64,000 nucleotides of DNA from Nocardioides sp. Root190 (GTDB lineage: Bacteria; Actinomycetota; Actinomycetes; Propionibacteriales; Nocardioidaceae): contig NZ_LMIA01000001.1 in NCBI RefSeq assembly GCF_001428565.1, positions 395,612-459,611 of the forward strand. The letters are read 5' to 3'. Positions 1-64,000 of the stretch are shown here, piece after piece (position 1 is the first letter of the stretch; each line of letters begins with the position of its first letter). The notes under the pieces are model-generated. The model did not search any database. It saw nothing but the letters and a program-made list of their open reading frames with translations, and was not told the origin of the DNA. A program made the translations under genes and the position numbers.

Positions 1-122
1 CGAACTGTCAGGAGGTCGGGGTCACCGGGCCCGGTGCCGACGAAGGCGACACCACCGCCATGCGTGGCGGCCGGGGTGGCGGGAGTCGGTGCGGTCTTCT
101 TGACCGTCGTGGCTCGCGTCAT
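1..122 (-). CDS. Uroporphyrinogen-III C-methyltransferase (CobA/HemD type), N-terminal fragment
   Basis: Only the first ~40 codons lie in the window; the gene runs off the left edge. After a short Thr/Pro/Ala-rich leader the translation reads VAFVGTGPGDPDLLTVR, the glycine-rich SAM-binding opening of the uroporphyrin-III methyltransferase family. The enzyme methylates uroporphyrinogen III on the way to siroheme and cobalamin. In actinobacteria it is often fused to uroporphyrinogen-III synthase (HemD); that half cannot be seen here, so the fusion is inference. Its ATG overlaps the hemC stop by four bases (ATGA), so it is the last visible member of a rex-hemA-hemC-cobA/hemD run and is probably translationally coupled to hemC. 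Confidence 0.85.
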   Translation of the reverse strand, partial: MTRATTVKKTAPTPATPAATHGGGVAFVGTGPGDPDLLTV

Positions 123-1174
123 GCGTTGTGCACCTCTGCAGATCGTGCGGATGGGTGGGAGGTCGTACCGCCGGGAGCTGGTGGCGGGGACGACGGGGAA
201 ACAGGTGGTTCTCGCATCAGGTCGGCAGCGCCGTCATCGAGCATCTCGGCGGCGAGGGCGCCTCCCAGTGACTCGGCCGCGGCGGGCCAGGTGGCCGGGT
301 CCTCGCCCAGTGGGGCGGAGGCGGACCGGCGCACCGACAGCACTCCGTCGGTGGACAGGACCACCGCGCGCAGCCAGATCTCGGGGCCGTCCTCGCCCTC
401 CGCGAGCTCGGCCAGCGCACCGACCGGAGCCGCGCAGCCGCCCTCGAGCACGGCCATCGCGGTGCGCTCGGCGACCACGGCGGCACGGGTGCCGGCGTCG
501 TCCAGGCTGGCCAGCAGGGTGAGCATCTCGGTGTCGTCGCTGCGGCACTCCACCGCCAGTGCGCCCTGGCCGGGGGCCGGCAGCATCTGGAGCGGGTCGA
601 GCACCTCGGTGACCTCGTCCAGTCGACCGAGGCGGGCCAGTCCGGCGCGGGCGAGGACGACGGCGTCGTACTCCCCGTCGCGGACCTTGCCGATGCGGGT
701 GTCGACGTTGCCGCGGACCCCGCTGACCTCGACGCCGAGACCGAGCGCCTCGATCTGCGCGACGCGACGGGGGGAGCCGGTGCCGAGCCGGCTGCCCGGC
801 GGCAGCTCGCCGAGGGTGAGACCGTCGCGTGCCACGACCACGTCGCGCGGGTCCTCACGCAGGGGTACGGCGGCGAGGGTGATCCCCGGGGTCGGGTAGG
901 TCGGGAGGTCCTTGAGCGAGTGCACGGCCACGTCGACCTCGCCGGCGACCAGCGCGTCACGCAGGGCGCTGACGAAGACACCGGTCGACGGAGCCCCGAC
1001 GAGGGAGGTGCCGGCGGCCTGGCTGCGGTCGCCGTCGGTCGTGATCTCGACCAGCATGGTGCTGACGCCGGTGGCCGCGCTCAGCGCATCGGCGACGTGA
1101 CCCGACTGGGTCGTGGCCAGGGCGCTGCGACGGGTACCGACGCGGATCTGGCGGACTGCGGGCGAGGTGGTCAT
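119..1174 (-). CDS. hemC: Porphobilinogen deaminase (hydroxymethylbilane synthase)
   Basis: Cytosolic enzyme that joins four porphobilinogens into hydroxymethylbilane in heme biosynthesis. 351 residues. It opens with the family pattern RVGTRRSALA (about 11-20), has the substrate-binding stretch HSLKDLPT (85-92) and VRGNVDTR (153-160), and carries the dipyrromethane-cofactor cysteine at C247 in LEGGCAAPVGA. The last ~30 residues form a Pro/Ser-rich tail beyond the usual fold. Start and stop both overlap neighbours by 4 bases (hemA upstream, the methyltransferase downstream), indicating one transcript with coupled translation. Confidence 0.97.
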   Translation of the reverse strand: MTTSPAVRQIRVGTRRSALATTQSGHVADALSAATGVSTMLVEITTDGDRSQAAGTSLVGAPSTGVFVSALRDALVAGEVDVAVHSLKDLPTYPTPGITLAAVPLREDPRDVVVARDGLTLGELPPGSRLGTGSPRRVAQIEALGLGVEVSGVRGNVDTRIGKVRDGEYDAVVLARAGLARLGRLDEVTEVLDPLQMLPAPGQGALAVECRSDDTEMLTLLASLDDAGTRAAVVAERTAMAVLEGGCAAPVGALAELAEGEDGPEIWLRAVVLSTDGVLSVRRSASAPLGEDPATWPAAAESLGGALAAEMLDDGAADLMREPPVSPSSPPPAPGGTTSHPSARSAEVHNA

Positions 1175-2481
1175 GCTCCCGCCTCCTCGACGCCGATCGG
1201 ACGCGTGACGGCGTCCACGGCCTCGGGGTCGAGCGCGAAGAGCTCGGCGAGCGCAGCGGCGTAGGACACGGCGCCCTGCTCGTTGGCGAGCTCCTTGACC
1301 CGGACGGTCGGCTCGTGGAGCAGCTTGTCGGCGACGCGGCGCACGGCGTGACGGATCTCGGCGCGGCTGAAGGCGTCGAGGTCGGGCAGGCGGCTCTCGA
1401 GACGCTCCATCTCGGCGTCCACCACGGCGGTGGCCATCGAGCGCAGGGCGACCACGGTCGGCGTGACACTGGCCTGGCGACGGGCAGCGAGGAAGGCGGT
1501 GACCTCCTCGCCGAGGATCCGGCGGACCTCGAGCACTTCCTGGCCGGTGGCGCTGTCCTGCAGCACCTCGGCCAGCTCGGCGAGCCCGACGAGAGTCACG
1601 CCCGGCAGGTCGCGGACGCCGCGGTCGATGTCGTGCGGCAGCGCCAGGTCGATCAGCGCGAGCGGCCGGTCACCGAGATCGGAGCGCGCGGCGGTGAGCT
1701 GGGCAGCATCGATGATCGATCCGGCCGAACCGGTGCAGGAGATGACGACGTCGGCGCGAGCGAGCTCTGCACCGAGGTCCTCGAGGGGCGAGGCGTGGGC
1801 GGAGTACTGCGCGGCGAGCCGCTCTCCGCGGTCGGCCGAGCGGTTGACGACACTCAGGTGTCCGGCGCCGAGACGGGCGGCGGTCGCCGTCGCGAGACCG
1901 GCCATCGCACCGGCACCGACGACGACGACGTACTTGCCCTCGACCGGTCCGACCACCTTGGCGGTCTCCTCGAGCGCGGCGCTGACCAGGCTGGGTGCGA
2001 CCTGGTCGATGTCGGTCTCGGCGCGGGTGCGCTTGCCGACCCGGAGCGCCTGCTGGAAGAGGAGGTTCAGGGCGGGCCCGACGGTGCCGAGCTCCTGGCC
2101 GCGGCGCAGGGCCTCGCGGGTCTGGCCGAGGATCTGGCCCTCCCCGACCGCCATCGAGTCCAGACCTGCGGCGACCTGGAAGAGGTGCGAGATCGCGCCG
2201 TCGTCGTAGTGGACATAGAGGTGCGGGAGCATCGACTCGGTCGAGGCGCCGGCGCGCTCGACGAGGAGCCGCGAGATCTGCTCGATGCTGCCGTGGAAAC
2301 GCTCGACCTCGGTGTAGATCTCGAGCCGGTTGCAGGTCGCGATCACGGTCGCCTCGGTGACGTGCTCGCACGAGGCGGCGTCGGCGACGAGCTTGTGGAC
2401 GCCGTCCTCGTCGAGGGCGACCTTCTCCAGCAGCGACATCGGCGCGGAGTTGTGGGAGATCCCGACCACCAGGACGCTCAT
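1171..2481 (-). CDS. hemA: Glutamyl-tRNA reductase
   Basis: First committed step of C5-pathway tetrapyrrole synthesis: NADPH reduces glutamyl-tRNA(Glu) to glutamate-1-semialdehyde. Starting at MSVLVVGISHNSAP gives 436 residues, the family length, and puts the catalytic cysteine at C50 in ATCNRLEIY, as in characterised enzymes. A longer frame upstream (to 2568) adds 29 non-conserved residues and runs into rex, so I reject it. The NADPH fold (VVVVGAGAMAGLATA) and the C-terminal dimerisation helices are present. It is separated from rex by 76 bases holding a short palindrome (ATGAGC/GCTCAT at 2539-2561) and overlaps hemC by 4 bases. Confidence 0.97.
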   Translation of the reverse strand: MSVLVVGISHNSAPMSLLEKVALDEDGVHKLVADAASCEHVTEATVIATCNRLEIYTEVERFHGSIEQISRLLVERAGASTESMLPHLYVHYDDGAISHLFQVAAGLDSMAVGEGQILGQTREALRRGQELGTVGPALNLLFQQALRVGKRTRAETDIDQVAPSLVSAALEETAKVVGPVEGKYVVVVGAGAMAGLATATAARLGAGHLSVVNRSADRGERLAAQYSAHASPLEDLGAELARADVVISCTGSAGSIIDAAQLTAARSDLGDRPLALIDLALPHDIDRGVRDLPGVTLVGLAELAEVLQDSATGQEVLEVRRILGEEVTAFLAARRQASVTPTVVALRSMATAVVDAEMERLESRLPDLDAFSRAEIRHAVRRVADKLLHEPTVRVKELANEQGAVSYAAALAELFALDPEAVDAVTRPIGVEEAGA

Positions 2482-2557
2482 CGGCGTCCTCGCTTCGCTC
2501 CGGGCGCCGATGAGGTCACGCCCGCGCTGTTCTGGACGATGAGCTCGCTCCGCTCGC

Positions 2558-3283
2558 TCATGAGGCACCTCCGTCGACGGTCACGGGTACGGCGGCAGCG
2601 GCCACGGCGTCGTTGGCCTTGCGCTGCTCGTGGTAGGCGAGGATCTGCAGCTCGATCGACAGGTCGACCTTACGCACGTCGACGCCCTCGGGCACCGCCA
2701 GCACGGACGGGGCGAAGTTGAGGATGCTCGTGATGCCGATCGCGACCATCCGGTCGGCGACGTCCTGGGCCGCGACGGCGGGGGTCGCGATGACGCCGAT
2801 GGCGACGTCGTGGGTGCGGACGGTCTCCTCCAGCGCGTCGAAGGGCTGGACCTGGACCCCGGCGACGGTCTGGCCGACCAGCTCCGGGTCCGCGTCGAGC
2901 AGGGCGACGATCCGGAAGCCGCGGCTGCGGAAGCCGGAGAAGTTCGCGAGCGCGTGCCCGAGGTTGCCGATCCCGACGATCACGACGGGCCAGTCCTGGG
3001 TGACGCCGATCTCGCGGGCGATCTGGTAGCGGAGGTAGTCGACGTCGTAGCCGACACCGCGGGTGCCGTAGCTGCCGAGGTAGGACAGGTCCTTGCGCAA
3101 TTTGGCGCTGTTGACCCCAGCGGCGGACGCGAGGTCCTCGCTCGAACAGGTGCGGATGCCGCTGTCGGCCAACGCCGTCAGTGCCCGCAAGTAGACAGGC
3201 AGGCGGGCGACCGTGGCCTCCGGAATGACCCGGCTGGCATCCGTCGAACTCCGTGCGCTCACAGCTCCACTTTCCAGCCGCAT
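2558..3283 (-). CDS. rex: Redox-sensing transcriptional repressor Rex
   Basis: Winged-helix repressor that senses the NADH/NAD+ ratio and controls respiration genes. The N-terminal DNA-binding part is clear (IPEATVARLPVYLRAL, then GVNSAKLRKDLSYLGSYG), followed by a Rossmann domain (VVIVGIGNLGHAL) and the C-terminal domain-swapped helix. ATG at 3283 gives 241 residues. A GTG at 3262 (234 residues) sits behind a GAAAG-GGAG purine run and is a serious alternative. A TTG-started extension to 3343 would translate the likely promoter and is rejected. Rex heads the hem run, as in Streptomyces and other actinobacteria, linking heme supply to redox state. Confidence 0.95.
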   Translation of the reverse strand: MRLESGAVSARSSTDASRVIPEATVARLPVYLRALTALADSGIRTCSSEDLASAAGVNSAKLRKDLSYLGSYGTRGVGYDVDYLRYQIAREIGVTQDWPVVIVGIGNLGHALANFSGFRSRGFRIVALLDADPELVGQTVAGVQVQPFDALEETVRTHDVAIGVIATPAVAAQDVADRMVAIGITSILNFAPSVLAVPEGVDVRKVDLSIELQILAYHEQRKANDAVAAAAVPVTVDGGAS

Positions 3284-3454
3284 CCGCCCGTTCGGTGGGG
3301 GTGCGGCTCGATCACTGTAGGAGTTTGTGAATGTGAGAACCAAATTGGAGAAAGGCGCCGAAATGTGCCTCGCCAGACCGCCCTCGGGCCCCTCCGATCG
3401 GCAGCACTCGCGAACTCGACACGCGGGTGGCGACGTCCCCGCCCGGTCTCGGAG

Positions 3455-3925
3455 CTACTCGCTCTCCCCGCCTGCGGGGACCGGACCTCGCTCCTCAGCC
3501 AGGTCGGGACGGTGCGGCCACACCACGAAACGGTAGGCCGCGAAGTTGAGCACCAGGCAGCACGCGATGGAGGCCAGCTTGGCGCCCCAGATGCGTACGT
3601 CGCCCGCGCCCATCGAGGCGAGGGTGACGTCCGGTCCCTGCTCCAGCACCCACAGCCACGCGTGGATCAGCAACGGCTGGGCGACCCACATCACCGCGCC
3701 GGTGGTCGCCACGAAGAGCGCGGCGTGACGCAGGGTCAGCCTGTCGGCCCTGAACGTGAAGAGTCCGTTGACGACGAAGCTGAACACCATCCCGGCACTG
3801 CTGGAGACGAAGTTCGCGACGGTGATGCCGAGGTGGTCGTGCAGCAGCACGAACAGCACGGCATCGATCGCGGTGTTGCAGAGTCCGACCGCACCGAAGC
3901 GCAGGGCGGTGGCGCGATGGCTCAG
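3455..3925 (-). CDS. GtrA family membrane protein (first copy)
   Basis: About 156 residues with four hydrophobic helices, matching the GtrA family (e.g. IDAVLFVLLHDHLGIT, GMVFSFVVNGLFTF, CCLVLNFAAYRFVVW). GtrA proteins are thought to flip polyprenyl-phosphate-linked sugars across the membrane for a periplasmic glycosyltransferase. The frame has no ATG, GTG or TTG between the end of the preceding glycosyltransferase and the conserved first helix. The best start is a CTG at 3925 that overlaps the TGA of that gene (CTGA), implying coupled translation from a rare start codon; the first in-frame ATG (GMVFSF) would delete helix 1. The gene ends 110 bases before the likely rex promoter. Confidence 0.8.
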   Translation of the reverse strand: MSHRATALRFGAVGLCNTAIDAVLFVLLHDHLGITVANFVSSSAGMVFSFVVNGLFTFRADRLTLRHAALFVATTGAVMWVAQPLLIHAWLWVLEQGPDVTLASMGAGDVRIWGAKLASIACCLVLNFAAYRFVVWPHRPDLAEERGPVPAGGESE

Positions 3926-4965
3926 GACTCGGCCCCCGGCGCCAGGCCGGCGACGTCGCGGTGGCGACGGCGCTCCGGCCCGCGGTAGTGGCCGTCCGCG
4001 TCGGGCTCGCGCGCGACCATCGCCAGCGTGTAGAGCGGACGGTCCTGCGACTCGACGTACACCCGGCCGAGGTAGCTGCCGATCACGCCCATCATGACCA
4101 GCTGGATCCCGCTGAGCATGAACATGCCGACGCCGAGGAAGGCCCACCCGGGCACCGACTCGTCCGGCCGGAAGATGCGGATGCACAGGACGTAGAGCGC
4201 GAGCAGCACGGCGAGGAGGGAGATCGCGTAGCCGAGCCGCGAGATCATCTTCAGCGGCGTGGTCGAGAAGCCGAGGATGCCGCTGGCGGCGAAGCTCAGC
4301 ATCTTCTTCAGCGGGTAGCCGGTCTCCCCCGCGAACCGCTCGTCGCGGTCGAAGAGCAGTGCCTCCTGGCGGAAGCCGACGTGCGCGACGATCCCGCGCA
4401 GGAAGCGGTCGTGCTCGCGGTAGCGGGAGATCTCGGCGACGACCTTGGCGTCCATCAGGCGGAAGTCACCCACGTTGCGCGGGATCTCGATGGAGGCGAG
4501 CCGGTCCAGCGCCCAGTAGAAGCCCCAGGCGGTGGCCCGCTTGAAGGGGGTGTCCTTGCGGGTGCGCCGCTGGGCGTAGACGACCTCGACGCCGGCCTCC
4601 CAGCGCTCGATCATCTCGATGCTCACCCGGGGCGGGTCCTGCAGGTCGGTGTCGAGCACGATCACGGCATCCGCGGTCCGGGTCTCGGCGACGAGGTCGA
4701 GGCCGGCGGTGACGGCGAGCTGGTGACCGAAGTTGCGGGAGAACTGCAGGACGCTCACCCGCGGGTCCTGGGCGCGGAGCTCGATCAGGCGCTCGAGGGA
4801 CGAATCACGACTTCCGTCGTCGACGTACACGAACTCGAACGCGAGGTCCGGTCGCTGGTCGGTCGCCGCCACCAGGGCGGCGTGGAAGACGCCGATGTTC
4901 TCCTCCTCGTTGTAGACGGGGAGGACGTAGGCGATCCGGCGGCGACCGGACGAGCGTTCTTCCAT
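3922..4965 (-). CDS. GtrB-like polyprenyl-phosphate glycosyltransferase (GT2)
   Basis: 347 residues from ATG 4965. The GT2 fold begins with IAYVLPVYNEEENIG and has the nucleotide-sugar/metal motif DTDLQDPP (around 105-112) and the acceptor-side QRRTRKDTPFKR. Two C-terminal membrane helices (LGYAISLLAVLLALYVLCI and GWAFLGVGMFMLSGIQLVMM) follow. This is the DPM1/GtrB architecture: transfer of a sugar from a nucleotide donor to polyprenyl phosphate on the inner face of the membrane. The sugar cannot be told from sequence. It sits between a GT-C-type membrane protein and GtrA, the classic three-gene gtr arrangement. Confidence 0.9.
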   Translation of the reverse strand: MEERSSGRRRIAYVLPVYNEEENIGVFHAALVAATDQRPDLAFEFVYVDDGSRDSSLERLIELRAQDPRVSVLQFSRNFGHQLAVTAGLDLVAETRTADAVIVLDTDLQDPPRVSIEMIERWEAGVEVVYAQRRTRKDTPFKRATAWGFYWALDRLASIEIPRNVGDFRLMDAKVVAEISRYREHDRFLRGIVAHVGFRQEALLFDRDERFAGETGYPLKKMLSFAASGILGFSTTPLKMISRLGYAISLLAVLLALYVLCIRIFRPDESVPGWAFLGVGMFMLSGIQLVMMGVIGSYLGRVYVESQDRPLYTLAMVAREPDADGHYRGPERRRHRDVAGLAPGAES

Positions 4966-4975
4966 GGGTGCGACC

Positions 4976-6457
4976 CTAGAACACGAGTGCTGCGGCCAGT
5001 ACGACAACCACCGCTGCCGTCGCCCCCGCGAGCAACACCTGCGAGCGGCCCAGCCAGCGCACGACGACCTCGTCGGACGGGCCCGACACCCCGTCGGCGG
5101 GACTCGGCACCCGGCCCGCGGCGATCAGCCGCTCCCACAGGAACATCGCGGCGGCGATCCCGAAGAAGGGCGCCGCGGTCGTCCAGTAGCGGCCACCGGC
5201 GACGTGCACGAACGGCTGGACCAGCAGTCCCCCGAGGCAGAGCTTGATCACCACGTCGAGCAGCCGCGCCTCGAGGCTGCGGCGGGCGACGCTCACCAAC
5301 GACGCCACGACCAGCAGCAGGGCCGGGAAGTAGAGCAACCACGTCGTTCCCACCACGGTCCAGCCCCCCACGGACCCGAGGGCTCCGCGGCCTTCCGGCG
5401 GCTCGACGTGGGCGACGAAGACAGCCGGCTGGAGCGCGTACGCCGCGAGGTTGTGGTCGACCTGGTCGAGGTAGTCGCCGAGGGTCAGGTCGCGCAGCGC
5501 GTGGCTGGACATCTCCTGCAGCACCTCGACCTCGCTGGTGCCCGTCTCGCGCGCCACCTCGCGGGCGTAGCGCAGTGGCCGGAACCACAGCGTGCTGTCC
5601 GGGTCGCAGGTGCCGAAGCAGACCTGTTCGCGGTCGCCGAAGGTGTTGGCCTTGACCGTGGCCACCGTCGTCGTGGTGATCACGCGGGCGCCGAGCACCT
5701 CCGAGGCGTACGCCGACCAGGGGGCGAGCAACGCCACGAAGCAGGCCCCGGCGAGCCCGGCGGCCGTGACGGCGCGGAGCCGGGTCCGGCCGCGCAGCAT
5801 CACGATCGTCGCGACCAGCGTGGCCACACCCAGCCCGGCCAGCAGGATCGAGGTGCTGGAGCGCAGGTAGAGGGTGACCACGGACAGCAGGCCCAGCACG
5901 ATGCCGTCGCGCAGGGTCGGCGCCTCGCCCCGGCGCAACCCACGGACCAGCTCGACGAGCCTCAGCACGACCAGCAGGAGCACCAGCCCGGCGCTGAGGT
6001 CGCCCCAGGCGCCGTACGTGAAGAACACCCACATCGGGACCAGGCCCGGGAAGAGCGCCACCACCACGGCCCACCGGTGTCCGAGGGTGCGCGCCACCGC
6101 CCGGAGGACGACGACGAAGAGGGCCAGGGTCAGCAGACCGAGGTAGCCGCGGACCAGCGCCGGATCAGCGTCGGGGAAGAGGAGATAGAGGGGTGCGACC
6201 ACGATCGACATGCCCGGCATGAACCAGCCGGAGGCGACCAGGTTGCGGTCCAGCTCGGCGACGTCGGGCGAGGTGAAGGCGAAGAGGTCACGCACCGTGT
6301 TCGACAGGGACATCGCACCGTTGAGGTAGGCCTGCTCGTCCCCGTGCGGCGGGGAGTTCATCACCAGCGGGAAGATCGCGATCTTCATCGCGACGTGCGC
6401 GACGACGAGCCAGCCGAGGAGCTCGGGGGCAGGCGGGAGCCGGCGGAGGAGGTTCAT
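4976..6457 (-). CDS. Polytopic membrane glycosyltransferase-like protein (GT-C type)
   Basis: 493 residues from ATG 6457 (the start overlaps the previous stop as ATGA). About ten membrane helices. The first extracytoplasmic loop contains PPHGDEQAYLNGA, the acidic DE pair plus tyrosine typical of GT39/ArnT-like GT-C enzymes, which use polyprenyl-phosphate sugars as donors. Beside GtrA and a GtrB-like enzyme this is the expected acceptor-modifying enzyme, so envelope-polymer glycosylation is likely (inference). The acceptor is unknown. The loop around residues 240-350 is long and includes CFGTCDPDS, a possible disulfide. Confidence 0.75.
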   Translation of the reverse strand: MNLLRRLPPAPELLGWLVVAHVAMKIAIFPLVMNSPPHGDEQAYLNGAMSLSNTVRDLFAFTSPDVAELDRNLVASGWFMPGMSIVVAPLYLLFPDADPALVRGYLGLLTLALFVVVLRAVARTLGHRWAVVVALFPGLVPMWVFFTYGAWGDLSAGLVLLLVVLRLVELVRGLRRGEAPTLRDGIVLGLLSVVTLYLRSSTSILLAGLGVATLVATIVMLRGRTRLRAVTAAGLAGACFVALLAPWSAYASEVLGARVITTTTVATVKANTFGDREQVCFGTCDPDSTLWFRPLRYAREVARETGTSEVEVLQEMSSHALRDLTLGDYLDQVDHNLAAYALQPAVFVAHVEPPEGRGALGSVGGWTVVGTTWLLYFPALLLVVASLVSVARRSLEARLLDVVIKLCLGGLLVQPFVHVAGGRYWTTAAPFFGIAAAMFLWERLIAAGRVPSPADGVSGPSDEVVVRWLGRSQVLLAGATAAVVVVLAAALVF

Positions 6458-7014
6458 CGCGTCGGCTCCTGGCCGGGAGCGAACCTCTTGGTGGACTTGG
6501 GGTCGCTGCACAGCGGGTCGTCGCTCGTCGCCGCGACGACGGGGAGGTCGAGCACGAAGGTGCCCCGCACCAGCGTCTCCTGGTCGGTGCCGGGCAGGTC
6601 GGCGGTCTGCAGCCCGACCCGGGCGTCCCCGTCGGCCAGCTCGATCACGAGCGTGTCGCCGTCGTCCTCGCGCGACACCTCGCGGAAGCCGACCGCGACG
6701 AAGGCGGCGACGATGCGCTCCGTCGCCTCGTCGCGACCGACCAGGTCGTACTGACCGCGCAGCTCACGGCGCGGGCCCGAGGACGTCTCCACGTCACCGT
6801 CCCAGCGGACCTGGTGGGCGAGCCCGTCGAGGCTGGCGTCGCCGGGCAGCGGGAAGCAGCCGTTGTCGAGGGCAGCCGGGCTGAGCAGCGGGCGGTAGTT
6901 GTTCGTGGGCACCGCGCGGCCGAACGAGTGGCTCAGGAGCAGCAGTGCGAGCACCACGAGGACACCCACCGCGATGCCGACCCGAGTGGATCGCGAACGG
7001 ACGAACGAGGACAT
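6454..7014 (-). CDS. Membrane-anchored protein of unknown function
   Basis: 186 residues. A basic N-terminus is followed by one hydrophobic helix (VGIAVGVLVVLALLLL, about 12-27); the remainder looks exported and soluble, with two cysteines (in NGCFPLP and DPLCSDP) that could form a disulfide. I recognise no family. It overlaps the GT-C gene by 4 bases and is the first gene of the gtr-like set, so it may be an accessory of that glycosylation system. On the coding strand a TATTGT hexamer lies just upstream and could be the -10 of the set. Confidence 0.7.
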   Translation of the reverse strand: MSSFVRSRSTRVGIAVGVLVVLALLLLSHSFGRAVPTNNYRPLLSPAALDNGCFPLPGDASLDGLAHQVRWDGDVETSSGPRRELRGQYDLVGRDEATERIVAAFVAVGFREVSREDDGDTLVIELADGDARVGLQTADLPGTDQETLVRGTFVLDLPVVAATSDDPLCSDPKSTKRFAPGQEPTR

Positions 7015-7044
7015 GATCCGCCGACAATAGTGGGCGGCGTGCGA

Positions 7045-7299
7045 CTACCCGCGCAGGGCTCGGCGCAGACGCTCGGGCGAGACCCGCCAGAAGTCGTGCT
7101 GTCGGCCGTCGACGAAGGTCACCGGGATCTCGTTGGCGAACCGGTCGGCGAGCTCGGCGTCGTCGTCGATCGAGACCTCCACCCAGGTCTCCCCCAGCTC
7201 CTCGCACACGGCAGCGATGACCACCCGGGCGTCGTCACACAGGTGGCAGCCCGGGCGGCCGTACAAGGTCACCCGCGCCTGGCCGCTCGCCGCGCTCAC
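7045..7299 (-). CDS. Glutaredoxin-like thioredoxin-fold protein
   Basis: 84 residues from GTG 7299, whose first bases overlap the stop of the ligase gene (GTGA). It opens VTLYGRPGCHLCDDA with a CxxC redox pair (C18, C21) and has the cis-proline signature NEIPVTFVDG. This matches the short glutaredoxin-like/DUF836 proteins of actinobacteria, probably a small cytosolic dithiol oxidoreductase. A homologue (Rv0508) lies beside hemA in Mycobacterium tuberculosis, so the gtr-like set separates two ancestral neighbours here. Confidence 0.85.
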   Translation of the reverse strand: MSAASGQARVTLYGRPGCHLCDDARVVIAAVCEELGETWVEVSIDDDAELADRFANEIPVTFVDGRQHDFWRVSPERLRRALRG

Positions 7300-8900
7300 T
7301 CCAACAACCCCAGCGCGCGGCGGCGTTCCTCTCCGCGGAGCATCCCCTTGCGGATCTTGCCGGTGACCGTGCGCGGCAGGGTCGCGACCACCTCGATGCG
7401 CACCGGCCGCTTGTACGCCGCCAGCCGCTCCTCGGCGGCGCCACGGACTGCTGCGAGGAGCTCGTCGACATCGGCCTGCGGGTCGGCCGGGACGACGTAG
7501 GCGACGACGGCCTCGCCGGTCTGCTCGTCCGGGGTCCCGAGCACGGCCGTCTGCCGGACACCGGCCACCGAGCCGAGGACCGCCTCGACCTCGGTCGGGT
7601 AGACGTTGAAGCCGGAGACGATCACGATCTCCTTGACCCGGTCGACCAGGAACAGGTCGCCGTCGGCGTCCAGGAATCCGATGTCCCCCGTGGGCCACCA
7701 GCCCTCGTGGTCCGGCGCGTCGGCGCCGTCGGGCCAGTAGCCACTGAACAGGTTGCGGCCCCGGATCTGGATCTCGCCCGGATCGTCGGACTCGCTGCCG
7801 GTGAGGGGCGTGCCGTCCTCGTCGACCAGGCGCAGCCCGATGCCGTCGAGCGCGGCGCCGACGGAGCCGGCCTTGGACGTCGTGGACAGGAGGGTGCTGG
7901 TGACCACCGGCGAGGCCTCGGTGAGGCCGTAGCCCTGGTGCACCGGCACCTGCGCGAGCGCGGTGAACTCCTCGACGACCTCGGCGGACAGGGGCGCCGA
8001 CCCGGACAGGATCATCCGGACCGGGCCGAGCCGCTCGGCGAGCGCGTCCATGCCACGCCACGCGACGAACACCGGAGGCGCGACGGGGACGACGCTGCAG
8101 GCCTCGTCCTCGATCAGGTCGAGGGTGCCCTCCGGGTCGAAGCGGTCGGTCAGGACGAGCTTGGCGCGGTGCCGGATGACGCCACCGAGGACGGCACCGA
8201 GCCCGTAGACGTGGAAGAGGGGGAGCACGCCGAGGACGACGTCGTCGGCGTGGATCATCGGCGGGTCGACGGTCGCGACCTGGTCGACGTTGGCCAGCAG
8301 GGCCCGGTGCGTGAGCATCGCCGCCCGCGGCATCCCGGAGGTGCCGCTCGTGTAGAGGAGGACCGCGAGCTTCTCGGGGTCCTGCAGCGGCGGGACGTCG
8401 CGGGCGGGCTCGGCCCGCAGGGCGTCGTACACGTCCTCGGTGGGGTCGGCGTCGATGCCGACCACCACGACGTGCGGCACGGGCCGCCCCTCGTCATGGG
8501 CCGCGGCGGTGACCTCGGTGCGGCCGACGGCGGCACGCACCCCCTCCACCGACGTCGCGTCGATCACGACCGTGCGGGCACCGGAGTCCACCAGCATCGC
8601 GGCGAGCTCGGCAGCGGTGGAGCCCGGATTGACGGGTACGGCGACCGCCTGGGTCCGCAACACGCCGAGGTAGGTCGTGACGAACTCGATCCGGTTGCCC
8701 ATCGCGAGCATCACCCGATGACCGGCCAGCACCCCGATCCGGCCCAGGCCGGTGGCGACGCGCGCCACCTCGTCCTCGAGCTCGGCCCAGGTCAGTCCAC
8801 GCCCACCCGCCTCGACGACGGCGAGCCGGTCCGGGAAGTCCGCGGCCGCTTCGCGCACCAGTGCCGCCACGTCGGGCACGGCCGCCTGGTCCTGGGACAT
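7296..8900 (-). CDS. Acyl-CoA synthetase (AMP-dependent ligase)
   Basis: 534 residues, a complete ANL-superfamily enzyme. The phosphate-binding loop LLYTSGTSGMPRAAM, the YGLTEASPV adenine motif, TGDIGFLDADG, and the C-terminal catalytic lysine in TVTGKIRKGML are all present. It activates a carboxylate, most likely a fatty acid, through an acyl-adenylate and loads it on CoA; chain length cannot be read from sequence. It is divergent from the HAD phosphatase, with only 68 bases between, and overlaps the glutaredoxin-like gene downstream. Confidence 0.92.
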   Translation of the reverse strand: MSQDQAAVPDVAALVREAAADFPDRLAVVEAGGRGLTWAELEDEVARVATGLGRIGVLAGHRVMLAMGNRIEFVTTYLGVLRTQAVAVPVNPGSTAAELAAMLVDSGARTVVIDATSVEGVRAAVGRTEVTAAAHDEGRPVPHVVVVGIDADPTEDVYDALRAEPARDVPPLQDPEKLAVLLYTSGTSGMPRAAMLTHRALLANVDQVATVDPPMIHADDVVLGVLPLFHVYGLGAVLGGVIRHRAKLVLTDRFDPEGTLDLIEDEACSVVPVAPPVFVAWRGMDALAERLGPVRMILSGSAPLSAEVVEEFTALAQVPVHQGYGLTEASPVVTSTLLSTTSKAGSVGAALDGIGLRLVDEDGTPLTGSESDDPGEIQIRGRNLFSGYWPDGADAPDHEGWWPTGDIGFLDADGDLFLVDRVKEIVIVSGFNVYPTEVEAVLGSVAGVRQTAVLGTPDEQTGEAVVAYVVPADPQADVDELLAAVRGAAEERLAAYKRPVRIEVVATLPRTVTGKIRKGMLRGEERRRALGLLE

Positions 8901-8968
8901 GGGGGCGATCCTACGACCACCGGAAGGACTGGGCCCCGCAGTCGCGACAGCATCTCTATGGTTGCCCC

Positions 8969-9850
8969 ATGGGTGCGCCCGCCGACCGGCCTCGCCGGCT
9001 TGACCTCCAGCAGCGATCGAAGCTCGCCGGGGAGGCCGCTGCGGCTGCCGCCGAGGTGGAGACCGCGCTCGCGCTGCCCGCCGATCCCCACGCCGCAGCC
9101 TTCTTCGACGTCGACAACACGGTGATGCAGGGGGCGAGCATCTTCCACCTCGCCCGCGGCCTCTACCGCCGGGACTTCTTCACCACCCGCGACCTGGTCG
9201 GCGCCGCGTGGAAGCAGGCGTACTTCCGGGTGGTCGGGGTGGAGGACCCCGAGCACGTCGCCGAGGCCCGCAACTCCGCCCTCGCCTTCATCGCCGGCCA
9301 CACCGTGACCGAGCTGGAGGAGATCGGTGAGGAGATCTTCGACGAGGCCATGGCCCACCGGATCTGGCCCGGCACCCGTGCCCTCGCCCAGATGCACCTC
9401 GACCAGGGTCAGCGGGTGTGGCTGGTGACCGCCGCGCCGATCGAGATCGCCGGCCTGATCGCCCGCCGCCTCGGGCTCACGGGTGCACTCGGCACCGTCG
9501 CCGAGCACGTCGACGGCGTCTACACGGGCAAGCTCGTCGGCGACATGCTCCACGGCCCGGCGAAGGCGGTCGCCGTCCAGGCGCTCGCTGAGCGCGAGGG
9601 GCTGGACCTGTCCGCCTGCTCGGCCTACAGCGATTCCGCCAACGACCTGCCGATGCTCGGCATGGTCGGCGATCCCTGCGCGATCAACCCCGACGCGAAG
9701 CTGCGCTCGTACGCCCGGGCCCATGGCTGGCGGATCCACGACTACCGCACCGGTCGCAAGGCGGCCCGCGCCGGGCTGGTGATGGGTTCGGCCGCGACCG
9801 GGGCAGCGGTGGCCGGCGCCGTCGTACGCCGTCGGCTGCGCCGCCCCTGA
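8969..9850 (+). CDS. HAD-superfamily phosphatase (SerB-like, subfamily IB)
   Basis: 293 residues from ATG 8969. HAD motif I is FFDVDNTVM, motif II lies in WLVTAAP, and motif III/IV is AYSDSANDLPML. The C-terminus has a hydrophobic Gly/Ala-rich stretch (GLVMGSAATGAAVAGAVV) before a basic end, so it may touch the membrane. Relatives in actinobacteria (e.g. Rv0505c, called SerB1) are annotated as phosphoserine phosphatases, but the substrate is not certain; lipid-linked or small phosphoesters are possible. It lies upstream of the BldN-like sigma gene. Confidence 0.88.
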   Translation: MGAPADRPRRLDLQQRSKLAGEAAAAAAEVETALALPADPHAAAFFDVDNTVMQGASIFHLARGLYRRDFFTTRDLVGAAWKQAYFRVVGVEDPEHVAEARNSALAFIAGHTVTELEEIGEEIFDEAMAHRIWPGTRALAQMHLDQGQRVWLVTAAPIEIAGLIARRLGLTGALGTVAEHVDGVYTGKLVGDMLHGPAKAVAVQALAEREGLDLSACSAYSDSANDLPMLGMVGDPCAINPDAKLRSYARAHGWRIHDYRTGRKAARAGLVMGSAATGAAVAGAVVRRRLRRP

Positions 9851-9992
9851 CCGGTCCCGGAGCGTCCCGGAACACGCTCGCGATGACTACTCAGGACCAC
9901 TCGTTCCTGGCCGATCGGTTATCGCATTCAGGTACCACGGCGAAAGGATCCACCGTAGGATCGCGTGCGGGGGTACGAGGGAGGGGTCCGGT

Positions 9993-10805
9993 ATGACCTG
10001 GGATCGCAATGACGTCGCGCGCGGGCTCGAAGCCCTGCGCGCCGCTGTCGTCGCCTCCCTCGCCCTGGACCTCGCTCCGGCCCTCGCCGGCGGCGCTCTC
10101 CCGGGGGGCAACCCAACCGCTGCCCGCCGCACCGACCACTGGCTGCTGAGCGAGGCCCACGCCGAGCTCCCCCAGGAGGACGGCTTCGACCGCAGCGCAG
10201 GCGGCGGTGGCTACGGCGACGCGACGCTCGCGACCTCCTCCGAGGACTCCGCCGAGGCCCGTGAGCGCCTGATCGGTCTCGTCGAGCTCGCCCGCGGCGG
10301 CGACGCCGAGGCGTTCGGCCTCCTCTACGACCACTACCAGCCGTCGGTCTACCGCTTCCTCTACTACCGCACCCGTTCGATCGTCGTCGCCGAGGACCTC
10401 TGCTCGGAGACGTTCTTCCGCGCCCTGCGCAACATGCCGTCCTTCCGCTGGCAGGGCAAGGACTTCGGCGCCTGGCTGATGACGATCGCGCGCAACCTGG
10501 CCACCGACCACTTCAAGGCCGGACGGACCCGTCTCGAGCTCACCACCGAGGACATGGGACAGCACGACGCCTCGACCGAGGGTCCCGAGAACGCCGTCCT
10601 CGCCAGCCTCACCAACGAGATCCTGCTCCAGTCGCTGACCAAGCTGCCGAACGAGCAGCGGGACTGCCTGGTGATGAGGTTCCTGCAGGGCATGAGCATC
10701 GCCGAGACGGCGGCTGCCCTGGGGCGTAGCGACGGCGCCATCAAGCAGCTGCAGCTCCGCGGCGTGCGCAACCTCGCCAAACTGATGCCCGAGGGCCTGC
10801 GATGA
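9993..10805 (+). CDS. bldN: ECF-type RNA polymerase sigma factor, BldN-like
   Basis: 270 residues. Sigma region 2 covers about 100-170 (LYDHYQPSVYRFLYYRTR, AEDLCSETFFRALRNMPSF, WLMTIARNLATDHFK); region 4 covers about 210-265 (LPNEQRDCLVMRFLQGMS, SDGAIKQLQLRGVRNLAKL). Both resemble Streptomyces BldN closely. The first ~88 residues are outside any sigma domain, comparable to the pro-sequence that must be removed from Streptomyces BldN. The next gene looks like its anti-sigma partner RsbN. A good Shine-Dalgarno (GGGAGGGG) precedes ATG 9993. In Streptomyces BldN controls aerial development; its role here is open. Confidence 0.9.
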   Translation: MTWDRNDVARGLEALRAAVVASLALDLAPALAGGALPGGNPTAARRTDHWLLSEAHAELPQEDGFDRSAGGGGYGDATLATSSEDSAEARERLIGLVELARGGDAEAFGLLYDHYQPSVYRFLYYRTRSIVVAEDLCSETFFRALRNMPSFRWQGKDFGAWLMTIARNLATDHFKAGRTRLELTTEDMGQHDASTEGPENAVLASLTNEILLQSLTKLPNEQRDCLVMRFLQGMSIAETAAALGRSDGAIKQLQLRGVRNLAKLMPEGLR

Positions 10806-10926
10806 CCCATTCGAACCATGCCGGAGTGACCGTCCGCACCGTAACCACCTCGCCCGTCTCGTCGTTGGACCTCCGAGAGAGCAATGGGGCCTCCACGGCC
10901 CTCCTGACACGAGGACGGACGTTGTG

Positions 10927-12021
10927 ATGCGCGGGAACGGCTGGACGCGAGGCGCCGACGAGTTCGACGCCCTGATCTCCGGCGGCGCCGGCGACGCGGA
11001 CCAGTACTCCGACCTCCTCGAGCTCGTGGCCTCGTTGCGCGCGACTCCCCCGGTCTCGGCTCGCCCCGACTTCGTCGCCTCCCTGCGCACCCAGCTGATC
11101 GCGGCTGCCGAGCGCGCCCCGGCCCAGGCCCAGTCCGACCTCGCGGTCCGGCTGACCCCGCGCCAGCGTCGCGGCTCCCGCGAGCGCCGTCTGGCCGCCC
11201 TCGTCGGCGGGTTCGCCGTCGTCTCGGCGACCGGCTCGATGGCCATGGCCGCCCAGGACGCACTCCCCGGGGACGTGCTCTACCCCGTCAAGCGGGCGAT
11301 CGAGAACGCGCAGACCAACCTGCAGCGTGACGGCGCCTCCAAGTCCGACACCCTGATCGCGCACGCCGAGGCCCGCCTCGACGAGGTCCAGGAGCTCGCC
11401 GCCCGTGACGCCGGCGCCGACGTGATCTCCGCGACGCTGCAGGACTTCACCGATCAGTCCGAGCAGGCCTCCGAGTTCGCCCTCGACGACTACGCAGCGA
11501 CCGGCAAGACCGCGCCGATCGCCGAGCTGCGCGCATTCGCCGCGGACAGCATGGACATCCTCGGCGCCCTCGGCCCGATCGTGCCCGACTCCACCCGCTC
11601 GATCCTGATCACGGCGACCCAGACCGTGCGCCAGATCGACAGCGCTGCGTGGGAGGCGTGCCCGAGCTGCGCCGACAACGACATCGCCGAGGTGCCGGAC
11701 TTCGCGCTGCAGAGCCTGAACAAGGTCCTCAACGGCCCGATCACCGACGCCGCGTCGGTCACCAAGCCGGTGCCGAACGACAAGCCGACCAAGGCCGCCC
11801 CCTCGGACGGCCCCTCGAACACCCCGTCGCCGTCCGCCGGCCCCTCGGGCAAGCCCAGCTCCACGCCGGGCGCCCCGAACCTCGGCCCGCTCGACGACCT
11901 CACCAAGGACATCCTCGACCCGATCACCGGCACCCCGTCCGGCACGGACAAGGGTCTGGCCGGAACGGTCGTCGACGGCGTCACCGGCATCCTCGGTGGA
12001 CTCGGCGCCCTCCTGAAGTGA
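10927..12021 (+). CDS. DUF5667 protein, RsbN-like putative anti-sigma factor
   Basis: 364 residues from ATG 10927; the GTG three bases upstream is also possible. An N-terminal cytosolic part (1-95) is followed by a hydrophobic segment (VGGFAVVSATGSMAMAA, about 96-112) and the signature ALPGDVLYPVKRAIEN of DUF5667. The external region has a cysteine pair (CPSCADN) and then a Ser/Pro/Thr-rich, wall-spanning-type stretch before a final hydrophobic Gly-rich end. In Streptomyces the gene after bldN encodes RsbN, which holds BldN inactive; position and topology support the same job here (inference). The stop codon is the first triplet of a 75-bp tandem duplication. Confidence 0.82.
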   Translation: MRGNGWTRGADEFDALISGGAGDADQYSDLLELVASLRATPPVSARPDFVASLRTQLIAAAERAPAQAQSDLAVRLTPRQRRGSRERRLAALVGGFAVVSATGSMAMAAQDALPGDVLYPVKRAIENAQTNLQRDGASKSDTLIAHAEARLDEVQELAARDAGADVISATLQDFTDQSEQASEFALDDYAATGKTAPIAELRAFAADSMDILGALGPIVPDSTRSILITATQTVRQIDSAAWEACPSCADNDIAEVPDFALQSLNKVLNGPITDAASVTKPVPNDKPTKAAPSDGPSNTPSPSAGPSGKPSSTPGAPNLGPLDDLTKDILDPITGTPSGTDKGLAGTVVDGVTGILGGLGALLK

Positions 12022-12321
12022 GCGCGCTGCGCGTGAGCTTGCGAACGCGCAGGTGAAGCGTCAGGTCGAGTAGCGCCGCGACCGAGGAACGAGTGAGCGC
12101 GCTGCGCGTGAGCTTGCGAACGCGCAGGTGAAGCGTCAGGTCGAGTAGCGCCGCGACCGAGGAACGAGGTCGCGGCGCGCGTATCGAGACCAGCGACGCG
12201 CGTATCGAGACCGGAGCGGGTGGTCTCGATACGGCCTCGCCCAGGGGCTCGGCCTACTCGACCAACGACAGGGCTCGGCCCACTCGACCAACGACAGGGC
12301 TCGGCCTACTCGACCAACGAC
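12019..12321. repeat. Composite palindromic element R1 (convergent gene junction)
   Basis: This 313-base gap without a gene contains, in order: a perfect tandem duplication of 75 bp (12019-12093 and 12094-12168) that begins with the TGA of the preceding gene; an inner inverted repeat CGTATCGAGACC (12180-12191, again 12201-12212) with GGTCTCGATACG (12222-12233); an outer pair GGTCGAGTAG (12139-12148) with CTACTCGACC (12254-12263); and three 26-bp tandem copies ending ACTCGACCAACGAC (12244-12321). Nested stems between two converging genes suggest a bidirectional terminator or a mobile palindromic repeat. A sister element with the same plan is at 27340-27607. No ORF in it looks real. Confidence 0.85.
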
Positions 12322-12334
12322 GGGGGTCGGCCGC

Positions 12335-13720
12335 CTACTTGAAGACGGACTCGCGCTCCATGAGCAGGCTGTAGAGCGTCTGCTGGATCGTCTCGCGCAC
12401 CTGGTCGGTCACGTTGAACACGAGCATCGGGTCCTCGGCCGCTCCGGCGTCGTACTCGTCGGTGCGGATCGGCTCGCCGAACTCCAGCAGCCACTTCGAC
12501 GGAAGCGGCACCAGGCCGAGCGGGCCGAGCAGCGGGAAGAACGGCGTGATCGGGATGTAGGGCACGCCGAGCAGGCGGGCCAGCGAGGGGATGTTCCCGA
12601 CGAGCGGGTAGATCTCCTCGGCGCCGACCACCGACAGCGGCACGATCGGCACGCCGGTGCGCAGCGCGGCGGAGACGAAGCCACCGCGGCCGAAGCGCTG
12701 GAGCTTGTAACGGTCGGAGAACGGCTTGCCGATGCCCTTGAAGCCCTCGGGCCACACGCCGACGAGCTCGCCGCCGCGCAGCATCCGTTCGGCGTCCTCG
12801 CTGCAGGCCAGGGTGGCGCCGCCCTTGCGGGCGAGCGAGCCGACCACGGGGAGGCGGAACACGAGGTCCGCCCCGAGCGGGCGCAGGTGGCGCCCGGAGT
12901 GGTCATGGATCGAGACCATCGTCATCAGGCCGTCGACCGGGATCGTTCCGGAGTGGTTCGACACCACGAGGGCGCCGCCGTCGGCGGGGATGTTCTCGAT
13001 GCCCCGGACCTCGATGCGGAACCACTTCTGGGCGACCGGACGCAGCGCGGCCATGAAGAACCGCTCGGTGACCTCCTGGTCGAAGCCGTACTCGTCGACG
13101 GCGTAGTCGCCGGTGAGCCGACGACGCAGGAACGCAAGGAAGCGCGCGAGCTGGGGCTCCCACTGGTCGCCGAACAGCTCCTTGGCGGCGTGCTGGAAGG
13201 CAGCCAGCCAGTCACTGACCGGAATCCCGGCGAGCGGGCTCAGGGAGCGCTCCTCGGTGCGCGCGGCAGGCACGGCGGGCGGCGCCTGGCCGGCCTCGTC
13301 GAGCAACGAGGCGGTCTCGATGACCGGCGCGTCGTCGGCGATCCGGACGACCGGCTCGGACGCGGGGGTGGGCCTCGGTCGGCTCTTGCGGGCCGTCGAC
13401 TTCTTGGGCGCCGCTGCCGCAGCTGCGGCGGCGCGCTGCTGGGCAGCGATCTGCGCCGTCGGGGTCGCGGCAGCGGTGCTGTCGGGTTCGCTCGACCGGG
13501 GCGCCGGATCGGTGTGCTGCGGGCCGGTGCGCTCGGTGTCGGTGCGCTCCTCCGCCGGCTCGCTCGTCGACTCCTTCGAGGCCGCGGACGGCTTCGAGGC
13601 GGACTTGCGAGGCGAGCTGCCCTTGGCCGCGAGCCCGCGAGCAGCCGCGGACGGACGGGTGCCCGTGCCACGACCCGGTTGTCCGCGGGTTCCGATCGGG
13701 ATGATCTCGGCGTCAGCCAT
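12335..13720 (-). CDS. Lysophospholipid/1-acylglycerol-3-phosphate acyltransferase family protein
   Basis: 461 residues from ATG 13720 (MADAEIIPIGTRGQPGRG). Residues 1 to ~150 are low-complexity and disordered (Ala/Lys/Ser/Pro). The C-terminal ~300 residues form a PlsC-type domain with the catalytic NHSGTIPVD motif and the WPEGFKGIG motif that contacts glycerol phosphate. It probably acylates a (lyso)phospholipid at the membrane; acceptor and chain are unknown. It overlaps the stop of the upstream epimerase gene by 8 bases. The same epimerase-acyltransferase pair occurs in M. tuberculosis (Rv0501-Rv0502), so the two likely act together. Confidence 0.88.
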   Translation of the reverse strand: MADAEIIPIGTRGQPGRGTGTRPSAAARGLAAKGSSPRKSASKPSAASKESTSEPAEERTDTERTGPQHTDPAPRSSEPDSTAAATPTAQIAAQQRAAAAAAAAPKKSTARKSRPRPTPASEPVVRIADDAPVIETASLLDEAGQAPPAVPAARTEERSLSPLAGIPVSDWLAAFQHAAKELFGDQWEPQLARFLAFLRRRLTGDYAVDEYGFDQEVTERFFMAALRPVAQKWFRIEVRGIENIPADGGALVVSNHSGTIPVDGLMTMVSIHDHSGRHLRPLGADLVFRLPVVGSLARKGGATLACSEDAERMLRGGELVGVWPEGFKGIGKPFSDRYKLQRFGRGGFVSAALRTGVPIVPLSVVGAEEIYPLVGNIPSLARLLGVPYIPITPFFPLLGPLGLVPLPSKWLLEFGEPIRTDEYDAGAAEDPMLVFNVTDQVRETIQQTLYSLLMERESVFK

Positions 13721-14774
13721 CCGTGCCTCCGGCCACACTCAGCTGGGCGGGACGGTCCTCGTCGACCGGTGGTAGGTGCTCGGCGAGCGCGCCCAGGGCC
13801 TTCTCGACCCGGCGGGCCCCCGGCGGGAGCGAGGCGACGAACTCGGCGAACGCCGAGGCAGTCGTGTAGGTCGGCTCGAACCCGAGCTCGGTGCGCATCC
13901 GGGTCGTGTCGACTCCCCGCCCGTAGGTCAGGAAGGCGACCAGCTCGGGCGAGAGGTCCGCGACCCGCGCCGACTTGAGCGCGGAGCCGAGGCCGCCGAA
14001 GGCGACACCCGGCAGCGGGACGCTGGTGCGTCCGAGCCGGCGCAGCGCCTGGGAGAGCATGAGGAGTCCGTCGCCGGCGACGTTGAAGGTGCCCGGGACG
14101 TCGTTGACGACCGCGTGCCGCAGCACCCGGTTGAGGTCGGTCTCGTGCAGGAACTGCAGGCGCGGGTCGAAGCCGAGCACGGTGGGCAGCACCGGGAGGC
14201 GGAAGTACGACGCGAGCGGGCTGACCACGCGCGGACCGATGACGTTCGCGCAGCGCAGCAGGGTGACGCTGACGTCCGGGCGGCGGCGGGCGAACCCGCG
14301 CACGTAGCGCTCGACCTCGTTGACGTCCTTGCCGTACCCGCTGCGCGGGGGTCGGCGGGGTTCCATGTCCTCGGTGAACATCGCAGGATCACGGCTGCTG
14401 GCGCCGTACGCGGTGGTCGAGGACTTCACGACGACCTGGCGCAGCTGCTCGGACTTCTGGCACGCAGCGAGGAGCTGCATGGTCCCGATGACGTTGAGCT
14501 CCTTCATCGTGCCCCGCGCACCGGCAGAGCCGGGCGTGGCGATGACGCTCATGTGGACGACGGTGTCGACGTCCTCCTTGGCGATCACCTTGGCGATGAT
14601 CGGGTTGCGGATGTCCGCACGCACGAAAGCGACGTCACCGAGGTCCCCGCGAGGGGGGACCACGTCGACGCCGATGACGCGCTCGACCCCGGGGTCGGCG
14701 GCAAGGGTGCGCGCAAAGGTCCTGCCGAGGTCGCGTGAGACCCCCGTGACCAGAACCGTGCGACCTGCGCCCAT
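13713..14774 (-). CDS. NAD-dependent epimerase/dehydratase family protein (extended SDR)
   Basis: 353 residues. The N-terminal Rossmann motif is VLVTGVSRDLGRTFA (TGxxxxxG). SSTTAYG holds the usual active-site Ser/Thr; the expected YxxxK is irregular (SGYGKDVNE), so catalysis may differ from GalE-type enzymes. Actinobacterial homologues are labelled UDP-glucose epimerase-like (GalE2) without proof. Overlapping the acyltransferase gene downstream and lying just behind bS22, it fits the conserved bldN-proC neighbourhood. Substrate unknown. Confidence 0.85.
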   Translation of the reverse strand: MGAGRTVLVTGVSRDLGRTFARTLAADPGVERVIGVDVVPPRGDLGDVAFVRADIRNPIIAKVIAKEDVDTVVHMSVIATPGSAGARGTMKELNVIGTMQLLAACQKSEQLRQVVVKSSTTAYGASSRDPAMFTEDMEPRRPPRSGYGKDVNEVERYVRGFARRRPDVSVTLLRCANVIGPRVVSPLASYFRLPVLPTVLGFDPRLQFLHETDLNRVLRHAVVNDVPGTFNVAGDGLLMLSQALRRLGRTSVPLPGVAFGGLGSALKSARVADLSPELVAFLTYGRGVDTTRMRTELGFEPTYTTASAFAEFVASLPPGARRVEKALGALAEHLPPVDEDRPAQLSVAGGTDG

Positions 14775-14796
14775 CCCACTGACTCCTCAGGGCTTG

Positions 14797-14826
14797 GCCG
14801 GTGCGCCGTCCAGCGAGCGCACCGGC
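14797..14826 (-). terminator. Hairpin between bS22 gene and epimerase gene
   Basis: Perfect 10-bp inverted repeat GCCGGTGCGC (14797-14806) / GCGCACCGGC (14817-14826) with a 10-base loop, 15 bases after the bS22 stop and 22 bases before the epimerase start on the same strand. No U-tract follows, as is common in high-GC actinobacteria. It could end or attenuate transcription from the ribosomal protein gene. Confidence 0.55.
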
Positions 14827-14840
14827 GAGGCGAGCTGTGG

Positions 14841-14942
14841 CTACTTGCCGAGCTTGCGACGCTGAACGCGCGTCTTCTTCAGCAACTTGCGGTGCTTCTT
14901 CTTCGCCATCCGCTTGCGACGCTTCTTGATGACAGAACCCAC
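14841..14942 (-). CDS. 30S ribosomal protein bS22 (33 residues)
   Basis: A very short, extremely basic protein starting at GTG 14942: [19 protein letters not shown] followed by [14 protein letters not shown] and TAG. This is the actinobacterial bS22 protein (formerly the AURKAIP1/COX24-domain protein), which sits in the small subunit near the decoding region. A Shine-Dalgarno GGAGAGG lies about 7 bases upstream. Its place between the epimerase and the excisionase-like HTH gene matches Mycobacterium (Rv0500B) and Streptomyces, which supports the call. Length cut-offs often miss it. Confidence 0.95.
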
Positions 14943-15105
14943 GTGGAACCTCTCCAGACACATCAGACGAGGTTCGCCCGACGTAAGTACGACGCCCCGG
15001 GCAGACCCCGGAGCACCGGGTCAGCCTATCGGGCACCGGGCGGGCTCGGTGAATCAGCGTCCGCGATGGGATCGAGATCGCACGTCCACCAACGGCTCGA
15101 GGCCT

Positions 15106-15137
15106 GCAGGCAGCACCGCGACAGCGGTGAATCCTGC
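15106..15137 (-). terminator. Possible terminator after the HTH gene
   Basis: Two-part stem: GCAGG (15106-15110) with CCTGC (15133-15137), and CACCGC (15114-15119) with GCGGTG (15124-15129), separated by a symmetric 3x3 internal loop and closed by a GACA tetraloop. It lies 59 bases beyond the stop of the HTH gene on the minus strand. The remaining 14943-15195 interval shows no gene. Confidence 0.4.
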
Positions 15138-15195
15138 AAGCCCCGACCGCACGCCCGGGCGTTCCGGAGAACCGGACCCAGGTGGTGCCGTGCGC

Positions 15196-15411
15196 TCAGC
15201 CGGCGTCGTAGAACGACCGGCGGAGGTACTCGTTGACGTCGTCCTCGGTGACCCGGAAGGAACGGCCGACCCGCACAGCGGGCAGCTCGCCGTTGTGAAC
15301 CAGGCGATAGACCGTCATCTTCGAGACACGCATCATCGAGGCGACCTCGGCAATGGTGAGGAATTTCGGGTCCGGAAGGGACTCGGTGCGCTCGCGCGAC
15401 GGAGGAGCCAT
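15196..15411 (-). CDS. Excisionase-family helix-turn-helix DNA-binding protein
   Basis: 71 residues from ATG 15411 (MAPPSRERTESLPDPKF). The core FLTIAEVASMMRVSKMTVYR followed by LVHNGELPAVRVGRSFRV is a MerR/excisionase-type winged HTH. A longer reading from ATG 15462 adds 17 weakly conserved residues. Close relatives sit beside bS22 and proC across actinobacteria (Rv0500A and a Streptomyces counterpart), so this is a conserved chromosomal regulator and not a phage excisionase. Targets are unknown. The divergent HAD gene leaves a 224-base shared upstream region. Confidence 0.9.
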   Translation of the reverse strand: MAPPSRERTESLPDPKFLTIAEVASMMRVSKMTVYRLVHNGELPAVRVGRSFRVTEDDVNEYLRRSFYDAG

Positions 15412-15635
15412 GAGAACCACGCTTTCTGCGCGTCCGTCACCGCCTTCCCCAGCTGTGAACATGCGGACGCCTAGCCGTGAGAATAGGGCCGGATGTGACT
15501 CATGGGGAAGAGTTTGACCTATGAAACTTTTGAGGCGCGGCGTGTCGGCTTGACCTGACCCCCGCGAGGACTTTCGAACTACACGGTTGTCATCCGTCGG
15601 CAGCGGTGTCGGAGGCGGCTGGCAGACTGCCTCGC

Positions 15636-16328
15636 ATGACGTTCCAGGCCCTGCTCCTCGACCTGGACGACACCCTCGTGGACCACCGCGGAGCGGCCGA
15701 TCGGGGCGTGCGCGGCTGGATCACCGGGCTCGGCCTGGCCGACTCCCCCGCCGACCTGGAGACGCTCGTCGAGCGCTGGTTCGTGCTCGAGGCGCGGCAC
15801 TACGAGCGCGCCCAGCGTCGCGAGGTCAGCTACGTCGAGCACCGCCGCGTCCGGATCAGGGAGTTCCTGCCGGGCTGGGACCTCGCCGACGACGCCCTGG
15901 CCGACGACGTCTTCGCGGGCTTCCTCGGCTGCTACCGGGCAGCCTGGCGCGCGTTCGACGACGCCGCAGCGACCCTGGACCGGGCCCGGGCCGCCGGCCT
16001 GCCCGTGGGGATCCTCACCAACGGCGAGCAGGCCGTCCAGACCGAGAAGCTGCGGCGCACGGGGTTGCTCCGCGCGGACGTCCCCGTCTTCGCCTCCTCC
16101 GCCCTGCCCGCCGCCAAGCCCGACCCGCGGTCCTACCTCACCGCGTGCGCGGCGCTGGGCGCCGAGCCGTCCGCGACGTTGATGGTGGGCGACTCACTGC
16201 GCCACGACGTCGTCGGAGCGCAGGCCGCCGGACTGCAGGCACGCCTGCTCGACCGGCACGGCCGCTACGACACCCGTCGCGACGCCCTCGGGATCCAGAC
16301 GGTGCGCACGCTCGCCGCGGTCGCCTGA
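15636..16328 (+). CDS. HAD-superfamily hydrolase (subfamily IA)
   Basis: 230 residues from ATG 15636. Motif I is LLLDLDDTLVDH, motif II lies in GILTNGEQAVQ, the motif III lysine is in AAKPDPRSY, and motif IV is MVGDSLRHDVVGA. A helical cap domain lies between motifs I and II. The pattern fits YjjG/phosphoglycolate-phosphatase-like enzymes acting on small phosphoesters or nucleotides; the substrate cannot be assigned. It converges on proC with a 34-base gap. Confidence 0.88.
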   Translation: MTFQALLLDLDDTLVDHRGAADRGVRGWITGLGLADSPADLETLVERWFVLEARHYERAQRREVSYVEHRRVRIREFLPGWDLADDALADDVFAGFLGCYRAAWRAFDDAAATLDRARAAGLPVGILTNGEQAVQTEKLRRTGLLRADVPVFASSALPAAKPDPRSYLTACAALGAEPSATLMVGDSLRHDVVGAQAAGLQARLLDRHGRYDTRRDALGIQTVRTLAAVA

Positions 16329-16362
16329 GCGGACGGGGAGCAACCCGGGTCTTCCGGAGGAA

Positions 16363-17163
16363 CTAGGACCCGAGCTCGCGCGAGCGGTCGCGCGCCGCCT
16401 CGAGAGCCGCCAGGAACGCAGCGCGGACACCGTGGACCTCGAGCTCACGCAGGGCCGCGGCCGTCGTACCCCCGGGCGAGGTGACCTGCTCGCGCAGCAC
16501 GGCGGGGTGCTCGCCCGTCTCGCGCAGCATCGCGGCGGAGCCGACGAGGGTCTGGACGGCGAGCTCGTGGGCGGTGGTGCGGGGCAGTCCGAGGTGGACG
16601 CCGGCCTCGATCATCGCCTCGACGACGAAGAAGACGTAGGCCGGACCGGATCCGCTGATGGCGGTCACGGCGTCCTGGAGCTTCTCCGGGATCTGCACGA
16701 CCTTGCCGACCGAGGCCATCAGGCTCTCCGCCTCGGCGAGGTGGGTGTCGTCGCAGTGGGTGCCCGGCGAGATCGCGGCCATTCCCTCGTCGACCAGTGC
16801 AGGCGTGTTCGGCATGACCCGTACGACGGCGACGCCCTCGGGCACGTGGTCCTCGACGAAGGCGGTCGTGATGCCGGCGGCGAGCGAGACGAGGAGCTGA
16901 CCGGGGCGCAGCGACGGACCGATCTCGCCGAGCACGTCGGCCATGTCCTGGGGCTTCACGACGAGCAGCACGGTGTCGGCCGCGGCGGCAGCGGCGACGT
17001 CGGCGACCACCTCGACGGCGTACCTCTCGGAGAGCTCGGCTGCCCGCTCGGCGCGCTTCTCGACCACGACGATCGACTCGGCACTGCGCCCGGCACGGAT
17101 CAGACCGGCGAGCAGGGTCTCCCCCATCACACCGGCACCGATGACAGCGGTCCGCTTCGACAC
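16363..17163 (-). CDS. proC: Pyrroline-5-carboxylate reductase
   Basis: 266 residues, normal length. It catalyses the last step of proline synthesis, NAD(P)H-dependent reduction of 1-pyrroline-5-carboxylate. The N-terminal Rossmann motif is AVIGAGVMGETLLAGL; MPNTPALVDEG and the C-terminal signature SGSGPAYVFFVVEAM through VTSPGGTTAAAL are intact. It follows the proline dehydrogenase gene by 11 bases on the same strand, so synthesis and breakdown genes share a transcript. The proC-HTH-bS22 neighbourhood is conserved in Mycobacterium. Confidence 0.96.
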   Translation of the reverse strand: MSKRTAVIGAGVMGETLLAGLIRAGRSAESIVVVEKRAERAAELSERYAVEVVADVAAAAAADTVLLVVKPQDMADVLGEIGPSLRPGQLLVSLAAGITTAFVEDHVPEGVAVVRVMPNTPALVDEGMAAISPGTHCDDTHLAEAESLMASVGKVVQIPEKLQDAVTAISGSGPAYVFFVVEAMIEAGVHLGLPRTTAHELAVQTLVGSAAMLRETGEHPAVLREQVTSPGGTTAAALRELEVHGVRAAFLAALEAARDRSRELGS

Positions 17164-17174
17164 TGGCTACTCGC

Positions 17175-18107
17175 TCACTTCTTGGAGATCAACGACGTGA
17201 GAAACAGTGACAGGTTCTGCGGACGCTCCGCCAGTCGCCGCATCAGGTAGCCGTACCACTCCTCGCCGTAGGGGAGGTAGACGCGCATCCGCTCACCGTC
17301 GCCGACGAGACGTCGCTGCTCGGCGGGCCGGATGCCGTAGAGCATCTGGAACTCGTAGGTGCCCGGCGCCCGGCCGTAGCGGCTGGCCAGCGCGACCGCG
17401 ATCTCGATCAGCCGGGGGTCGTGCGTGGCGACCATCGGGTGGCCGCTGCCCGACATCAGCACCTTGAGGCAGCGCACGTAGGAACGGTCGACGTCGTCCG
17501 GATCGGTGAAGGCGACCTCGGCCGGCTCGTCGTAGGCCCCTTTGCACAGCCGGACGCGGCTCCCGGCACCGCTCAGCGCACGACAGTCCGCCTCGGTGCG
17601 GTGCAGATGGGCCTGGAGGACGGCGCCGGTGGACGGGAAGTCCTCCCGGAGGGCGGCGACGATCGCGAGCGTCGCGTCGGTGAGGGTGTGGTCCTCCATG
17701 TCGACGGTGACCGTGGTGCCTGCCCCGGCAGCGGCCCGGCAGATCCTGCGGGCGTTCTCGAGCGCGATCGTCTCGCCGCCCTCGAGCCGCAGCCCGAGCG
17801 CGGACAGCTTGACCGACACCTCCGCACGAGTGCCCAGGCCGGCGTCGGCGATCCGGTCGAGCAGGATCCGGTAGGCCTGCACGGCCGCGGTCGCCTGACT
17901 CTCCTCGACGGTGTCCTCGCCGAGGTGGTCGATCGTCGTGTCGAGCCCCTCGGCCGCCAGGCGTCCGGCGACAGCAAGGGCATCACGGACCGTCTCCCCC
18001 GGGACGTAGCTGCGCACGATCCCGGCGGAGAGGGGCAGCGTGGAGACCACCTGCTTCACCACGGCGCTGCGCGACATGAGCAGCAGGGCCTCCCGAACCG
18101 GTCGCAT
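17175..18107 (-). CDS. Proline dehydrogenase
   Basis: 310 residues, the monofunctional FAD-dependent type of Gram-positive bacteria, oxidising proline to pyrroline-5-carboxylate. Family motifs: VSVKLSALGL near 105-115, VDMEDH, the substrate/FAD stretch VRLCKGAYDEPAEVAF, and the C-terminal EWYGYLMRRLAERPQNL that closes the active site. The partner P5C dehydrogenase is not in the window. Divergent from the TerC gene with 251 bases between. Confidence 0.93.
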   Translation of the reverse strand: MRPVREALLLMSRSAVVKQVVSTLPLSAGIVRSYVPGETVRDALAVAGRLAAEGLDTTIDHLGEDTVEESQATAAVQAYRILLDRIADAGLGTRAEVSVKLSALGLRLEGGETIALENARRICRAAAGAGTTVTVDMEDHTLTDATLAIVAALREDFPSTGAVLQAHLHRTEADCRALSGAGSRVRLCKGAYDEPAEVAFTDPDDVDRSYVRCLKVLMSGSGHPMVATHDPRLIEIAVALASRYGRAPGTYEFQMLYGIRPAEQRRLVGDGERMRVYLPYGEEWYGYLMRRLAERPQNLSLFLTSLISKK

Positions 18108-18164
18108 GGCTCGAATCTACGACTCGTCCCGCCCGTCGCGACCAGTCGGACCCGGATCGGCGCA

Positions 18165-18182
18165 GATGAGAAGAGTCTCATC
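18165..18182. promoter_or_regulatory. Palindrome in the proline dehydrogenase/TerC intergenic region
   Basis: Perfect inverted repeat GATGAGA-AGAG-TCTCATC, 58 bases upstream of the proline dehydrogenase start and upstream of the riboswitch on the other strand. Position and symmetry suit a repressor operator for either divergent promoter. No factor can be named. Confidence 0.35.
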
Positions 18183-18220
18183 GGCGCGGCCTTCGGTCCG
18201 TGCGAGCGTTCAGGTAGCCT

Positions 18221-18336
18221 CCATTTCTGAGGGGAGTACCTCGAGACTCTTCCCCGGTCAGTACGGAGCCGCCATCGGTTCCCCGGGTGGAGGCCGTTCG
18301 GTCCGCAGGGACTCAGCGGTGAGGGAGACCTCGTGC
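18221..18336 (+). promoter_or_regulatory. yybP-ykoY (manganese) riboswitch aptamer
   Basis: The leader of the TerC gene carries the conserved blocks of the yybP-ykoY class in order: TGAGGGGAGTACC (18228-18240), GGTCAGTACGGAGCC (18256-18270), a GC-rich arm with CCCCGGG, and GAGGGAGACCTCG (18321-18333). The first and last blocks can pair (GAGG with CCTC) to close helix P1. This class binds Mn2+ and commonly controls TerC/Alx-type transporters, which is the gene here. Boundaries are approximate; the family call rests on motif order and on the gene controlled. Confidence 0.85.
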
Positions 18337-18352
18337 CCACACGCACGAGGAG
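18329..18352 (+). promoter_or_regulatory. Shine-Dalgarno-sequestering hairpin (riboswitch expression platform)
   Basis: CCTCGTGC (18329-18336) pairs perfectly with GCACGAGG (18343-18350) across the loop CCACAC. The right arm contains most of the ribosome binding site GAGGAG (18347-18352), six bases before ATG 18359. The left arm shares CCTC with the P1 helix of the aptamer. P1 formation and RBS sequestration are therefore mutually exclusive, which predicts translation ON when Mn2+ is bound. Inference from base pairing only. Confidence 0.65.
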
Positions 18353-18358
18353 TTTCCC

Positions 18359-19429
18359 ATGTCCATCTCTGCACTCGCGGCGACCGAGGTCGCCACGACC
18401 GGTCTCGACAGCATCGGTACGCCGACGCTGTGGGCCGTGACCATCGTCGCGGTCATCGGCCTGCTCGTCGTCGACTTCCTCGCGACCCGCAAGCCGCACG
18501 AGGTCTCGATGCGCGAGGCGACGCTCTGGTCGCTGTTCTACATCGCGCTGCCGGTGGCCTTCGGCGTCTGGGTGCTCAAGGAGCACGGCTCCGAGACCGG
18601 AGTCAGCTACTACACCGGCTACATCGTCGAGAAGTCGCTCAGCGTCGACAACCTCTTCGTCTTCATGCTGCTGCTGTCCGCCTTCGCAGTGCCCAGGGTG
18701 CTGCAGCAGCGGGTGCTGCTCTTCGGCATCATCGGCGCGCTCGTGCTCCGCGGCATCTTCATCGCCCTCGGCGCCGCCGCCCTGTCGGCCTTCACCTTCG
18801 TCTTCCTGGTGTTCGGCCTGGTCCTGCTCCTCACCGGCGCCAAGCTGCTGCGCGACGCGCTCCGGGGCGAGTCCGAGGAGGCGCCCGACCCCAACGACAT
18901 GCGGATCGTGAAGCTCCTGCGCCGCTTCTGGCCGGTGACCGAGGACTACCAGGGCACCCGGATGACGGTGAAGCAGGCCGGCCGCCGGGCACTCACGCCG
19001 CTCGCCCTCGTCACGGTCGCGGTGTTCATGACCGACATCGTCTTCGCCGTCGACTCGGTGCCCGCGGTCTACGGCATCACCGCCGACCCCTACCTGGTCT
19101 TCGCCACGAACGCCTTCGCCCTGCTCGGCCTCCGGGCCCTCTACTTCGTCATCGAGGGACTGCTCGCCAAGCTGGTCCACCTGTCCTACGGCCTGTCGAT
19201 CATCCTCGGCTTCATCGGCGTGAAGCTGGTGCTGCACTGGGCGCAGACCCAGTGGGAGGGCGTCCCCGGGATCGGCAACCGCACCTCGCTCGCGGTCGTG
19301 GTCGGGGTCCTCGTCGTCACGACGATCACCAGCCTGGTCGCCGTACGACGTGAGGAGCGGGCGCAGGCCGCCGCGGCGGATGCCCTCCCGGAGGGCACTG
19401 CCGACGTCGACGAGCAGCCCACGCACTGA
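18359..19429 (+). CDS. TerC/Alx family integral membrane protein, probable Mn2+ exporter
   Basis: 356 residues with about nine membrane helices. The TerC signature aspartates are in KSLSVDNLFVFMLL and DIVFAVDSVPAVYG. A charged cytosolic loop (RGESEEAPDPNDMRIVKLL) divides the helices, and the C-terminus is a hydrophilic tail. Family members export manganese or load metalloproteins during secretion. The Mn2+-type riboswitch directly upstream supports the manganese role. The usual TerC length is 300-350. It is followed by a strong hairpin shared with the convergent isomerase gene. Confidence 0.9.
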   Translation: MSISALAATEVATTGLDSIGTPTLWAVTIVAVIGLLVVDFLATRKPHEVSMREATLWSLFYIALPVAFGVWVLKEHGSETGVSYYTGYIVEKSLSVDNLFVFMLLLSAFAVPRVLQQRVLLFGIIGALVLRGIFIALGAAALSAFTFVFLVFGLVLLLTGAKLLRDALRGESEEAPDPNDMRIVKLLRRFWPVTEDYQGTRMTVKQAGRRALTPLALVTVAVFMTDIVFAVDSVPAVYGITADPYLVFATNAFALLGLRALYFVIEGLLAKLVHLSYGLSIILGFIGVKLVLHWAQTQWEGVPGIGNRTSLAVVVGVLVVTTITSLVAVRREERAQAAAADALPEGTADVDEQPTH

Positions 19430-19447
19430 CCACTGACATCGGCGGTC

Positions 19448-19480
19448 CGACGCCCGCAGGCCCACGGCCTGCGGGCGTCG
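19448..19480. terminator. Bidirectional terminator hairpin (TerC / isomerase)
   Basis: Perfect 15-bp stem: CGACGCCCGCAGGCC (19448-19462) and its reverse complement (19466-19480), with a 3-base loop CAC. It lies midway in the 70-base gap between two converging genes, so it can stop transcription from both sides. Confidence 0.8.
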
Positions 19481-19499
19481 TCGCGCCGGGAGACCAGCG

Positions 19500-20309
19500 T
19501 CAGTGGGTGTCGTCGTCGACGAGGGCGAGGTGCTCGAGCGCGAACTCGAGTGACTCACGCAGGTCTGCCTCGCGCTCCTCGCGGGTCGTGCAGCGGCGGG
19601 TGTTGATCTCCAGCACGACCTCGCCAGCGAAGCCCGTGCGCGCCAGGTGCTGCAGGAAGGCGGCGGCGCCGATGTCGCCCCGGCCCGGAACGAGGTGCTC
19701 GTCCTTGGCCGAGTCGGTGCCGTCGGTCAGGTGGATGTGCCGCAGCCGCGGGCCCAACCGCTCGGCCATCTCGACCGGGTTGCTGCGGGCGATGGCCGCG
19801 TGCGAGAGGTCGATCGTGGTGTTGGCGTACGGCTCGTCCGAGGGATCCCACCCGGGGAGGTACATCTCGAGGTTGCGCCGCGAGGCGCGCCACGGATACA
19901 TGTTCTCGACGGCGAAGGCGATGCCGGAGGACTCCTCGAGCGCCGCGATGCCGTTGACGAAGTCGCGGGCGTACTCCTTCTGCCACCGAAACGGCGGGTG
20001 CACGACGACCACCTCGGCGCCGACCTCCTGCGCCATCGCCGCCGAGCGCTCGAGCTTGCCCCACGGCTCGACGCCCCAGACCCGCTGCGTGAACAGGAGG
20101 CAGGGAGCGTGGATCGCGCTCACCGGGAGTCCGTGGTGCTGGGAGAGCTCGCGGACCGCGTCGACCTGCTGGGACAGGGCGTCGATGCCGACCATCACCT
20201 CGACCGCCTCGTAGCCGACCGCGGCGGCGTAGGTGAAGGCGTGCGCGGTCGACTCCGGGTAGACCGAGCTCGTCGAGAGCCCGATCCGCGGACGACCGCC
20301 TGCCGTCAT
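19500..20309 (-). CDS. Sugar phosphate isomerase/epimerase family protein (TIM barrel)
   Basis: 269 residues of the AP-endonuclease-2/xylose-isomerase-like barrel: IGLSTSSVYPEST at strand 1, VVVVHPPFRW, the metal-ligand glutamate in FAVENMYPW, IDLSHAAIA, HIHLTDGTDSAKDEHLVPG and VVLEIN. His/Asp/Glu metal ligands look intact. No substrate can be assigned. It lies 7 bases after the exopolyphosphatase gene on the same strand, the arrangement of Rv0496-Rv0498, so co-transcription is likely. Confidence 0.85.
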   Translation of the reverse strand: MTAGGRPRIGLSTSSVYPESTAHAFTYAAAVGYEAVEVMVGIDALSQQVDAVRELSQHHGLPVSAIHAPCLLFTQRVWGVEPWGKLERSAAMAQEVGAEVVVVHPPFRWQKEYARDFVNGIAALEESSGIAFAVENMYPWRASRRNLEMYLPGWDPSDEPYANTTIDLSHAAIARSNPVEMAERLGPRLRHIHLTDGTDSAKDEHLVPGRGDIGAAAFLQHLARTGFAGEVVLEINTRRCTTREEREADLRESLEFALEHLALVDDDTH

Positions 20310-20316
20310 CGCCGGA

Positions 20317-21255
20317 TCACGACTCGTCGTTGACGCTGAGCTTGTCGATGCGCTCGAGGATGACGCCCTCGCGCAGTGCCCACGGGCAGATCTCCAGCTC
20401 CGGGAGGTCGAAGATGTCCATGCAGGCCTCGGCCACGAGCGCGCCGGGGACGATCTGGTGGGTCCGGCTCGGGGAGACGCCCGGCAGCGCGGCGAGCTCC
20501 TCGGGACTCATCGCGACGAGCTTGGGGATCCAGTCCCGCAGGTCCGGGAGCGGCAGGGAACGCGGCACCAGCTGGCCCTCGCCCGACGGGGCGGCACCGC
20601 AGATCCTGGCGAGCGACCGGAAGGTCTTGGAGGTCGCCGAGGCGCGGTGGGTGGTCCCTGCGCGCAGGAGGTGACCGGCGTCGCGGGCGATCTCGGCCCG
20701 GATCCGACGACGGATCTGGCGCAGCCGCTCCTCGTCGGGCTGCTCCGAGAAGTCCGCGCGGGCCAGCCTGGCCGCGCCGAGGGGCAGCGACCACGCGACA
20801 TCGGGACGCTCGTTGGTGCCGGCTGCGATCTCCAGGGAGCCGCCGCCGATGTCGAAGACCGCCAGTCGGCCGGCGGACCAGCCGAACCAGCGTCGTACGG
20901 CCAGGAAGGTCAGCCGGGCCTCGTCCTCACCCGGGAGGACCTCGATCCGGACGCCGGTCTCTCGCTCGACATGGGTCAGCACCGCTTCGGCGTTGCCGGC
21001 GTCGCGAACCGCCGAGGTGGCGAAGGAGAGCATCTCCTCGCACCCCTTCTCCTCGGCGACGCGGACCGCCTGCGCCGTGAACTCCGTCAGCGCCGCGATC
21101 CCCGTCGGCGACACGTCACCGGCAGCATCGAGGTGCTCGGCCAGGCGCAGCGGTTCCTTGTAGGAGAACGCGGGCAGCGGGGCCGAGCCGCCATGGGCAT
21201 CGACCACGAGGAGGTGACCGGTGTTGGAACCGATGTCCAGGACGCCCAGACGCAT
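20317..21255 (-). CDS. Exopolyphosphatase / Ppx-GppA family phosphatase
   Basis: 312 residues: the short actinobacterial form consisting of the two actin-like ATPase-fold domains only, like mycobacterial Ppx1 (Rv0496). Phosphate-binding loops are [14 protein letters not shown] (N-terminus) and [14 protein letters not shown] (around 140). It hydrolyses terminal phosphate from polyphosphate or pppGpp; which one dominates is not clear for this form. It lacks the C-terminal HD-like domains of E. coli Ppx. Confidence 0.9.
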
Positions 21256-21314
21256 GCGTCCACCGTACTAGCGTCGATACCCGGTATCACCGCGGCTCCT
21301 CTAGATTTGGGCGG

Positions 21315-22076
21315 GTGCCAGAGGTCCCGCTCGATTTCCCCCGTGCGTGGGTGGAGTTCGCCAACCCCGCCGACGAGACCGAGGTCCTCAGGTGTGACCT
21401 GACCTGGCTGACGTCGTCGTACACCTGCATCTTCGGCAACGGCTGCTCCGGCATCTACGCCGACTCCCCCGATGTCGGGTGCTGCACCCTCGGTGCGCAC
21501 TTCGCCGACAAGGACGACGAGAAGCGCGTCGCCGGCTTCGTCGACCAGCTGACGCCCGAGCAGTGGCAGCACCACCCCGGACGCCCGGTGAAGCGCAAGG
21601 ACTGGGTCGAGAAGGACGAGGACGGCGAGCGGAAGACCCGCATGCACGAGGTCGACGGCCAGCGGTCGTGCGTCTTCGCGAACCGCAACGACTTCCACGC
21701 CGGATCCGGCTGCGCCCTGCACGGACTCGCCCTGGACCTCGGCCTGAACCCGCTCGAGACCAAGCCCGACGTGTGCTGGCAGCTGCCCATCCGACGTACC
21801 TTCCGCGAGGTCGAGCGCATGGACGGCACGACCTACACCGAGGTCTGCATCACCGAGTACGACCGCCGCGGCTGGGGCGCCGGGGGCCACGACCTCGACT
21901 GGTACTGCTCGGGCAACACCGAGGCGCACGTCGCGGTCGAGCCGCTCTACGTCACCAACGGGGCCGAGCTGGTCGAGCTGATGGGGCGCAAGGGGTACGA
22001 CGAGCTGGTCGGCCACTGCGAGGCGCACCTGCGCTCGCGCTCGGCGCTCGCGCTGCATCCCGCCGACCCGCGCTGA
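21315..22076 (+). CDS. Cysteine-rich conserved protein of unknown function
   Basis: 253 residues from GTG 21315. It has eleven cysteines (27, 38, 44, 56, 57, 119, 133, 154, 178, 198, 235), five of them clustered as [18 protein letters not shown] and GCCTLG, a spacing that suggests a metal or Fe-S site. No signal peptide or membrane helix, so it should be cytosolic. I recall uncharacterised actinobacterial homologues but no function. It is divergent from the exopolyphosphatase with a 59-base gap, and 93 bases separate it from the glyoxalase-like gene. Confidence 0.75.
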
Positions 22077-22169
22077 GCGTCGCCGCGGCTGGGCTGGTTG
22101 CGAGGCGCACCCTCTCGACGTCAAGAAACCACGACCCCGATGCGGCGCCCGACCCAGGATGCACTCAGA

Positions 22170-22817
22170 ATGTCTGACATGCGCCTCGACCATCTGTCCT
22201 ACGCGGCTGGCCCCGACGGTCTCGAGAGCACGGCCGCTCGCCTCGGCGCAGCGCTCGGGCGAGACTTCACCGACGGTGGCGTGCACCCCCGCTTCGGCAC
22301 CCGCAACATGATCCTTCCGCTCACCGATGCGACCTACATCGAGGTCGTCGAGGCGCTGGACCACCCGGCGTCCGACAAGGCCCCGTTCGGGCAGGCCGTG
22401 AAGGCCCGCTCGGCCCTCGGTGGCGGCTGGCTGGGTTGGGCCGTCGCCGTCCCCGACATCTCTGTCGTCGAGGAGCGCCTGGGCCGCTCGGCCGTGCCCG
22501 GCTCGCGGCACCGTCCGGACGGCACCGAGCTGCGCTGGAAGCAGATCGGCATCAACGGCCTCATCGCCGACCCGCAGCTCCCGTTCTTCCTGCAGTGGGG
22601 CGTTCCGAGCGAGCTGCACCCGTCCGCCGGCGCCGACGGATCGGTGTCCCTCGCGGGGATCGAGATCGCCGGTGACCCGCAGCGGGTCAGCGAGTGGCTC
22701 GGCGAGACCGTCGAGGCACCGCTCGAGGACGTGAAGGTCGAGTGGGTCGCCCCGCACGGCACCCCCGGCATCCTCGCCGCCCAGGTCCTCACCCCGAACG
22801 GCATCGTCCGCATCTGA
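22170..22817 (+). CDS. VOC-superfamily glyoxalase-like protein
   Basis: 215 residues from ATG 22170 (MSDMRLDHLSYAAGPDG). The opening LDHLSYA and the paired beta-alpha-beta modules (NMILPLTDATYIEVVEAL; GWLGWAVAVPD) fit the glyoxalase-like domain fold. The metal-ligand pattern is partial (one His near the start, Glu in YIEVVE), so enzymatic activity is uncertain. An ATG at 22179 is an alternative start. It is followed by the methyltransferase gene after 20 bases, probably in one transcript. Confidence 0.75.
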   Translation: MSDMRLDHLSYAAGPDGLESTAARLGAALGRDFTDGGVHPRFGTRNMILPLTDATYIEVVEALDHPASDKAPFGQAVKARSALGGGWLGWAVAVPDISVVEERLGRSAVPGSRHRPDGTELRWKQIGINGLIADPQLPFFLQWGVPSELHPSAGADGSVSLAGIEIAGDPQRVSEWLGETVEAPLEDVKVEWVAPHGTPGILAAQVLTPNGIVRI

Positions 22818-22837
22818 GCGACGCTCGACCACGCACG

Positions 22838-23551
22838 GTGGACAAGCCGGTCCGGGGCGCGATCGCCAGCCCCAACATCTGGAACCACACCGCGACGTAC
22901 GAGATCGAGAACCACGCCGCCGACCCTGACGGCACCCTGTGGGCCGCCATGCTGGCCCGCGTCGACTGGACCGGGCAGGTCGTCCTCGACCTCGGCTGCG
23001 GGTCGGGCTTCCACCTCCCGCGGTTCGCCGAGACGGCCGCGCGGGTCATCGGCGTGGAGCCACATCCCGGCCTGGTCCGGCTGGCCCGACGACGGCTCGA
23101 GGCCCGCGGCGTCACCACCGCTGACGTGCTGGCCGGTGCGGCACAGGAGATCCCGCTACCCGACGCCTCAGTCGACGTCGTCCACGCCCGCTGGGCCTAC
23201 TTCTTCGGCCGCGGCTGCGAACCCGGGCTCGTCGAGCTCGACCGCGTCCTCCGGCCCGGCGGCACCGCGTTGATCATCGACAACGACGGCTCCCGCTCGA
23301 GCTTCGGCGCGTGGTTCCGCCGCGGCTTCCCGCACCTCGACACCCCCGCCGAGACCGAGCGCTTCTGGAGCCTGCGCGGCTGGACCCTGGACCGGGTCGA
23401 CATGGGCTGGCGGTTCACCTCCCGCGCCGACCTCGAGGCCGTGGTGCGGATCGAGTTCAAGCCGGACATCGCCGCCGAGATCCTGCGCCACCACGAGGGT
23501 GTCGAGGTCGACTACGCCGTCAACCTGTGGTCGAAGGTACGACCTGCCTGA
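22838..23551 (+). CDS. Class I SAM-dependent methyltransferase
   Basis: 237 residues from GTG 22838 (TVDKPVRGAIASPNIW region). SAM-binding motif I is VVLDLGCGSGFHLPRFAE; motif II acid is in VIGVEPHPGL; the post-motif LPDASVDVVHARWAYFFG and VLRPGGTALIIDND are typical of UbiE/Methyltransf_11 proteins acting on small molecules. Substrate unknown. The longer open frame upstream of GTG overlaps the previous gene and is not conserved in character. Confidence 0.85.
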   Translation: MDKPVRGAIASPNIWNHTATYEIENHAADPDGTLWAAMLARVDWTGQVVLDLGCGSGFHLPRFAETAARVIGVEPHPGLVRLARRRLEARGVTTADVLAGAAQEIPLPDASVDVVHARWAYFFGRGCEPGLVELDRVLRPGGTALIIDNDGSRSSFGAWFRRGFPHLDTPAETERFWSLRGWTLDRVDMGWRFTSRADLEAVVRIEFKPDIAAEILRHHEGVEVDYAVNLWSKVRPA

Positions 23552-23568
23552 GCGCCGCGGCCCGGATT

Positions 23569-23644
23569 GCTTGTAACTACGTGTCCATGCACCGAAAGTG
23601 GCGTCACAGCACCGAGGTAGGTGCATGGACACGTAGTTACAAGC
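23569..23644. repeat. Palindromic element A1 (76 bp)
   Basis: Perfect 25-bp inverted repeat: left arm 23569-23593 begins GCTTGTAACTACGTGTCC, right arm 23620-23644 is its exact reverse complement, and the loop is 26 bases. It fills the 97-base gap between the converging methyltransferase and LacI genes and is much more A/T-rich than its surroundings. A second copy with the same 76-bp length and 26-base loop is at 63650-63725. Bidirectional terminator or mobile palindromic repeat. Confidence 0.9.
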
Positions 23645-23648
23645 GAGG

Positions 23649-24674
23649 TCAGGTACGACGAACGGCGAGCGTGGGGTCGAGCAGGAGTCCGCGGGCGGCG
23701 TACTCGCCACGGCCCAGCAGGTCGCTGAGGTCGGCCACGATCTCCACCGCGACCTGCTCGAGGGGCTGGCGCACCGAGGTCAGGCCCATCACCTGGGCGA
23801 CCTGGGAGTCATCGAAGCCGACGACCGCGACGTCGTCGCCGACCGAGCGACCTCGGTCCGCCAGTGCCTGGAGGGCACCGACGGCAAGGGTGTCGGAGGC
23901 GCACACGAAGGCGGTCGGTCCGGCGGCGTCCAGCAGCGCCCCGGCGGCCGCGCGTCCGGCGTCGACGGAGTCGTCCACGGCCGCTTCGAGACCGGCCGTG
24001 GCCAGGCCGTGCTCGGTCATGGCCCGGTGCCACCCGGAGCGGCGGTCCTCACCGATGCGCGACCCGGGCCGCCACCCGAGCCAGGCGATGCGTTCGTGTC
24101 CGCGTGCGCGGACGTGGTCGGTTGCGGCCTGGACCCCGGCGGCGCCGTCGACGTCGACCCACGGGTGGGCGGCGTCGGGCTCGTCCCAGGGGCGACCGAA
24201 GGCCACGAAGGGCGCGCGCCGCGCCGACAGCTCGACGGTCTGCGGGTTGCCGAGATAGGTGTCGGTGATCACGAAGGCGTCGACGGCGGTGGAGCGGAGC
24301 AGGTCGTCGTAGCCGCCGAGGGGGTCAGGGAGCTCGCCCTCGGCCACCGGACCACCGGAGAAGAGGAGCACGTGGTAGCCGACCTCGCGGGACGCCTCGA
24401 CCAGTGAGCGCACGAAGCGGTCCATGGCCATGTTGGCGGTGAACTCCTGCGCCGGTGTGAGCCGCAGGCCGATCAGGCGCGAGCTGCGCGTGCGCAGCTG
24501 GCGGGCAGCGTGGTTCGGGGTGTAGCCGAGCAGGTCGATCGCCTGCCGGACCCGCGCGAGGGTGTCGGGCCGCAGGAGGTCGGGATTGTTGATCGCGTTG
24601 GACACCGTCTGCCGCGAGACGCCCGCCCGCTCCGCCACGTCGGCCAGGGTCGCCGGCAGACGGGGATTCTCCAC
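23649..24674 (-). CDS. LacI-family transcriptional regulator
   Basis: 341 residues from GTG 24674. The LacI HTH is unmistakable: TLADVAERAGVSRQTVSNAI with hinge helix NHAARQLRTRSSRLIGL. The periplasmic-binding-protein-like sensor domain follows (residues ~65-341). The effector is probably a sugar or derivative, but no transport or catabolic operon is adjacent, so the regulon is unknown. Divergent from radA with 66 bases between. An upstream in-frame extension is antisense to radA and is not credible. Confidence 0.92.
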   Translation of the reverse strand: MENPRLPATLADVAERAGVSRQTVSNAINNPDLLRPDTLARVRQAIDLLGYTPNHAARQLRTRSSRLIGLRLTPAQEFTANMAMDRFVRSLVEASREVGYHVLLFSGGPVAEGELPDPLGGYDDLLRSTAVDAFVITDTYLGNPQTVELSARRAPFVAFGRPWDEPDAAHPWVDVDGAAGVQAATDHVRARGHERIAWLGWRPGSRIGEDRRSGWHRAMTEHGLATAGLEAAVDDSVDAGRAAAGALLDAAGPTAFVCASDTLAVGALQALADRGRSVGDDVAVVGFDDSQVAQVMGLTSVRQPLEQVAVEIVADLSDLLGRGEYAARGLLLDPTLAVRRT

Positions 24675-24740
24675 AGGGCGATCCTGCCATGCCGGGCGTG
24701 CCGCGCCGATTGCGTCGGTGCCGTGCCCTACGGTCGAGCC

Positions 24741-26177
24741 ATGGCTTCGAAAACACGTTCGAACTACCGCTGCGGTGAATGCGGGTGGACGACCGCCAAG
24801 TGGGTGGGCCGCTGCGGCGAGTGCCAGGCCTGGGGCTCGGTCACCGAGGCGGCCGTCGCGACGTCGAGCACGACCAGTCGCACGAGCGCCGCGCCGGTGA
24901 CCACCAAGGCGGTCCCGATCGGTCAGATCTCCGCCGACCAGGCGGTGCACCAGCTCTCCGGCGTGCCCGAGCTCGACCGCGTGCTCGGCGGCGGGCTGGT
25001 CCCCGGGGCAGCGGTGCTGCTCGCCGGCGAGCCCGGCGTCGGCAAGTCGACACTGCTGCTCGAGGTCGCGGCCCGCACGGCCCAGCGCTCGCAGCGCACG
25101 CTCTACATCACCGGCGAGGAGTCGGCCGCCCAGGTGCGACTGCGCGCCGACCGCACCAACGCGGTCCACGACGAGCTCTACCTCGCCGCCGAGACCGACC
25201 TCGGGGCGGTGCTCACCCACATCGAGCAGGTGCGCCCCCGGATGGTCGTCGTCGACTCGGTGCAGACCATCGGCGCGGCCGAGGTCGACGGCGTGCCGGG
25301 CGGTGTCACCCAGATCAAGGAGGTGGCCCAGGCGTTGGTCCGGGTCGCCAAGAGCCGCGACATCACCGTCGTGATGGTCGGCCACGTCACCAAGGACGGC
25401 GGGATCGCGGGCCCCCGCGTGCTCGAGCACCTGGTCGACGTCGTGCTGCACTTCGAGGGCGACCGCAACTCCCGCTTCCGCATGCTGCGCGCGGTCAAGA
25501 ACCGGTTCGGGCCCGTCGACGAGGTCGGCTGCTTCGACCTGGGCCCCGAGGGCATCCGCGCCGTCGAGGACCCGACCGGGATCTTCACCGAGCGCCATCA
25601 CGGCCGGGTGCCGGGCACCTGCGTCGCTGTCACGATGGAGGGCCGACGTCCGCTGCTGGCCGAGGTGCAGGCCCTGGTGACCCTCTCGCCTGCCGAGCGT
25701 CCCCGTCGTACGACCTCGGGGCTGGACGGCTCCCGACTGGCGATGATCCTGGCCGTGCTGCAGCAGCACTGCGGGATCAAGCTCCACCAGCACGACGTGT
25801 TCGCCTCCACAGTGGGCGGTGCGCGCATCTCCGACCCGGGCAGTGACCTCGCACTGGCCGTGGCGCTGGCGTCATCGACCTTCGTCAGCGCCCCACCGGC
25901 CGGGGTCGTCGCGATGGGCGAGATCGGTCTCTCCGGCGAGCTGCGCCGGGTGCGCGACCTGCCGCAACGTCTGGCCGAGGCCGCCCGCCTCGGGTTCGCC
26001 CTCGCCGTGGTGCCGGCCGATCCGGGGGCCGCCCAGGGTGCGCGCGGACCGTCGCGGGACCGGATGATCGAGGGGATGCGCGTCATCGAGGCGCCCGACG
26101 TCCTCTCCGCGCTGCGCCTGCTCAACCTCGAACGACGTACCAAACACGCCCTCGAAGTGGTCGACGCTGCCGATTGA
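24741..26177 (+). CDS. radA: DNA repair protein RadA (Sms)
   Basis: 478 residues. N-terminal C4 zinc finger (C11, C14, C25, C28), RecA-like ATPase with Walker A GEPGVGKS (96-103), the RadA-specific KNRFG motif near 255, and a C-terminal Lon-protease-like domain (SDLALAVALASS). RadA is a branch-migration helicase-like protein in homologous recombination and repair. It precedes disA by 88 bases, the common radA-disA pairing; DisA activity is known to be influenced by RadA in Bacillus. Confidence 0.97.
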   Translation: MASKTRSNYRCGECGWTTAKWVGRCGECQAWGSVTEAAVATSSTTSRTSAAPVTTKAVPIGQISADQAVHQLSGVPELDRVLGGGLVPGAAVLLAGEPGVGKSTLLLEVAARTAQRSQRTLYITGEESAAQVRLRADRTNAVHDELYLAAETDLGAVLTHIEQVRPRMVVVDSVQTIGAAEVDGVPGGVTQIKEVAQALVRVAKSRDITVVMVGHVTKDGGIAGPRVLEHLVDVVLHFEGDRNSRFRMLRAVKNRFGPVDEVGCFDLGPEGIRAVEDPTGIFTERHHGRVPGTCVAVTMEGRRPLLAEVQALVTLSPAERPRRTTSGLDGSRLAMILAVLQQHCGIKLHQHDVFASTVGGARISDPGSDLALAVALASSTFVSAPPAGVVAMGEIGLSGELRRVRDLPQRLAEAARLGFALAVVPADPGAAQGARGPSRDRMIEGMRVIEAPDVLSALRLLNLERRTKHALEVVDAAD

Positions 26178-26265
26178 GCGGCTCCCCACGCGATATTCGG
26201 CGCATGACCTGCGCTCCGCGCGGATAGGGTACGAGCGTCCGTCCCACCCAGACTGAGGAGCGCAA

Positions 26266-27339
26266 GTGGTCACGTCGGCCGATCCCCGACTTCGCGAGAC
26301 CCTTGCGTCGATCGCGCCGGGAACCTCACTGCGCGACGGCCTCGAGCGGATCCTGCGCGGCCGCACCGGCGCACTGATCGTGATCGGGCAGGACAAGCTG
26401 GTCGACAGCCTGTGCACCGGTGGCTTCGAGCTCGACGTGCCCTTCACCGCCACAGGTCTGCGTGAGCTGGCCAAGATGGACGGCGCGATCATCATCGACA
26501 GCAACCTGACCAGGATCGCGCGCGCCGCGGTGCACCTGATGCCGGACCAGAGCATCCCCTCCGAGGAGACCGGTACCCGCCACCGGACCGCCGAGCGGAT
26601 CGCCAAGCAGACCGGGCACCCGGTGATCTCGGTGTCCCAGTCGATGCAGATCATCGCCGCCTACGTCGGCGACACCCGCCACGTGCTCGAGGACTCCGGC
26701 CAGATCCTGTCCCGCGCCAACCAGGCCCTGGCCACCCTCGAGCGCTACAAGCTGCGCCTCGACGAGGTGTCCAGCACGCTGTCCGCGCTGGAGATCGAGG
26801 ACCTCGTCACCGTCCGCGACGTCGCCGTCGTGGCCCAGCGCCTCGAGATGGTCACCCGGATCGCCAGCGAGATCGAGGACTACGTGCTCGAGCTCGGCAC
26901 CGACGGCCGACTCCTCGCCCTCCAGCTCGAGGAGCTCGTGACCGGCGTCGACACCGAGCGCGAGCTGGTGATCCGCGACTACGTCCCGTCCCGGCGACGC
27001 AGCCGCGACCCCGTCGAGCTGCTCACCAAGCTCGAGCAGCTCTCCGCGACCGACCTCGTCGACCCCTCCGCGGTCTCGAAGGTCCTGGGCATCGGCACCG
27101 GCGAGCACCTCGACGGCGCGGTCGCGCCGCGCGGCTACCGCCTGCTCACCAAGGTGCCGCGGCTCCCGACCAACGTCGTCGAGGGTCTGGTGGACCACTT
27201 CGGCACGCTCCAGAAGCTGCTCTCCGCCGGCATCGACGACCTGCAGGCCGTCGAGGGCGTCGGCGAGCTCCGCGCGCGCAGCGTGCGCGAGGGCCTGAGC
27301 CGGCTCGCCGAGTCGACGATCCTCGAGCGCTACGTCTGA
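26266..27339 (+). CDS. disA: DNA integrity scanning protein DisA (diadenylate cyclase)
   Basis: 357 residues from GTG 26266, with Shine-Dalgarno GAGGAG 8 bases upstream. The N-terminal DAC domain carries both catalytic motifs, DGA (72-74) and RHRTAE (105-110), so it should make c-di-AMP from two ATP. A helical linker and a C-terminal helix-hairpin-helix DNA-binding domain (VEGVGELRARSVREGL) follow. It scans DNA for branched structures and ties c-di-AMP level to DNA damage. It converges on the envelope-protein gene across repeat element R2. Confidence 0.97.
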   Translation: MVTSADPRLRETLASIAPGTSLRDGLERILRGRTGALIVIGQDKLVDSLCTGGFELDVPFTATGLRELAKMDGAIIIDSNLTRIARAAVHLMPDQSIPSEETGTRHRTAERIAKQTGHPVISVSQSMQIIAAYVGDTRHVLEDSGQILSRANQALATLERYKLRLDEVSSTLSALEIEDLVTVRDVAVVAQRLEMVTRIASEIEDYVLELGTDGRLLALQLEELVTGVDTERELVIRDYVPSRRRSRDPVELLTKLEQLSATDLVDPSAVSKVLGIGTGEHLDGAVAPRGYRLLTKVPRLPTNVVEGLVDHFGTLQKLLSAGIDDLQAVEGVGELRARSVREGLSRLAESTILERYV

Positions 27340-27607
27340 TCACCGGCCCGCGACGGGCCGAGGAACGAGGTCCGCCGCGGACCAGCCGGGGAGGTTGAGG
27401 AGCGCGCGCGACCGAGGTCACCGCCCCGCGACGGGCCGAGGAACGAGGTCCGCCGCGGACCAGCCGGGGAGGTTGAGGAGCGCGCGCGACCGAGGAACGA
27501 GGTCGCGACGGCGCGTCTCGAAACCAGGTGAGCCGGTGCCGGTACTGGCCCGAGCAGGTGCACCGAAGCCAGAGGTCTCGAGACGGCCGCGGGCGGCCTC
27601 CTCGACC
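27340..27607. repeat. Composite palindromic element R2 (convergent gene junction)
   Basis: The 278-base gap between disA and the next gene is occupied by: two 78-bp tandem copies (27340-27417, 27418-27495; one mismatch); inner inverted pair CGTCTCGAAACC (27514-27525) / GGTCTCGAGACG (27574-27585); outer pair GGTTGAGGAG (27471-27480) / CTCCTCGACC (27598-27607). This is the plan of element R1 (tandem duplication, GAGGAACGAGGTCGCG, nested stems, CTCGACCAAC end) but with different stem sequences that still pair. No gene is seen in the gap. Confidence 0.85.
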
Positions 27608-27617
27608 AACGGGGGGC

Positions 27618-28391
27618 TCAGTTGGTCGGCTTCGTGGGCTTCTTCGTCGCCTTGGCGCTCGGGGTCTTGGTGGCCTTCGGCGTCACCTGGACAGTCTGCG
27701 GCGCCGGCTTGCGCAGGGTGAACTCCGAGCTGGCCGGCTCGCCGCCCAGGGCTGCGGCGTGGATCGTGTAGTCGCCCGGCAGGACCCAGTCGGTGCGGGG
27801 CGAGCAGCCGGCGGCCGACTCACGCGCATTCCAGGTGAGCTCGACCTCGGTGGCGACCGCACGTCGTACGACGACGCTCTGGCTGGGGATCGCGCGCGGG
27901 CACTGGTGCGAGGTCCACAGGACCTCGGCGCCCCGGGAGATCTTCACCGAGACCGTCGAGCGCGAGACCTGCCAGGTGCAGGCCTCGGACTCGCTCGTCT
28001 GCAGGGAGAGGGTCAGGGTGACGTCGTCCCCGCCCTCGGCCGGGTCGACGACCGACGGCGTGAGGACGACGTCCTCGGCCGCGCAGGTGCCCTCGGGTGC
28101 CGCGAGGGTGGGCTCGGTGCTCCCGGTGCCGGCGGTCCCGCTGCCGGAGACGGGCGCCGTGGGCGTCTCGCCGGCGGTCACCGTCTGGGTGGCGGAGACC
28201 TCGGCACCGGCCTGGGTCGCGGCCGGGGTCTCCTCGGACGACCCGTCGCTGCTGGCACCGAGCCACCGCGCGATGACGAAGACCAGGGAGAAGGCGAGCC
28301 CGAGCACGAACATCCGCCGGCGCCAGTAGGTGCCCGCAGGGAGCGGTCCGCGCGTCGTCCGGGTGCTGCTGGGCGGACGGGATGACGGCAT
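27618..28391 (-). CDS. Membrane-anchored extracellular protein of unknown function
   Basis: 257 residues from ATG 28391. Cytosolic basic N-terminus, one membrane helix (MFVLGLAFSLVFVIARWLG, ~28-46), a Ser/Thr/Gly-rich spacer, then a beta-rich domain with four cysteines (GTCAAED, EACTWQ, HQCPRA, AGCSPR) and a Lys/Thr/Pro-rich tail. The domain vaguely resembles BsuPI-type or immunoglobulin-like modules; this is a guess. M. tuberculosis also has an uncharacterised membrane protein (Rv3587c) between disA and mutY, so position is conserved. Divergent from mutY with 86 bases between. Confidence 0.75.
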   Translation of the reverse strand: MPSSRPPSSTRTTRGPLPAGTYWRRRMFVLGLAFSLVFVIARWLGASSDGSSEETPAATQAGAEVSATQTVTAGETPTAPVSGSGTAGTGSTEPTLAAPEGTCAAEDVVLTPSVVDPAEGGDDVTLTLSLQTSESEACTWQVSRSTVSVKISRGAEVLWTSHQCPRAIPSQSVVVRRAVATEVELTWNARESAAGCSPRTDWVLPGDYTIHAAALGGEPASSEFTLRKPAPQTVQVTPKATKTPSAKATKKPTKPTN

Positions 28392-28477
28392 GGTCCGACG
28401 GTAGTCAGCGGCGTCGTCGGATCGGGGGTGCCCCGCCGGGGCAGGCCGAATCGGGGCGAGGTCACAATGGTGCCGCG

Positions 28478-29368
28478 ATGACGACGAGCCCTGCGGCACC
28501 AGGCCAGGACCTGGTCGAGCCGATCCTGCACTGGTACGACGAGAACGCCCGCGACCTGCCGTGGCGCCGACCCGAGGCATCGGCCTGGTCGGTGCTGGTC
28601 AGCGAGTTCATGCTGCAACAGACACCGGTCGTCCGGGTCCTGCCGGTCCACGCGGCCTGGCTCGAGCGCTGGCCGACCCCGGCCGCCCTCGCTGCCGAGA
28701 CCTCGGGCGAAGCAGTCCGGGCATGGGGCCGCCTCGGGTACCCCCGCCGGGCGCTGCGACTGCACGGTGCTGCCACGGCGATCACCGCGGACCACGGTGG
28801 CGAGGTGCCGTCGTCGTACGACGAGCTGATCGCCCTGCCCGGTGTCGGTGACTACACGGCAGCCGCCATCGCCGCCTTCGCCTACGGGCAGCGACAGGTC
28901 GTGCTCGACACCAACGTGCGCCGCGTGTTCGCCCGGACCGTCACCGGCGTCGAGTTCCCCGCCAGGTCCATCAACCGCGCCGAGCGCGACCTCGGCGCCG
29001 CCCTGCTGCCCGCGGACCCGCCGACCGCGGCGACCTGGTCGGTCGCGGTGATGGAGCTCGGCGCCCTGGTGTGCACCGCAGAACGCCCCCGCTGTGCCGA
29101 CTGCCCCGTGCGTGCGACCTGCGCCTGGCAGCAGGCCGGTGCGCCGTCGTACGACGGGCCGCCCCGCAAGGTGCAGGCCTGGGCCGGCACCGACCGGCAG
29201 TGCCGCGGTCGACTCCTGGCCGTCCTCCGGGACGCACCCGGGGCCGTGGACCGGGCCCGGCTGGACGCCGCCTGGGAGGACGCCCCCCAGCGCGAGCGCG
29301 CCCTCGCCTCCCTGCTCGCCGACGGCCTCCTCGTCACCGCCCCGGACGGCCTCTTCGCACTTCCCTGA
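28478..29368 (+). CDS. mutY: A/G-specific adenine glycosylase
   Basis: 296 residues from ATG 28478. Removes adenine opposite 8-oxoguanine. Catalytic Glu lies in SEFMLQQTPV, the helix-hairpin-helix is LPGVGDYTAAAI with the catalytic Asp in VVLDTNVRRVF, and the 4Fe-4S loop has the exact C-x6-C-x2-C-x5-C spacing (CTAERPRCADCPVRATC). The C-terminal NUDIX-like 8-oxoG-recognition domain of E. coli MutY is replaced by a short unrelated tail, as in other actinobacterial forms. Its TGA is immediately followed by palindrome B1. Confidence 0.95.
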   Translation: MTTSPAAPGQDLVEPILHWYDENARDLPWRRPEASAWSVLVSEFMLQQTPVVRVLPVHAAWLERWPTPAALAAETSGEAVRAWGRLGYPRRALRLHGAATAITADHGGEVPSSYDELIALPGVGDYTAAAIAAFAYGQRQVVLDTNVRRVFARTVTGVEFPARSINRAERDLGAALLPADPPTAATWSVAVMELGALVCTAERPRCADCPVRATCAWQQAGAPSYDGPPRKVQAWAGTDRQCRGRLLAVLRDAPGAVDRARLDAAWEDAPQRERALASLLADGLLVTAPDGLFALP

Positions 29369-29435
29369 GCGGTAGTCCCGGGTCAAAAGCACCGTCGTAC
29401 GGCGTGTCAGGGTGCTTTTGACCCGGGACTACCGC
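29369..29435. repeat. Palindromic element B1 (67 bp)
   Basis: Perfect 25-bp inverted repeat: left arm 29369-29393 begins GCGGTAGTCCCGGGTCAAAA, right arm 29411-29435 is the exact reverse complement, loop 17 bases. It starts on the base after the mutY stop, in the gap to a converging gene. A second copy with the same loop length lies at 53162-53226. Probable bidirectional terminator or REP/MITE-like repeat. Confidence 0.9.
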
Positions 29436-29455
29436 AAACAGGCTGACGTGGGGGG

Positions 29456-29956
29456 TCAGCGGGGGGTGAGTCGGAAGACCCGGATCTCGCGGTCGGTGCG
29501 GGTGCGGTAGACGGCGTACACGGACAGGGAGTCCACCATCTTCTGCCAGCCGGACTCGGCCTCCTCACCGGCGAGGAGCTCGGCGCGCACGGGCACCTCC
29601 ACGCCGCCACTGATCACGCGGACCTCGGGGTGCGCGATCAGGTTGCCGGTCCAGGCCGGGTGCTTCTCCTGTCCGAAGTTGGAACCGACGACGATCACCG
29701 CGTCGCCGTCGCGGGCGAACAGCAACGGGCTGAGCCGCTTCTGCCCGGACTTGCGCCCGATCGTCTCCAGCAGCAGCGACTGCACCCCGACGGGCCCGAG
29801 CACGCTTCGCCGACCGTTGGTCCGCAGCATGACCTTGCGGTCCAGCGGCATCAGCTTGCGGATCGCCCAGGAGCCGGGCTTGGTGGAGGCGAGCTTCGCC
29901 GCGGCCTTGTTGAGGGTCGCGCTGTTGCCCCAGCGGTAGTCAGGGATCGCAGTCAT
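29456..29956 (-). CDS. F420-type nitroreductase family protein (DUF385/Ddn-like)
   Basis: 166 residues from ATG 29956 (MTAIPDYRWG). The split-barrel fold signature is visible: LLLETIGRKSGQKRLSPLLF, then VIVVGSNFGQEKHPAWTGNL and HPEVRV. This is the pattern of deazaflavin (F420)-dependent nitroreductases such as Ddn, although some relatives bind other cofactors. It suggests the host makes F420. Likely cytosolic or membrane-associated; substrate unknown. It lies downstream of clpC on the same strand but beyond a terminator hairpin. Confidence 0.88.
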   Translation of the reverse strand: MTAIPDYRWGNSATLNKAAAKLASTKPGSWAIRKLMPLDRKVMLRTNGRRSVLGPVGVQSLLLETIGRKSGQKRLSPLLFARDGDAVIVVGSNFGQEKHPAWTGNLIAHPEVRVISGGVEVPVRAELLAGEEAESGWQKMVDSLSVYAVYRTRTDREIRVFRLTPR

Positions 29957-30008
29957 GAGGAGATCAAAGCAGCCACGCTCAGGGCAGGTCTTCGTCCCGG
30001 AGACCAAA

Positions 30009-30047
30009 CAGGACGACCCGGACTGTGTGACAGCCCGGGTCGTCCTG
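30009..30047 (-). terminator. Terminator downstream of clpC
   Basis: Perfect 13-bp stem, CAGGACGACCCGG (30009-30021) with CCGGGTCGTCCTG (30035-30047), 13-base loop, 38 bases after the clpC stop on the minus strand. Between stop and hairpin are about three 10-bp tandem repeats of the type GAACGTGGTC (30058-30085), whose role is unclear. Confidence 0.75.
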
Positions 30048-30085
30048 GTGAAGCCTGGTCGAACGTGGTCGAACGTGGTCGTACG

Positions 30086-32650
30086 TCAGGCAGTCTCGCC
30101 GTTGTCGTCGGCGATCTCCGCACCGACCGAGCCGCCGGCCGAACCCTCGGCGACCGTCTCGAGCGGCGGCAGGTCGGGGAGCGCCCCGACCTTCTGGCCC
30201 TCGAAGGTGAAGGTCGCAGCCGCGCCCTCTCCCTCGACGTCCACCAGCACGATCTGACCGGGACCGACCTCGCCGAAGAGCATCTTCTCGGCGAGCGTGT
30301 CCTCGATGTCGCGCTGGATCGTGCGCCGCAGCGGCCGCGCGCCGAGCACCGGGTCGAAGCCCCGCACGGCGAGCAGGTCCTTGGCCCGCTGGGTGAGCTC
30401 GAGGCTCATGTCGCGGTCCTTGAGGCGGACCTCCACCGCAGCGATCATGTTGTCGACCATGGCCACGATCTGCTCAGCAGACAGCGGCGGGAAGACGATG
30501 ATCTCGTCGACACGGTTGAGGAACTCCGGACGGAAGTGCTGCTTGAGCTCGTCGGAGACCTTGGCCTTCATCCGGTCGTAGGAACCGGCCGCGTCACCCG
30601 AGCCGAACCCGATGCCGACCGACTTGCCGATGTCGCGCGAGCCGAGGTTCGTGGTCATGATGATGACGGTGTTCTTGAAGTCCACGACCCGACCCTGCGA
30701 GTCGGTCAGGCGACCTTCCTCGAGGATCTGCAGCAGGCTGTTGAAGATGTCGGGGTGGGCCTTCTCGACCTCGTCGAACAGCACCACGGAGAACGGCTTG
30801 CGGCGCACCTTCTCGGTGAGCTGCCCGCCCTCCTCGTAGCCGACGTAGCCCGGAGGCGAGCCGAACAGGCGCGAGACGGTGTGCTTCTCGCCGAACTCGC
30901 TCATGTCGAGCTGGATCAGCGCGTCCTCGTCACCGAACAGGAACTCGGCCAGCGTCTTGGACAGCCAGGTCTTTCCGACACCGGACGGGCCGGCGAAGAT
31001 GAACGAGCCACCGGGACGCTTGGGGTCCTTCAGGCCGGCACGGGTACGACGGATCGCCCGCGACAGTGCCCGGACGGCCTCGTCCTGGCCGATGACCCGC
31101 TTGTGGAGCTCGTCCTCCATCTTGAGCAGCCGGGTGGACTCCTCCTCGGAGAGCTTCACGATCGGGATGCCGGTCGCGACCGCGAGGACCTCGGCGATGA
31201 GCTCCTCGTCGACCTCGGCGACCTCGTCCATGTCACCGGAGCGCCACTGCTTCTCACGCTCGGACTTGGCGAGGATGAGCTGCTTCTCCTCGTCGCGCAG
31301 GCGCGCGGCGGCCTCGAAGTCCTGGCCGTCGATCGCGGACTCCTTGCGCTGACGGACCTCGCCGATCTTGTCGTCGTACTCGCGCAGGTCGGCGGGCGCC
31401 GTCATCCGGCGGATCCGCAGGCGCGAGCCGGCCTCGTCGATCAGGTCGATCGCCTTGTCCGGCAGGAAGCGGTCGGAGATGTAGCGGTCGGCCAGCGTCG
31501 CCGCGGAGACCAGGGCCTCGTCGGTGATCGTGACGCGGTGGTGGGCCTCGTAGCGGTCCCGGATGCCCTTGAGCATCTCGATCGTGTCGGCGATCGACGG
31601 CTCGGGGACCTGGATCGGCTGGAAGCGACGCTCCAGCGCGGCGTCCTTCTCGAGGTACTTGCGGTACTCGTCGAGGGTGGTCGCACCGATGGTCTGCAGC
31701 TCACCGCGGGCCAGCATCGGCTTGAGGATGCTGGCGGCGTCGATCGCGCCCTCGGCCGCACCGGCACCGACGAGGGTGTGGATCTCGTCGATGAACAGCA
31801 CGATGTCGCCGCGGGTGCGGATCTCCTTGAGGACCTTCTTCAGGCGCTCCTCGAAGTCACCGCGGTAGCGCGAACCGGCCACCAGGGCGCCCAGGTCGAG
31901 CGTGTAGATCTGCTTGTCCTTGAGCGTCTCCGGGACGTTGCCCTTGACGATGTCCTGGGCCAGGCCCTCGACGATGGACGTCTTGCCGACGCCGGGCTCG
32001 CCGATCAGCACCGGGTTGTTCTTGGTACGCCGCGAGAGCACCTGCATGACGCGCTCGATCTGCGCTCCCCGGCCGATGATCGGGTCGAGCTTGCCCTCGC
32101 GGGCGTCCTGGGTCAGGTTGCGCCCGAACTGGTCCAGGACCAGCGAGGACGACGGGGTGTCCGCGCCGCTCGTGCTGCCGGACGCCGAGGCGGCCGCGCC
32201 GCTCTCCTTGCCCTGGAAGCCCGAGAGCAACTGGATGACCTGCTGGCGCACCCGGTTGAGGTCGGCGCCGAGCTTCTGCAGCACCTGGGCGGCGACGCCC
32301 TCCCCCTCACGGATCAGGCCGAGCAGGATGTGCTCGGTCCCGATGTAGGAGTGACCCAGCTGCAGCGCCTCGCGCAGGGACAGCTCCAGGACCTTCTTGG
32401 CGCGGGGGGTGAAGGGGATGTGGCCGGACGGGGCCTGCTGGCCCTGACCGATGATCTCCTCGACCTGGGCGCGCACGGCCTCCAGCGAGATGTCGAGGGA
32501 CTCCAGCGCCTTGGCAGCGACTCCCTCGCCCTCGTGGATCAGGCCGAGCAGGATGTGCTCGGTCCCGATGTAGTTGTGGGAGAGCATGCGGGCCTCTTCC
32601 TGGGCCAGCACGACCACCCGGCGGGCTCGGTCAGTAAACCGCTCGAACAT
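30086..32650 (-). CDS. clpC: ATP-dependent Clp protease ATP-binding subunit ClpC
   Basis: 854 residues from ATG 32650 ([20 protein letters not shown]), behind SD GAGGAG. Two Clp N-domain repeats (about 1-145; [18 protein letters not shown] and its repeat), AAA module 1 with Walker A GEPGVGKT, a UVR/M-domain ([15 protein letters not shown]), AAA module 2 with GPSGVGKT, and the ClpP-docking VGF-type loop (VGIGFG). Hexameric unfoldase feeding ClpP; essential in mycobacteria as ClpC1. A ClgR-type box lies ~90 bases upstream of the start, suggesting stress control. Confidence 0.98.
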
Positions 32651-32739
32651 CTGCACGCTCCTCAAACGTCACGGGGTTGTTCACCGGTTACAACTCCGCG
32701 ACCAGCCTACGCGTTCCACGTGAGCGACTCGTTTCCGTC

Positions 32740-32753
32740 CGCTGTCAGCGAAA
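32740..32753 (-). promoter_or_regulatory. Possible ClgR-type operator upstream of clpC
   Basis: Read on the minus strand the site is TTTCGC-TGACA-GCG, matching eight of nine defined bases of the published actinobacterial ClgR consensus GTTCGC-N5-GCG. It lies 89 bases upstream of the clpC start, where an activator would bind. ClgR activates clp genes in Streptomyces and Corynebacterium. One short match; clgR itself is not in the window. Confidence 0.4.
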
Positions 32754-32763
32754 TCCGCCGGCC

Positions 32764-33423
32764 TCAGCGACCGACCAGACCGTGCTCGTAGGCGTAGACC
32801 ACCGCCTGGATCCGGTCCCGCAGTCCGAGCTTGCGCAGCACCTCGGCCACGTGGGACTTCACGGTCTCGGCGGCGATGTGCAGATCGGTCGCGATCTCGG
32901 CGTTCGAACGACCCTTCGCCAGCTGGAGGAGCACCTCGCGCTCACGCGGGCTGAGGGTGGCGGCGGACGCCGGCTCCGGGCGGGCGCCGGGGACGTCGGC
33001 GAAGCGCGCCGCGACCAGCTGACGGCTCACCGCGGGTGCCAGGAGAACGGCCCCCTCGGCCACCAGCCGTACGGCCTCCACGAGCCGCTCCGCGGTCACG
33101 TCCTTGAGCAGGAAGCCGCTGGCACCGGCGCGGACCGCGTCGTACACGTAGGCGTCGAGGTCGAAAGTGGTCAGGATCAGAACCCTCGTCGAGTGGTCGT
33201 CAGTGATGAGCCGTTTCGCCTCGATGCCGTCGAGCTCGGGCATCCGGACGTCGACGAGCGCCACGTCGGGGCGGGTGCGCCCGACCAGGGCCACCAGCTC
33301 GCGGCCGTCGCCGGCCGTACCGACCACCTCCACGCCGTCCTGCGCCGCGAGCAGTGCCGCGAAGCCGGAGCAGATGGCCGGCTGGTCGTCCGCGACGACC
33401 ACCCGGATCGGGTCAGGCTGCAT
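32764..33423 (-). CDS. NarL/LuxR-family response regulator
   Basis: 219 residues from ATG 33423; a GTG at 33432 adds three residues. Receiver domain: acidic pair in VVVADDQPA, phospho-acceptor D58 in ALVDVRMPELDG, switch Thr in LILTTFD, Lys in GFLLKDV. C-terminal LuxR-type HTH (LSPREREVLLQLAKGRSNAE, then TVKSHVAEVLRKLGLRDR). The start lies inside the end of the kinase gene (11-base overlap), so the pair is translationally coupled. Targets unknown; a nearby membrane or efflux gene, the usual partner, is absent. Confidence 0.93.
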   Translation of the reverse strand: MQPDPIRVVVADDQPAICSGFAALLAAQDGVEVVGTAGDGRELVALVGRTRPDVALVDVRMPELDGIEAKRLITDDHSTRVLILTTFDLDAYVYDAVRAGASGFLLKDVTAERLVEAVRLVAEGAVLLAPAVSRQLVAARFADVPGARPEPASAATLSPREREVLLQLAKGRSNAEIATDLHIAAETVKSHVAEVLRKLGLRDRIQAVVYAYEHGLVGR

Positions 33424-34660
33424 CCGGATCACCCGTCGGCACGACTGCCACCACCTCGAAGCGCGACCCGGCCGCGTGGATCCGCAGCCGTCCGCCCAGT
33501 GCCTCGGCGCGCTCGCGCATCCCCGCCAGGCCCCGTCCGCCGTCCAGGTGGGTCGGCGGATGGTCCACGGCGTTGCTGACCCTGACCTCGAGCAGGCGCG
33601 GGGTCGCCTCGACGGCGACCTCGACCTCGGCGTCGGGGGCGTGCTTGCGGGCGTTGGTCAGCGATTCCTGGACCACCCGGTAGGCCGCGTAGCCGGCCGC
33701 CGCGCCGACCGGCGAGCCGACGTCGCCCACGAGCCGGACCTCCTGGCCCGAGCGCCGGGTGCGCTCCACCAGCGCCTCCACGTCGGCGAGTGTCGGCTGG
33801 GGGGACCGCTCGGCTTCTCCGGCGCGCCCCAGGATGCCCAGGACGCCGCGCAGCTCGTCCAACGCGAGCCGTGCCTCGCCGGCCACCTCAGCCAGCACCC
33901 GCTGGCCTGCCTCCCCCAGCTCGGGCTCGGTGTAGGGCGCTGTCTCGGCACGCACCGCGATCAGGGAGACGTGGTGGGCGACCACGTCGTGCAGGTCACG
34001 AGCCAGGCGGGCACGCTCGGCGACCACGGCGGCCTGGTCGGCGACCTCGCCCTCGCGGGCGGCGAGGCGGCGGCGCTGCCGCTCGTGGAGCGCGACCGTC
34101 CGGAACCACAGGGAGAAGGCCAGGACCACGGCCAGCGCCACCAGGTACACGACGCCGGTCTGGACACGTCGCGGCGTCTGGTCGAGGTAGATGGTGGCGG
34201 CGAAGGGAGCGGCCATGTCGACCCCGGACAGGAGCCACCCACCCACCACCAGGCAGGCGGTGCCGAGGGCCGCGAGCGAGGCGAGCGGACGCCGCCACGA
34301 CGCGGACACCGCGACGCCGCAGAGCGCCGCGACCACCGCGAAGTGCAGCGGGGCCGAGGAGGGGTCCAGCCCGGTGGCGACCACGGGGAGCAGCGCGACG
34401 GCGATCCCGAAGGCGGGCCACCGGAGTGCGAGCGCGGGTGCTGGAGCGAGCAGCGCACCCACGACCGCACCGAGCCCGAGCATGCCGCCGCGGTCGACGA
34501 AACCCGCCGGACCGGCGAACAGGCCGGCGTCCTCGACGAACCACGGCAGCCAGGTCGCGGTGGCACAGCATACGAACACCACCAGGCCGGTGACCACGGC
34601 GGCCGCGCGGTAGGGGGCCGGCACGGGCAGGTCGTGGGCGCGAAGGAAGTTCTCGGTCAT
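33413..34660 (-). CDS. Sensor histidine kinase (HisKA_3 type)
   Basis: 415 residues from ATG 34660. The N-terminal half has about five or six membrane helices with short loops, so it senses something in or at the membrane. The phospho-acceptor is H224 in LARDLHDVVAHHVSLIAV, the NarL-type kinase signature. The ATPase domain has the N-box ESLTNARKHA and the G-box GGRGLAGMRERAEALGG. It pairs with the overlapping response regulator. Intramembrane-sensing kinases of this shape often detect cell-envelope stress, but the signal here is unknown. Confidence 0.92.
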   Translation of the reverse strand: MTENFLRAHDLPVPAPYRAAAVVTGLVVFVCCATATWLPWFVEDAGLFAGPAGFVDRGGMLGLGAVVGALLAPAPALALRWPAFGIAVALLPVVATGLDPSSAPLHFAVVAALCGVAVSASWRRPLASLAALGTACLVVGGWLLSGVDMAAPFAATIYLDQTPRRVQTGVVYLVALAVVLAFSLWFRTVALHERQRRRLAAREGEVADQAAVVAERARLARDLHDVVAHHVSLIAVRAETAPYTEPELGEAGQRVLAEVAGEARLALDELRGVLGILGRAGEAERSPQPTLADVEALVERTRRSGQEVRLVGDVGSPVGAAAGYAAYRVVQESLTNARKHAPDAEVEVAVEATPRLLEVRVSNAVDHPPTHLDGGRGLAGMRERAEALGGRLRIHAAGSRFEVVAVVPTGDPDAA

Positions 34661-34697
34661 GGTGACGATCCTCGATCCGTGCGCACCGGCCGGACCA

Positions 34698-34734
34698 CCC
34701 GTGCGGGGGCGGTCTTCGGCCTCCCCCGCACGGG
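34698..34734 (-). terminator. Terminator between lsr2 and the kinase gene
   Basis: Perfect 12-bp stem CCCGTGCGGGGG (34698-34709) / CCCCCGCACGGG (34723-34734), 13-base loop, 8 bases after the lsr2 stop on the minus strand. It should separate lsr2 transcription from the two-component genes. Confidence 0.75.
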
Positions 34735-34742
34735 GGAGGTCC

Positions 34743-35081
34743 TCAGTTGGCGGCGTCGTACGCCTCACGCACGTCGGCGGGGATGCGACCGCGCTCGGGG
34801 ACCGAGTGACCATTGGAACGGGCCCACTCGCGGATCTCCTTGGCCGAGACGCCACCGGCGGCCGGCGCAGCGCCCCGGGCGGACCTCTTGGCGCCGGCGC
34901 CGCCACGACCGACCTTGCGGGCGTGACCGACGTAGGGGGCGAGGGCATCGCGCAGCGCTGAGGCGTTCTTGTCGTTCAGGTCGATCTCGTAGCTCGCTCC
35001 GTCGACACCGAAGGCGACGGTCTGCGTGGCGTCGGTTCCGTCGATGTCGTCGACCAGGACGATGTTGACGCGCTGAGCCAT
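34743..35081 (-). CDS. lsr2: Lsr2 nucleoid-associated protein / xenogeneic silencer
   Basis: 112 residues. The N-terminal dimerisation part (MAQRVNIVLVDDIDGTDA, then VDGASYEIDLNDKNA) and the C-terminal DNA-binding part with the AT-hook-like RGR (97-99, ERGRIPADV) are intact. Lsr2 binds the minor groove of AT-rich DNA and silences foreign genes in actinobacteria. SD GAGGAG precedes ATG 35081. The upstream region is clearly AT-rich and palindromic, which suits autoregulation. clpC and lsr2 are adjacent in mycobacteria; here the two-component pair lies between them. Confidence 0.96.
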   Translation of the reverse strand: MAQRVNIVLVDDIDGTDATQTVAFGVDGASYEIDLNDKNASALRDALAPYVGHARKVGRGGAGAKRSARGAAPAAGGVSAKEIREWARSNGHSVPERGRIPADVREAYDAAN

Positions 35082-35104
35082 GAGTTTCTCCTCGATAAAG
35101 TGCT

Positions 35105-35138
35105 GATATCCGAATTGGATATCCATGACTTTAGTCAT
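35105..35138. promoter_or_regulatory. AT-rich double palindrome between lsr2 and the acyltransferase gene
   Basis: Two perfect adjacent inverted repeats: GATATCC-GAATT-GGATATC (35105-35123) and ATGACT-TT-AGTCAT (35125-35138). They begin 24 bases upstream of the lsr2 start, inside the most A/T-rich stretch of the window (about 35090-35200). Candidate operators for lsr2 or the divergent acyltransferase gene. Lsr2 prefers AT-rich DNA, so it may bind here itself (inference). Confidence 0.5.
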
Positions 35139-35228
35139 TTCGTCGCTCACGACAAGCATCCACGCGCCCATTTTCCGATATTCCTCGATTATCAGCGGTT
35201 GGGATCCGTGTGCCACGATGAACCGATC

Positions 35229-37337
35229 ATGCAGCCGTCGTCGGGGACGAAACACGCGCTGCGCAGCGACATCCAGGGCCTGCGCGCGCTGGCTGTGGGA
35301 CTCGTCGTGGTCTATCACCTGCATGGCGCGGCACTTCCCGGTGGATTCGTCGGCGTCGATGTCTTCTTCGTGATCTCGGGATTCCTGATCACCTCCCACC
35401 TGGTCGGTCGCCCGCCCCGCGGAGTTCGCGATCTGGGCGCCTTCTGGGGGCGCCGGCTGCGTCGGCTCCTGCCCGCCTCGCTCGTGGTGCTCCTCGCCAC
35501 GCTGCTCGCCGTGCGCCTCTTCTCCCCCGAGACGGTGTGGCAGGCCACGGCCACCGATGCCCGCGCCGCCGCCCTGTACGTCGTCAACTGGGCCCTCGCC
35601 GGTCAGGCGATCGACTACCTCGCCGCCGACAACGCCCCCACCGCCGTGCAGCACTTCTGGTCGCTCTCGGTGGAGGAGCAGTTCTACTTCGGCTGGCCGC
35701 TCCTGGTCGGCGCCGTCGCTCTCCTCGCGCGCCGACGCGGCATCAGCGCCCGCGGTGCCCTCGCCGCCGCATTCGCAGTGGTCACCGCCGGGTCCTTCGC
35801 GTGGTCGGTCCACCTGACCTCGTCGAACCCTGCGGCGGCGTACTTCGTCACCCCGACCCGGATCTGGGAGCTGGCCGCCGGCGGGCTGCTCGCCGTCCTC
35901 GTCGCCGGCCGCGACGCCCACGACGCCGGTCGACGGGTCGCGGACATGACCAAGGCCCGCCGGCCGGAGCGCCTCATCGGTGCCTGGGCCGGGGTCGCGA
36001 TGATCGCGGCCGCGGCCGTCCTCTACACCTCCGAGACACCGTTCCCCGGCCATCACGCCGCCCTGCCCGTCATCGGCACCGTGCTCCTCCTCGGCTTCGG
36101 CGCCTCCCGCGACGACCGCCTCTCCCCCGGCCCGATCCTGGCGTTGCGGCCCGTGCAGTGGCTCGGCGACGTGTCGTACTCCGTCTATCTCTGGCACTGG
36201 CCGCTGATCGTGGTGACCACCGCCTGGTCCGGACACGACCTCGGGTGGCGCACGGGCGCGGTCGTGCTGGCGCTGACCCTCGTGCTCGCCGGACTCACCG
36301 AGCGCTTCGTCGAGCGGCCCTTCCGCACGGCGGGTGCGGCGCGCTCGCTGCGGCGGACCTACGGCGTCGCGGTCGCCGCGATGGCCGTGGTCGTCGGCAT
36401 CGCGACCGTGCAGGTTCTCGAGGTCCAGCACCGCGAGGACCAGGCCGACCGCGAGCTCGCCGCCGCCCTGCGCGACGGCGGCCCGTGCCTGGGCGCCGCG
36501 GCCCTGGACGACGGCGCCGACTGCCCGGAGGTCCCCTACGAACGGCTGCTGCCGTCGGTGAGTGCCGCGTCCTCCGACCTGTCCGAGGCCTACGGCGAGG
36601 TGGGACCACGGTCCTGCTTCGCCAGTGAACCCGAGTTCGAGTCCGTCGACTGCGTGTTCGGGGACAGCTCCGCCGACGTCACCGTGACCCTGTTCGGCAA
36701 CTCCCACGCCGCCCAGTGGCTCCCCGCCGTCCAGGCCATCGCCGACCAGCGCGGGTGGCGGATCAGCACCCATTTCTCCGCCCGGTGCGCGACCGCCGAC
36801 ATCCCGCAGGAGTTCGACCGGTCCAGCGCCTCCGCGTCCTGCGTGGACTGGGTCCAGCGCACCGCCGACGAGATCGTGCGCACCAAGCCCGACCTGGTCG
36901 TGGTGACCAACCGGCCCCAGGCACTGGTGCCGGGCAAGGACCGGGAGGAGTCCGACGAGGAGTACGCCGACGGCTACACCCGCATCCTGCGCGAGATCAC
37001 CACCGCCGAGATCCCGGTGCTCGCCATCCGCGACACCCCGGACGCCCGCCGCGACGTCCCCGGCTGCATCGCCGAGCGCGGCGACGACTACCGGACCTGC
37101 GACGGACCCCGGGACCGCTGGCTGCCCTACGACCCGATCGTGGACGCCGTCGACCGGATCGACGACGACCGGTTGCGCCTGGTCGACCTGACCGACCGGT
37201 TCTGCGGACCGCAGGTGTGCACCCCGGTGATCGGCGGCGTGATCGCCTATCTCGACAGCAACCACATCACCGCGACCTTCGCGCAGACCCTCGCGCCGTA
37301 CCTCGCGCCGTACCTGGACGACGCGCTGGAGCGCTGA
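35229..37337 (+). CDS. OafA/YrhL-type acyltransferase with SGNH domain
   Basis: 702 residues from ATG 35229. N-terminal acyltransferase-3 domain of about ten helices (DIQGLRALAVGLVVVYHLHG with its catalytic His; GVDVFFVISGFLIT; FWSLSVEEQFYFGWPLL; YSVYLWHWPLIV). A C-terminal extracellular SGNH-hydrolase domain follows (~430-702) with block I in FGNSHAAQW and the Asp/His pair in YLDSNHIT. Such proteins O-acetylate cell-wall or capsule sugars outside the membrane. The region before residue 1 is AT-rich promoter DNA and is not coding. Confidence 0.93.
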   Translation: MQPSSGTKHALRSDIQGLRALAVGLVVVYHLHGAALPGGFVGVDVFFVISGFLITSHLVGRPPRGVRDLGAFWGRRLRRLLPASLVVLLATLLAVRLFSPETVWQATATDARAAALYVVNWALAGQAIDYLAADNAPTAVQHFWSLSVEEQFYFGWPLLVGAVALLARRRGISARGALAAAFAVVTAGSFAWSVHLTSSNPAAAYFVTPTRIWELAAGGLLAVLVAGRDAHDAGRRVADMTKARRPERLIGAWAGVAMIAAAAVLYTSETPFPGHHAALPVIGTVLLLGFGASRDDRLSPGPILALRPVQWLGDVSYSVYLWHWPLIVVTTAWSGHDLGWRTGAVVLALTLVLAGLTERFVERPFRTAGAARSLRRTYGVAVAAMAVVVGIATVQVLEVQHREDQADRELAAALRDGGPCLGAAALDDGADCPEVPYERLLPSVSAASSDLSEAYGEVGPRSCFASEPEFESVDCVFGDSSADVTVTLFGNSHAAQWLPAVQAIADQRGWRISTHFSARCATADIPQEFDRSSASASCVDWVQRTADEIVRTKPDLVVVTNRPQALVPGKDREESDEEYADGYTRILREITTAEIPVLAIRDTPDARRDVPGCIAERGDDYRTCDGPRDRWLPYDPIVDAVDRIDDDRLRLVDLTDRFCGPQVCTPVIGGVIAYLDSNHITATFAQTLAPYLAPYLDDALER

Positions 37338-37352
37338 GGCCTCCGGGTCGGA

Positions 37353-37374
37353 CGCCGGCTCACCCCAGCCGGCG
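37353..37374. terminator. Hairpin at the acyltransferase/lipoprotein junction
   Basis: Perfect 8-bp stem CGCCGGCT (37353-37360) / AGCCGGCG (37367-37374), loop CACCCC, 15 bases after the acyltransferase stop. The lipoprotein stop codon (37360-37362) lies in the loop edge, so the element overlaps the last codons of the convergent gene. Confidence 0.55.
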
Positions 37375-38055
37375 GAGCCGGTCCGCGAACTCCTCGAACC
37401 CGCTCACGTCCGTCCAGTCCGACGGGGGTCCGTCCTCGTACTCCAACCGGCCGCAGTCGTCGACGAAGGCGCCCTGCAGGCCCACGACGGACAGGCGAGC
37501 CCCCTCGGGCAGGGCGGAGGGGCGCGCCTGGTCCACTGCTGCCGGACCGAGGAAAAGCGCGACCGTGGTGCCTTCCGGGAGCCAGGTCTCGAAGTCCTCG
37601 ATCGAGTGCGCAGGCTCGCCCTTTGTCGACATCACGGGGCCTCGTGGAACGGAGACGTGCACCGACCCGTCGTGGACCAGGCTGGGTTGCTCGTCCTTGA
37701 GCAGCTCGACCACCTCGAACTCGAGCGCCAGGCGACGCGACCCTGCGCTGGAGTGGATCGCGGCCATCTCGGCCAGGACCACCGCCGTCGCGTCGGCGAA
37801 GAGCACCGCGGCGGGGCGAGGCTGGAAGTCGTAGGCCGTGCCGACGTGGAACACCGACGTCGCTGGCCGACACAGCACCTCCGTCGAGGGAGCTCGGCTC
37901 GGCCCGGAGTCCGGCTGAGCAGAGGAACTGCACCCGGCGATCCCCATCACCACCGCGCTGAGAGCCAGCGCGCGAGCGATCCTCGATCGCGGAGTGCCGG
38001 TCTGGCGTCGTGTTGTCACACCAGGACGACGGCCACGGCGCGCACCGGGTTCCAT
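37360..38055 (-). CDS. Putative lipoprotein of unknown function
   Basis: 231 residues from ATG 38055, four bases after the coaX stop; a GTG at 38019 giving 219 residues is also plausible. An Arg-rich N-region and hydrophobic stretch (ARALALSAVVMGIAGC) end in a lipobox cysteine followed by SSSAQPDSG, so the mature protein should be tethered to the outer face of the membrane. The soluble domain is acidic and has no recognised family; two further cysteines (VLCRPA, DDCGRL) may pair. Probably co-transcribed with coaX, though a functional link is not evident. Confidence 0.75.
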   Translation of the reverse strand: MEPGARRGRRPGVTTRRQTGTPRSRIARALALSAVVMGIAGCSSSAQPDSGPSRAPSTEVLCRPATSVFHVGTAYDFQPRPAAVLFADATAVVLAEMAAIHSSAGSRRLALEFEVVELLKDEQPSLVHDGSVHVSVPRGPVMSTKGEPAHSIEDFETWLPEGTTVALFLGPAAVDQARPSALPEGARLSVVGLQGAFVDDCGRLEYEDGPPSDWTDVSGFEEFADRLRRLG

Positions 38056-38059
38056 CCGG

Positions 38060-38833
38060 TCAGGTGTTGCGCGCGTGGACCATGCCCAGCCCGCGCAGGG
38101 TGAGCCACGGCGCGTGGACCGTGAAGCACCGGCACTCGTCGAGCACGAGCGGGGCCAAGTGACCGGTCGCGATCACCGTCACGTCCTCGCGCTCGGCATC
38201 CAGGGCTGCGACGAGCCGTTCGACCATGCCCTCGACCTGGCTGGCGACACCGAACACCATGCCGGACTGCAGGGCCTCGACGGTGTTCTTGCCGATCACG
38301 CCACGAGGGCGGACGAGCTCGACCATGCGCAACTGGGCGCCGCCGCGGCTCAGGGCGTCGAGCGAGATCTCGATGCCGGGCGTGATCGCGCCGCCGACGT
38401 ACCTGCCCTCGGCGTCGACCACGTCGAACGTGGTCGCCGTGCCCCCGAAGTCGACGACGATGGCCGGGCCGGCGAAATCGGATGCCGCAGCGAGGGCGTT
38501 GACGATGCGGTCGCTGCCGACCTCGCGGGGGTTGTCGACGACGATGGGTACGCCGGTGCGGACGCCGGGCTCGACGATCACCAGGGCGACGTCGGGGAAC
38601 TGCGCGGTGAGCATCTCGCGCCAGGCATTGAGGACCGACGGGACGGTGGCACACACGGCCACGCCGGTGACCGTGTCGCCGAGACGACCGAGCAGACCGC
38701 GCAGCAGCACGCCCCACTCGTCGGAGGTCCGGTGCTCGTTGGTGGACACCCTCCAGTGCGCCGTGACCTCGCCGTCCTCCAGCAGCCCGAGGACGGTGTG
38801 CGCGTTGCCGATGTCGGCGGCGAGGAGGGCCAC
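38060..38833 (-). CDS. coaX: Type III pantothenate kinase
   Basis: 257 residues from GTG 38833. First step of CoA synthesis from pantothenate. Phosphate-1 loop LLAADIGNAHTVLGL (alanine where most members have Thr), catalytic/ligand segment DRIVNALAA, and VVDFGGTATTFDVVD with GGAITPGIEISLDAL. It lies 3 bases after nadC. In M. tuberculosis coaX follows panC-panD; here nadB-nadC are inserted, so NAD and CoA synthesis genes share one unit. Confidence 0.95.
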   Translation of the reverse strand: MALLAADIGNAHTVLGLLEDGEVTAHWRVSTNEHRTSDEWGVLLRGLLGRLGDTVTGVAVCATVPSVLNAWREMLTAQFPDVALVIVEPGVRTGVPIVVDNPREVGSDRIVNALAAASDFAGPAIVVDFGGTATTFDVVDAEGRYVGGAITPGIEISLDALSRGGAQLRMVELVRPRGVIGKNTVEALQSGMVFGVASQVEGMVERLVAALDAEREDVTVIATGHLAPLVLDECRCFTVHAPWLTLRGLGMVHARNT

Positions 38834-38836
38834 GGC

Positions 38837-39757
38837 TCAGTCCTGCGGCGTCCGGAAGTCGAGACCGAGGTCGAACACGTCGACGGAGTGCGTGAGCGCG
38901 CCGACGGAGATGAAGTCGACGCCGGTCAGGGCGACCTCGCGGGCGCGCTCGATGGTGAGTCCGCCCGAGGCCTCGAGCGTCGCGTGGCCACCGGCAGCGG
39001 CGTTGATCCGCACCGCCTCGGCCATGTCGGCGGTGCTCATGTTGTCGAGCAGCACCTCGGTGCAGCCGGCCGCCAGGACAGCGCGCAGCTCGTCGAGGTC
39101 CATCACCTCGACCTCGACCCTCAGGCCGGGGTTCGCGGCGACGACGGCCTGGTACGCCGGAACGACGCCACCCGCCGCGACGGCGTGGTTGTCCTTGACC
39201 ATCGCCCGGTCGACGAGGCTGAACCGGTGGTTGACCCCGCCGCCGCAACGCACGGCGTACTTCTGCAGGGCGCGCCAGCCGGGGAGGGTCTTGCGGGTGT
39301 CGAGGACGCGGGCCCGGGTGCCGGCCAGGGCCTCGACCCAGGCCGCCGTGGCGGTGGCGACACCCGACAGGTGCGAGGCGAAGTTGAGTGCCGTGCGCTC
39401 GGCCGTGAGCACGCCCTGGACGGGTCCCGACACGGTCAGCACGACGTCGCCGGGCGTGACCCGGGTGCCGTCGGGGACGCGGCCGGTCACCTCGACCGTG
39501 TCGCCGAGCGCGTAGGCGAACGCCAGCTCCGCCACTGCGAGGCCGGCGACGACGCCGGGCTCGCGGGCGCTGAAGTCGGCGACGGCGTGGCCCATGTCGG
39601 GCATCGCCGCGCTCGTCGCGTCGTCGACGCCACCGGGCAGGTCCTCCTCGAAGGCGAGGACGACGTGGTCGAAGACGGCTCGCGGGTCGAGCCCGGCAGC
39701 CGCGATCTCCTCGACGAGCGCGGCCGGCAGGGCGGCGTACGGCGTCCGGGCGATCAT
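38837..39757 (-). CDS. nadC: Nicotinate-nucleotide pyrophosphorylase (quinolinate phosphoribosyltransferase)
   Basis: 306 residues from ATG 39757, which overlaps the nadB stop (ATGA). Converts quinolinate and PRPP to nicotinate mononucleotide. Signatures: NFASHLSGVATATA, the LDTRKTLPGWR catalytic segment, HRFSLVDRAMVKDNH, and EVEVMDLDELRAVLAAG. An in-frame extension upstream of 39757 lies inside nadB and is not used. Sits between nadB and coaX on one transcript. Confidence 0.96.
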   Translation of the reverse strand: MIARTPYAALPAALVEEIAAAGLDPRAVFDHVVLAFEEDLPGGVDDATSAAMPDMGHAVADFSAREPGVVAGLAVAELAFAYALGDTVEVTGRVPDGTRVTPGDVVLTVSGPVQGVLTAERTALNFASHLSGVATATAAWVEALAGTRARVLDTRKTLPGWRALQKYAVRCGGGVNHRFSLVDRAMVKDNHAVAAGGVVPAYQAVVAANPGLRVEVEVMDLDELRAVLAAGCTEVLLDNMSTADMAEAVRINAAAGGHATLEASGGLTIERAREVALTGVDFISVGALTHSVDVFDLGLDFRTPQD

Positions 39758-41460
39758 GCGACGCCGCCGTCCGTGGCTGGCGAGGGCGTGAACGCCACCG
39801 TGGTCACGCCGTCGTTCATGCGTACGTCGAAGTGCCCGGCCCAGGTCTGGTCGTCCCGCTCGGGGAAGTCCTCGCGCCAGTGGGAGCCGCGGGTCTCCTC
39901 GCGCAGGGCCGCCGCGTCCGCGAGCGCCGCGCTGATGGTGACCAGGTTGGTGGCCTCCCACGACGTCTGGTCGATCGCGTCGGCGGTGACACCGGCGAGC
40001 TTGTCGAGCACGGCAGCACCCTCGGCCAGGCCCGGCGCCGAGCGGAGCACGCCGACCCGGGAGCTCATCGTCTCCTGGAGCTCGCGGCGCACCTCGCCCG
40101 CGACGAGGCCCTCGGTGCGGTCATCAGCGCCGGGCTCGCGCCAGGCGGGGAGCTCGGCGGGCAGCACGTCGGCGATCCGCCGCGAGAACACCAGTCCCTC
40201 GAGCAGCGAGTTGGAGGCCAGTCGGTTGGCGCCGTGGACGCCGGAGCAGGCGACCTCACCGGTCGCGTACAGGCCGGGCAGGTCGGTCCGTCCGACCAGG
40301 TCGGTGCGCACGCCTCCGGACGCGTAGTGGCAGGCCGGTGCGACCGGGATCAGCTGGGTGACCGGGTCGACACCGTGCGAACGGGTGGTCGCGAGGATCG
40401 TCGGGAACCGGCGCTCCCAGAACTCCGCGCCGAGATGACGGGCGTCGAGCCACATGTGCGGGCGGCCGGTCTCGAGCATCCGCTTCATGATCGCCTTGGC
40501 CACCACGTCGCGCGGAGCCAGGTCGGCGAGCTCGTGGACGCCCTGCATGAAACGGTTGCCGCCCTCCTCGGGCAGGCCGTCGACGAGGAATGCGCCCTCG
40601 CCACGGACGGCCTCGGAGATCAACGGCTGCTGGCCGCGCGACTCCGGGCCGAGGTACATCACCGTCGGGTGGAACTGGACGAACTCGAGGTCGCGCAAGG
40701 TCGCTCCGGCGCGCAGTGCGACGGCCATGCCGTCGCCGGTGGACACCGAGGGGTTGGTGGTCTGGGAGAACACCTGGCCGAGGCCGCCGCTGGCGAGCAC
40801 CACGGCCCGGCAGTGCACGGCGCCGACGCCGTCGCGCTCGCCCTCGCCGATGACGTGCAGGGTCAGCCCGGCGACGCCCGTGACACCGGCCTCGTCCCGG
40901 CCGAGCAGCAGGTCGACGGCCAGCGCGTGCTGGATGACCTCGATGTCGGGAGCCGCCTCGATCGCGGCGATCAGCGCCCGCTGGATCTCGGCGCCGGTGG
41001 CGTCGCCCCCCGCATGCGCGATCCGGTCGCGGTGGTGGCCGCCCTCACGGGTGAGCGAGAGCTCGCCGTCGGGCGTGTGGTCGAAGTTGGTGCCGAGGGC
41101 GATCAGCTCCCGCACCGCCTCGGGCCCCTCGGTGACGAGGATCCGCACGGCGTCGAGGTCGCAGACGCCGGCGCCCGCGACGAGGGTGTCCGCCTCGTGC
41201 TCGGCGGGGGTGTCGCCGGGCCCGAGCGCGGCGGCGATCCCGCCCTGCGCCCACTGCGTCGAACCGGCAGCGAGCACGTCCTTGGTGACGACGAGGATCT
41301 TCTCGACCTGCCCCCGCAGCCTCAGGGCAGCCGTCAGTCCGGCGATCCCGGAGCCGACGATGACCACGTCGGCACGGGTGGTCCAGCCGGGACCGGGTGC
41401 CCGAAGGCGTCCCGGGAGGCGTCGTACGGCGGCAGGGGCCGCAGGCTGCTCGGTGGGCAT
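39754..41460 (-). CDS. nadB: L-aspartate oxidase
   Basis: 568 residues. FAD-dependent oxidation of aspartate to iminoaspartate, first step of de novo NAD synthesis. FAD fold VVIVGSGIAGLTAALRL, catalytic segment GGHHRDRIAHAGGDATG, and CHYASGGVRTDLVGRTD followed by LYATGEVACSGVHGANRLAS; C-terminal helical domain present. nadA (quinolinate synthase), the usual partner, is not adjacent and must be elsewhere. A 45-base gap separates it from panD. Confidence 0.95.
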   Translation of the reverse strand: MPTEQPAAPAAVRRLPGRLRAPGPGWTTRADVVIVGSGIAGLTAALRLRGQVEKILVVTKDVLAAGSTQWAQGGIAAALGPGDTPAEHEADTLVAGAGVCDLDAVRILVTEGPEAVRELIALGTNFDHTPDGELSLTREGGHHRDRIAHAGGDATGAEIQRALIAAIEAAPDIEVIQHALAVDLLLGRDEAGVTGVAGLTLHVIGEGERDGVGAVHCRAVVLASGGLGQVFSQTTNPSVSTGDGMAVALRAGATLRDLEFVQFHPTVMYLGPESRGQQPLISEAVRGEGAFLVDGLPEEGGNRFMQGVHELADLAPRDVVAKAIMKRMLETGRPHMWLDARHLGAEFWERRFPTILATTRSHGVDPVTQLIPVAPACHYASGGVRTDLVGRTDLPGLYATGEVACSGVHGANRLASNSLLEGLVFSRRIADVLPAELPAWREPGADDRTEGLVAGEVRRELQETMSSRVGVLRSAPGLAEGAAVLDKLAGVTADAIDQTSWEATNLVTISAALADAAALREETRGSHWREDFPERDDQTWAGHFDVRMNDGVTTVAFTPSPATDGGVA

Positions 41461-41505
41461 CGGGTCAGGCTAGCGATCAGTGACGTTCGGCGCTCAGCGG
41501 GCGCT

Positions 41506-41925
41506 TCAGCGCGCCGCGGTCACGTCGCCGCGCGACAGCGTCGGGTCGCCGAACGTCTCGGCCGGGTCGAAGCCGGTCGCCATGATCTTGTTGTCGGCGT
41601 CGACGAAGACCACGTGGGGCTGGTACTCCTTGGCCTCCTCGGTCGACATCTGGCCGTAGGCGATCAGGATGACCAGGTCCCCGGGGTGGACCAGCCGGGC
41701 GGCGGCACCGTTGATGCCGATCACACCGGAGCCACGCTCGCCCGCGATCGTGTACGTCTCGAGCCGGGCGCCGTTGGTGATGTCGACGATGTGGACGAGC
41801 TCACCGGCCAGCAGGTCGGCCGCGTCGAGGAGGTCCTCGTCGACGGTGACCGAACCGACGTAGTGCAGGTCGGCCTGCGTGACGGTCGCTCGGTGGATCT
41901 TGCTCTTCATCATGGTGCGCAGCAT
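41506..41925 (-). CDS. panD: Aspartate 1-decarboxylase
   Basis: 139 residues. Makes beta-alanine for pantothenate. Pyruvoyl enzyme that cleaves itself at Gly-Ser in [14 protein letters not shown] (G24-S25 counting from the first Met). Active-site [13 protein letters not shown] and the N72-type NGAAAR loop are present. SD GGAGGAG lies about 8 bases before ATG 41925. Follows panC by 21 bases in the panC-panD arrangement conserved in actinobacteria. Confidence 0.96.
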
Positions 41926-41946
41926 GGGTTTCTCCTCCAGTGCCGT

Positions 41947-42825
41947 TCAGAAACTCAGGGGCAGGTTGTCGATCAAGCGGGTCGTGCCGACCCGCGCTGC
42001 GACGAGCACCCGGCCCTCGGAGCCGGGCTCGGGGTAGTCGGGCAGCTCGCCCAGACCGGTCGTGGTGAGGGCGAGGTAGTCGAGTTCGATGCCGGGCTCC
42101 GCGCGCAGGACCTTCATCGCCGCCCAGCGCGCGGCGGGCACGCCGTGGGCAGCCCGGTCCTGGGCCGCGCGCAGCGCGCGGCTGAGGGTCGCGGCCTGCT
42201 GGCGCTGCTCGTCGTCGAGGTAGCGGTTGCGGCTGGACCTGGCCAGGCCGTCGGTCTCACGGTCGGTGGCCACACCCACGACCTCGATCCCCAGGCAGAG
42301 GTCCGAGGCCATCCGGCGGATCAGCGCGAGCTGCTGGTAGTCCTTCTCGCCGAAGATCGCGACATCGGGACGGACCAGTCCGAAGAGCTTGGCGACCACG
42401 GTGAGGACTCCCCGGAAGTGACCGGGGCGGCTGGCGCCCTCGAGCACGTCCGCGAGCGGACCGGGCTGCACCGTCACGGCCTCGCTGACGACGCCCTCGT
42501 GCGGCACCCCGTCGGGGTACATCTCGACAACCGTCGGCGCGAAGACCACGTCGACGCCCTCGGTCGCGGCGATCTCGAGATCACCCTCGAAGGTGCGCGG
42601 GTAGCGGTCGAGGTCCTCGTCCGGCCCGAACTGCAGCGGGTTGACGAAGATCGACAGCACGACGGTGCCCTCGGTCCCGGCGCGCTCACGGGCCATCTGC
42701 AGCAACCTGGCGTGCCCCTCGTGGAGCGCACCCATCGTCGGCACGAACACGACGGGACCGCCGACCTGGAGGCCGGCCAGATCCGCCCGGCTGCGTGCGA
42801 CAGCGGGCGTGGTGCGCACCGTCAC
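41947..42825 (-). CDS. panC: Pantothenate synthetase
   Basis: 292 residues from GTG 42825, overlapping the stop of the DUF2520 gene (GTGA). ATP-dependent condensation of pantoate with beta-alanine. HIGH-type motif in TMGALHEGHARLL, IFGEKDYQQL, and the KMSKS-like SSRNRYL are intact. panB is not in the window. Confidence 0.97.
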   Translation of the reverse strand: MTVRTTPAVARSRADLAGLQVGGPVVFVPTMGALHEGHARLLQMARERAGTEGTVVLSIFVNPLQFGPDEDLDRYPRTFEGDLEIAATEGVDVVFAPTVVEMYPDGVPHEGVVSEAVTVQPGPLADVLEGASRPGHFRGVLTVVAKLFGLVRPDVAIFGEKDYQQLALIRRMASDLCLGIEVVGVATDRETDGLARSSRNRYLDDEQRQQAATLSRALRAAQDRAAHGVPAARWAAMKVLRAEPGIELDYLALTTTGLGELPDYPEPGSEGRVLVAARVGTTRLIDNLPLSF

Positions 42826-43757
42826 CCGCGGTGGTCCTCGCTCGGCCGGACGAAACGGGCCTCGAAGCGAGCGCGATGGTCGCCGTCGTCGTACGCAGCG
42901 AGCACGTCGGCGATCTTGAGCGCCTGGATCCCCAGGAGGCGGCCGTCGGTGACCGAGCGGTCCAGGGTGGCCCAGGCCATCGCGACGTACGACGGCAGGG
43001 TGTCGGGTGCGTTGGACGAGATGTCCGCCAGGTGCGCGGCAACGGTCCGCACGTCGCCGCGGACGATCGGGCCGGTCAGTGCGGCATCGCCGTGGGCCAG
43101 CGCGTTGTCCAGCGCGGCGTCGAGCAGCGGGCGGAGCGTGCCGGCGGGGTCGTCGACACCGGCGGCGGCGAGCAGGCCCATCGCCTCGCTGACGAGGGTG
43201 ACCAGGTGGTTGGCGCCGTGGGCGAGCCCGGCGTGGTAGAGCGTGCGCATCTCCTCGGGCACCCAGGTCGGGCGGCCTCCGAGGTCAGCGACGAGGGACT
43301 CGGCGAGCTCACGCTCGTCGGCTCCGGCGGTCAGGCCGAAGACGCAGCCGTGCAGGCGCTCCAGGTCGACGGCCGTGCCGGTGAAGGTCATCGCGGGGTG
43401 CAGGGCGATGACCTTGGCGCCGACCGCAGCAGCCGGCGCGAGAACGGCGAGGCCGTGGCGACCGGAGGTGTGGGCGACGTACTGCCCCGCCTGGATCGCA
43501 CCGCTGTCGGCGAGCACGCGCACCACGTTGGGGAGCATGTCGTCGGGGACGGTGAGCAGCAGCAGGTCGGCCCGGCGGGCGACATCGCTCGGCTTGAGCA
43601 TCGCGACACCGGGCAGCAGGTCGGCAGCGCGGCGACGCGAGGCGTCGGACTCGCCGGCAGCGGCAACCACGGGATGGCCGGCCGCACTCAGGCCAGCAGC
43701 CAGGACGGCGCCGACGCGACCAGCGCCGATCACGCCCACGCGGAACTTGTTCGACAT
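42822..43757 (-). CDS. Rossmann-fold DUF2520 protein (Rv3603c-like)
   Basis: 311 residues from ATG 43757 with SD GAAAGG. The N-terminal NAD(P)-binding fold is VGVIGAGRVGAVLAAGL, with ALHPAMTFTG and the DUF2520 C-terminal helical domain (HAGLAHGANHLVTLVSEA). The shape resembles ketopantoate or 6-phosphogluconate-type dehydrogenases. It is the conserved neighbour of panC in actinobacteria, so a role in pantothenate metabolism, perhaps as a reductase, is often suggested but unproven. The glycan island begins immediately upstream. Confidence 0.88.
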   Translation of the reverse strand: MSNKFRVGVIGAGRVGAVLAAGLSAAGHPVVAAAGESDASRRRAADLLPGVAMLKPSDVARRADLLLLTVPDDMLPNVVRVLADSGAIQAGQYVAHTSGRHGLAVLAPAAAVGAKVIALHPAMTFTGTAVDLERLHGCVFGLTAGADERELAESLVADLGGRPTWVPEEMRTLYHAGLAHGANHLVTLVSEAMGLLAAAGVDDPAGTLRPLLDAALDNALAHGDAALTGPIVRGDVRTVAAHLADISSNAPDTLPSYVAMAWATLDRSVTDGRLLGIQALKIADVLAAYDDGDHRARFEARFVRPSEDHRG

Positions 43758-43911
43758 CGTGAACCTTTCGTTCCCGTCCCGCCGACCACTGCCCGCAGGC
43801 AGCCGGTGTGGGTACCGGACGTTGTGCTCAAGGTGTGCCCGGGGTTCCGGGACAGCCACAACCGTACGCCCGTCCGGAGCCGACGAGAACGGGTCGGTTC
43901 CGTGGGGTAGG

Positions 43912-44943
43912 TCACAGGCGATCGGCGATCCGGGCGCGACCACGCCCGTCGACCACCGCCCAGGCCGCCCTGCGGAGCCTCCTGCGGGCCCCTGAGCCGT
44001 CAGCGCCGCCCTCGACGTCCCCACCGTCCAGCAGGTCCCGCACGATGCTCCGGGCCGACGCGGGGTCCCCACGGAGGTCGGCGAGCGTGCCCAGCGGCGC
44101 GACCAGCCCTGCCTCGACCGCGCGGCGGTAGGTGTCGGCCTGGTTGTCCGCCACCTGGACCAGCGCGGCCGCTGCACCCAGGCACAGCAGCTCGGCGCTC
44201 GAGGTCCCCGCCGCGCTGACCACCAGGTCGCTGCGGGCGATCAGGGCCGGCAGCTCGCTGGTCGGATCGATCACCTCGATGCCCTGCCCCGGCCCGGGCA
44301 CCAGCGCGTCCAGCTGCGCACGCAGCTCGGGTCGGGCCGCAACGACGGTGAGGTGCACCGGGAGCCCGGCGCCGAGGACCGCGCCGGCGAGCGGTGGCGC
44401 TGCCCCGTGGGCGTCGGTGCCGCCGGAGAACACCACCACCCGCGGCGGATCGCCCTCGACGTGGGTCTCGACGTCGCTCGGGCGGTGTGCGAGGACCTCG
44501 TCGCGGATGAGCGCGTGCGCGATGCCGAGGAGGCGGTCCGGGCCGACCGCTGCGTCCGCCTCGGCCCCCAGCGTCGGGTCGATCACCACGTCGGCAGGCC
44601 GTCCCCTGGCACCGGCGTCGACGAAGGCCGCCACCCGGTACGACGTGCCGAGGGCGTCGTACGCCGCGACGGGGAGGACGTAGGAGTCCACGACCACGGT
44701 CCCCGGCCGGTGCCGGGCCACGGCGGCCAGCTGCCCGGCGAGGTCCGGGGGCGGCTGCTCCCAGGTCATCTCGCGCCGCTCGAGCTGCGCCCGGGCGAAC
44801 GGCACCGAGGCCGCGTCGGTCAGGAAGTGCACCGCGCGACCGCGCGAGACCAGCTCCTCGGCGAGGGCGATGCACCTCATCAGGTGCCCGGCGCCGAGCC
44901 CCGGGCCGAGGTCGCACCAGATCAGGACAGACACGCGCGCCAC
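43912..44943 (-). CDS. pseG: PseG-like UDP-sugar hydrolase
   Basis: 343 residues from GTG 44943 behind SD GAGGTGG. The N-terminal LGAGHLMRCIALAEEL carries the catalytic histidine (H20, equivalent to H17 of Campylobacter PseG). VVDSYVL, FSGGTDA and the nucleotide-binding SAAGTSSAELLCLGAAAA complete the GT-B-like fold. PseG removes UDP from 2,4-diacetamido-2,4,6-trideoxy-L-altropyranose in pseudaminic acid synthesis. Divergent from pseB, with 106 bases between. The C-terminal ~30 residues are Arg-rich and variable. A related legionaminic-pathway hydrolase is the main alternative. Confidence 0.8.
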   Translation of the reverse strand: MARVSVLIWCDLGPGLGAGHLMRCIALAEELVSRGRAVHFLTDAASVPFARAQLERREMTWEQPPPDLAGQLAAVARHRPGTVVVDSYVLPVAAYDALGTSYRVAAFVDAGARGRPADVVIDPTLGAEADAAVGPDRLLGIAHALIRDEVLAHRPSDVETHVEGDPPRVVVFSGGTDAHGAAPPLAGAVLGAGLPVHLTVVAARPELRAQLDALVPGPGQGIEVIDPTSELPALIARSDLVVSAAGTSSAELLCLGAAAALVQVADNQADTYRRAVEAGLVAPLGTLADLRGDPASARSIVRDLLDGGDVEGGADGSGARRRLRRAAWAVVDGRGRARIADRL

Positions 44944-45049
44944 ACCCTGTCCACCTCAATTCCGGCCCCGACGGCGGCCAACGGTATCGTCGGCCCCGTT
45001 TGGAAACGGCGGGGATTCACCCCGTCCCGGCTCGACGGAAGGCCCGCAC

Positions 45050-46039
45050 GTGTCCATCCTCCAGGGATCCAGCATCCTGATCACCGGCGGAACCGGTTCG
45101 TTCGGCAAGGCCTTCATCCGCCACGCCCTCGACAACTTCGACCCGCGCCGCCTCATCATCTTCAGCCGGGACGAGCTGAAGCAGTTCGAGTGCCGGGCAC
45201 TGTTCAACGACGACCCGCGCCTGCGCTGGTTCATCGGCGACATCCGCGACCAGCCGCGACTGACCCGCGCGATGCACGATGTCGACTACGTCGTGCACGC
45301 CGCCGCCCTCAAGCAGGTCGACACCGGCGAGTACAACCCGTTCGAGTTCGTGAAGACCAACGTGCTGGGTTCCCAGAACGTCGTCGAGGCCGCGATCGAC
45401 TCCGGCGTGAAGCGCGTCGTCGCGCTGTCCACCGACAAGGCCTCCTCGCCGATCAACCTGTACGGCGCCACGAAGCTCACCGCCGACAAGATCTTCACCC
45501 TCGGCAACAACTACGCGGCGTCGTACCCGACCCGCTTCTCGGTGGTCCGCTACGGCAACGTCACCGGCTCGCGCGGCTCGATCATCCCGAAGTGGCGCGC
45601 GATGCACGAGCGCGGCGAGTCGTTGCCGATCACGGACCTGCGCTGCACGCGCTTCCTGATCACCCTGCCCGAGGCCGTCCAGATGGTCATCGACACCTTC
45701 GAGATGATGCAGGGCGGCGAGTTGGTCGTCCCCCACATCGCCTCGCACAAGGTCATCGACCTCGCCCAGGCGATCGCGCCCGGCGCCGAGATGCACGACA
45801 TCGGCCTGCGCCCCGGCGAGAAGCTCCACGAGGAGATGATCAGCCCCGAGGAGGGCCGCCGCGCCGTCATCGTGATGGGCGGCAAGTACTACGTCATCGA
45901 GCCCGAGATCGGCTCCTGGGGCTACCAGCCCATCAAGGACGCCATCCCGGTCCCGGAGGGCTTCCACTGCGCCTCCGACAAGAACGACATCTGGATCGGC
46001 GTCGACGAGCTGCGCGCGCTCCTCGAGTCGGGCGTCTGA
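45050..46039 (+). CDS. pseB: UDP-N-acetylglucosamine 4,6-dehydratase (inverting), PseB-like
   Basis: 329 residues from GTG 45050 with SD GGAAGG. Short-chain dehydrogenase of the FlaA1/PseB group: TGGTGSFGKAF (12-22), SRDELKQFE, and the catalytic set D129, K130, Y138, K142 in STDKASSPINLYGATK. It forms UDP-2-acetamido-2,6-dideoxy-L-arabino-hexos-4-ulose from UDP-GlcNAc, the first step to pseudaminic acid. The next gene begins on its stop codon (TGATG). Confidence 0.93.
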   Translation: MSILQGSSILITGGTGSFGKAFIRHALDNFDPRRLIIFSRDELKQFECRALFNDDPRLRWFIGDIRDQPRLTRAMHDVDYVVHAAALKQVDTGEYNPFEFVKTNVLGSQNVVEAAIDSGVKRVVALSTDKASSPINLYGATKLTADKIFTLGNNYAASYPTRFSVVRYGNVTGSRGSIIPKWRAMHERGESLPITDLRCTRFLITLPEAVQMVIDTFEMMQGGELVVPHIASHKVIDLAQAIAPGAEMHDIGLRPGEKLHEEMISPEEGRRAVIVMGGKYYVIEPEIGSWGYQPIKDAIPVPEGFHCASDKNDIWIGVDELRALLESGV

Positions 46040-47163
46040 TGCTCCCCTACGGTCGGCAGTCGATCTCCGAGGAGGACATCGAGGCCGTCGTCGCGATCCT
46101 GCGCGGTGACTGGCTCACCACGGGGCCGACCGTGACCGCGTTCGAGGAGGCCGTCGGCAAGGTCGCCGGCGGCCACCGGGCGGTGTCCTGCACCTCGGGC
46201 ACCGCTGCGCTCCACATGGGGTACGCCGCCGCCGGAGTCGGGGCGGGCGACGAGGTCATCACCACGCCGATGACCTTCGTCGCGACCGCGTCGGGCGCCT
46301 CGATCCTCGGCGCGAAGATCGTCTTCGCCGACGTCGAGGAGGACACCGCGCTGATCGACCCCGCAGCGGTCGAGGCCCTCGTCACCGAGCGCACCAAGGT
46401 CGTCGCGGCCGTCGACTACGCCGGTCACCCTGCCGACTACGACGCGCTGCAGGCCGTCGCGGACCGGGTCGGCGCCCTCACCCTCGACGACGCCGCGCAC
46501 TCGATCGGCGGCAGCTACCGCGGCCGGCCCGTCGGCGACCTGGCCGACCTGACGTCGTTCTCGTTCTTCCCGACCAAGAACCTCACCACCGCCGAGGGCG
46601 GCGCCCTGGTGGCCCGCGACGACGCGATCGCCCAGCGGGCCCACGAGTTCCACTTCATCGGCCTGGTGCGCGACCAGTCGCGGTTCCGGATGACCGACGA
46701 GGGTCCGTGGCACCAGGAGGTCCACGACCTCGGCCTGAACTACCGCCTCACCGACGTCGCCTGCGCGCTGGGCCTGTCCCAGCTCACCCGGCTCGACGCG
46801 TTCAAGACCCGCCGCACCGAGATCACCGCGCGCTACAACGCCGCACTGGCCGACGTACCCGGGCTGCGGATCCCGGTGCAGCGCGACGACGTCGACCCCG
46901 TGTGGCACCTCTACCCCGTGCGGGTCCTCGAGGGACGCCGTCGCGAGGTCTTCGAGAAGATGCGCGAGCGGGGCATCGGGGTGCAGGTCAACTACATCCC
47001 CGTCTACTGGCACCCGGTCTACGCCGACCTGGGCTACCAGCGCGGCATGTGCCCGAACGCCGAGGCGTTCTACGCCGAGGAGCTCTCCCTCCCGCTCTAC
47101 CCCGACCTGACCGATGCCGAGGTCGACCGCGTCATCGAGACGCTGGTCGACGTCCTCGGCTGA
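46039..47163 (+). CDS. pseC: PseC-like aminotransferase (DegT/DnrJ/EryC1 family)
   Basis: 374 residues; ATG 46039 overlaps the pseB stop by one base. PLP-dependent 4-aminotransferase acting on the PseB product. CTSGTAALHMGYAAAG, TPMTFVATASGASILGA, LDDAAHSIGGSY, and the PLP lysine K180 in FSFFPTKNLTTAEGG; QVNYIPVYWHPVY near the C-terminus is PseC-like. PseH, PseI and PseF counterparts needed for CMP-pseudaminate are not in the window. Confidence 0.92.
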   Translation: MLPYGRQSISEEDIEAVVAILRGDWLTTGPTVTAFEEAVGKVAGGHRAVSCTSGTAALHMGYAAAGVGAGDEVITTPMTFVATASGASILGAKIVFADVEEDTALIDPAAVEALVTERTKVVAAVDYAGHPADYDALQAVADRVGALTLDDAAHSIGGSYRGRPVGDLADLTSFSFFPTKNLTTAEGGALVARDDAIAQRAHEFHFIGLVRDQSRFRMTDEGPWHQEVHDLGLNYRLTDVACALGLSQLTRLDAFKTRRTEITARYNAALADVPGLRIPVQRDDVDPVWHLYPVRVLEGRRREVFEKMRERGIGVQVNYIPVYWHPVYADLGYQRGMCPNAEAFYAEELSLPLYPDLTDAEVDRVIETLVDVLG

Positions 47164-47182
47164 GGACGACCGAGCCCCCGCC

Positions 47183-47695
47183 ATGAGCCTCGTCCGCCGC
47201 CTGTACGCCACCGTGATGTCGATGCTCCCCGAGCTCGGCAAGTTCGGGGTCGTCGGCCTGGTCGGGCTGCTCGTCGACGTGGGCGGCTTCAACCTGCTGC
47301 GGTTCGCCGGCGGCGAGGGTCCGCTGCACGACTACCCGCTGACGGCCAAGATCGTCTCCTCGGCGGTCGCGACCATCGTGTCGTGGCTCGGCCACCGCTA
47401 CTGGACCTTCGAGCACGGTCGGCGCGACGCGGTCCACCACGAGTTCCTGCTCTTCCTCGTGATGTGCACGATCGGGACCGGCATCGCTGTCGGCTGTCTC
47501 GCGGTGTCGCACTACGTCCTCGGCTTCGAGTCCGCGGTCGCCGACAACATCGCCGCCAACGTGATCGGCCTCGGCCTGGGCACGGCGTTCCGGTTCTGGG
47601 CCTACCGCACGGTGGTCTTCAGCCACACCGGGGACGGCGACGGAGCGTCCGGCGACTCCGGCAGCTCCGAGGGCTCGGTCAGCGCCCGCGCCTGA
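47183..47695 (+). CDS. GtrA family membrane protein (second copy)
   Basis: 170 residues from ATG 47183. Four membrane helices with the GtrA opening LGKFGVVGLVGLLVDVGGFN, then SWLGHRYWTF and FRFWAYRTVVFS, and a Gly/Ser/Asp-rich C-terminal tail. Probably a lipid-linked sugar flippase or membrane anchor for the neighbouring GT2. It follows pseC by 19 bases. Its last 17 bases overlap the end of the convergent GT2 gene. Confidence 0.88.
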   Translation: MSLVRRLYATVMSMLPELGKFGVVGLVGLLVDVGGFNLLRFAGGEGPLHDYPLTAKIVSSAVATIVSWLGHRYWTFEHGRRDAVHHEFLLFLVMCTIGTGIAVGCLAVSHYVLGFESAVADNIAANVIGLGLGTAFRFWAYRTVVFSHTGDGDGASGDSGSSEGSVSARA

Positions 47696-48404
47696 TCCCC
47701 ACGGTCCGCAGCCTCATCTTCAGGACCAGCAGGATCATCTCGAGCCCGAGCTTGATCGTCTTGCCGAGGTCGCCGGTCACCGAGGAGACGCCCACCCGCG
47801 GGTGGTAGTTGACCGGCACCTGCACCAGCTTGGTGCGCATGATGACGGCGATGAGCAGCATCTCCAGGCCGTAGGCCGAGCCGTCGAGACGTGAGCGGCT
47901 CAGCACCATCGAGGCCTGCTCGCGGGTCATCACGCGGAAGGTGCAACCGACATCGCTGAGGTAGCTCGTGTTGTAGAGCACCTCGATGAGCTTGGCGACC
48001 GCCCAGTTGCCCCACTGCAGGAACGGGCCCATGTTGGCGCCGTGCCAGATGAAGTTCGACACCGTGCGCGAGCCGACGACGTAGTCGCACTCGGGCATGA
48101 AGGCCAGCAGCTTGCGCAGGTCCTCGGGGTTGAAGGTCCCGTCGGGCTCGCAGATGGCGACCAGGTCGGTGTCTGCCTCGCGCAGACCGCGCTTGATCGC
48201 GGCGCCGTACCCCTGCGTGGTCTCGACGACCTCGCGGGCGCCGGTGCGGGCGACCTCCTGCGAGGTGCCCTCGGCCGCGTTGTTGTTGACGACGATGACC
48301 TCGTCGACGATCTCGAGAGCCTCGAACCGCGCCGCGATGTCAGCGATGCTGTCCTTCTCGTTGTACGTCGGAAGCACGACCGACAACGTCTTTCCCTGCC
48401 ACAT
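47679..48404 (-). CDS. Family 2 glycosyltransferase (DPM1/GtrB-like, no membrane helices)
   Basis: 241 residues. LSVVLPTYNEKDSIADIAA at the N-terminus, DEVIVVNNNAAEGT, and CEPDGTFNPEDL in the DxD position identify a GT2 enzyme of the polyprenyl-phosphate-mannose/glucose synthase type. NNN replaces the usual VDDGS, so the donor site differs from the window's other GtrB-like enzyme. A hydrophobic/basic C-terminus may dock to the membrane, and the GtrA protein next door could be the anchor. Overlaps that gene tail-to-tail by 17 bases. Confidence 0.88.
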   Translation of the reverse strand: MWQGKTLSVVLPTYNEKDSIADIAARFEALEIVDEVIVVNNNAAEGTSQEVARTGAREVVETTQGYGAAIKRGLREADTDLVAICEPDGTFNPEDLRKLLAFMPECDYVVGSRTVSNFIWHGANMGPFLQWGNWAVAKLIEVLYNTSYLSDVGCTFRVMTREQASMVLSRSRLDGSAYGLEMLLIAVIMRTKLVQVPVNYHPRVGVSSVTGDLGKTIKLGLEMILLVLKMRLRTVGIRRGR

Positions 48405-48434
48405 TCGAGGCGTCCTCCGTCACTCGTCGCCGGG

Positions 48435-49103
48435 TCAGCGGTTCGCCACGACGAGCATCTGGCCCGCCAGCGGCTTGATGGGCGAGCGAAGGTACCACGG
48501 CACCAGGAAGGTCAGGCCGGAGCCGCGGGACTTCATCGTGAGCGGGAGGAAGCGGGCCTTCATCGTCTCGATGGACCACCCCTCCGAGACGAGATAGTCG
48601 CCCAGGGACTGGTCGGTGAAGATCGCGACGTGGGTGAAGTCGTCGAAGTAGCGCCCCGGATTGAGCCGGAAGTTGGGCTGCATCAGGATCAGGCGTCCGC
48701 CCGGTCGCAGCACCCGTCGGGACTCGGCGAGCAGCTTCGTCGCGTCGGCCCGCTCGAGGTGCTCGAGCAGGTTGGAGGCGAAGACGACGTCGAAGCTCCC
48801 GTCGGCGAAGTCGCTCAGGTCGGTGCAGTCACCGACCACGGCCTCGACGTGCTCGGCCGCGCCGCGCCGGACCGTGGCGTCCAGGTCCATCGCCACGACG
48901 CGTCGCGCGGACACCTGGTTGGAGAAGTCGCACCAGCCGGCGCCGAGCTCGAGGACGTCGGCGTCCGGGGCGATCCAGCGGGAGAGGTAGGCGCAGATGT
49001 GCTCCCAGATCCGACCCCGGCTGGCATTGGCGGCCAGTCGGGTCTCGAAGTATCCGGGGCGGTAGGTAGCGTCGTCCCCACTGGGATCCGGGCTGTCAGG
49101 CAC
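48435..49103 (-). CDS. SAM-dependent methyltransferase of the glycan island
   Basis: 222 residues from GTG 49103; an ATG at 49124 adds seven residues but leaves only 11 bases to the divergent gene. Motif I VLELGAGWCDFSNQV, motif II acid in VVAMDLDATV, FDVVFASNLLEHLER and VLRPGGRLILMQPNF. C-terminal region rich in Phe/Leu/Pro. Probably methylates a sugar or a lipid-linked intermediate given the neighbours (inference). 30 bases before the GT2 gene on the same strand. Confidence 0.87.
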   Translation of the reverse strand: MPDSPDPSGDDATYRPGYFETRLAANASRGRIWEHICAYLSRWIAPDADVLELGAGWCDFSNQVSARRVVAMDLDATVRRGAAEHVEAVVGDCTDLSDFADGSFDVVFASNLLEHLERADATKLLAESRRVLRPGGRLILMQPNFRLNPGRYFDDFTHVAIFTDQSLGDYLVSEGWSIETMKARFLPLTMKSRGSGLTFLVPWYLRSPIKPLAGQMLVVANR

Positions 49104-49135
49104 AGTCCCGAAACGTATCAGCATCGAGGAGAACG

Positions 49136-51388
49136 ATGAGCACCACGGAGTCGGCCACCGCCGAGTCGGCCACCCCGTCCCTGTCGCTGCCGGGCTGGAC
49201 GCGCCCGGTCGCGCAGGGCGCGACGCTCGTCCTCGTCGTGGCGCTGCTGGCGTGGACCGGCGTCGCCGGCATGTCCTGGACCGGGCTCCTCCTCGCCACC
49301 CTCACCGTGGTGGCGACCACCCTCCTGCCCGGCGTCGTCGTGTGGCGCGTCGTACGCCCCCGGCACGGCTGGTGGGCCGAGGACATCGGGCTCGGCTTCG
49401 GCGTGGGATCGGTCATGGCACTGCTCGCCCAGGTCCCCGCCGGCCTGCTCGGGCTGCACTGGCTCTCCGCGGTCCTGGTCCTTGCCGTGACGGGCGTCCT
49501 CCTCGCCGTCCCCGTCACCCGTGACCGGGTCCGCACGGCCGAGACCGCGGCACTGCCGGCCTGGTGGTGGCCGCTCGTCGGCACCACGATGCTCGCGCTG
49601 GTTCCGCAGCAACGCGACTACTTCCGCGCCAACCCGCTGGACTGGGTCGACAACACCCGCCTGCACATCGACTCCCCGCTCCACCTCGCCCTCGTCAGCC
49701 AGCTGTCCGAGCGGGGACCGACGACCTTCCCGTGGGTGCAGAGCGAGGCGCTCGGCTACCACTGGTTCAGCCACGCGTGGATGGCCCAGGTCGGTGCCAC
49801 CTCGGGCGCCGAGCTCGACTCCGTGCTGCTGCGGTTCATGCCCGCGGTGATGCTCGTCGTCGTACCCGTCGCCGTCGCCGCGGCGGCGGTGCGCCTGACG
49901 GACCGGGCGTGGGCCGGTCCCGTGGCCGCGCTGCTGGTCGTCGGCTGCGGCCAGATGAACGCCTTCGGCGCCGACATCTTCCGGCGACCGATCATCCCCG
50001 AGTCGCCGACCCTGGGCCTGTCGGTGCCGATGCTGATGGCGCTGCTCGTCGTGATCGTCACGCGCTGGCGACGCACGGCGATGCCCGGCGCCTGGGTCGT
50101 GCTGGTCCTGCTGGCGGTCGGAGCCGCCGGCACCAAGGGGTCCGCGACACCCTTGGTGATCGCGGGCCTCGGGCTCGCGGGACTGATGATGCTGCTGCTC
50201 AACCGCCAGTACGCCGCGCGCATCTTCGCCGACGGCTGCCTGTGCGTGGCCGCCGTGGTGGTGGTCATCGCGACGGTGTTCCGCGGCTCGGGCGCAGGAC
50301 TGCACTTCGGCTTCGCCGACGCCGCGGCCCAGACCTGGGGCGGCCGGCTGCTCGGCACCGACACGGTGTGGAGCCGGGAGATCGGTGCCCTGGTCACCGT
50401 CATGGGCGTGCTCACCGCTGCGGTGATCGGGCTGTGCCTGCTGGCGTTCCGCCGGTGGCGCGAGGACCCCGCCCCCTGGCTCCTGGCCGGCGCCGGGATC
50501 GCCGGCGCGGCTGCCGTCTTCTGCTTCGCGCACCCCGGCAACAGCCAGGGCTACTTCGCGATCCAGGCGGCGCCGGTGATGGTGCTGCTGGCCGTGCTGA
50601 CGCTCGCCGTCCTCGTCGACGAGTGGCCCCTGCGCCAGGTCGCGACGATCCTGCTGGTCGCCGTGCCGATCGGTCTGCTCGCCGCCCGCGGACCCGTCAT
50701 GCTGCTCGGTCCGATGAAGCGTGCCGACCACTCCGACGCGTTCGCGCTGTTCGCCACGAGCACCGTGGTGCTGCTCGCGGGCGTCGGCCTCGCCGTCCTG
50801 CTCTCGACCCAGCAGCGCCTCGTCGCCGGCGTCGCCGCGCTCGGCGCCGCCGTGATCGTCGGCGGCCTCGCGATCAACTGGCAGCACCTGCAGCCCGCCC
50901 CGAAGCCGGACACCATCAAGGTCGAGCGGGACACCGACGGCGCCATCTCGCGAGCCACGATCCGGGCGGCGCGCTGGCTGCGCGACCACTCCGACCGCAA
51001 CGACGTCGTCATGTCGAACCGGCACTGCTACGCCCCGGCCGACGACCCGGTCGACGGCTGCGACAGCCGCCGGATGGTCGTCGCGGGCTGGTCCGAGCGC
51101 CAGGTGCTGCTGGAGGGCTGGACGGCGACGCCGCGATCGGCCGAGGAGGGCCCGGAGGGCCGCGACTCGATCACGATCGCCTACTGGAACCTCGACCTGC
51201 TCGCGCTCAACGACGGCTTCATCGCCGCCCCGAGTGCCGATGCGGCCCGCGAGCTGCGCGAGGAGCACGACGTGCGGTGGGTGTTCGTGGACCACCTGCG
51301 GCCCCACGCCGACGAGGCGGCCTTCGCGCCGTACGCGACGAAGCGGGCGACCTTCCGCGGCGTGGACATCTACGAGCTGCGCGACTGA
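49136..51388 (+). CDS. Large polytopic membrane protein, probable GT-C type glycosyltransferase
   Basis: 750 residues with SD GAGGAG. About 13-14 membrane helices between residues ~28 and 590, then a ~150-residue extracytoplasmic domain with two cysteines (NRHCYAP, DGCDSRR). The first large loop (VPQQRDYFRANPLDWVDN, then HIDSPLHLALV and YHWFSHAWMA) is rich in Asp/His/Trp, as in GT-C catalytic loops, but no exact family signature is seen. Likely transfers a lipid-linked sugar outside the membrane (inference). Divergent from the methyltransferase gene. Confidence 0.75.
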   Translation: MSTTESATAESATPSLSLPGWTRPVAQGATLVLVVALLAWTGVAGMSWTGLLLATLTVVATTLLPGVVVWRVVRPRHGWWAEDIGLGFGVGSVMALLAQVPAGLLGLHWLSAVLVLAVTGVLLAVPVTRDRVRTAETAALPAWWWPLVGTTMLALVPQQRDYFRANPLDWVDNTRLHIDSPLHLALVSQLSERGPTTFPWVQSEALGYHWFSHAWMAQVGATSGAELDSVLLRFMPAVMLVVVPVAVAAAAVRLTDRAWAGPVAALLVVGCGQMNAFGADIFRRPIIPESPTLGLSVPMLMALLVVIVTRWRRTAMPGAWVVLVLLAVGAAGTKGSATPLVIAGLGLAGLMMLLLNRQYAARIFADGCLCVAAVVVVIATVFRGSGAGLHFGFADAAAQTWGGRLLGTDTVWSREIGALVTVMGVLTAAVIGLCLLAFRRWREDPAPWLLAGAGIAGAAAVFCFAHPGNSQGYFAIQAAPVMVLLAVLTLAVLVDEWPLRQVATILLVAVPIGLLAARGPVMLLGPMKRADHSDAFALFATSTVVLLAGVGLAVLLSTQQRLVAGVAALGAAVIVGGLAINWQHLQPAPKPDTIKVERDTDGAISRATIRAARWLRDHSDRNDVVMSNRHCYAPADDPVDGCDSRRMVVAGWSERQVLLEGWTATPRSAEEGPEGRDSITIAYWNLDLLALNDGFIAAPSADAARELREEHDVRWVFVDHLRPHADEAAFAPYATKRATFRGVDIYELRD

Positions 51389-51409
51389 GGCGCGGGGGCG
51401 CGCGCCTGC

Positions 51410-51772
51410 TCAGACGTCGCGGCCGGTGACCGGGTCGACCCCGGCCTTCGCCTCCAGGACGCGCAGGCGCTCCTCGAAGACGACGGCAGCGCTGATCCGG
51501 GCCCGGACCCGTGCGTGCTCGGCCCGGACCTCCTCCAGGACCGTGCGGGCGGCGGCGACGTCCTCGGGGGAACCGGTCGGAGCGGGTTCCTCGACGCGTC
51601 GCCGCAGCGCCTCGAGCCGCTCCTCCAGGGCCGCGACCTGCGGCCCGATCCGGCCGATCTCGCGCACGGCGTCGCCGAGCCGCTTCTCGAGGTCCTCCAC
51701 CCGGGGGCCGAGCTCGTCCGGCAGTCGGTGGGCGCGGCGCAGGGCGCGCACCAGGTCGCGGGATCGACTCAT
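51410..51772 (-). CDS. Small coiled-coil protein
   Basis: 120 residues from ATG 51772, overlapping the stop of the sialyltransferase-like gene (ATGA). Almost entirely helical with heptads (LGPRVEDLEKRLGDAVREIG, then VAALEERLEALRRRVEE; VLEEVRAEHARVRARISAAV). No signal or membrane segment. No family recognised. The overlap makes it a probable co-expressed partner or scaffold of the glycosyltransferase. Confidence 0.7.
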   Translation of the reverse strand: MSRSRDLVRALRRAHRLPDELGPRVEDLEKRLGDAVREIGRIGPQVAALEERLEALRRRVEEPAPTGSPEDVAAARTVLEEVRAEHARVRARISAAVVFEERLRVLEAKAGVDPVTGRDV

Positions 51773-52461
51773 CGTTGCTCCTCGTGTGCGCGGTCGCTCG
51801 GCCAGAACCGTACCGACCCGTCCTCGATCCAGCCGCGGAGCAGGGCTCCTTCGGCGGCGACCCGGTGCTCGGGCCCGATCTTGCCGGAGGCACCGGACTG
51901 GTAGTCCCAGCGCTGCGGGTCCTCGGCGACGTACGACAGGCCGGTGACCAGCAGGGCGGCGTCCGGGAACAGCCTGCGTGCCAGCCAGGCGGCCGTCGTG
52001 CCGCTCGTCGGGGCAAGGGCCTCGGTGCGCCACGGGAGCCCGAGATCCTCGAGCAACGGCTGCGCGACGAGGTCGTTGGGCGCCACCACGAAGCCGAGAT
52101 CGGCCGGCCAGGACGTCGGCCAGACCTCCGGTCGGTGGTACATCCGCATCGGCTCGAGCATCACGTACAACCGCGACGGGTAGTCGTCGTACAGGCGTCG
52201 GGTGGCGCGCACCAGGCGTGACCAGAGGACGACGTCGGTACGGCGGCCGGCGGCACGGGGCTCGCCCGGCTCGTCAGTGGTGAAGCTGTTGACCCGGACC
52301 ACCAGGTCGCAGGCGTCGATCGCGTCCGCGCGGGCATCGGAGGCCACCAGGGGTGCGTTGCCGACGACGGCGATGGTGCGGACCGGCGTACGACGGGCGT
52401 AGGCCGCCACCAGGTCCCTCAGGACGCCGAGACGGGAGGCGTCCGGGACAGGTGGGGTCAC
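51769..52461 (-). CDS. GT29-like (animal-type) sialyltransferase homologue
   Basis: 230 residues, soluble, no membrane anchor. Three regions match the sialylmotifs of GT29 enzymes in order and spacing: motif L as TIAVVGNAPLV (29-39) with IDACDLVVRVNSF (48-60); motif S as APTSGTTAAWLARRLF (150-165) with LLVTGLSYV (170-178); motif VS as H199-x4-E204. In GT29 the L-motif Asn and the VS His/Glu bind CMP-sialic acid and catalyse transfer. Next to pseB/pseC/pseG it may transfer a nonulosonic acid (inference). It could also be an inactive or different-donor relative. Overlaps the coiled-coil gene by 4 bases; 10 bases separate it from the next upstream gene. Confidence 0.72.
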   Translation of the reverse strand: MTPPVPDASRLGVLRDLVAAYARRTPVRTIAVVGNAPLVASDARADAIDACDLVVRVNSFTTDEPGEPRAAGRRTDVVLWSRLVRATRRLYDDYPSRLYVMLEPMRMYHRPEVWPTSWPADLGFVVAPNDLVAQPLLEDLGLPWRTEALAPTSGTTAAWLARRLFPDAALLVTGLSYVAEDPQRWDYQSGASGKIGPEHRVAAEGALLRGWIEDGSVRFWPSDRAHEEQR

Positions 52462-52471
52462 GCGGGAGATG

Positions 52472-53083
52472 CTACGCAGACTGCGCCTTGCGCCACGCCC
52501 GGCCGGCGTCGCGCTCGGCCTGGAGCTCGGAACGCACGGTGTCGACCTCGGCCTCGAGCTCGGCGACCCGGACGATGGCCTGCCCGGCCCGCTCCTCGGC
52601 GTCGGCGAGGCGGGCGGAGAGCCGCTCGGCAGCGCGCTGCGCCTCGGAGGCGGCGTCGTGCGCCTCGGCCAGCTCCTGACGCGCGTCGGCGAGCTCGGAG
52701 GCAGCGTCGCCGAGACGGCGCTCGAGACGGGAGATGGTGGCGTCGCGGCGGGCGATCTTGCCGGTCATGTCGGCCGCGAACTCGACGTTCTCGGTGGTGC
52801 GGACCTCGGTGAGGTCGGCATAGGACCGCGCCTGGGCGGCACGGTCGCGCGCAGCGTCCTCGCGGGAGGTCATCAGCTCGGAGTGGGTGATCCGGGTGGC
52901 CGTCGCGCCGAGCACGACAGCAGCCACCGCGGCGAGCGTCACGAGCAGCCCGGAACCGGTGGCGGCGGTGCCGGCCACGGCGAGCGCCGCGACCACGATC
53001 AGGAGCACGGCGACCACGAGGCGGGTCGACCGCTGGCGACGGCGGTTTCCGGCGGAGGTGCTGGACCTGACAGGGGAAGTCAT
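52472..53083 (-). CDS. Membrane protein with long C-terminal coiled coil
   Basis: 203 residues. A basic N-terminus, two close membrane helices (LVVAVLLIVVAALAVAG and LLVTLAAVAAVVLGATA, about 22-62), then ~135 residues of near-continuous coiled coil rich in Ala/Glu/Arg (SRLERRLGDAASELADA and on). The coil should be cytosolic. It lies directly upstream of the sialyltransferase-like gene on the same strand and may anchor or organise the glycosylation enzymes; polar-growth scaffold is an alternative. No family recognised. Confidence 0.72.
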   Translation of the reverse strand: MTSPVRSSTSAGNRRRQRSTRLVVAVLLIVVAALAVAGTAATGSGLLVTLAAVAAVVLGATATRITHSELMTSREDAARDRAAQARSYADLTEVRTTENVEFAADMTGKIARRDATISRLERRLGDAASELADARQELAEAHDAASEAQRAAERLSARLADAEERAGQAIVRVAELEAEVDTVRSELQAERDAGRAWRKAQSA

Positions 53084-53161
53084 GTCAGCACGGTATGCCT
53101 CCCGAGGGCCCCTGGGACGGAGGACACGCTCGTCACACCAGTCACACGGGTTACATCACCA

Positions 53162-53226
53162 CGGTAGTCCCGGGCCAAAAGCACCCATTTCGGGCCAGTC
53201 CCGGTGCTTTTGGTCCGGGACTACCG
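53162..53226. repeat. Palindromic element B2
   Basis: 24-bp inverted repeat: left arm 53162-53185 begins CGGTAGTCCCGGGCCAAAAG, right arm 53203-53226 is complementary except for one position that becomes a G-U pair in RNA; loop 17 bases, as in B1 (29369-29435). Arms of B1 and B2 differ at the same site (GGTC versus GGCC) yet both pair. The right arm contains the TAG stop of the DUF3180 gene. This copy lies between two genes on the same strand. Confidence 0.9.
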
Positions 53227-53727
53227 AGAGTCGGGACGGCGGACCCGGCACGAGCGCTCGAGCAGCAACGCCGCCACGACGGCGGCCGCCGCGCAGGCGA
53301 GCGCGATGAGCGACCAGGTGATCCGTTCGTCCGCCCGCTCGGCGGGGTCGCCGATCCAGGAGAGCGCATAGCCGGCGTACCCCCCGCCGACCAGGGCGGC
53401 CACGAGGGCGCTGGCGCGGGCCGCGACCAGGCGGTTGACGGCCTGGTGGGGCTGGAGCCGCTCACGGCGTACGTGCACGGATCGGTGGGTCACCCAGGCG
53501 ACGTAGCCGAGGATCGCCGCCAGGAGCAGCAGGGCGAGGGGTTGGGCAGGCTGAACGAGCGGGGGTACGGCGCCGAGGCGCTCCCAGAGCGGATGGACCG
53601 CCCAGCCGCCCACCAGCCCCACGACGGCCCACCTGACGAGCGTCAGCGGAGTCGTGGGCCGCAGGGAGCCCGTCGGATCGTCGAGCGGCTCGCGATCCGG
53701 TTCCGGCTCCCCGCCGTCGCGGGTCAC
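53221..53727 (-). CDS. DUF3180 membrane protein (Rv3604c-like)
   Basis: 168 residues from GTG 53727, overlapping the folK stop (GTGA). Four membrane helices (LVRWAVVGLVGGWAVH; LALLLLAAILGYVAWV; ASALVAALVGGGYAGYAL; WSLIALACAAAAVVAALL). A DUF3180 protein follows folK in most actinobacteria and precedes the DUF2520-panC genes in M. tuberculosis; here the glycan island separates them. Function unknown. Its stop codon is supplied by palindrome B2. Confidence 0.87.
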   Translation of the reverse strand: MTRDGGEPEPDREPLDDPTGSLRPTTPLTLVRWAVVGLVGGWAVHPLWERLGAVPPLVQPAQPLALLLLAAILGYVAWVTHRSVHVRRERLQPHQAVNRLVAARASALVAALVGGGYAGYALSWIGDPAERADERITWSLIALACAAAAVVAALLLERSCRVRRPDSR

Positions 53728-54293
53728 TCGAGCCCGAGGACCAGATCGGGGCGCGGGATGAGACCGGCGGTGCCGGCCTTCGCCAGGAGCTCGGCGATCG
53801 GGCCGCGGTCCAGGAACTCCGCGTCCGGCTCGAGGTCGAGCCACGGCTGGAGCACGAAGGACCGCTCGTGGGCGCGCGGGTGCGGGAGCGTGAGCTCCTC
53901 CTTGTCGCTGCGCCGGTCGCCCACCACGATCAGGTCGACGTCGAGGGTCCGCGGCGCGTTCTTGACCTCGCTGCGCATGCGGTCGAAGGCGTCCTCGACG
54001 GCGTGCGCACGGTCCAGCAGCCGGTGCGCCGACAGCGTGGTGTCGGCCAGCACGACGGCGTTGAAGAAGGTCTGGGAGTCCTCCGGGCAGTCGACCGGGG
54101 CCGACTCGTAGACCGGGGAGACGCCGGTGACCCACACGTTGGGGGTGTCCGCGAGCGCGTCGACGCCGCCCTGCAGGTTGGCGAACCTCTCACCGAGGTT
54201 CGACCCGAGCGCGATCACCACCCGGCGAATCGGTCGCATCTCACCGGTGAGGGTGTCCGCGTCGATGATGTTCGGGTTGGGGGTCTCGGTCAT
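53724..54293 (-). CDS. folK: 2-amino-4-hydroxy-6-hydroxymethyldihydropteridine pyrophosphokinase
   Basis: 189 residues. Transfers pyrophosphate from ATP to hydroxymethyl-dihydropterin in folate synthesis. VVIALGSNLGERFANLQ, SPVYESAPVDCPEDSQTFFN, the PRTLDVDLIVVGD metal site and LPHPRAHERSFVLQP are all canonical. The first ~20 residues precede the fold. ATG 54293 overlaps the folB stop (ATGA). Confidence 0.97.
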   Translation of the reverse strand: MTETPNPNIIDADTLTGEMRPIRRVVIALGSNLGERFANLQGGVDALADTPNVWVTGVSPVYESAPVDCPEDSQTFFNAVVLADTTLSAHRLLDRAHAVEDAFDRMRSEVKNAPRTLDVDLIVVGDRRSDKEELTLPHPRAHERSFVLQPWLDLEPDAEFLDRGPIAELLAKAGTAGLIPRPDLVLGLE

Positions 54294-54700
54294 GGCTGGG
54301 GCCTGGGCCTTTCAGGTTCGGTTCCCGCTGCGCCCGCCACCTCGCGGTGTCGGGTGATCGTGAGCCGTACGTCGTCGAACGTCGCCTGGATGGGAGCGTC
54401 CGGCTTGTGCACGGTGACTCGCGCCCATTCAACACGACCGTCCAACAGCGCGACATCGGCTATCCGCTGGGCAAGGGTCTCGATCAGGTCGACCGGGTCC
54501 CTCTGGACGGCGGCCACGACCCTGTCGACGAGGCCGCCGTAGTCCACGGTCTCGGCGAGGTCGTCACTCGCGGCGGCAGGGCGTGTGTCCACGCCCAGGG
54601 TCAGGTCGATGACGAAGACCTGACCGTCGCGCCGCTCGTGTCCGAAGACGCCGTGGTGGGCGAAGCACTCGATGCCGAGGATGCTCAGCTCATCGGTCAT
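54290..54700 (-). CDS. folB: Dihydroneopterin aldolase
   Basis: 136 residues. ILGIECFAHHGVFGHERRDG, the DYGGLVDRVV segment, LIETLAQRIAD (catalytic Glu region) and VTVHKPDAPI are the family signature. Converts dihydroneopterin to hydroxymethyl-dihydropterin. The last ~15 residues are a Pro/Arg tail. Overlaps folP and folK by 4 bases each. Confidence 0.97.
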   Translation of the reverse strand: MTDELSILGIECFAHHGVFGHERRDGQVFVIDLTLGVDTRPAAASDDLAETVDYGGLVDRVVAAVQRDPVDLIETLAQRIADVALLDGRVEWARVTVHKPDAPIQATFDDVRLTITRHREVAGAAGTEPERPRPQP

Positions 54701-55596
54701 GCCTGCTCCTCTGCCGCGCCCGTTGCCCGATCAACGGTGTGTCCGGTCCACTGTGCCGCAACGGCGAGCCCATCGCGATGGGCGCGCACATCGTGGACCC
54801 TCAGGCACCACACCGGTGCACCGCCCATCCCGGCTCCGAGCAGGGCCGAGAGCGCGATGCCGGCGGCCTCGCGCTCCCCCACCGCACGCGGCTCACCGTG
54901 CTCGTCGGCCAGCAGGCGCCCGAGGAAGGTCTTGCGGCTCGCCCCGACCAGCAGCGGGAAGCCCAGCTCGGCGAGCACGTCGAGGCGGCGCACCAGCTCC
55001 CAGTTGTGCTCGGCGAGCTTGGCGAAGCCGAGCCCCGGGTCGAGCACGATCCTCTCGTCCGCCACGCCTGCCGCCCGGATCGCGGAGACCCGCTCGGCCA
55101 GCTCGGCCCTGACCGCGGCGACCACGCCCTCAGGGCCGTAGTCGGTGAAATCCTGCATGGTGGCGCTGTGCGCCCGCCAGTGCATGGCGACGTACGTCGC
55201 GCCGGTCTGCGCGGCGACGTCGAGGATCTCCGGGTCGGCGAGGCCGCCGGAGACGTCGTTGATGATCGTGGCGCCGGCCTCCACGGCTCGCGCAGCGACC
55301 GTGGCGCGCATGGTGTCGACCGAGACGGTGGCACCCCGGGCGGCCAGCGCCTCGATGACGGGGACGACGCGCCCCAGCTCGTCGGCGAGCAGCGGCCTGG
55401 TCGCGCCGGGCCGGGTTGACTCGCCACCGACGTCGAGGAGGTCCGCACCATCGGCGAGGAGCGAGAGCCCGTGCGCGATCGCACGTCCCGTGTCGTCGTA
55501 GCGTCCGCCGTCGGAGAAGGAGTCAGGCGTGACGTTGACGACCCCCATCACGAGTGGCAGACCGGTCACCCGGACGACCCTATCGAGGTCGCGCAT
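54697..55596 (-). CDS. folP: Dihydropteroate synthase
   Basis: 299 residues. Joins the pterin pyrophosphate and p-aminobenzoate; sulfonamide target. VMGVVNVTPDSFSDGG, DVGGESTRPGA, IINDVSGG, MHWRAHSATM, VLDPGLGFAK, LVGASRKTFLG and VRVHDV mark a complete TIM-barrel enzyme. An unrelated small gene separates it from folE, which is unusual for this cluster. Confidence 0.97.
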   Translation of the reverse strand: MRDLDRVVRVTGLPLVMGVVNVTPDSFSDGGRYDDTGRAIAHGLSLLADGADLLDVGGESTRPGATRPLLADELGRVVPVIEALAARGATVSVDTMRATVAARAVEAGATIINDVSGGLADPEILDVAAQTGATYVAMHWRAHSATMQDFTDYGPEGVVAAVRAELAERVSAIRAAGVADERIVLDPGLGFAKLAEHNWELVRRLDVLAELGFPLLVGASRKTFLGRLLADEHGEPRAVGEREAAGIALSALLGAGMGGAPVWCLRVHDVRAHRDGLAVAAQWTGHTVDRATGAAEEQA

Positions 55597-55614
55597 CGCT
55601 GCGCGACGCGGACG

Positions 55615-56049
55615 TCACTCGGGAACGACGACCACCCCGGACGGCCAAGAGGTACGACGTTCCTCGCGGGCGATCGCCACCCAGTCGACGACACTCGGGC
55701 CCTCCGGCTCCACCCCCGGGCCGCGCGCGACCTGCGGGTCGAGCTCGAGCTCGGCGCAGAAGGCCTCGACGTCGGTCGCGTCGAGGCGTCGCGCGAGGTC
55801 GTGGGCGTGCCGGGTCGCTGCGCCCAGCGTCCGGTAGCGGAAGACCACGAGCGGCGCGCCGTCGGAACGTGAGAGCAGGATGACGTCGCAGAACCGGCGG
55901 GGATCGTCCAGCTCGCCCCACTCGCCCATGTTGAGCAGGCTCTGGACGAACCCGCGCACCCACAGGCGGACACGTCCGACAGGTCCCAGGCGGGGGTACT
56001 CCGCCCGCACCGCGAACCAGCGGGCGGCCGACGGCCCAGGAGCCGTCAT
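55615..56049 (-). CDS. Conserved hypothetical protein between folE and folP
   Basis: 144 residues from ATG 56049. No membrane helix, signal or cofactor motif. A tryptophan/arginine-rich first half (RLWVRGFVQSLLNMGEWGEL), a Cys in RRFCDVILLSRSDGAP and a mixed alpha/beta tail with a Trp/Pro end. No family recognised. The spacing (8 bases to folE, 18 to folP) puts it in the folate transcript. Confidence 0.7.
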   Translation of the reverse strand: MTAPGPSAARWFAVRAEYPRLGPVGRVRLWVRGFVQSLLNMGEWGELDDPRRFCDVILLSRSDGAPLVVFRYRTLGAATRHAHDLARRLDATDVEAFCAELELDPQVARGPGVEPEGPSVVDWVAIAREERRTSWPSGVVVVPE

Positions 56050-56057
56050 CGGACCGC

Positions 56058-56675
56058 TCAGCCGCGGGCGCTGTGGATCAGCGCCATCGCCTCGGCGCGG
56101 GTGCTGGCGTTGTGCATGATGCCGCGGACCGCGGAGGTGATCGTGCGGGCGCCGGCCTTGCGGACGCCGCGCATGGTCATGCACAGGTGCTCCGCCTCGA
56201 TCACGACGATCACACCACGGGCCTCGAGGAGCTCCATGAGCGAGTCGGCCACCTGCGTGGTCAACCGCTCCTGGACCTGCGGGCGCTTGGCGTAGACGTC
56301 GACCAGGCGGGCCAGCTTGGACAGGCCCGTGATCTTGCCCGACTCGGCCGGGATGTAGCCGACGTGGGCGACACCCGTGAACGGCACCAGGTGGTGCTCG
56401 CACATCGACCACAGCTCGATGTCGCGCACGAGCACCATCTCGTCGTGTCCCAGGTCGAAGGTCGTGGTGAGCACGTCCTCCGCCGTCATCCGCAGGCCCT
56501 GGGTCAGCTCGGCGTAGGCGCGGGCGACCCGGTCCGGGGTGTCCCTCAACCCCTCGCGCTCGGGGTCCTCGCCGATGGCGGCGAGGAGCTCGCGCACGGC
56601 GGCAGCGGCACGGTCGTGGTCGAAGAAGGGCACGGACCCAGGCGCCCGGTCGGGGATGGTGATCGGATCAGCCAT
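56058..56675 (-). CDS. folE: GTP cyclohydrolase I
   Basis: 205 residues. First step of pterin synthesis. Zinc ligands are in [11 protein letters not shown] (Cys and His) and [11 protein letters not shown] (His/Cys); [20 protein letters not shown] and RPQVQERLT are canonical. It begins three bases after ftsH ends, so the folate genes probably read on from ftsH. Confidence 0.97.
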
Positions 56676-56678
56676 GGC

Positions 56679-58742
<2,064 letters not shown>

Positions 58743-58893
58743 TGACTTACTCGCTCCCCGTATTCACGATCAGGATTTGACGACGGTACACGTCGCACTG
58801 GACCTCATTCTGTCCGGTCCATGGTGACGGGCCGCACTGGAGTCGCCGGAGCGGTCCCCCTGAGATCGAACGGGCGGGAGGTCCGGGAGGTTC

Positions 58894-58926
58894 CCGAACC
58901 CTTGCCGAACCCTTGCCGAACCCTCG
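58894..58926. repeat. 11-bp triple tandem repeat after hpt
   Basis: CCGAACCCTTG, CCGAACCCTTG and CCGAACCCTCG in a row, two bases past the hpt stop, within the 186-base hpt-ftsH gap. The rest of that gap shows no gene or strong hairpin. The repeat may be slippage-generated; no function assigned. Confidence 0.7.
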
Positions 58927-58928
58927 CC

Positions 58929-59480
58929 TCAGGAGTAGACGGCGGGAGAAAGGGTCCCGATGTCACGCAGGTTGCGGTAGCGCTCGCGGTAGTCCAGGCC
59001 GTAGCCGACGACGAACTCGTTGGGGATGTCCCAGCCGACGTACTTCACCTCGACCGGCATCTGCAGCGCCTCGGGCTTGCGCAGGAGCGTGGCGATCTCG
59101 ACGCTCGCCGGGTTGCGCGAGCCCAGGTTGGAGGTCAGCCACGACAGGGTCAGGCCGGTGTCGATGATCTCGTCGACGATGAGGACGTGGCGACCGCTGA
59201 TGTCGGCGTCGAGGTCCTTGAGGATCCGCACCACGCCGGAGGACTTGGTGCCCGAGCCGTAGGACGACACCGCCATCCAGTCCATCTCGACGTGCTTGTC
59301 GAGCGCGCGGGACAGGTCGGCCATGACCATCACCGCGCCGCGCAGGACACCGACCAGCACGAGGTCCTTGCCGTGGTAGTCGCGGCTGATCTCGGCGGCC
59401 ATCTCGGCGATCCGGGCCTGGATCTGGGCCTCGGTGAAGAGCACCTCGACCAGGTCGTCCCCGACGTCTGCTGCGTCCAT
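58929..59480 (-). CDS. hpt: Hypoxanthine phosphoribosyltransferase
   Basis: 183 residues. Purine salvage: hypoxanthine/guanine plus PRPP to IMP/GMP. PRPP-binding motif VLIVDEIIDTGLTL, LVGVLRGAVMVMADL, SSYGSGTKSSG flexible loop and VKYVGWDIPNEFVVGYGLDY base-binding region. It follows tilS by 5 bases; tilS-hpt-ftsH order is widely conserved in bacteria. Confidence 0.97.
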   Translation of the reverse strand: MDAADVGDDLVEVLFTEAQIQARIAEMAAEISRDYHGKDLVLVGVLRGAVMVMADLSRALDKHVEMDWMAVSSYGSGTKSSGVVRILKDLDADISGRHVLIVDEIIDTGLTLSWLTSNLGSRNPASVEIATLLRKPEALQMPVEVKYVGWDIPNEFVVGYGLDYRERYRNLRDIGTLSPAVYS

Positions 59481-59485
59481 GGACG

Positions 59486-60466
59486 TCAGCCTGCCACAGC
59501 CGTCGGACGGAACCGGAGGTGGGAGCGCCCGGCGTACGCCGTGACGTGGCCGGGGAGCTGGACCTCCCCGTTGATCGCCCCCAGGGCGAGCTGGTGGAGG
59601 GCCGTGACGTGGACGTGGAAGAGCTCCGCGTCGCGCGCCCCGGCGGCCAGTGCCGCCAGGCGCAGGACCCGGGTCCCCACCGCCCGGGGCAGCTCCTCCA
59701 GCTCCTCGCGGTCCACACCCTCGGGGCCGACGACACGCTCGAACGCCGTCTGCGCGATCGCGTCGAGGGCCTGGACGTCGTCGCGCACCTGGTCGGCGGT
59801 GCGGGCCAGGGTGGCCGTGATCCCGGGGCCGAGCTCGTCCTCCAGGACGGGCAGCACCCTTCGGCGCACCCGGACCCGGGCGAACCCGGGATCCTCGTTG
59901 TGCGGGTCCTCCCAGAAGTCGACCCCCTCCGCGAGGCAGGCGGCAACGGTGTCGGCGCGGGCGACGTCCAGCAGCGGCCGGTCGTAGCCCTCGAAGCTGC
60001 GTCTCATCCCGGCGATGCTGCGGGGCCCCGAACCACGGGCGAGCCCGAGGAGAACGGTCTCGGCCTGGTCGTCGCGGGTGTGCCCGAGCAGCACCGACTC
60101 GGCACCGAAGTGCTCGCGGAGCTGTCCGAGGACCTCGTAGCGGGCACGACGGGCTGCGGCCTCGACGCCGAGACCGGCCGGGTCGACCTGGACCCGTGCC
60201 GTGGCGGTCTCGTCGACACCCAGGGAGGCCATCTGCGCCACCACCCGTACGGCGTGCTCGGCGGAGCCGTCCTGGAGGCCGTGGTCGACCGTCACGCCGA
60301 CCACGCGCAGTCCCGGTCTGCGGGCCTCGAAGACGGTGGCGCTGAGCAGCGCGAGCGAGTCCGCGCCACCGGAGCAGGCCACCATCACCGTCATGCCGGG
60401 CTCCCAGGACCCCAGCGAGCGTCGTACCCCGTGACGAACCGCGGCGACGGCGGGGTGCAGGCCCAT
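59486..60466 (-). CDS. tilS: tRNA(Ile)-lysidine synthetase
   Basis: 326 residues from ATG 60466, sharing one base with the previous stop (TGATG). PP-loop MVACSGGADSLALLSA, VTVDHGLQDGSAEHA, and LLGHTRDDQAETVLLGLARGS are canonical. Converts C34 of tRNA-Ile(CAU) to lysidine so it reads AUA. It is the short form without a full C-terminal domain, usual in actinobacteria. Confidence 0.95.
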   Translation of the reverse strand: MGLHPAVAAVRHGVRRSLGSWEPGMTVMVACSGGADSLALLSATVFEARRPGLRVVGVTVDHGLQDGSAEHAVRVVAQMASLGVDETATARVQVDPAGLGVEAAARRARYEVLGQLREHFGAESVLLGHTRDDQAETVLLGLARGSGPRSIAGMRRSFEGYDRPLLDVARADTVAACLAEGVDFWEDPHNEDPGFARVRVRRRVLPVLEDELGPGITATLARTADQVRDDVQALDAIAQTAFERVVGPEGVDREELEELPRAVGTRVLRLAALAAGARDAELFHVHVTALHQLALGAINGEVQLPGHVTAYAGRSHLRFRPTAVAG

Positions 60467-61515
60467 CAGCCGAGGACGCGCCGGACCCAGCCCTCGGGGT
60501 CGCTCAGCTCGGCCTTGCTCGGGAGGTGGTCGGGGCTCGCCCAGACGGCGTTGAACTCCTCCATGCCGACCTTGTCGACGACCGCGCGGACGAACGTCGC
60601 GCCGTCGCGGTACTGCGCCATCTTGGCCTCGAGGCCGAGCAGGCGGCGCAGGAGCCGGTCGAGGGTGCCGACACCCTTGCGGCGCTGGGTGAACTTCTTG
60701 CGGATCGCGTCCACGCTCGGGATCACGGTCGGGCCGACGTCGTCCATGACCACGTCGGCGTGGCCCTCGAGCAGCGACATCATGCCGGTGACGCGGTCCA
60801 GCACCTCGCGCTGCTCCGGGGTGCTGAACATGTCGACGATGCTGCCGCCGCTGCGCCCGGCCCTGATCGCCTCGCTGACCCGCTCGAACCCGCCGTCGAG
60901 GAAGCTCGCCGGCTCCACCGCGTCGCTGATCGCACGGATCTCGGAGAACAGGTGGTCGCGCATCCACGGCACCGCCGTGAACTGCACCCGGTGGGTCTCC
61001 TCGTGCAGGCAGACCCACAGGCGGAAGTCGTGCGGGTCGACCTCGAGCTCGCGCTCGACGTGGACGATGTTGGGCGCCACCAGCAGCAGGCGACCGTGGG
61101 GCTCGTGGAACGGGTCGAACTGGCCCAGGACCTTGCCCGCGAGGAAGCCCAGCAGCCCGCCGACCTCGGCGCCGGTGATCTTCGAACCGATCCGGACCCC
61201 CATCGCGGACGGCGGCTTGCTCTCGACGAGCTTCTCCATCATCGGTCGGGTCGCCACCGCGAAGCCCTCCGCGTTGGCCCGGACCCAGCCCGGACGGTCC
61301 ACCACGAGGATCGGCGCGGTGCCGTCGGGCGCGTCCAGGCCCGTGAAGTCGCGGACCAGGCCGGTCGAACGGTTGGCGCCCGCGCGCAGCTCGGCGACCG
61401 CGTCGTCGGCCTCGGGGCGGGTGACCACCGGGCCCTCGCCGGCCAGGCGTGAGCCGAGCGCGATGGCGAACTCCCAGTCGACCATGGAGGGCAGTTCGGC
61501 GCTCGGTGCAGGCAT
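60466..61515 (-). CDS. Zinc-dependent metalloprotease-like protein (DUF2342)
   Basis: 349 residues. HExxH motif in VCLHEETHRVQF with a downstream Glu in EGHADVVMDDV as possible third ligand, plus a C-terminal RRKGVGTLDRLLRRLLGLE. This is the actinobacterial DUF2342 family (Rv3626c), sometimes labelled F420-biosynthesis-associated. Activity is not established. It sits between dacB and tilS as in mycobacteria, 38 bases after dacB. Confidence 0.88.
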   Translation of the reverse strand: MPAPSAELPSMVDWEFAIALGSRLAGEGPVVTRPEADDAVAELRAGANRSTGLVRDFTGLDAPDGTAPILVVDRPGWVRANAEGFAVATRPMMEKLVESKPPSAMGVRIGSKITGAEVGGLLGFLAGKVLGQFDPFHEPHGRLLLVAPNIVHVERELEVDPHDFRLWVCLHEETHRVQFTAVPWMRDHLFSEIRAISDAVEPASFLDGGFERVSEAIRAGRSGGSIVDMFSTPEQREVLDRVTGMMSLLEGHADVVMDDVGPTVIPSVDAIRKKFTQRRKGVGTLDRLLRRLLGLEAKMAQYRDGATFVRAVVDKVGMEEFNAVWASPDHLPSKAELSDPEGWVRRVLG

Positions 61516-61553
61516 GGACAGAGGGTAGTTGGTGGTCGGTGGCGCTGGCTCGG

Positions 61554-63035
61554 TCAGCGCCCGCAGGAACAGGCACCCAGCCCGGCGGCGGCCTGGTCCA
61601 TCGCGATCCGCGCGAGCAGGGACTTGGGCTTGCGCACCCGGTCGGCCATGAGGGCGAAGGCCATCAGGTTGCCGTCACGGTCGACGGCGATGCCGGCGAG
61701 CGAGCTCACCCCGGTCAGCGTCCCGGTCTTGGCCCGGACCCGGCCGCGTCCGGCGGCCGGCCCGGTGTCCATCCGGTCGGCCAGCGAGCCGGTGTAGCCG
61801 GCCACGGGCAGCGCAGCCAGCAGGGGGCGCAGGGCGGGGTGCTCGGCCGAGGCCGCCCAGCGGAGCACGCCGACGAGGACCTCCGGCGAGAGCAGGTTGC
61901 GGCGGGAGAGCCCGCTGCCGTCGTACAGGACGGAGTCACCCATCTCGATGCCGTTGGCCTTCAGGACCCGCTCGACGGCGGCCTGGCCGGCGGCGAACGA
62001 GCCCTCGCCCTGGTCGGCGATGCCGATCTGGCGCAGCAGCACCTCGGCGCCGTTGTTGTCGCTGACCTCGAGCACCCTCTGGACGATCTGGGCGACGGTC
62101 GGACTGGTGACCACAGCGACCGGTGCGGCCGTGGCGGTGACCGTGGCGGAGGAGCGCGACGCGCCGCCGACGACCTTGATGCCGGCGCGGACCAGGGCCT
62201 TGCGGAACTCCACGGCAGCGGTCGCGGCGGGGTTCGGGACGCGGGTGCCGCCGTCGGCGGTGCGTCCGGCGTCCAGCCACAGCGAGCTCACCGGCGAGAC
62301 CTCCGAGGGGAAGTAGTCCGGCTCCCAGCGCGGGTTGAGGGCCGGGCCGGAGAACAGTGAGTCGTCGAAGCCGAGGCGGACCGCACTGATCCCGTCGGCC
62401 TCCAGCGCTGCAGCGGTACGGCGCGCGAGGGTCCGGATGTCGGCCCGCTGGGGCTGGTAGGTCGGATCGCCGGAGTCGGGGGTCGTCGGGACCCGGGTGA
62501 GGTAGGGGTCGCCGCCGCCGACGAGGACCAGTCGCGGCGTCGTACCCGTGGTGTCGAGGACGGTCCTGGTCTGGAACCGCCGATCGGGTCCGAGCAGGAA
62601 GAGCGCGACCGCCGAGGTCACGACCTTCGTCGTCGACGCGGGGATCGCGACCGCCGCGCCCTCTGCCTGCTCGTAGGACAGGGCGCCTCCGTCGAGCGGA
62701 CCGACGGCAGCCAGCACGTGGCTGCCGAGGTCGGGGTCAGCCAGTTGGGTCAGCGCCGACCGGACTGCCGCTCGCTGCAGCAGGGCGGCCGCGGCCGCCG
62801 GCTCCGCGAGCGCCACCGGTCGTACGACGTCCGGGACGTCGACCTCCGGGGGCGGCGCGACCGCGGCGGGATCCAGCGGACCTTTCGCCCGGCCGTCGCG
62901 GAGGTCGTCCCAGCGGTCCTCTGCCCAACCGGTCTGCCACGCGACCCCGGCACCGGCGAGGAGGGCGACGCCGAGCACACCGGCGAGCGCCCTGCGGGCG
63001 CGTCCCGGACGGCGCCCCAGGTCCCTGTCGGCCAC
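61554..63035 (-). CDS. dacB: D-alanyl-D-alanine carboxypeptidase/endopeptidase (PBP4 type)
   Basis: 493 residues from GTG 63035. A strong Shine-Dalgarno GGGGAGGAG lies 4 bases before this GTG, which decides it over an ATG at 63068. Signal/anchor helix [18 protein letters not shown] (16-33), then the class-C penicillin-binding domain with SxxK at S134-K137 (PASTTK), SxN at 325-327 (SDN) and KTG at 436-438. Trims peptidoglycan stem peptides outside the membrane. Divergent from ppa. Confidence 0.94.
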
Positions 63036-63065
63036 GGTTCTCCTCCCCGACTGCACGTTCCGGGA

Positions 63066-63082
63066 CATTGTGCGGGACAATG
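63066..63082. promoter_or_regulatory. Palindrome in the dacB/ppa divergent promoter region
   Basis: CATTGT-GCGGG-ACAATG, a perfect 6-bp inverted repeat with 5-base spacer, in the 103-base gap between the dacB and ppa starts. Both hexamers also resemble -10 elements (CATTGT on one strand and on the other), so they may be back-to-back promoter elements or a small operator. Confidence 0.4.
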
Positions 63083-63138
63083 CTGCCGACAACGACGCCC
63101 ACCCCCCGTGGGCTGCGCCGAATGTGTGGAGGAAGCCA

Positions 63139-63630
63139 GTGCTCGAGTTCGACGTCCTCGTGGAGATCCCCAAGGGGAGCCGTAACAAGTACGAGGTCGA
63201 CCACGAGACGGGCCGGATGCGCCTGGACCGTTTCCTCTTCACCTCCACGATGTATCCCGCCGACTACGGCTACATCGAGGACACCCTCGGCCAGGACGGC
63301 GACCCGCTGGACGCGCTCGTCCTGCTGCAGGAGCCGACGTTCCCCGGCATCCTGATCAAGTGCCGCGCGATCGGCATGTTCCGCATGACCGACGAGGCCG
63401 GCGGCGACGACAAGGTCCTGTGCGTCCCCTCGGGCGACCCGCGCATGGAGCACCTCCGCGACATCAACCACGTGGCGAACTTCGACCGCCTCGAGATCCA
63501 GCACTTCTTCGAGGTCTACAAGGACCTCGAGCCCGGCAAGTCCGTCGAGGGCGCCGACTGGGTCGGCCGCGCCGACGCCGAGGCCGAGATCCACGCCTCC
63601 TTCGAGCGGTTCAAGACCACCGGTCACTGA
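63139..63630 (+). CDS. ppa: Inorganic pyrophosphatase (family I)
   Basis: 163 residues from GTG 63139 with SD GGAGG 8 bases before. [35 protein letters not shown] (the DGDPLD metal site) and [13 protein letters not shown] [13 protein letters not shown] are canonical. Hydrolyses pyrophosphate and pulls biosynthesis forward. The gap to the next gene is occupied by palindrome A2. Confidence 0.97.
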
Positions 63631-63649
63631 TCCCCGACGGCCCGAGGCC

Positions 63650-63725
63650 GCTTGTAACTAAGTGTTCGTGTCGTTCTTGATCGTTCCAACGGTCCGATTC
63701 AGTGCATGAACACGTAGTTACAAGC
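63650..63725. repeat. Palindromic element A2 (76 bp)
   Basis: Left arm 63650-63674 begins GCTTGTAACTAAGTGTTC; right arm 63701-63725 is its reverse complement at 20 of 25 positions; loop 26 bases. Length, loop size and outer arm sequence match A1 (23569-23644). Relative to A1 a C:G pair has become T:A in both arms (GTGTCC versus GTGTTC), a compensatory change. Lies 19 bases past the ppa stop in a convergent gap. Confidence 0.88.
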
Positions 63726-63729
63726 ACGC

Positions 63730-64000
63730 TCAGGGCGTGAGCACGGCAGCGAGCCCGGCAGCGAGAGCGGCCGGGCTCTCGTCGTACTCCGGGGGCATCG
63801 AGACGTAGCTGAGCGCGAGCCGGGCCACCACGCGCCCGAGCAGCGCCACCCGATCGGCGGGGACCTGCGGCCACGCAGCGGCCACCGCCGCCTCCAGCCT
63901 GCCCGCCACGCGGACCAGCAGGGGGCCGGCATCGGTGGTGACGATCCGGACCAGGTCGTGGTGGGCCTCGCCGGCCCGGACCCGCTGGATCAGCGGATCG
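63730..64000 (-). CDS. TetR-family regulator, C-terminal fragment
   Basis: The gene enters from the right edge in frame and ends at TGA 63730-63732; about 89 residues are visible, from DPLIQRVRAGEAHHDLVR to AALAAGLAAVLTP. The segment VARLALSYVSMPPEYDESP is typical of the helical ligand-binding domain end of TetR/AcrR regulators. The HTH is outside the window, so the family call is tentative. Confidence 0.6.
   Translation of the reverse strand, partial: DPLIQRVRAGEAHHDLVRIVTTDAGPLLVRVAGRLEAAVAAAWPQVPADRVALLGRVVARLALSYVSMPPEYDESPAALAAGLAAVLTP

Follow-up and report, generated by a model that had tools for sequence, protein, structure and literature searches.

We found that a gene at positions 51769..52461 on the minus strand of the window (the whole 64,000-nucleotide stretch of Nocardioides sp. 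Root190 DNA that was analysed) encodes a 230-aa protein, P0001, which sequence profiles and structure prediction place in glycosyltransferase family 29 (GT29). P0001 is predicted to be a CMP-pseudaminic acid transferase: with CMP-pseudaminic acid as donor, it likely transfers pseudaminic acid (Pse) with inversion to a glycan of the cell surface, His199 being the predicted base. GT29-type motifs, a GT29-like predicted fold and invariant catalytic-type residues are present in the P0001 family, and both co-occurrence and compact gene cassettes now link one bacterial GT29 lineage to a single donor pathway.

The reading frame runs from 52461 down to 51769 and begins with GTG. A preliminary description of this DNA was right that the interval holds a real protein-coding gene, except that the gene is a minus-strand one; the plus strand contains a stop codon within 51769..52461 and yields no P0001-like protein in translation. 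The motif positions given there were correct, with AVVGN at residues 31-35, PTSGTTAAWLA at 151-161, TGLSYV at 173-178, and H199 and E204 in an H-x4-E arrangement. Residues 48-60 (IDACDLVVRVNSF) are the second part of motif L; the motifs thus comprise motif L (31-60), motif S (151-178), a partial motif III at 187 and motif VS (H199/E204). A search for homologues returned 247 sequences at E≤1e-3, and alignment A1 was made of 60 members, query included, from the best 120 of the 247. In A1, N35, R56, N58, T152, G154, G174, S176, H199 and E204 are each present in 60/60 sequences. A profile-based count in 149 relatives (120 listed protein records besides the query and 29 Nocardioidaceae loci, partly redundant) found R56, N58, G154, H199 and E204 in 149/149, T152 in 148 (one Ser) and N35 in 148 (one gap). 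The number of homologues, 247, together with the conservation of these residues indicates that the motifs are not a product of chance. The family seems to retain only part of motif III, in which H or Y precedes aromatic and acidic residues: position 187 in A1 is H in 45/60 and Y in 15/60, position 188 is Q in 59/60 and position 190 is G in 60/60.

Next, we examined the family assignment with profiles and with the predicted fold. PF00777, the GT29 profile, was the sole Pfam match of P0001 at E≤1; the MptE/Maf-like profile PF01973 gave none. The query alone scored 15.7 bits (E 0.01), under the Pfam cut-off of 23, but the family as a whole matches: a PF00777 match at E≤1 was obtained for 57 of 60 P0001-family members (best 7.6e-9), a member 39% identical to P0001 reached 29.9 bits, above the cut-off of 23, and precomputed PF00777 annotation is carried by 14 of the 120 listed homologues (the best 120 of 247). 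The preliminary description had named a missing significant GT29 profile hit as counter-evidence; this applies to P0001 by itself and not to its family. The structure of P0001 was predicted with confidence (pLDDT 92.1, pTM 0.90), and a Foldseek search of the PDB with this model gave 22 hits at E≤1e-3, all of them GT29 sialyltransferases. Structural scores of the GT42 sialyltransferases CstI and CstII were below those of all GT29 entries in the list. A PDB profile search with P0001 alone returned no GT29 structure among its matches, and the same search with A1 gave weak matches, the best being 4mps (E 0.14). We then used P0122, whose profile alignment reached E 1.6e-8, as a bridge to ST6Gal1. 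H199 and E204 align to a His and a Glu of P0122, and these two align with ST6Gal1 in a stretch that lies below significance (-2.3 bits). Together, the family matches to PF00777, the Foldseek hits and the bridging alignment support the GT29 homology and fold that had been proposed.

The same proposal had termed the protein animal-type. This label is misleading because bacterial GT29 proteins are in print (accessible part of PMC5811610) and several actinobacterial proteins, including P0072, P0122 and others, already carry GT29 in their NCBI names. The bacterial proteins have been published since 2018 and, as far as the accessible part of PMC5811610 describes them, comprise 23 sequences, 19 of them alphaproteobacterial, which lack a transmembrane domain and the conserved disulfide cysteines and whose trees gave their authors no functional prediction. 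P0001 resembles them in having a soluble-looking catalytic domain with sialylmotifs; unlike that mainly alphaproteobacterial set, its lineage is actinobacterial and tied to the Pse pathway and to a small coiled-coil partner, cc1. Compared with the eukaryotic enzymes ST3Gal1, ST6GalNAc2, ST6Gal1 and ST8SiaIII, to which it is about 15-20% identical, P0001 is just 230 aa long, has partly lost motif III, and is linked to pseudaminic acid genes rather than sialic acid genes. Horizontal transfer from an animal was considered and is unsupported; the gene occurs in 26/341 Nocardioidaceae genomes and in 10/26 genera, and the closest GT29 met beyond the family is bacterial. A PF00777 scan of the phylum matched 2/396 genomes, a figure that is uninformative on rarity because the scan misses the P0001 family at E≤1e-3.

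The preliminary description had also drawn attention to genes resembling pseB, pseC and pseG at a distance of 5-7 kb, which is about right. The UDP-GlcNAc 4,6-dehydratase (inverting) gene pseB lies at 45050..46039 (plus strand; TIGR03589, 438.7 bits, cut-off 407.75) and the aminotransferase gene pseC at 46039..47163 (plus strand; TIGR03588, 430.2 bits, cut-off 423.5), both with starts set by eye. These two identities hold at NCBIfam cut-offs, but the pseG-like UDP-sugar hydrolase gene at 43912..44943 (minus strand) encodes a protein that scores 100 bits with TIGR03590, below the cut-off of 153.55. Outside the window, contig C8 of the same genome encodes PseI and PseF as well as another PseG, each scoring over its cut-off. 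The set over cut-off thus comprises PseB and PseC in the window and PseG, PseI and PseF on C8, with PseH not among the proteins identified, and the pathway is split between the two places. The second Pse locus (L012 and L013, C8 283000-314000) also encodes two TPR proteins, one of 859 aa and one of 862 aa, together with an uncharacterised protein of 361 aa, and similar loci are found in genomes G055 and G053; the unfamiliar proteins of the C8 locus may constitute a second user of CMP-Pse. On contig C10, a cytidylyltransferase-aldo/keto reductase fusion (L014:5374-6966) lies beside a short-chain dehydrogenase gene, as does its counterpart in the G055 cassette (L058:12902-14515), to which it is 44% identical.

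We found that the GT29 gene and pseudaminic acid synthesis go together across genomes. Among 341 Nocardioidaceae genomes, PseI was present in 23/26 GT29 carriers and in 5/315 non-carriers, counted at E≤1e-100; three of the 23 matches missed the curated cut-off by 1-2 bits. The two genes share a contig in 21 of the 23, at distances of 1.2-18.0 kb; the exceptions are Root190 itself and G696, where they are on different contigs. The three carriers in which PseI was not found (G545, G546 and G764) are drafts of 300-370 contigs. In a set of 96 related genomes, of which 59 belong to the same genus, the GT29 gene occurs in six, each of them from that genus, and within this genus PseI over cut-off was detected in 6/6 GT29-positive and 2/53 GT29-negative genomes. 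NeuB (PF03102) was less specific, with strong matches in 6/6 carriers and 11/53 same-genus non-carriers. Fisher tests of the GT29-PseI co-occurrence gave p values of 7.5e-28 and 6.2e-7, which are indicative only and overstate the evidence because the genomes share descent. Closer to the gene, pseB and/or pseC lie within the flank examined in 8 of 13 GT29 loci, and in three of the other five (L022 of G011, L021 of G051 and L024 of G015) PseI is 16-17 kb off. These locus sets overlap, since L018 equals L104 and the three genome-locus pairs just named are one locus each. Pse genes are also found without GT29: G006 keeps a cassette and G053 keeps a locus of the C8 type.

Compact cassettes in relatives carry this linkage further. 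In L105 (G585), a stretch of 6.9 kb that adjoins genes resembling those of ribosomal proteins and elongation factors encodes GT29 and cc1 together with a cytidylyltransferase, PseC, PseB, PseI and a fusion of PseG with an acetyltransferase. In L104 (G762; the same locus as L018) the set is GT29, cc1, a MaoC-like protein, PseH, PseI, PseG, PseB, PseC and a cytidylyltransferase. No recognised glycosyltransferase besides GT29 is encoded in either cassette and this, with the PseI linkage, points to a CMP-pseudaminic acid transferase. Larger cassettes (L058/L059, L060 and L063) contain additional acyl-carrier, AMP-ligase and reductase genes. Curated cut-offs were passed by PseB and PseI in L058/L059, L104 and L105 and by PseH in L104; PseC fell 5-15 bits short in L058/L059, L104 and L105, and the PseG-like proteins of GT29 loci were clearly below the PseG cut-off. 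The cassette cytidylyltransferases (L058, L016 and L105) matched CTP_transf_3 and missed the PseF model, which leaves Pse as a putative donor sugar for them. Gene calls in the loci came from home-made callers based on base composition or codon usage, with uncertain starts, and the names fol, ftsH and pan, like those of ribosomal and elongation-factor genes, were assigned by eye. Co-occurrence, linkage and cassettes give strong context support to the earlier suggestion of a CMP-nonulosonate donor, specifically pseudaminic acid, and the pathway linkage points to CMP-Pse for the predicted enzyme. Two further arrangements were observed. At L105:12444-13925 and L103:9476-10927, a GNAT acetyltransferase domain forms the C-terminal part of a PseG-like protein, which probably joins PseG to PseH, and in L025 and L106 two GT29 copies flank one Pse cassette, each copy in L025 having its own cc1, which suggests two acceptors or linkages.

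The gene cc1 (51410..51772, minus strand) encodes a helical/coiled-coil protein of 120 aa, and its ATG overlaps the GT29 stop codon by 4 bases (ATGA). It is strictly paired with the GT29 gene, tracking it across genomes: cc1 was detected in 6/6 GT29-positive and 0/90 GT29-negative genomes, and it directly follows GT29 in 13/13 loci from named genomes. Its predicted structure consists of three helices at moderate confidence (pLDDT 78.6, pTM 0.41). The preliminary description had given the enzyme coiled-coil partners in the plural, and cc1 bears this out but cc2 does not. The membrane/coiled-coil protein cc2 (52472..53083, minus strand), upstream of GT29 where cc1 is downstream, is encoded in 58/59 same-genus genomes and is thus a background gene of the core genome outside the system; we rejected it as a GT29 partner. 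Matches of cc1 and cc2 to coiled-coil/SMC-like profiles are generic and have no functional meaning.

The chromosomal site bears on the acceptor. From cc2 (52472-53083) to DUF2520 (from 42822), the window holds a variable surface-glycan island, and in both Root190 and G055 the cassette is flanked by a folate operon (folK, DUF3180, cc2) on one side and DUF2520 on the other. In the GT29-negative genome G041, cc2 adjoins DUF2520 with nothing between them; in G014 and G033 the gap is filled by a TagF-like gene and others, and in G034 cc2 is followed by a TagF-like gene. A TagF-like protein (PF04464, 3.7e-83) is also encoded near the Pse genes of G011. Teichulosonic acids with Pse are known from actinobacteria. 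From the TagF-like polymerase genes at this site in relatives and in G011, we favour a cell-wall or capsule-like glycopolymer as the candidate acceptor. Three more genes lie at 47183-51388 of the window: one for a GtrA-like membrane protein (47183..47695, plus strand; PF04138, 79.5 bits), one for a GT2 glycosyltransferase (47679..48404, minus strand; PF00535, 61.2 bits) and one for a 750-aa protein (49136..51388, plus strand) that is likely a multi-membrane protein as judged by eye, gave no Pfam or NCBIfam match and has distant relatives (about 30% identity) in five GT29 loci. Together the three look like a lipid-phosphate-sugar decoration system.

These observations can be combined into a candidate mechanism. 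CMP-Pse, supplied by the pathway divided between the window and C8, would enter the sialylmotif pocket of P0001, where H199 would deprotonate an acceptor hydroxyl. The catalytic base of ST6Gal1 is its His, and the putative roles of His199 and Glu204 follow from the alignment to this enzyme via the bridging sequence. Pse would then be transferred with inversion, as expected for a GT29 enzyme and from the accessible part of PMC5811610. By eye P0001 has no membrane segment, which suggests that it would act in the cytosol. The partner cc1 may bind both P0001 and the acceptor, which it would hold or select, much as GlfM aids Maf-2 on flagellin; GlfM is a co-encoded partner required by Maf-2 for flagellin binding (accessible part of PMC13317340). 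Points against the proposal are the score of the query below the PF00777 cut-off, the partial motif III, the location of PseI and PseF outside the window, the lack of an identified PseH, the cassette cytidylyltransferases that miss the PseF model, the PseG-like proteins below cut-off, the three carriers without PseI, the three PseI matches just short of the curated cut-off, the five genomes with PseI and without GT29, and the GT2 glycosyltransferase that the window also encodes.

The acceptor could instead be flagellin or another surface protein, with P0001 acting in a Maf-like way and cc1 serving as a protein-binding factor. Like GlfM, on which Maf-2 depends for flagellin binding in the accessible text of PMC13317340, cc1 is small and co-encoded, and the Root190 genome has no match to the MptE/Maf-type profile PF01973 at E≤0.01. 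However, no flagellar genes were seen by eye beside the cassettes, whereas TagF-like polymerase or GT2 genes occur at the site and in some cassettes, and we regard a protein acceptor as rather unlikely. The donor could also differ from CMP-Pse, being another CMP-nonulosonate, either Pse in modified form or a different stereoisomer, produced by branch enzymes that the cassettes encode. Some cassettes do encode reductases, the aldo/keto reductase-cytidylyltransferase fusion, an acyl carrier and an AMP-ligase, which could modify the sugar, and both the missed PseF model and the low-scoring PseG-like proteins would fit such a donor. PseB and PseI nevertheless exceed curated cut-offs in L058/L059, L104 and L105, and none of the extra enzymes is encoded in the minimal cassettes, making a different nonulosonate distinctly improbable. 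Finally, the GT29 fold could have been repurposed, or Pse could be used elsewhere with the gene a mere passenger of the cassette, so that P0001 would not be a Pse transferase. The catalytic-type residues, invariant in 149/149 relatives, and the absence of any other recognised glycosyltransferase from L104 and L105 argue against this, and we consider it very unlikely.

Transfer of Pse from CMP-Pse to a surface glycan, the reading we prefer, would be new within the known family GT29. Searches of the open-licence literature, which leaves most subscription journals outside, brought up no paper that could be recognised from title or abstract as reporting a GT29 protein using Pse or an actinobacterial GT29 function. 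Pse transferases described in the accessible parts of PMC13317340 and PMC12887879 are, respectively, Maf and KpsS1, a retaining enzyme of GT118. Both the Maf flagellin glycosyltransferases and KpsS1 use CMP-Pse and belong to families other than GT29; KpsS1 is termed retaining in a reference title in PMC12887879, whereas GT29 enzymes invert. If correct, the proposal would provide, beside Maf and KpsS1, a new tool for Pse attachment that works with inversion. A broader version, in which P0001 is the first inverting GT29 pseudaminyltransferase, works as one half of a two-gene unit whose other half, a dedicated coiled-coil protein, supplies the acceptor, and shows the sialyltransferase scaffold of animals also serving bacterial Pse chemistry, perhaps originally, is plausible at somewhat less than an even chance. 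The tie of one lineage to one donor pathway turns the role of bacterial GT29 and the origin of sialyltransferases into a question reducible to a one-enzyme assay.

Other bacterial GT29 proteins occur in different architectures. P0122 (Microbacterium suaedae by its NCBI name) shares with P0001 an actinobacterial GT29 domain, and it adjoins a cytidylyltransferase and a NeuB gene; unlike P0001 it is a GT29-GT-B fusion 775 aa long, has a second glycosyltransferase domain (PF00534) and keeps motif III intact as HYYD. According to precomputed Pfam annotation, P0164 (1250 aa) combines PF01973 (Maf/MptE-like) and PF00777 in one protein; in P0165 (630 aa) PF00777 is joined to the flippase-type domain PF01943. 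In both, GT29 is naturally fused to a different part of the surface-glycan machinery. At L066:6161-12549 (G411), a GT29-GT-B fusion lies beside a cytidylyltransferase-HAD fusion and NeuB, and this locus represents a second lineage of actinobacterial GT29, whose donor is likely sialic-acid-like.
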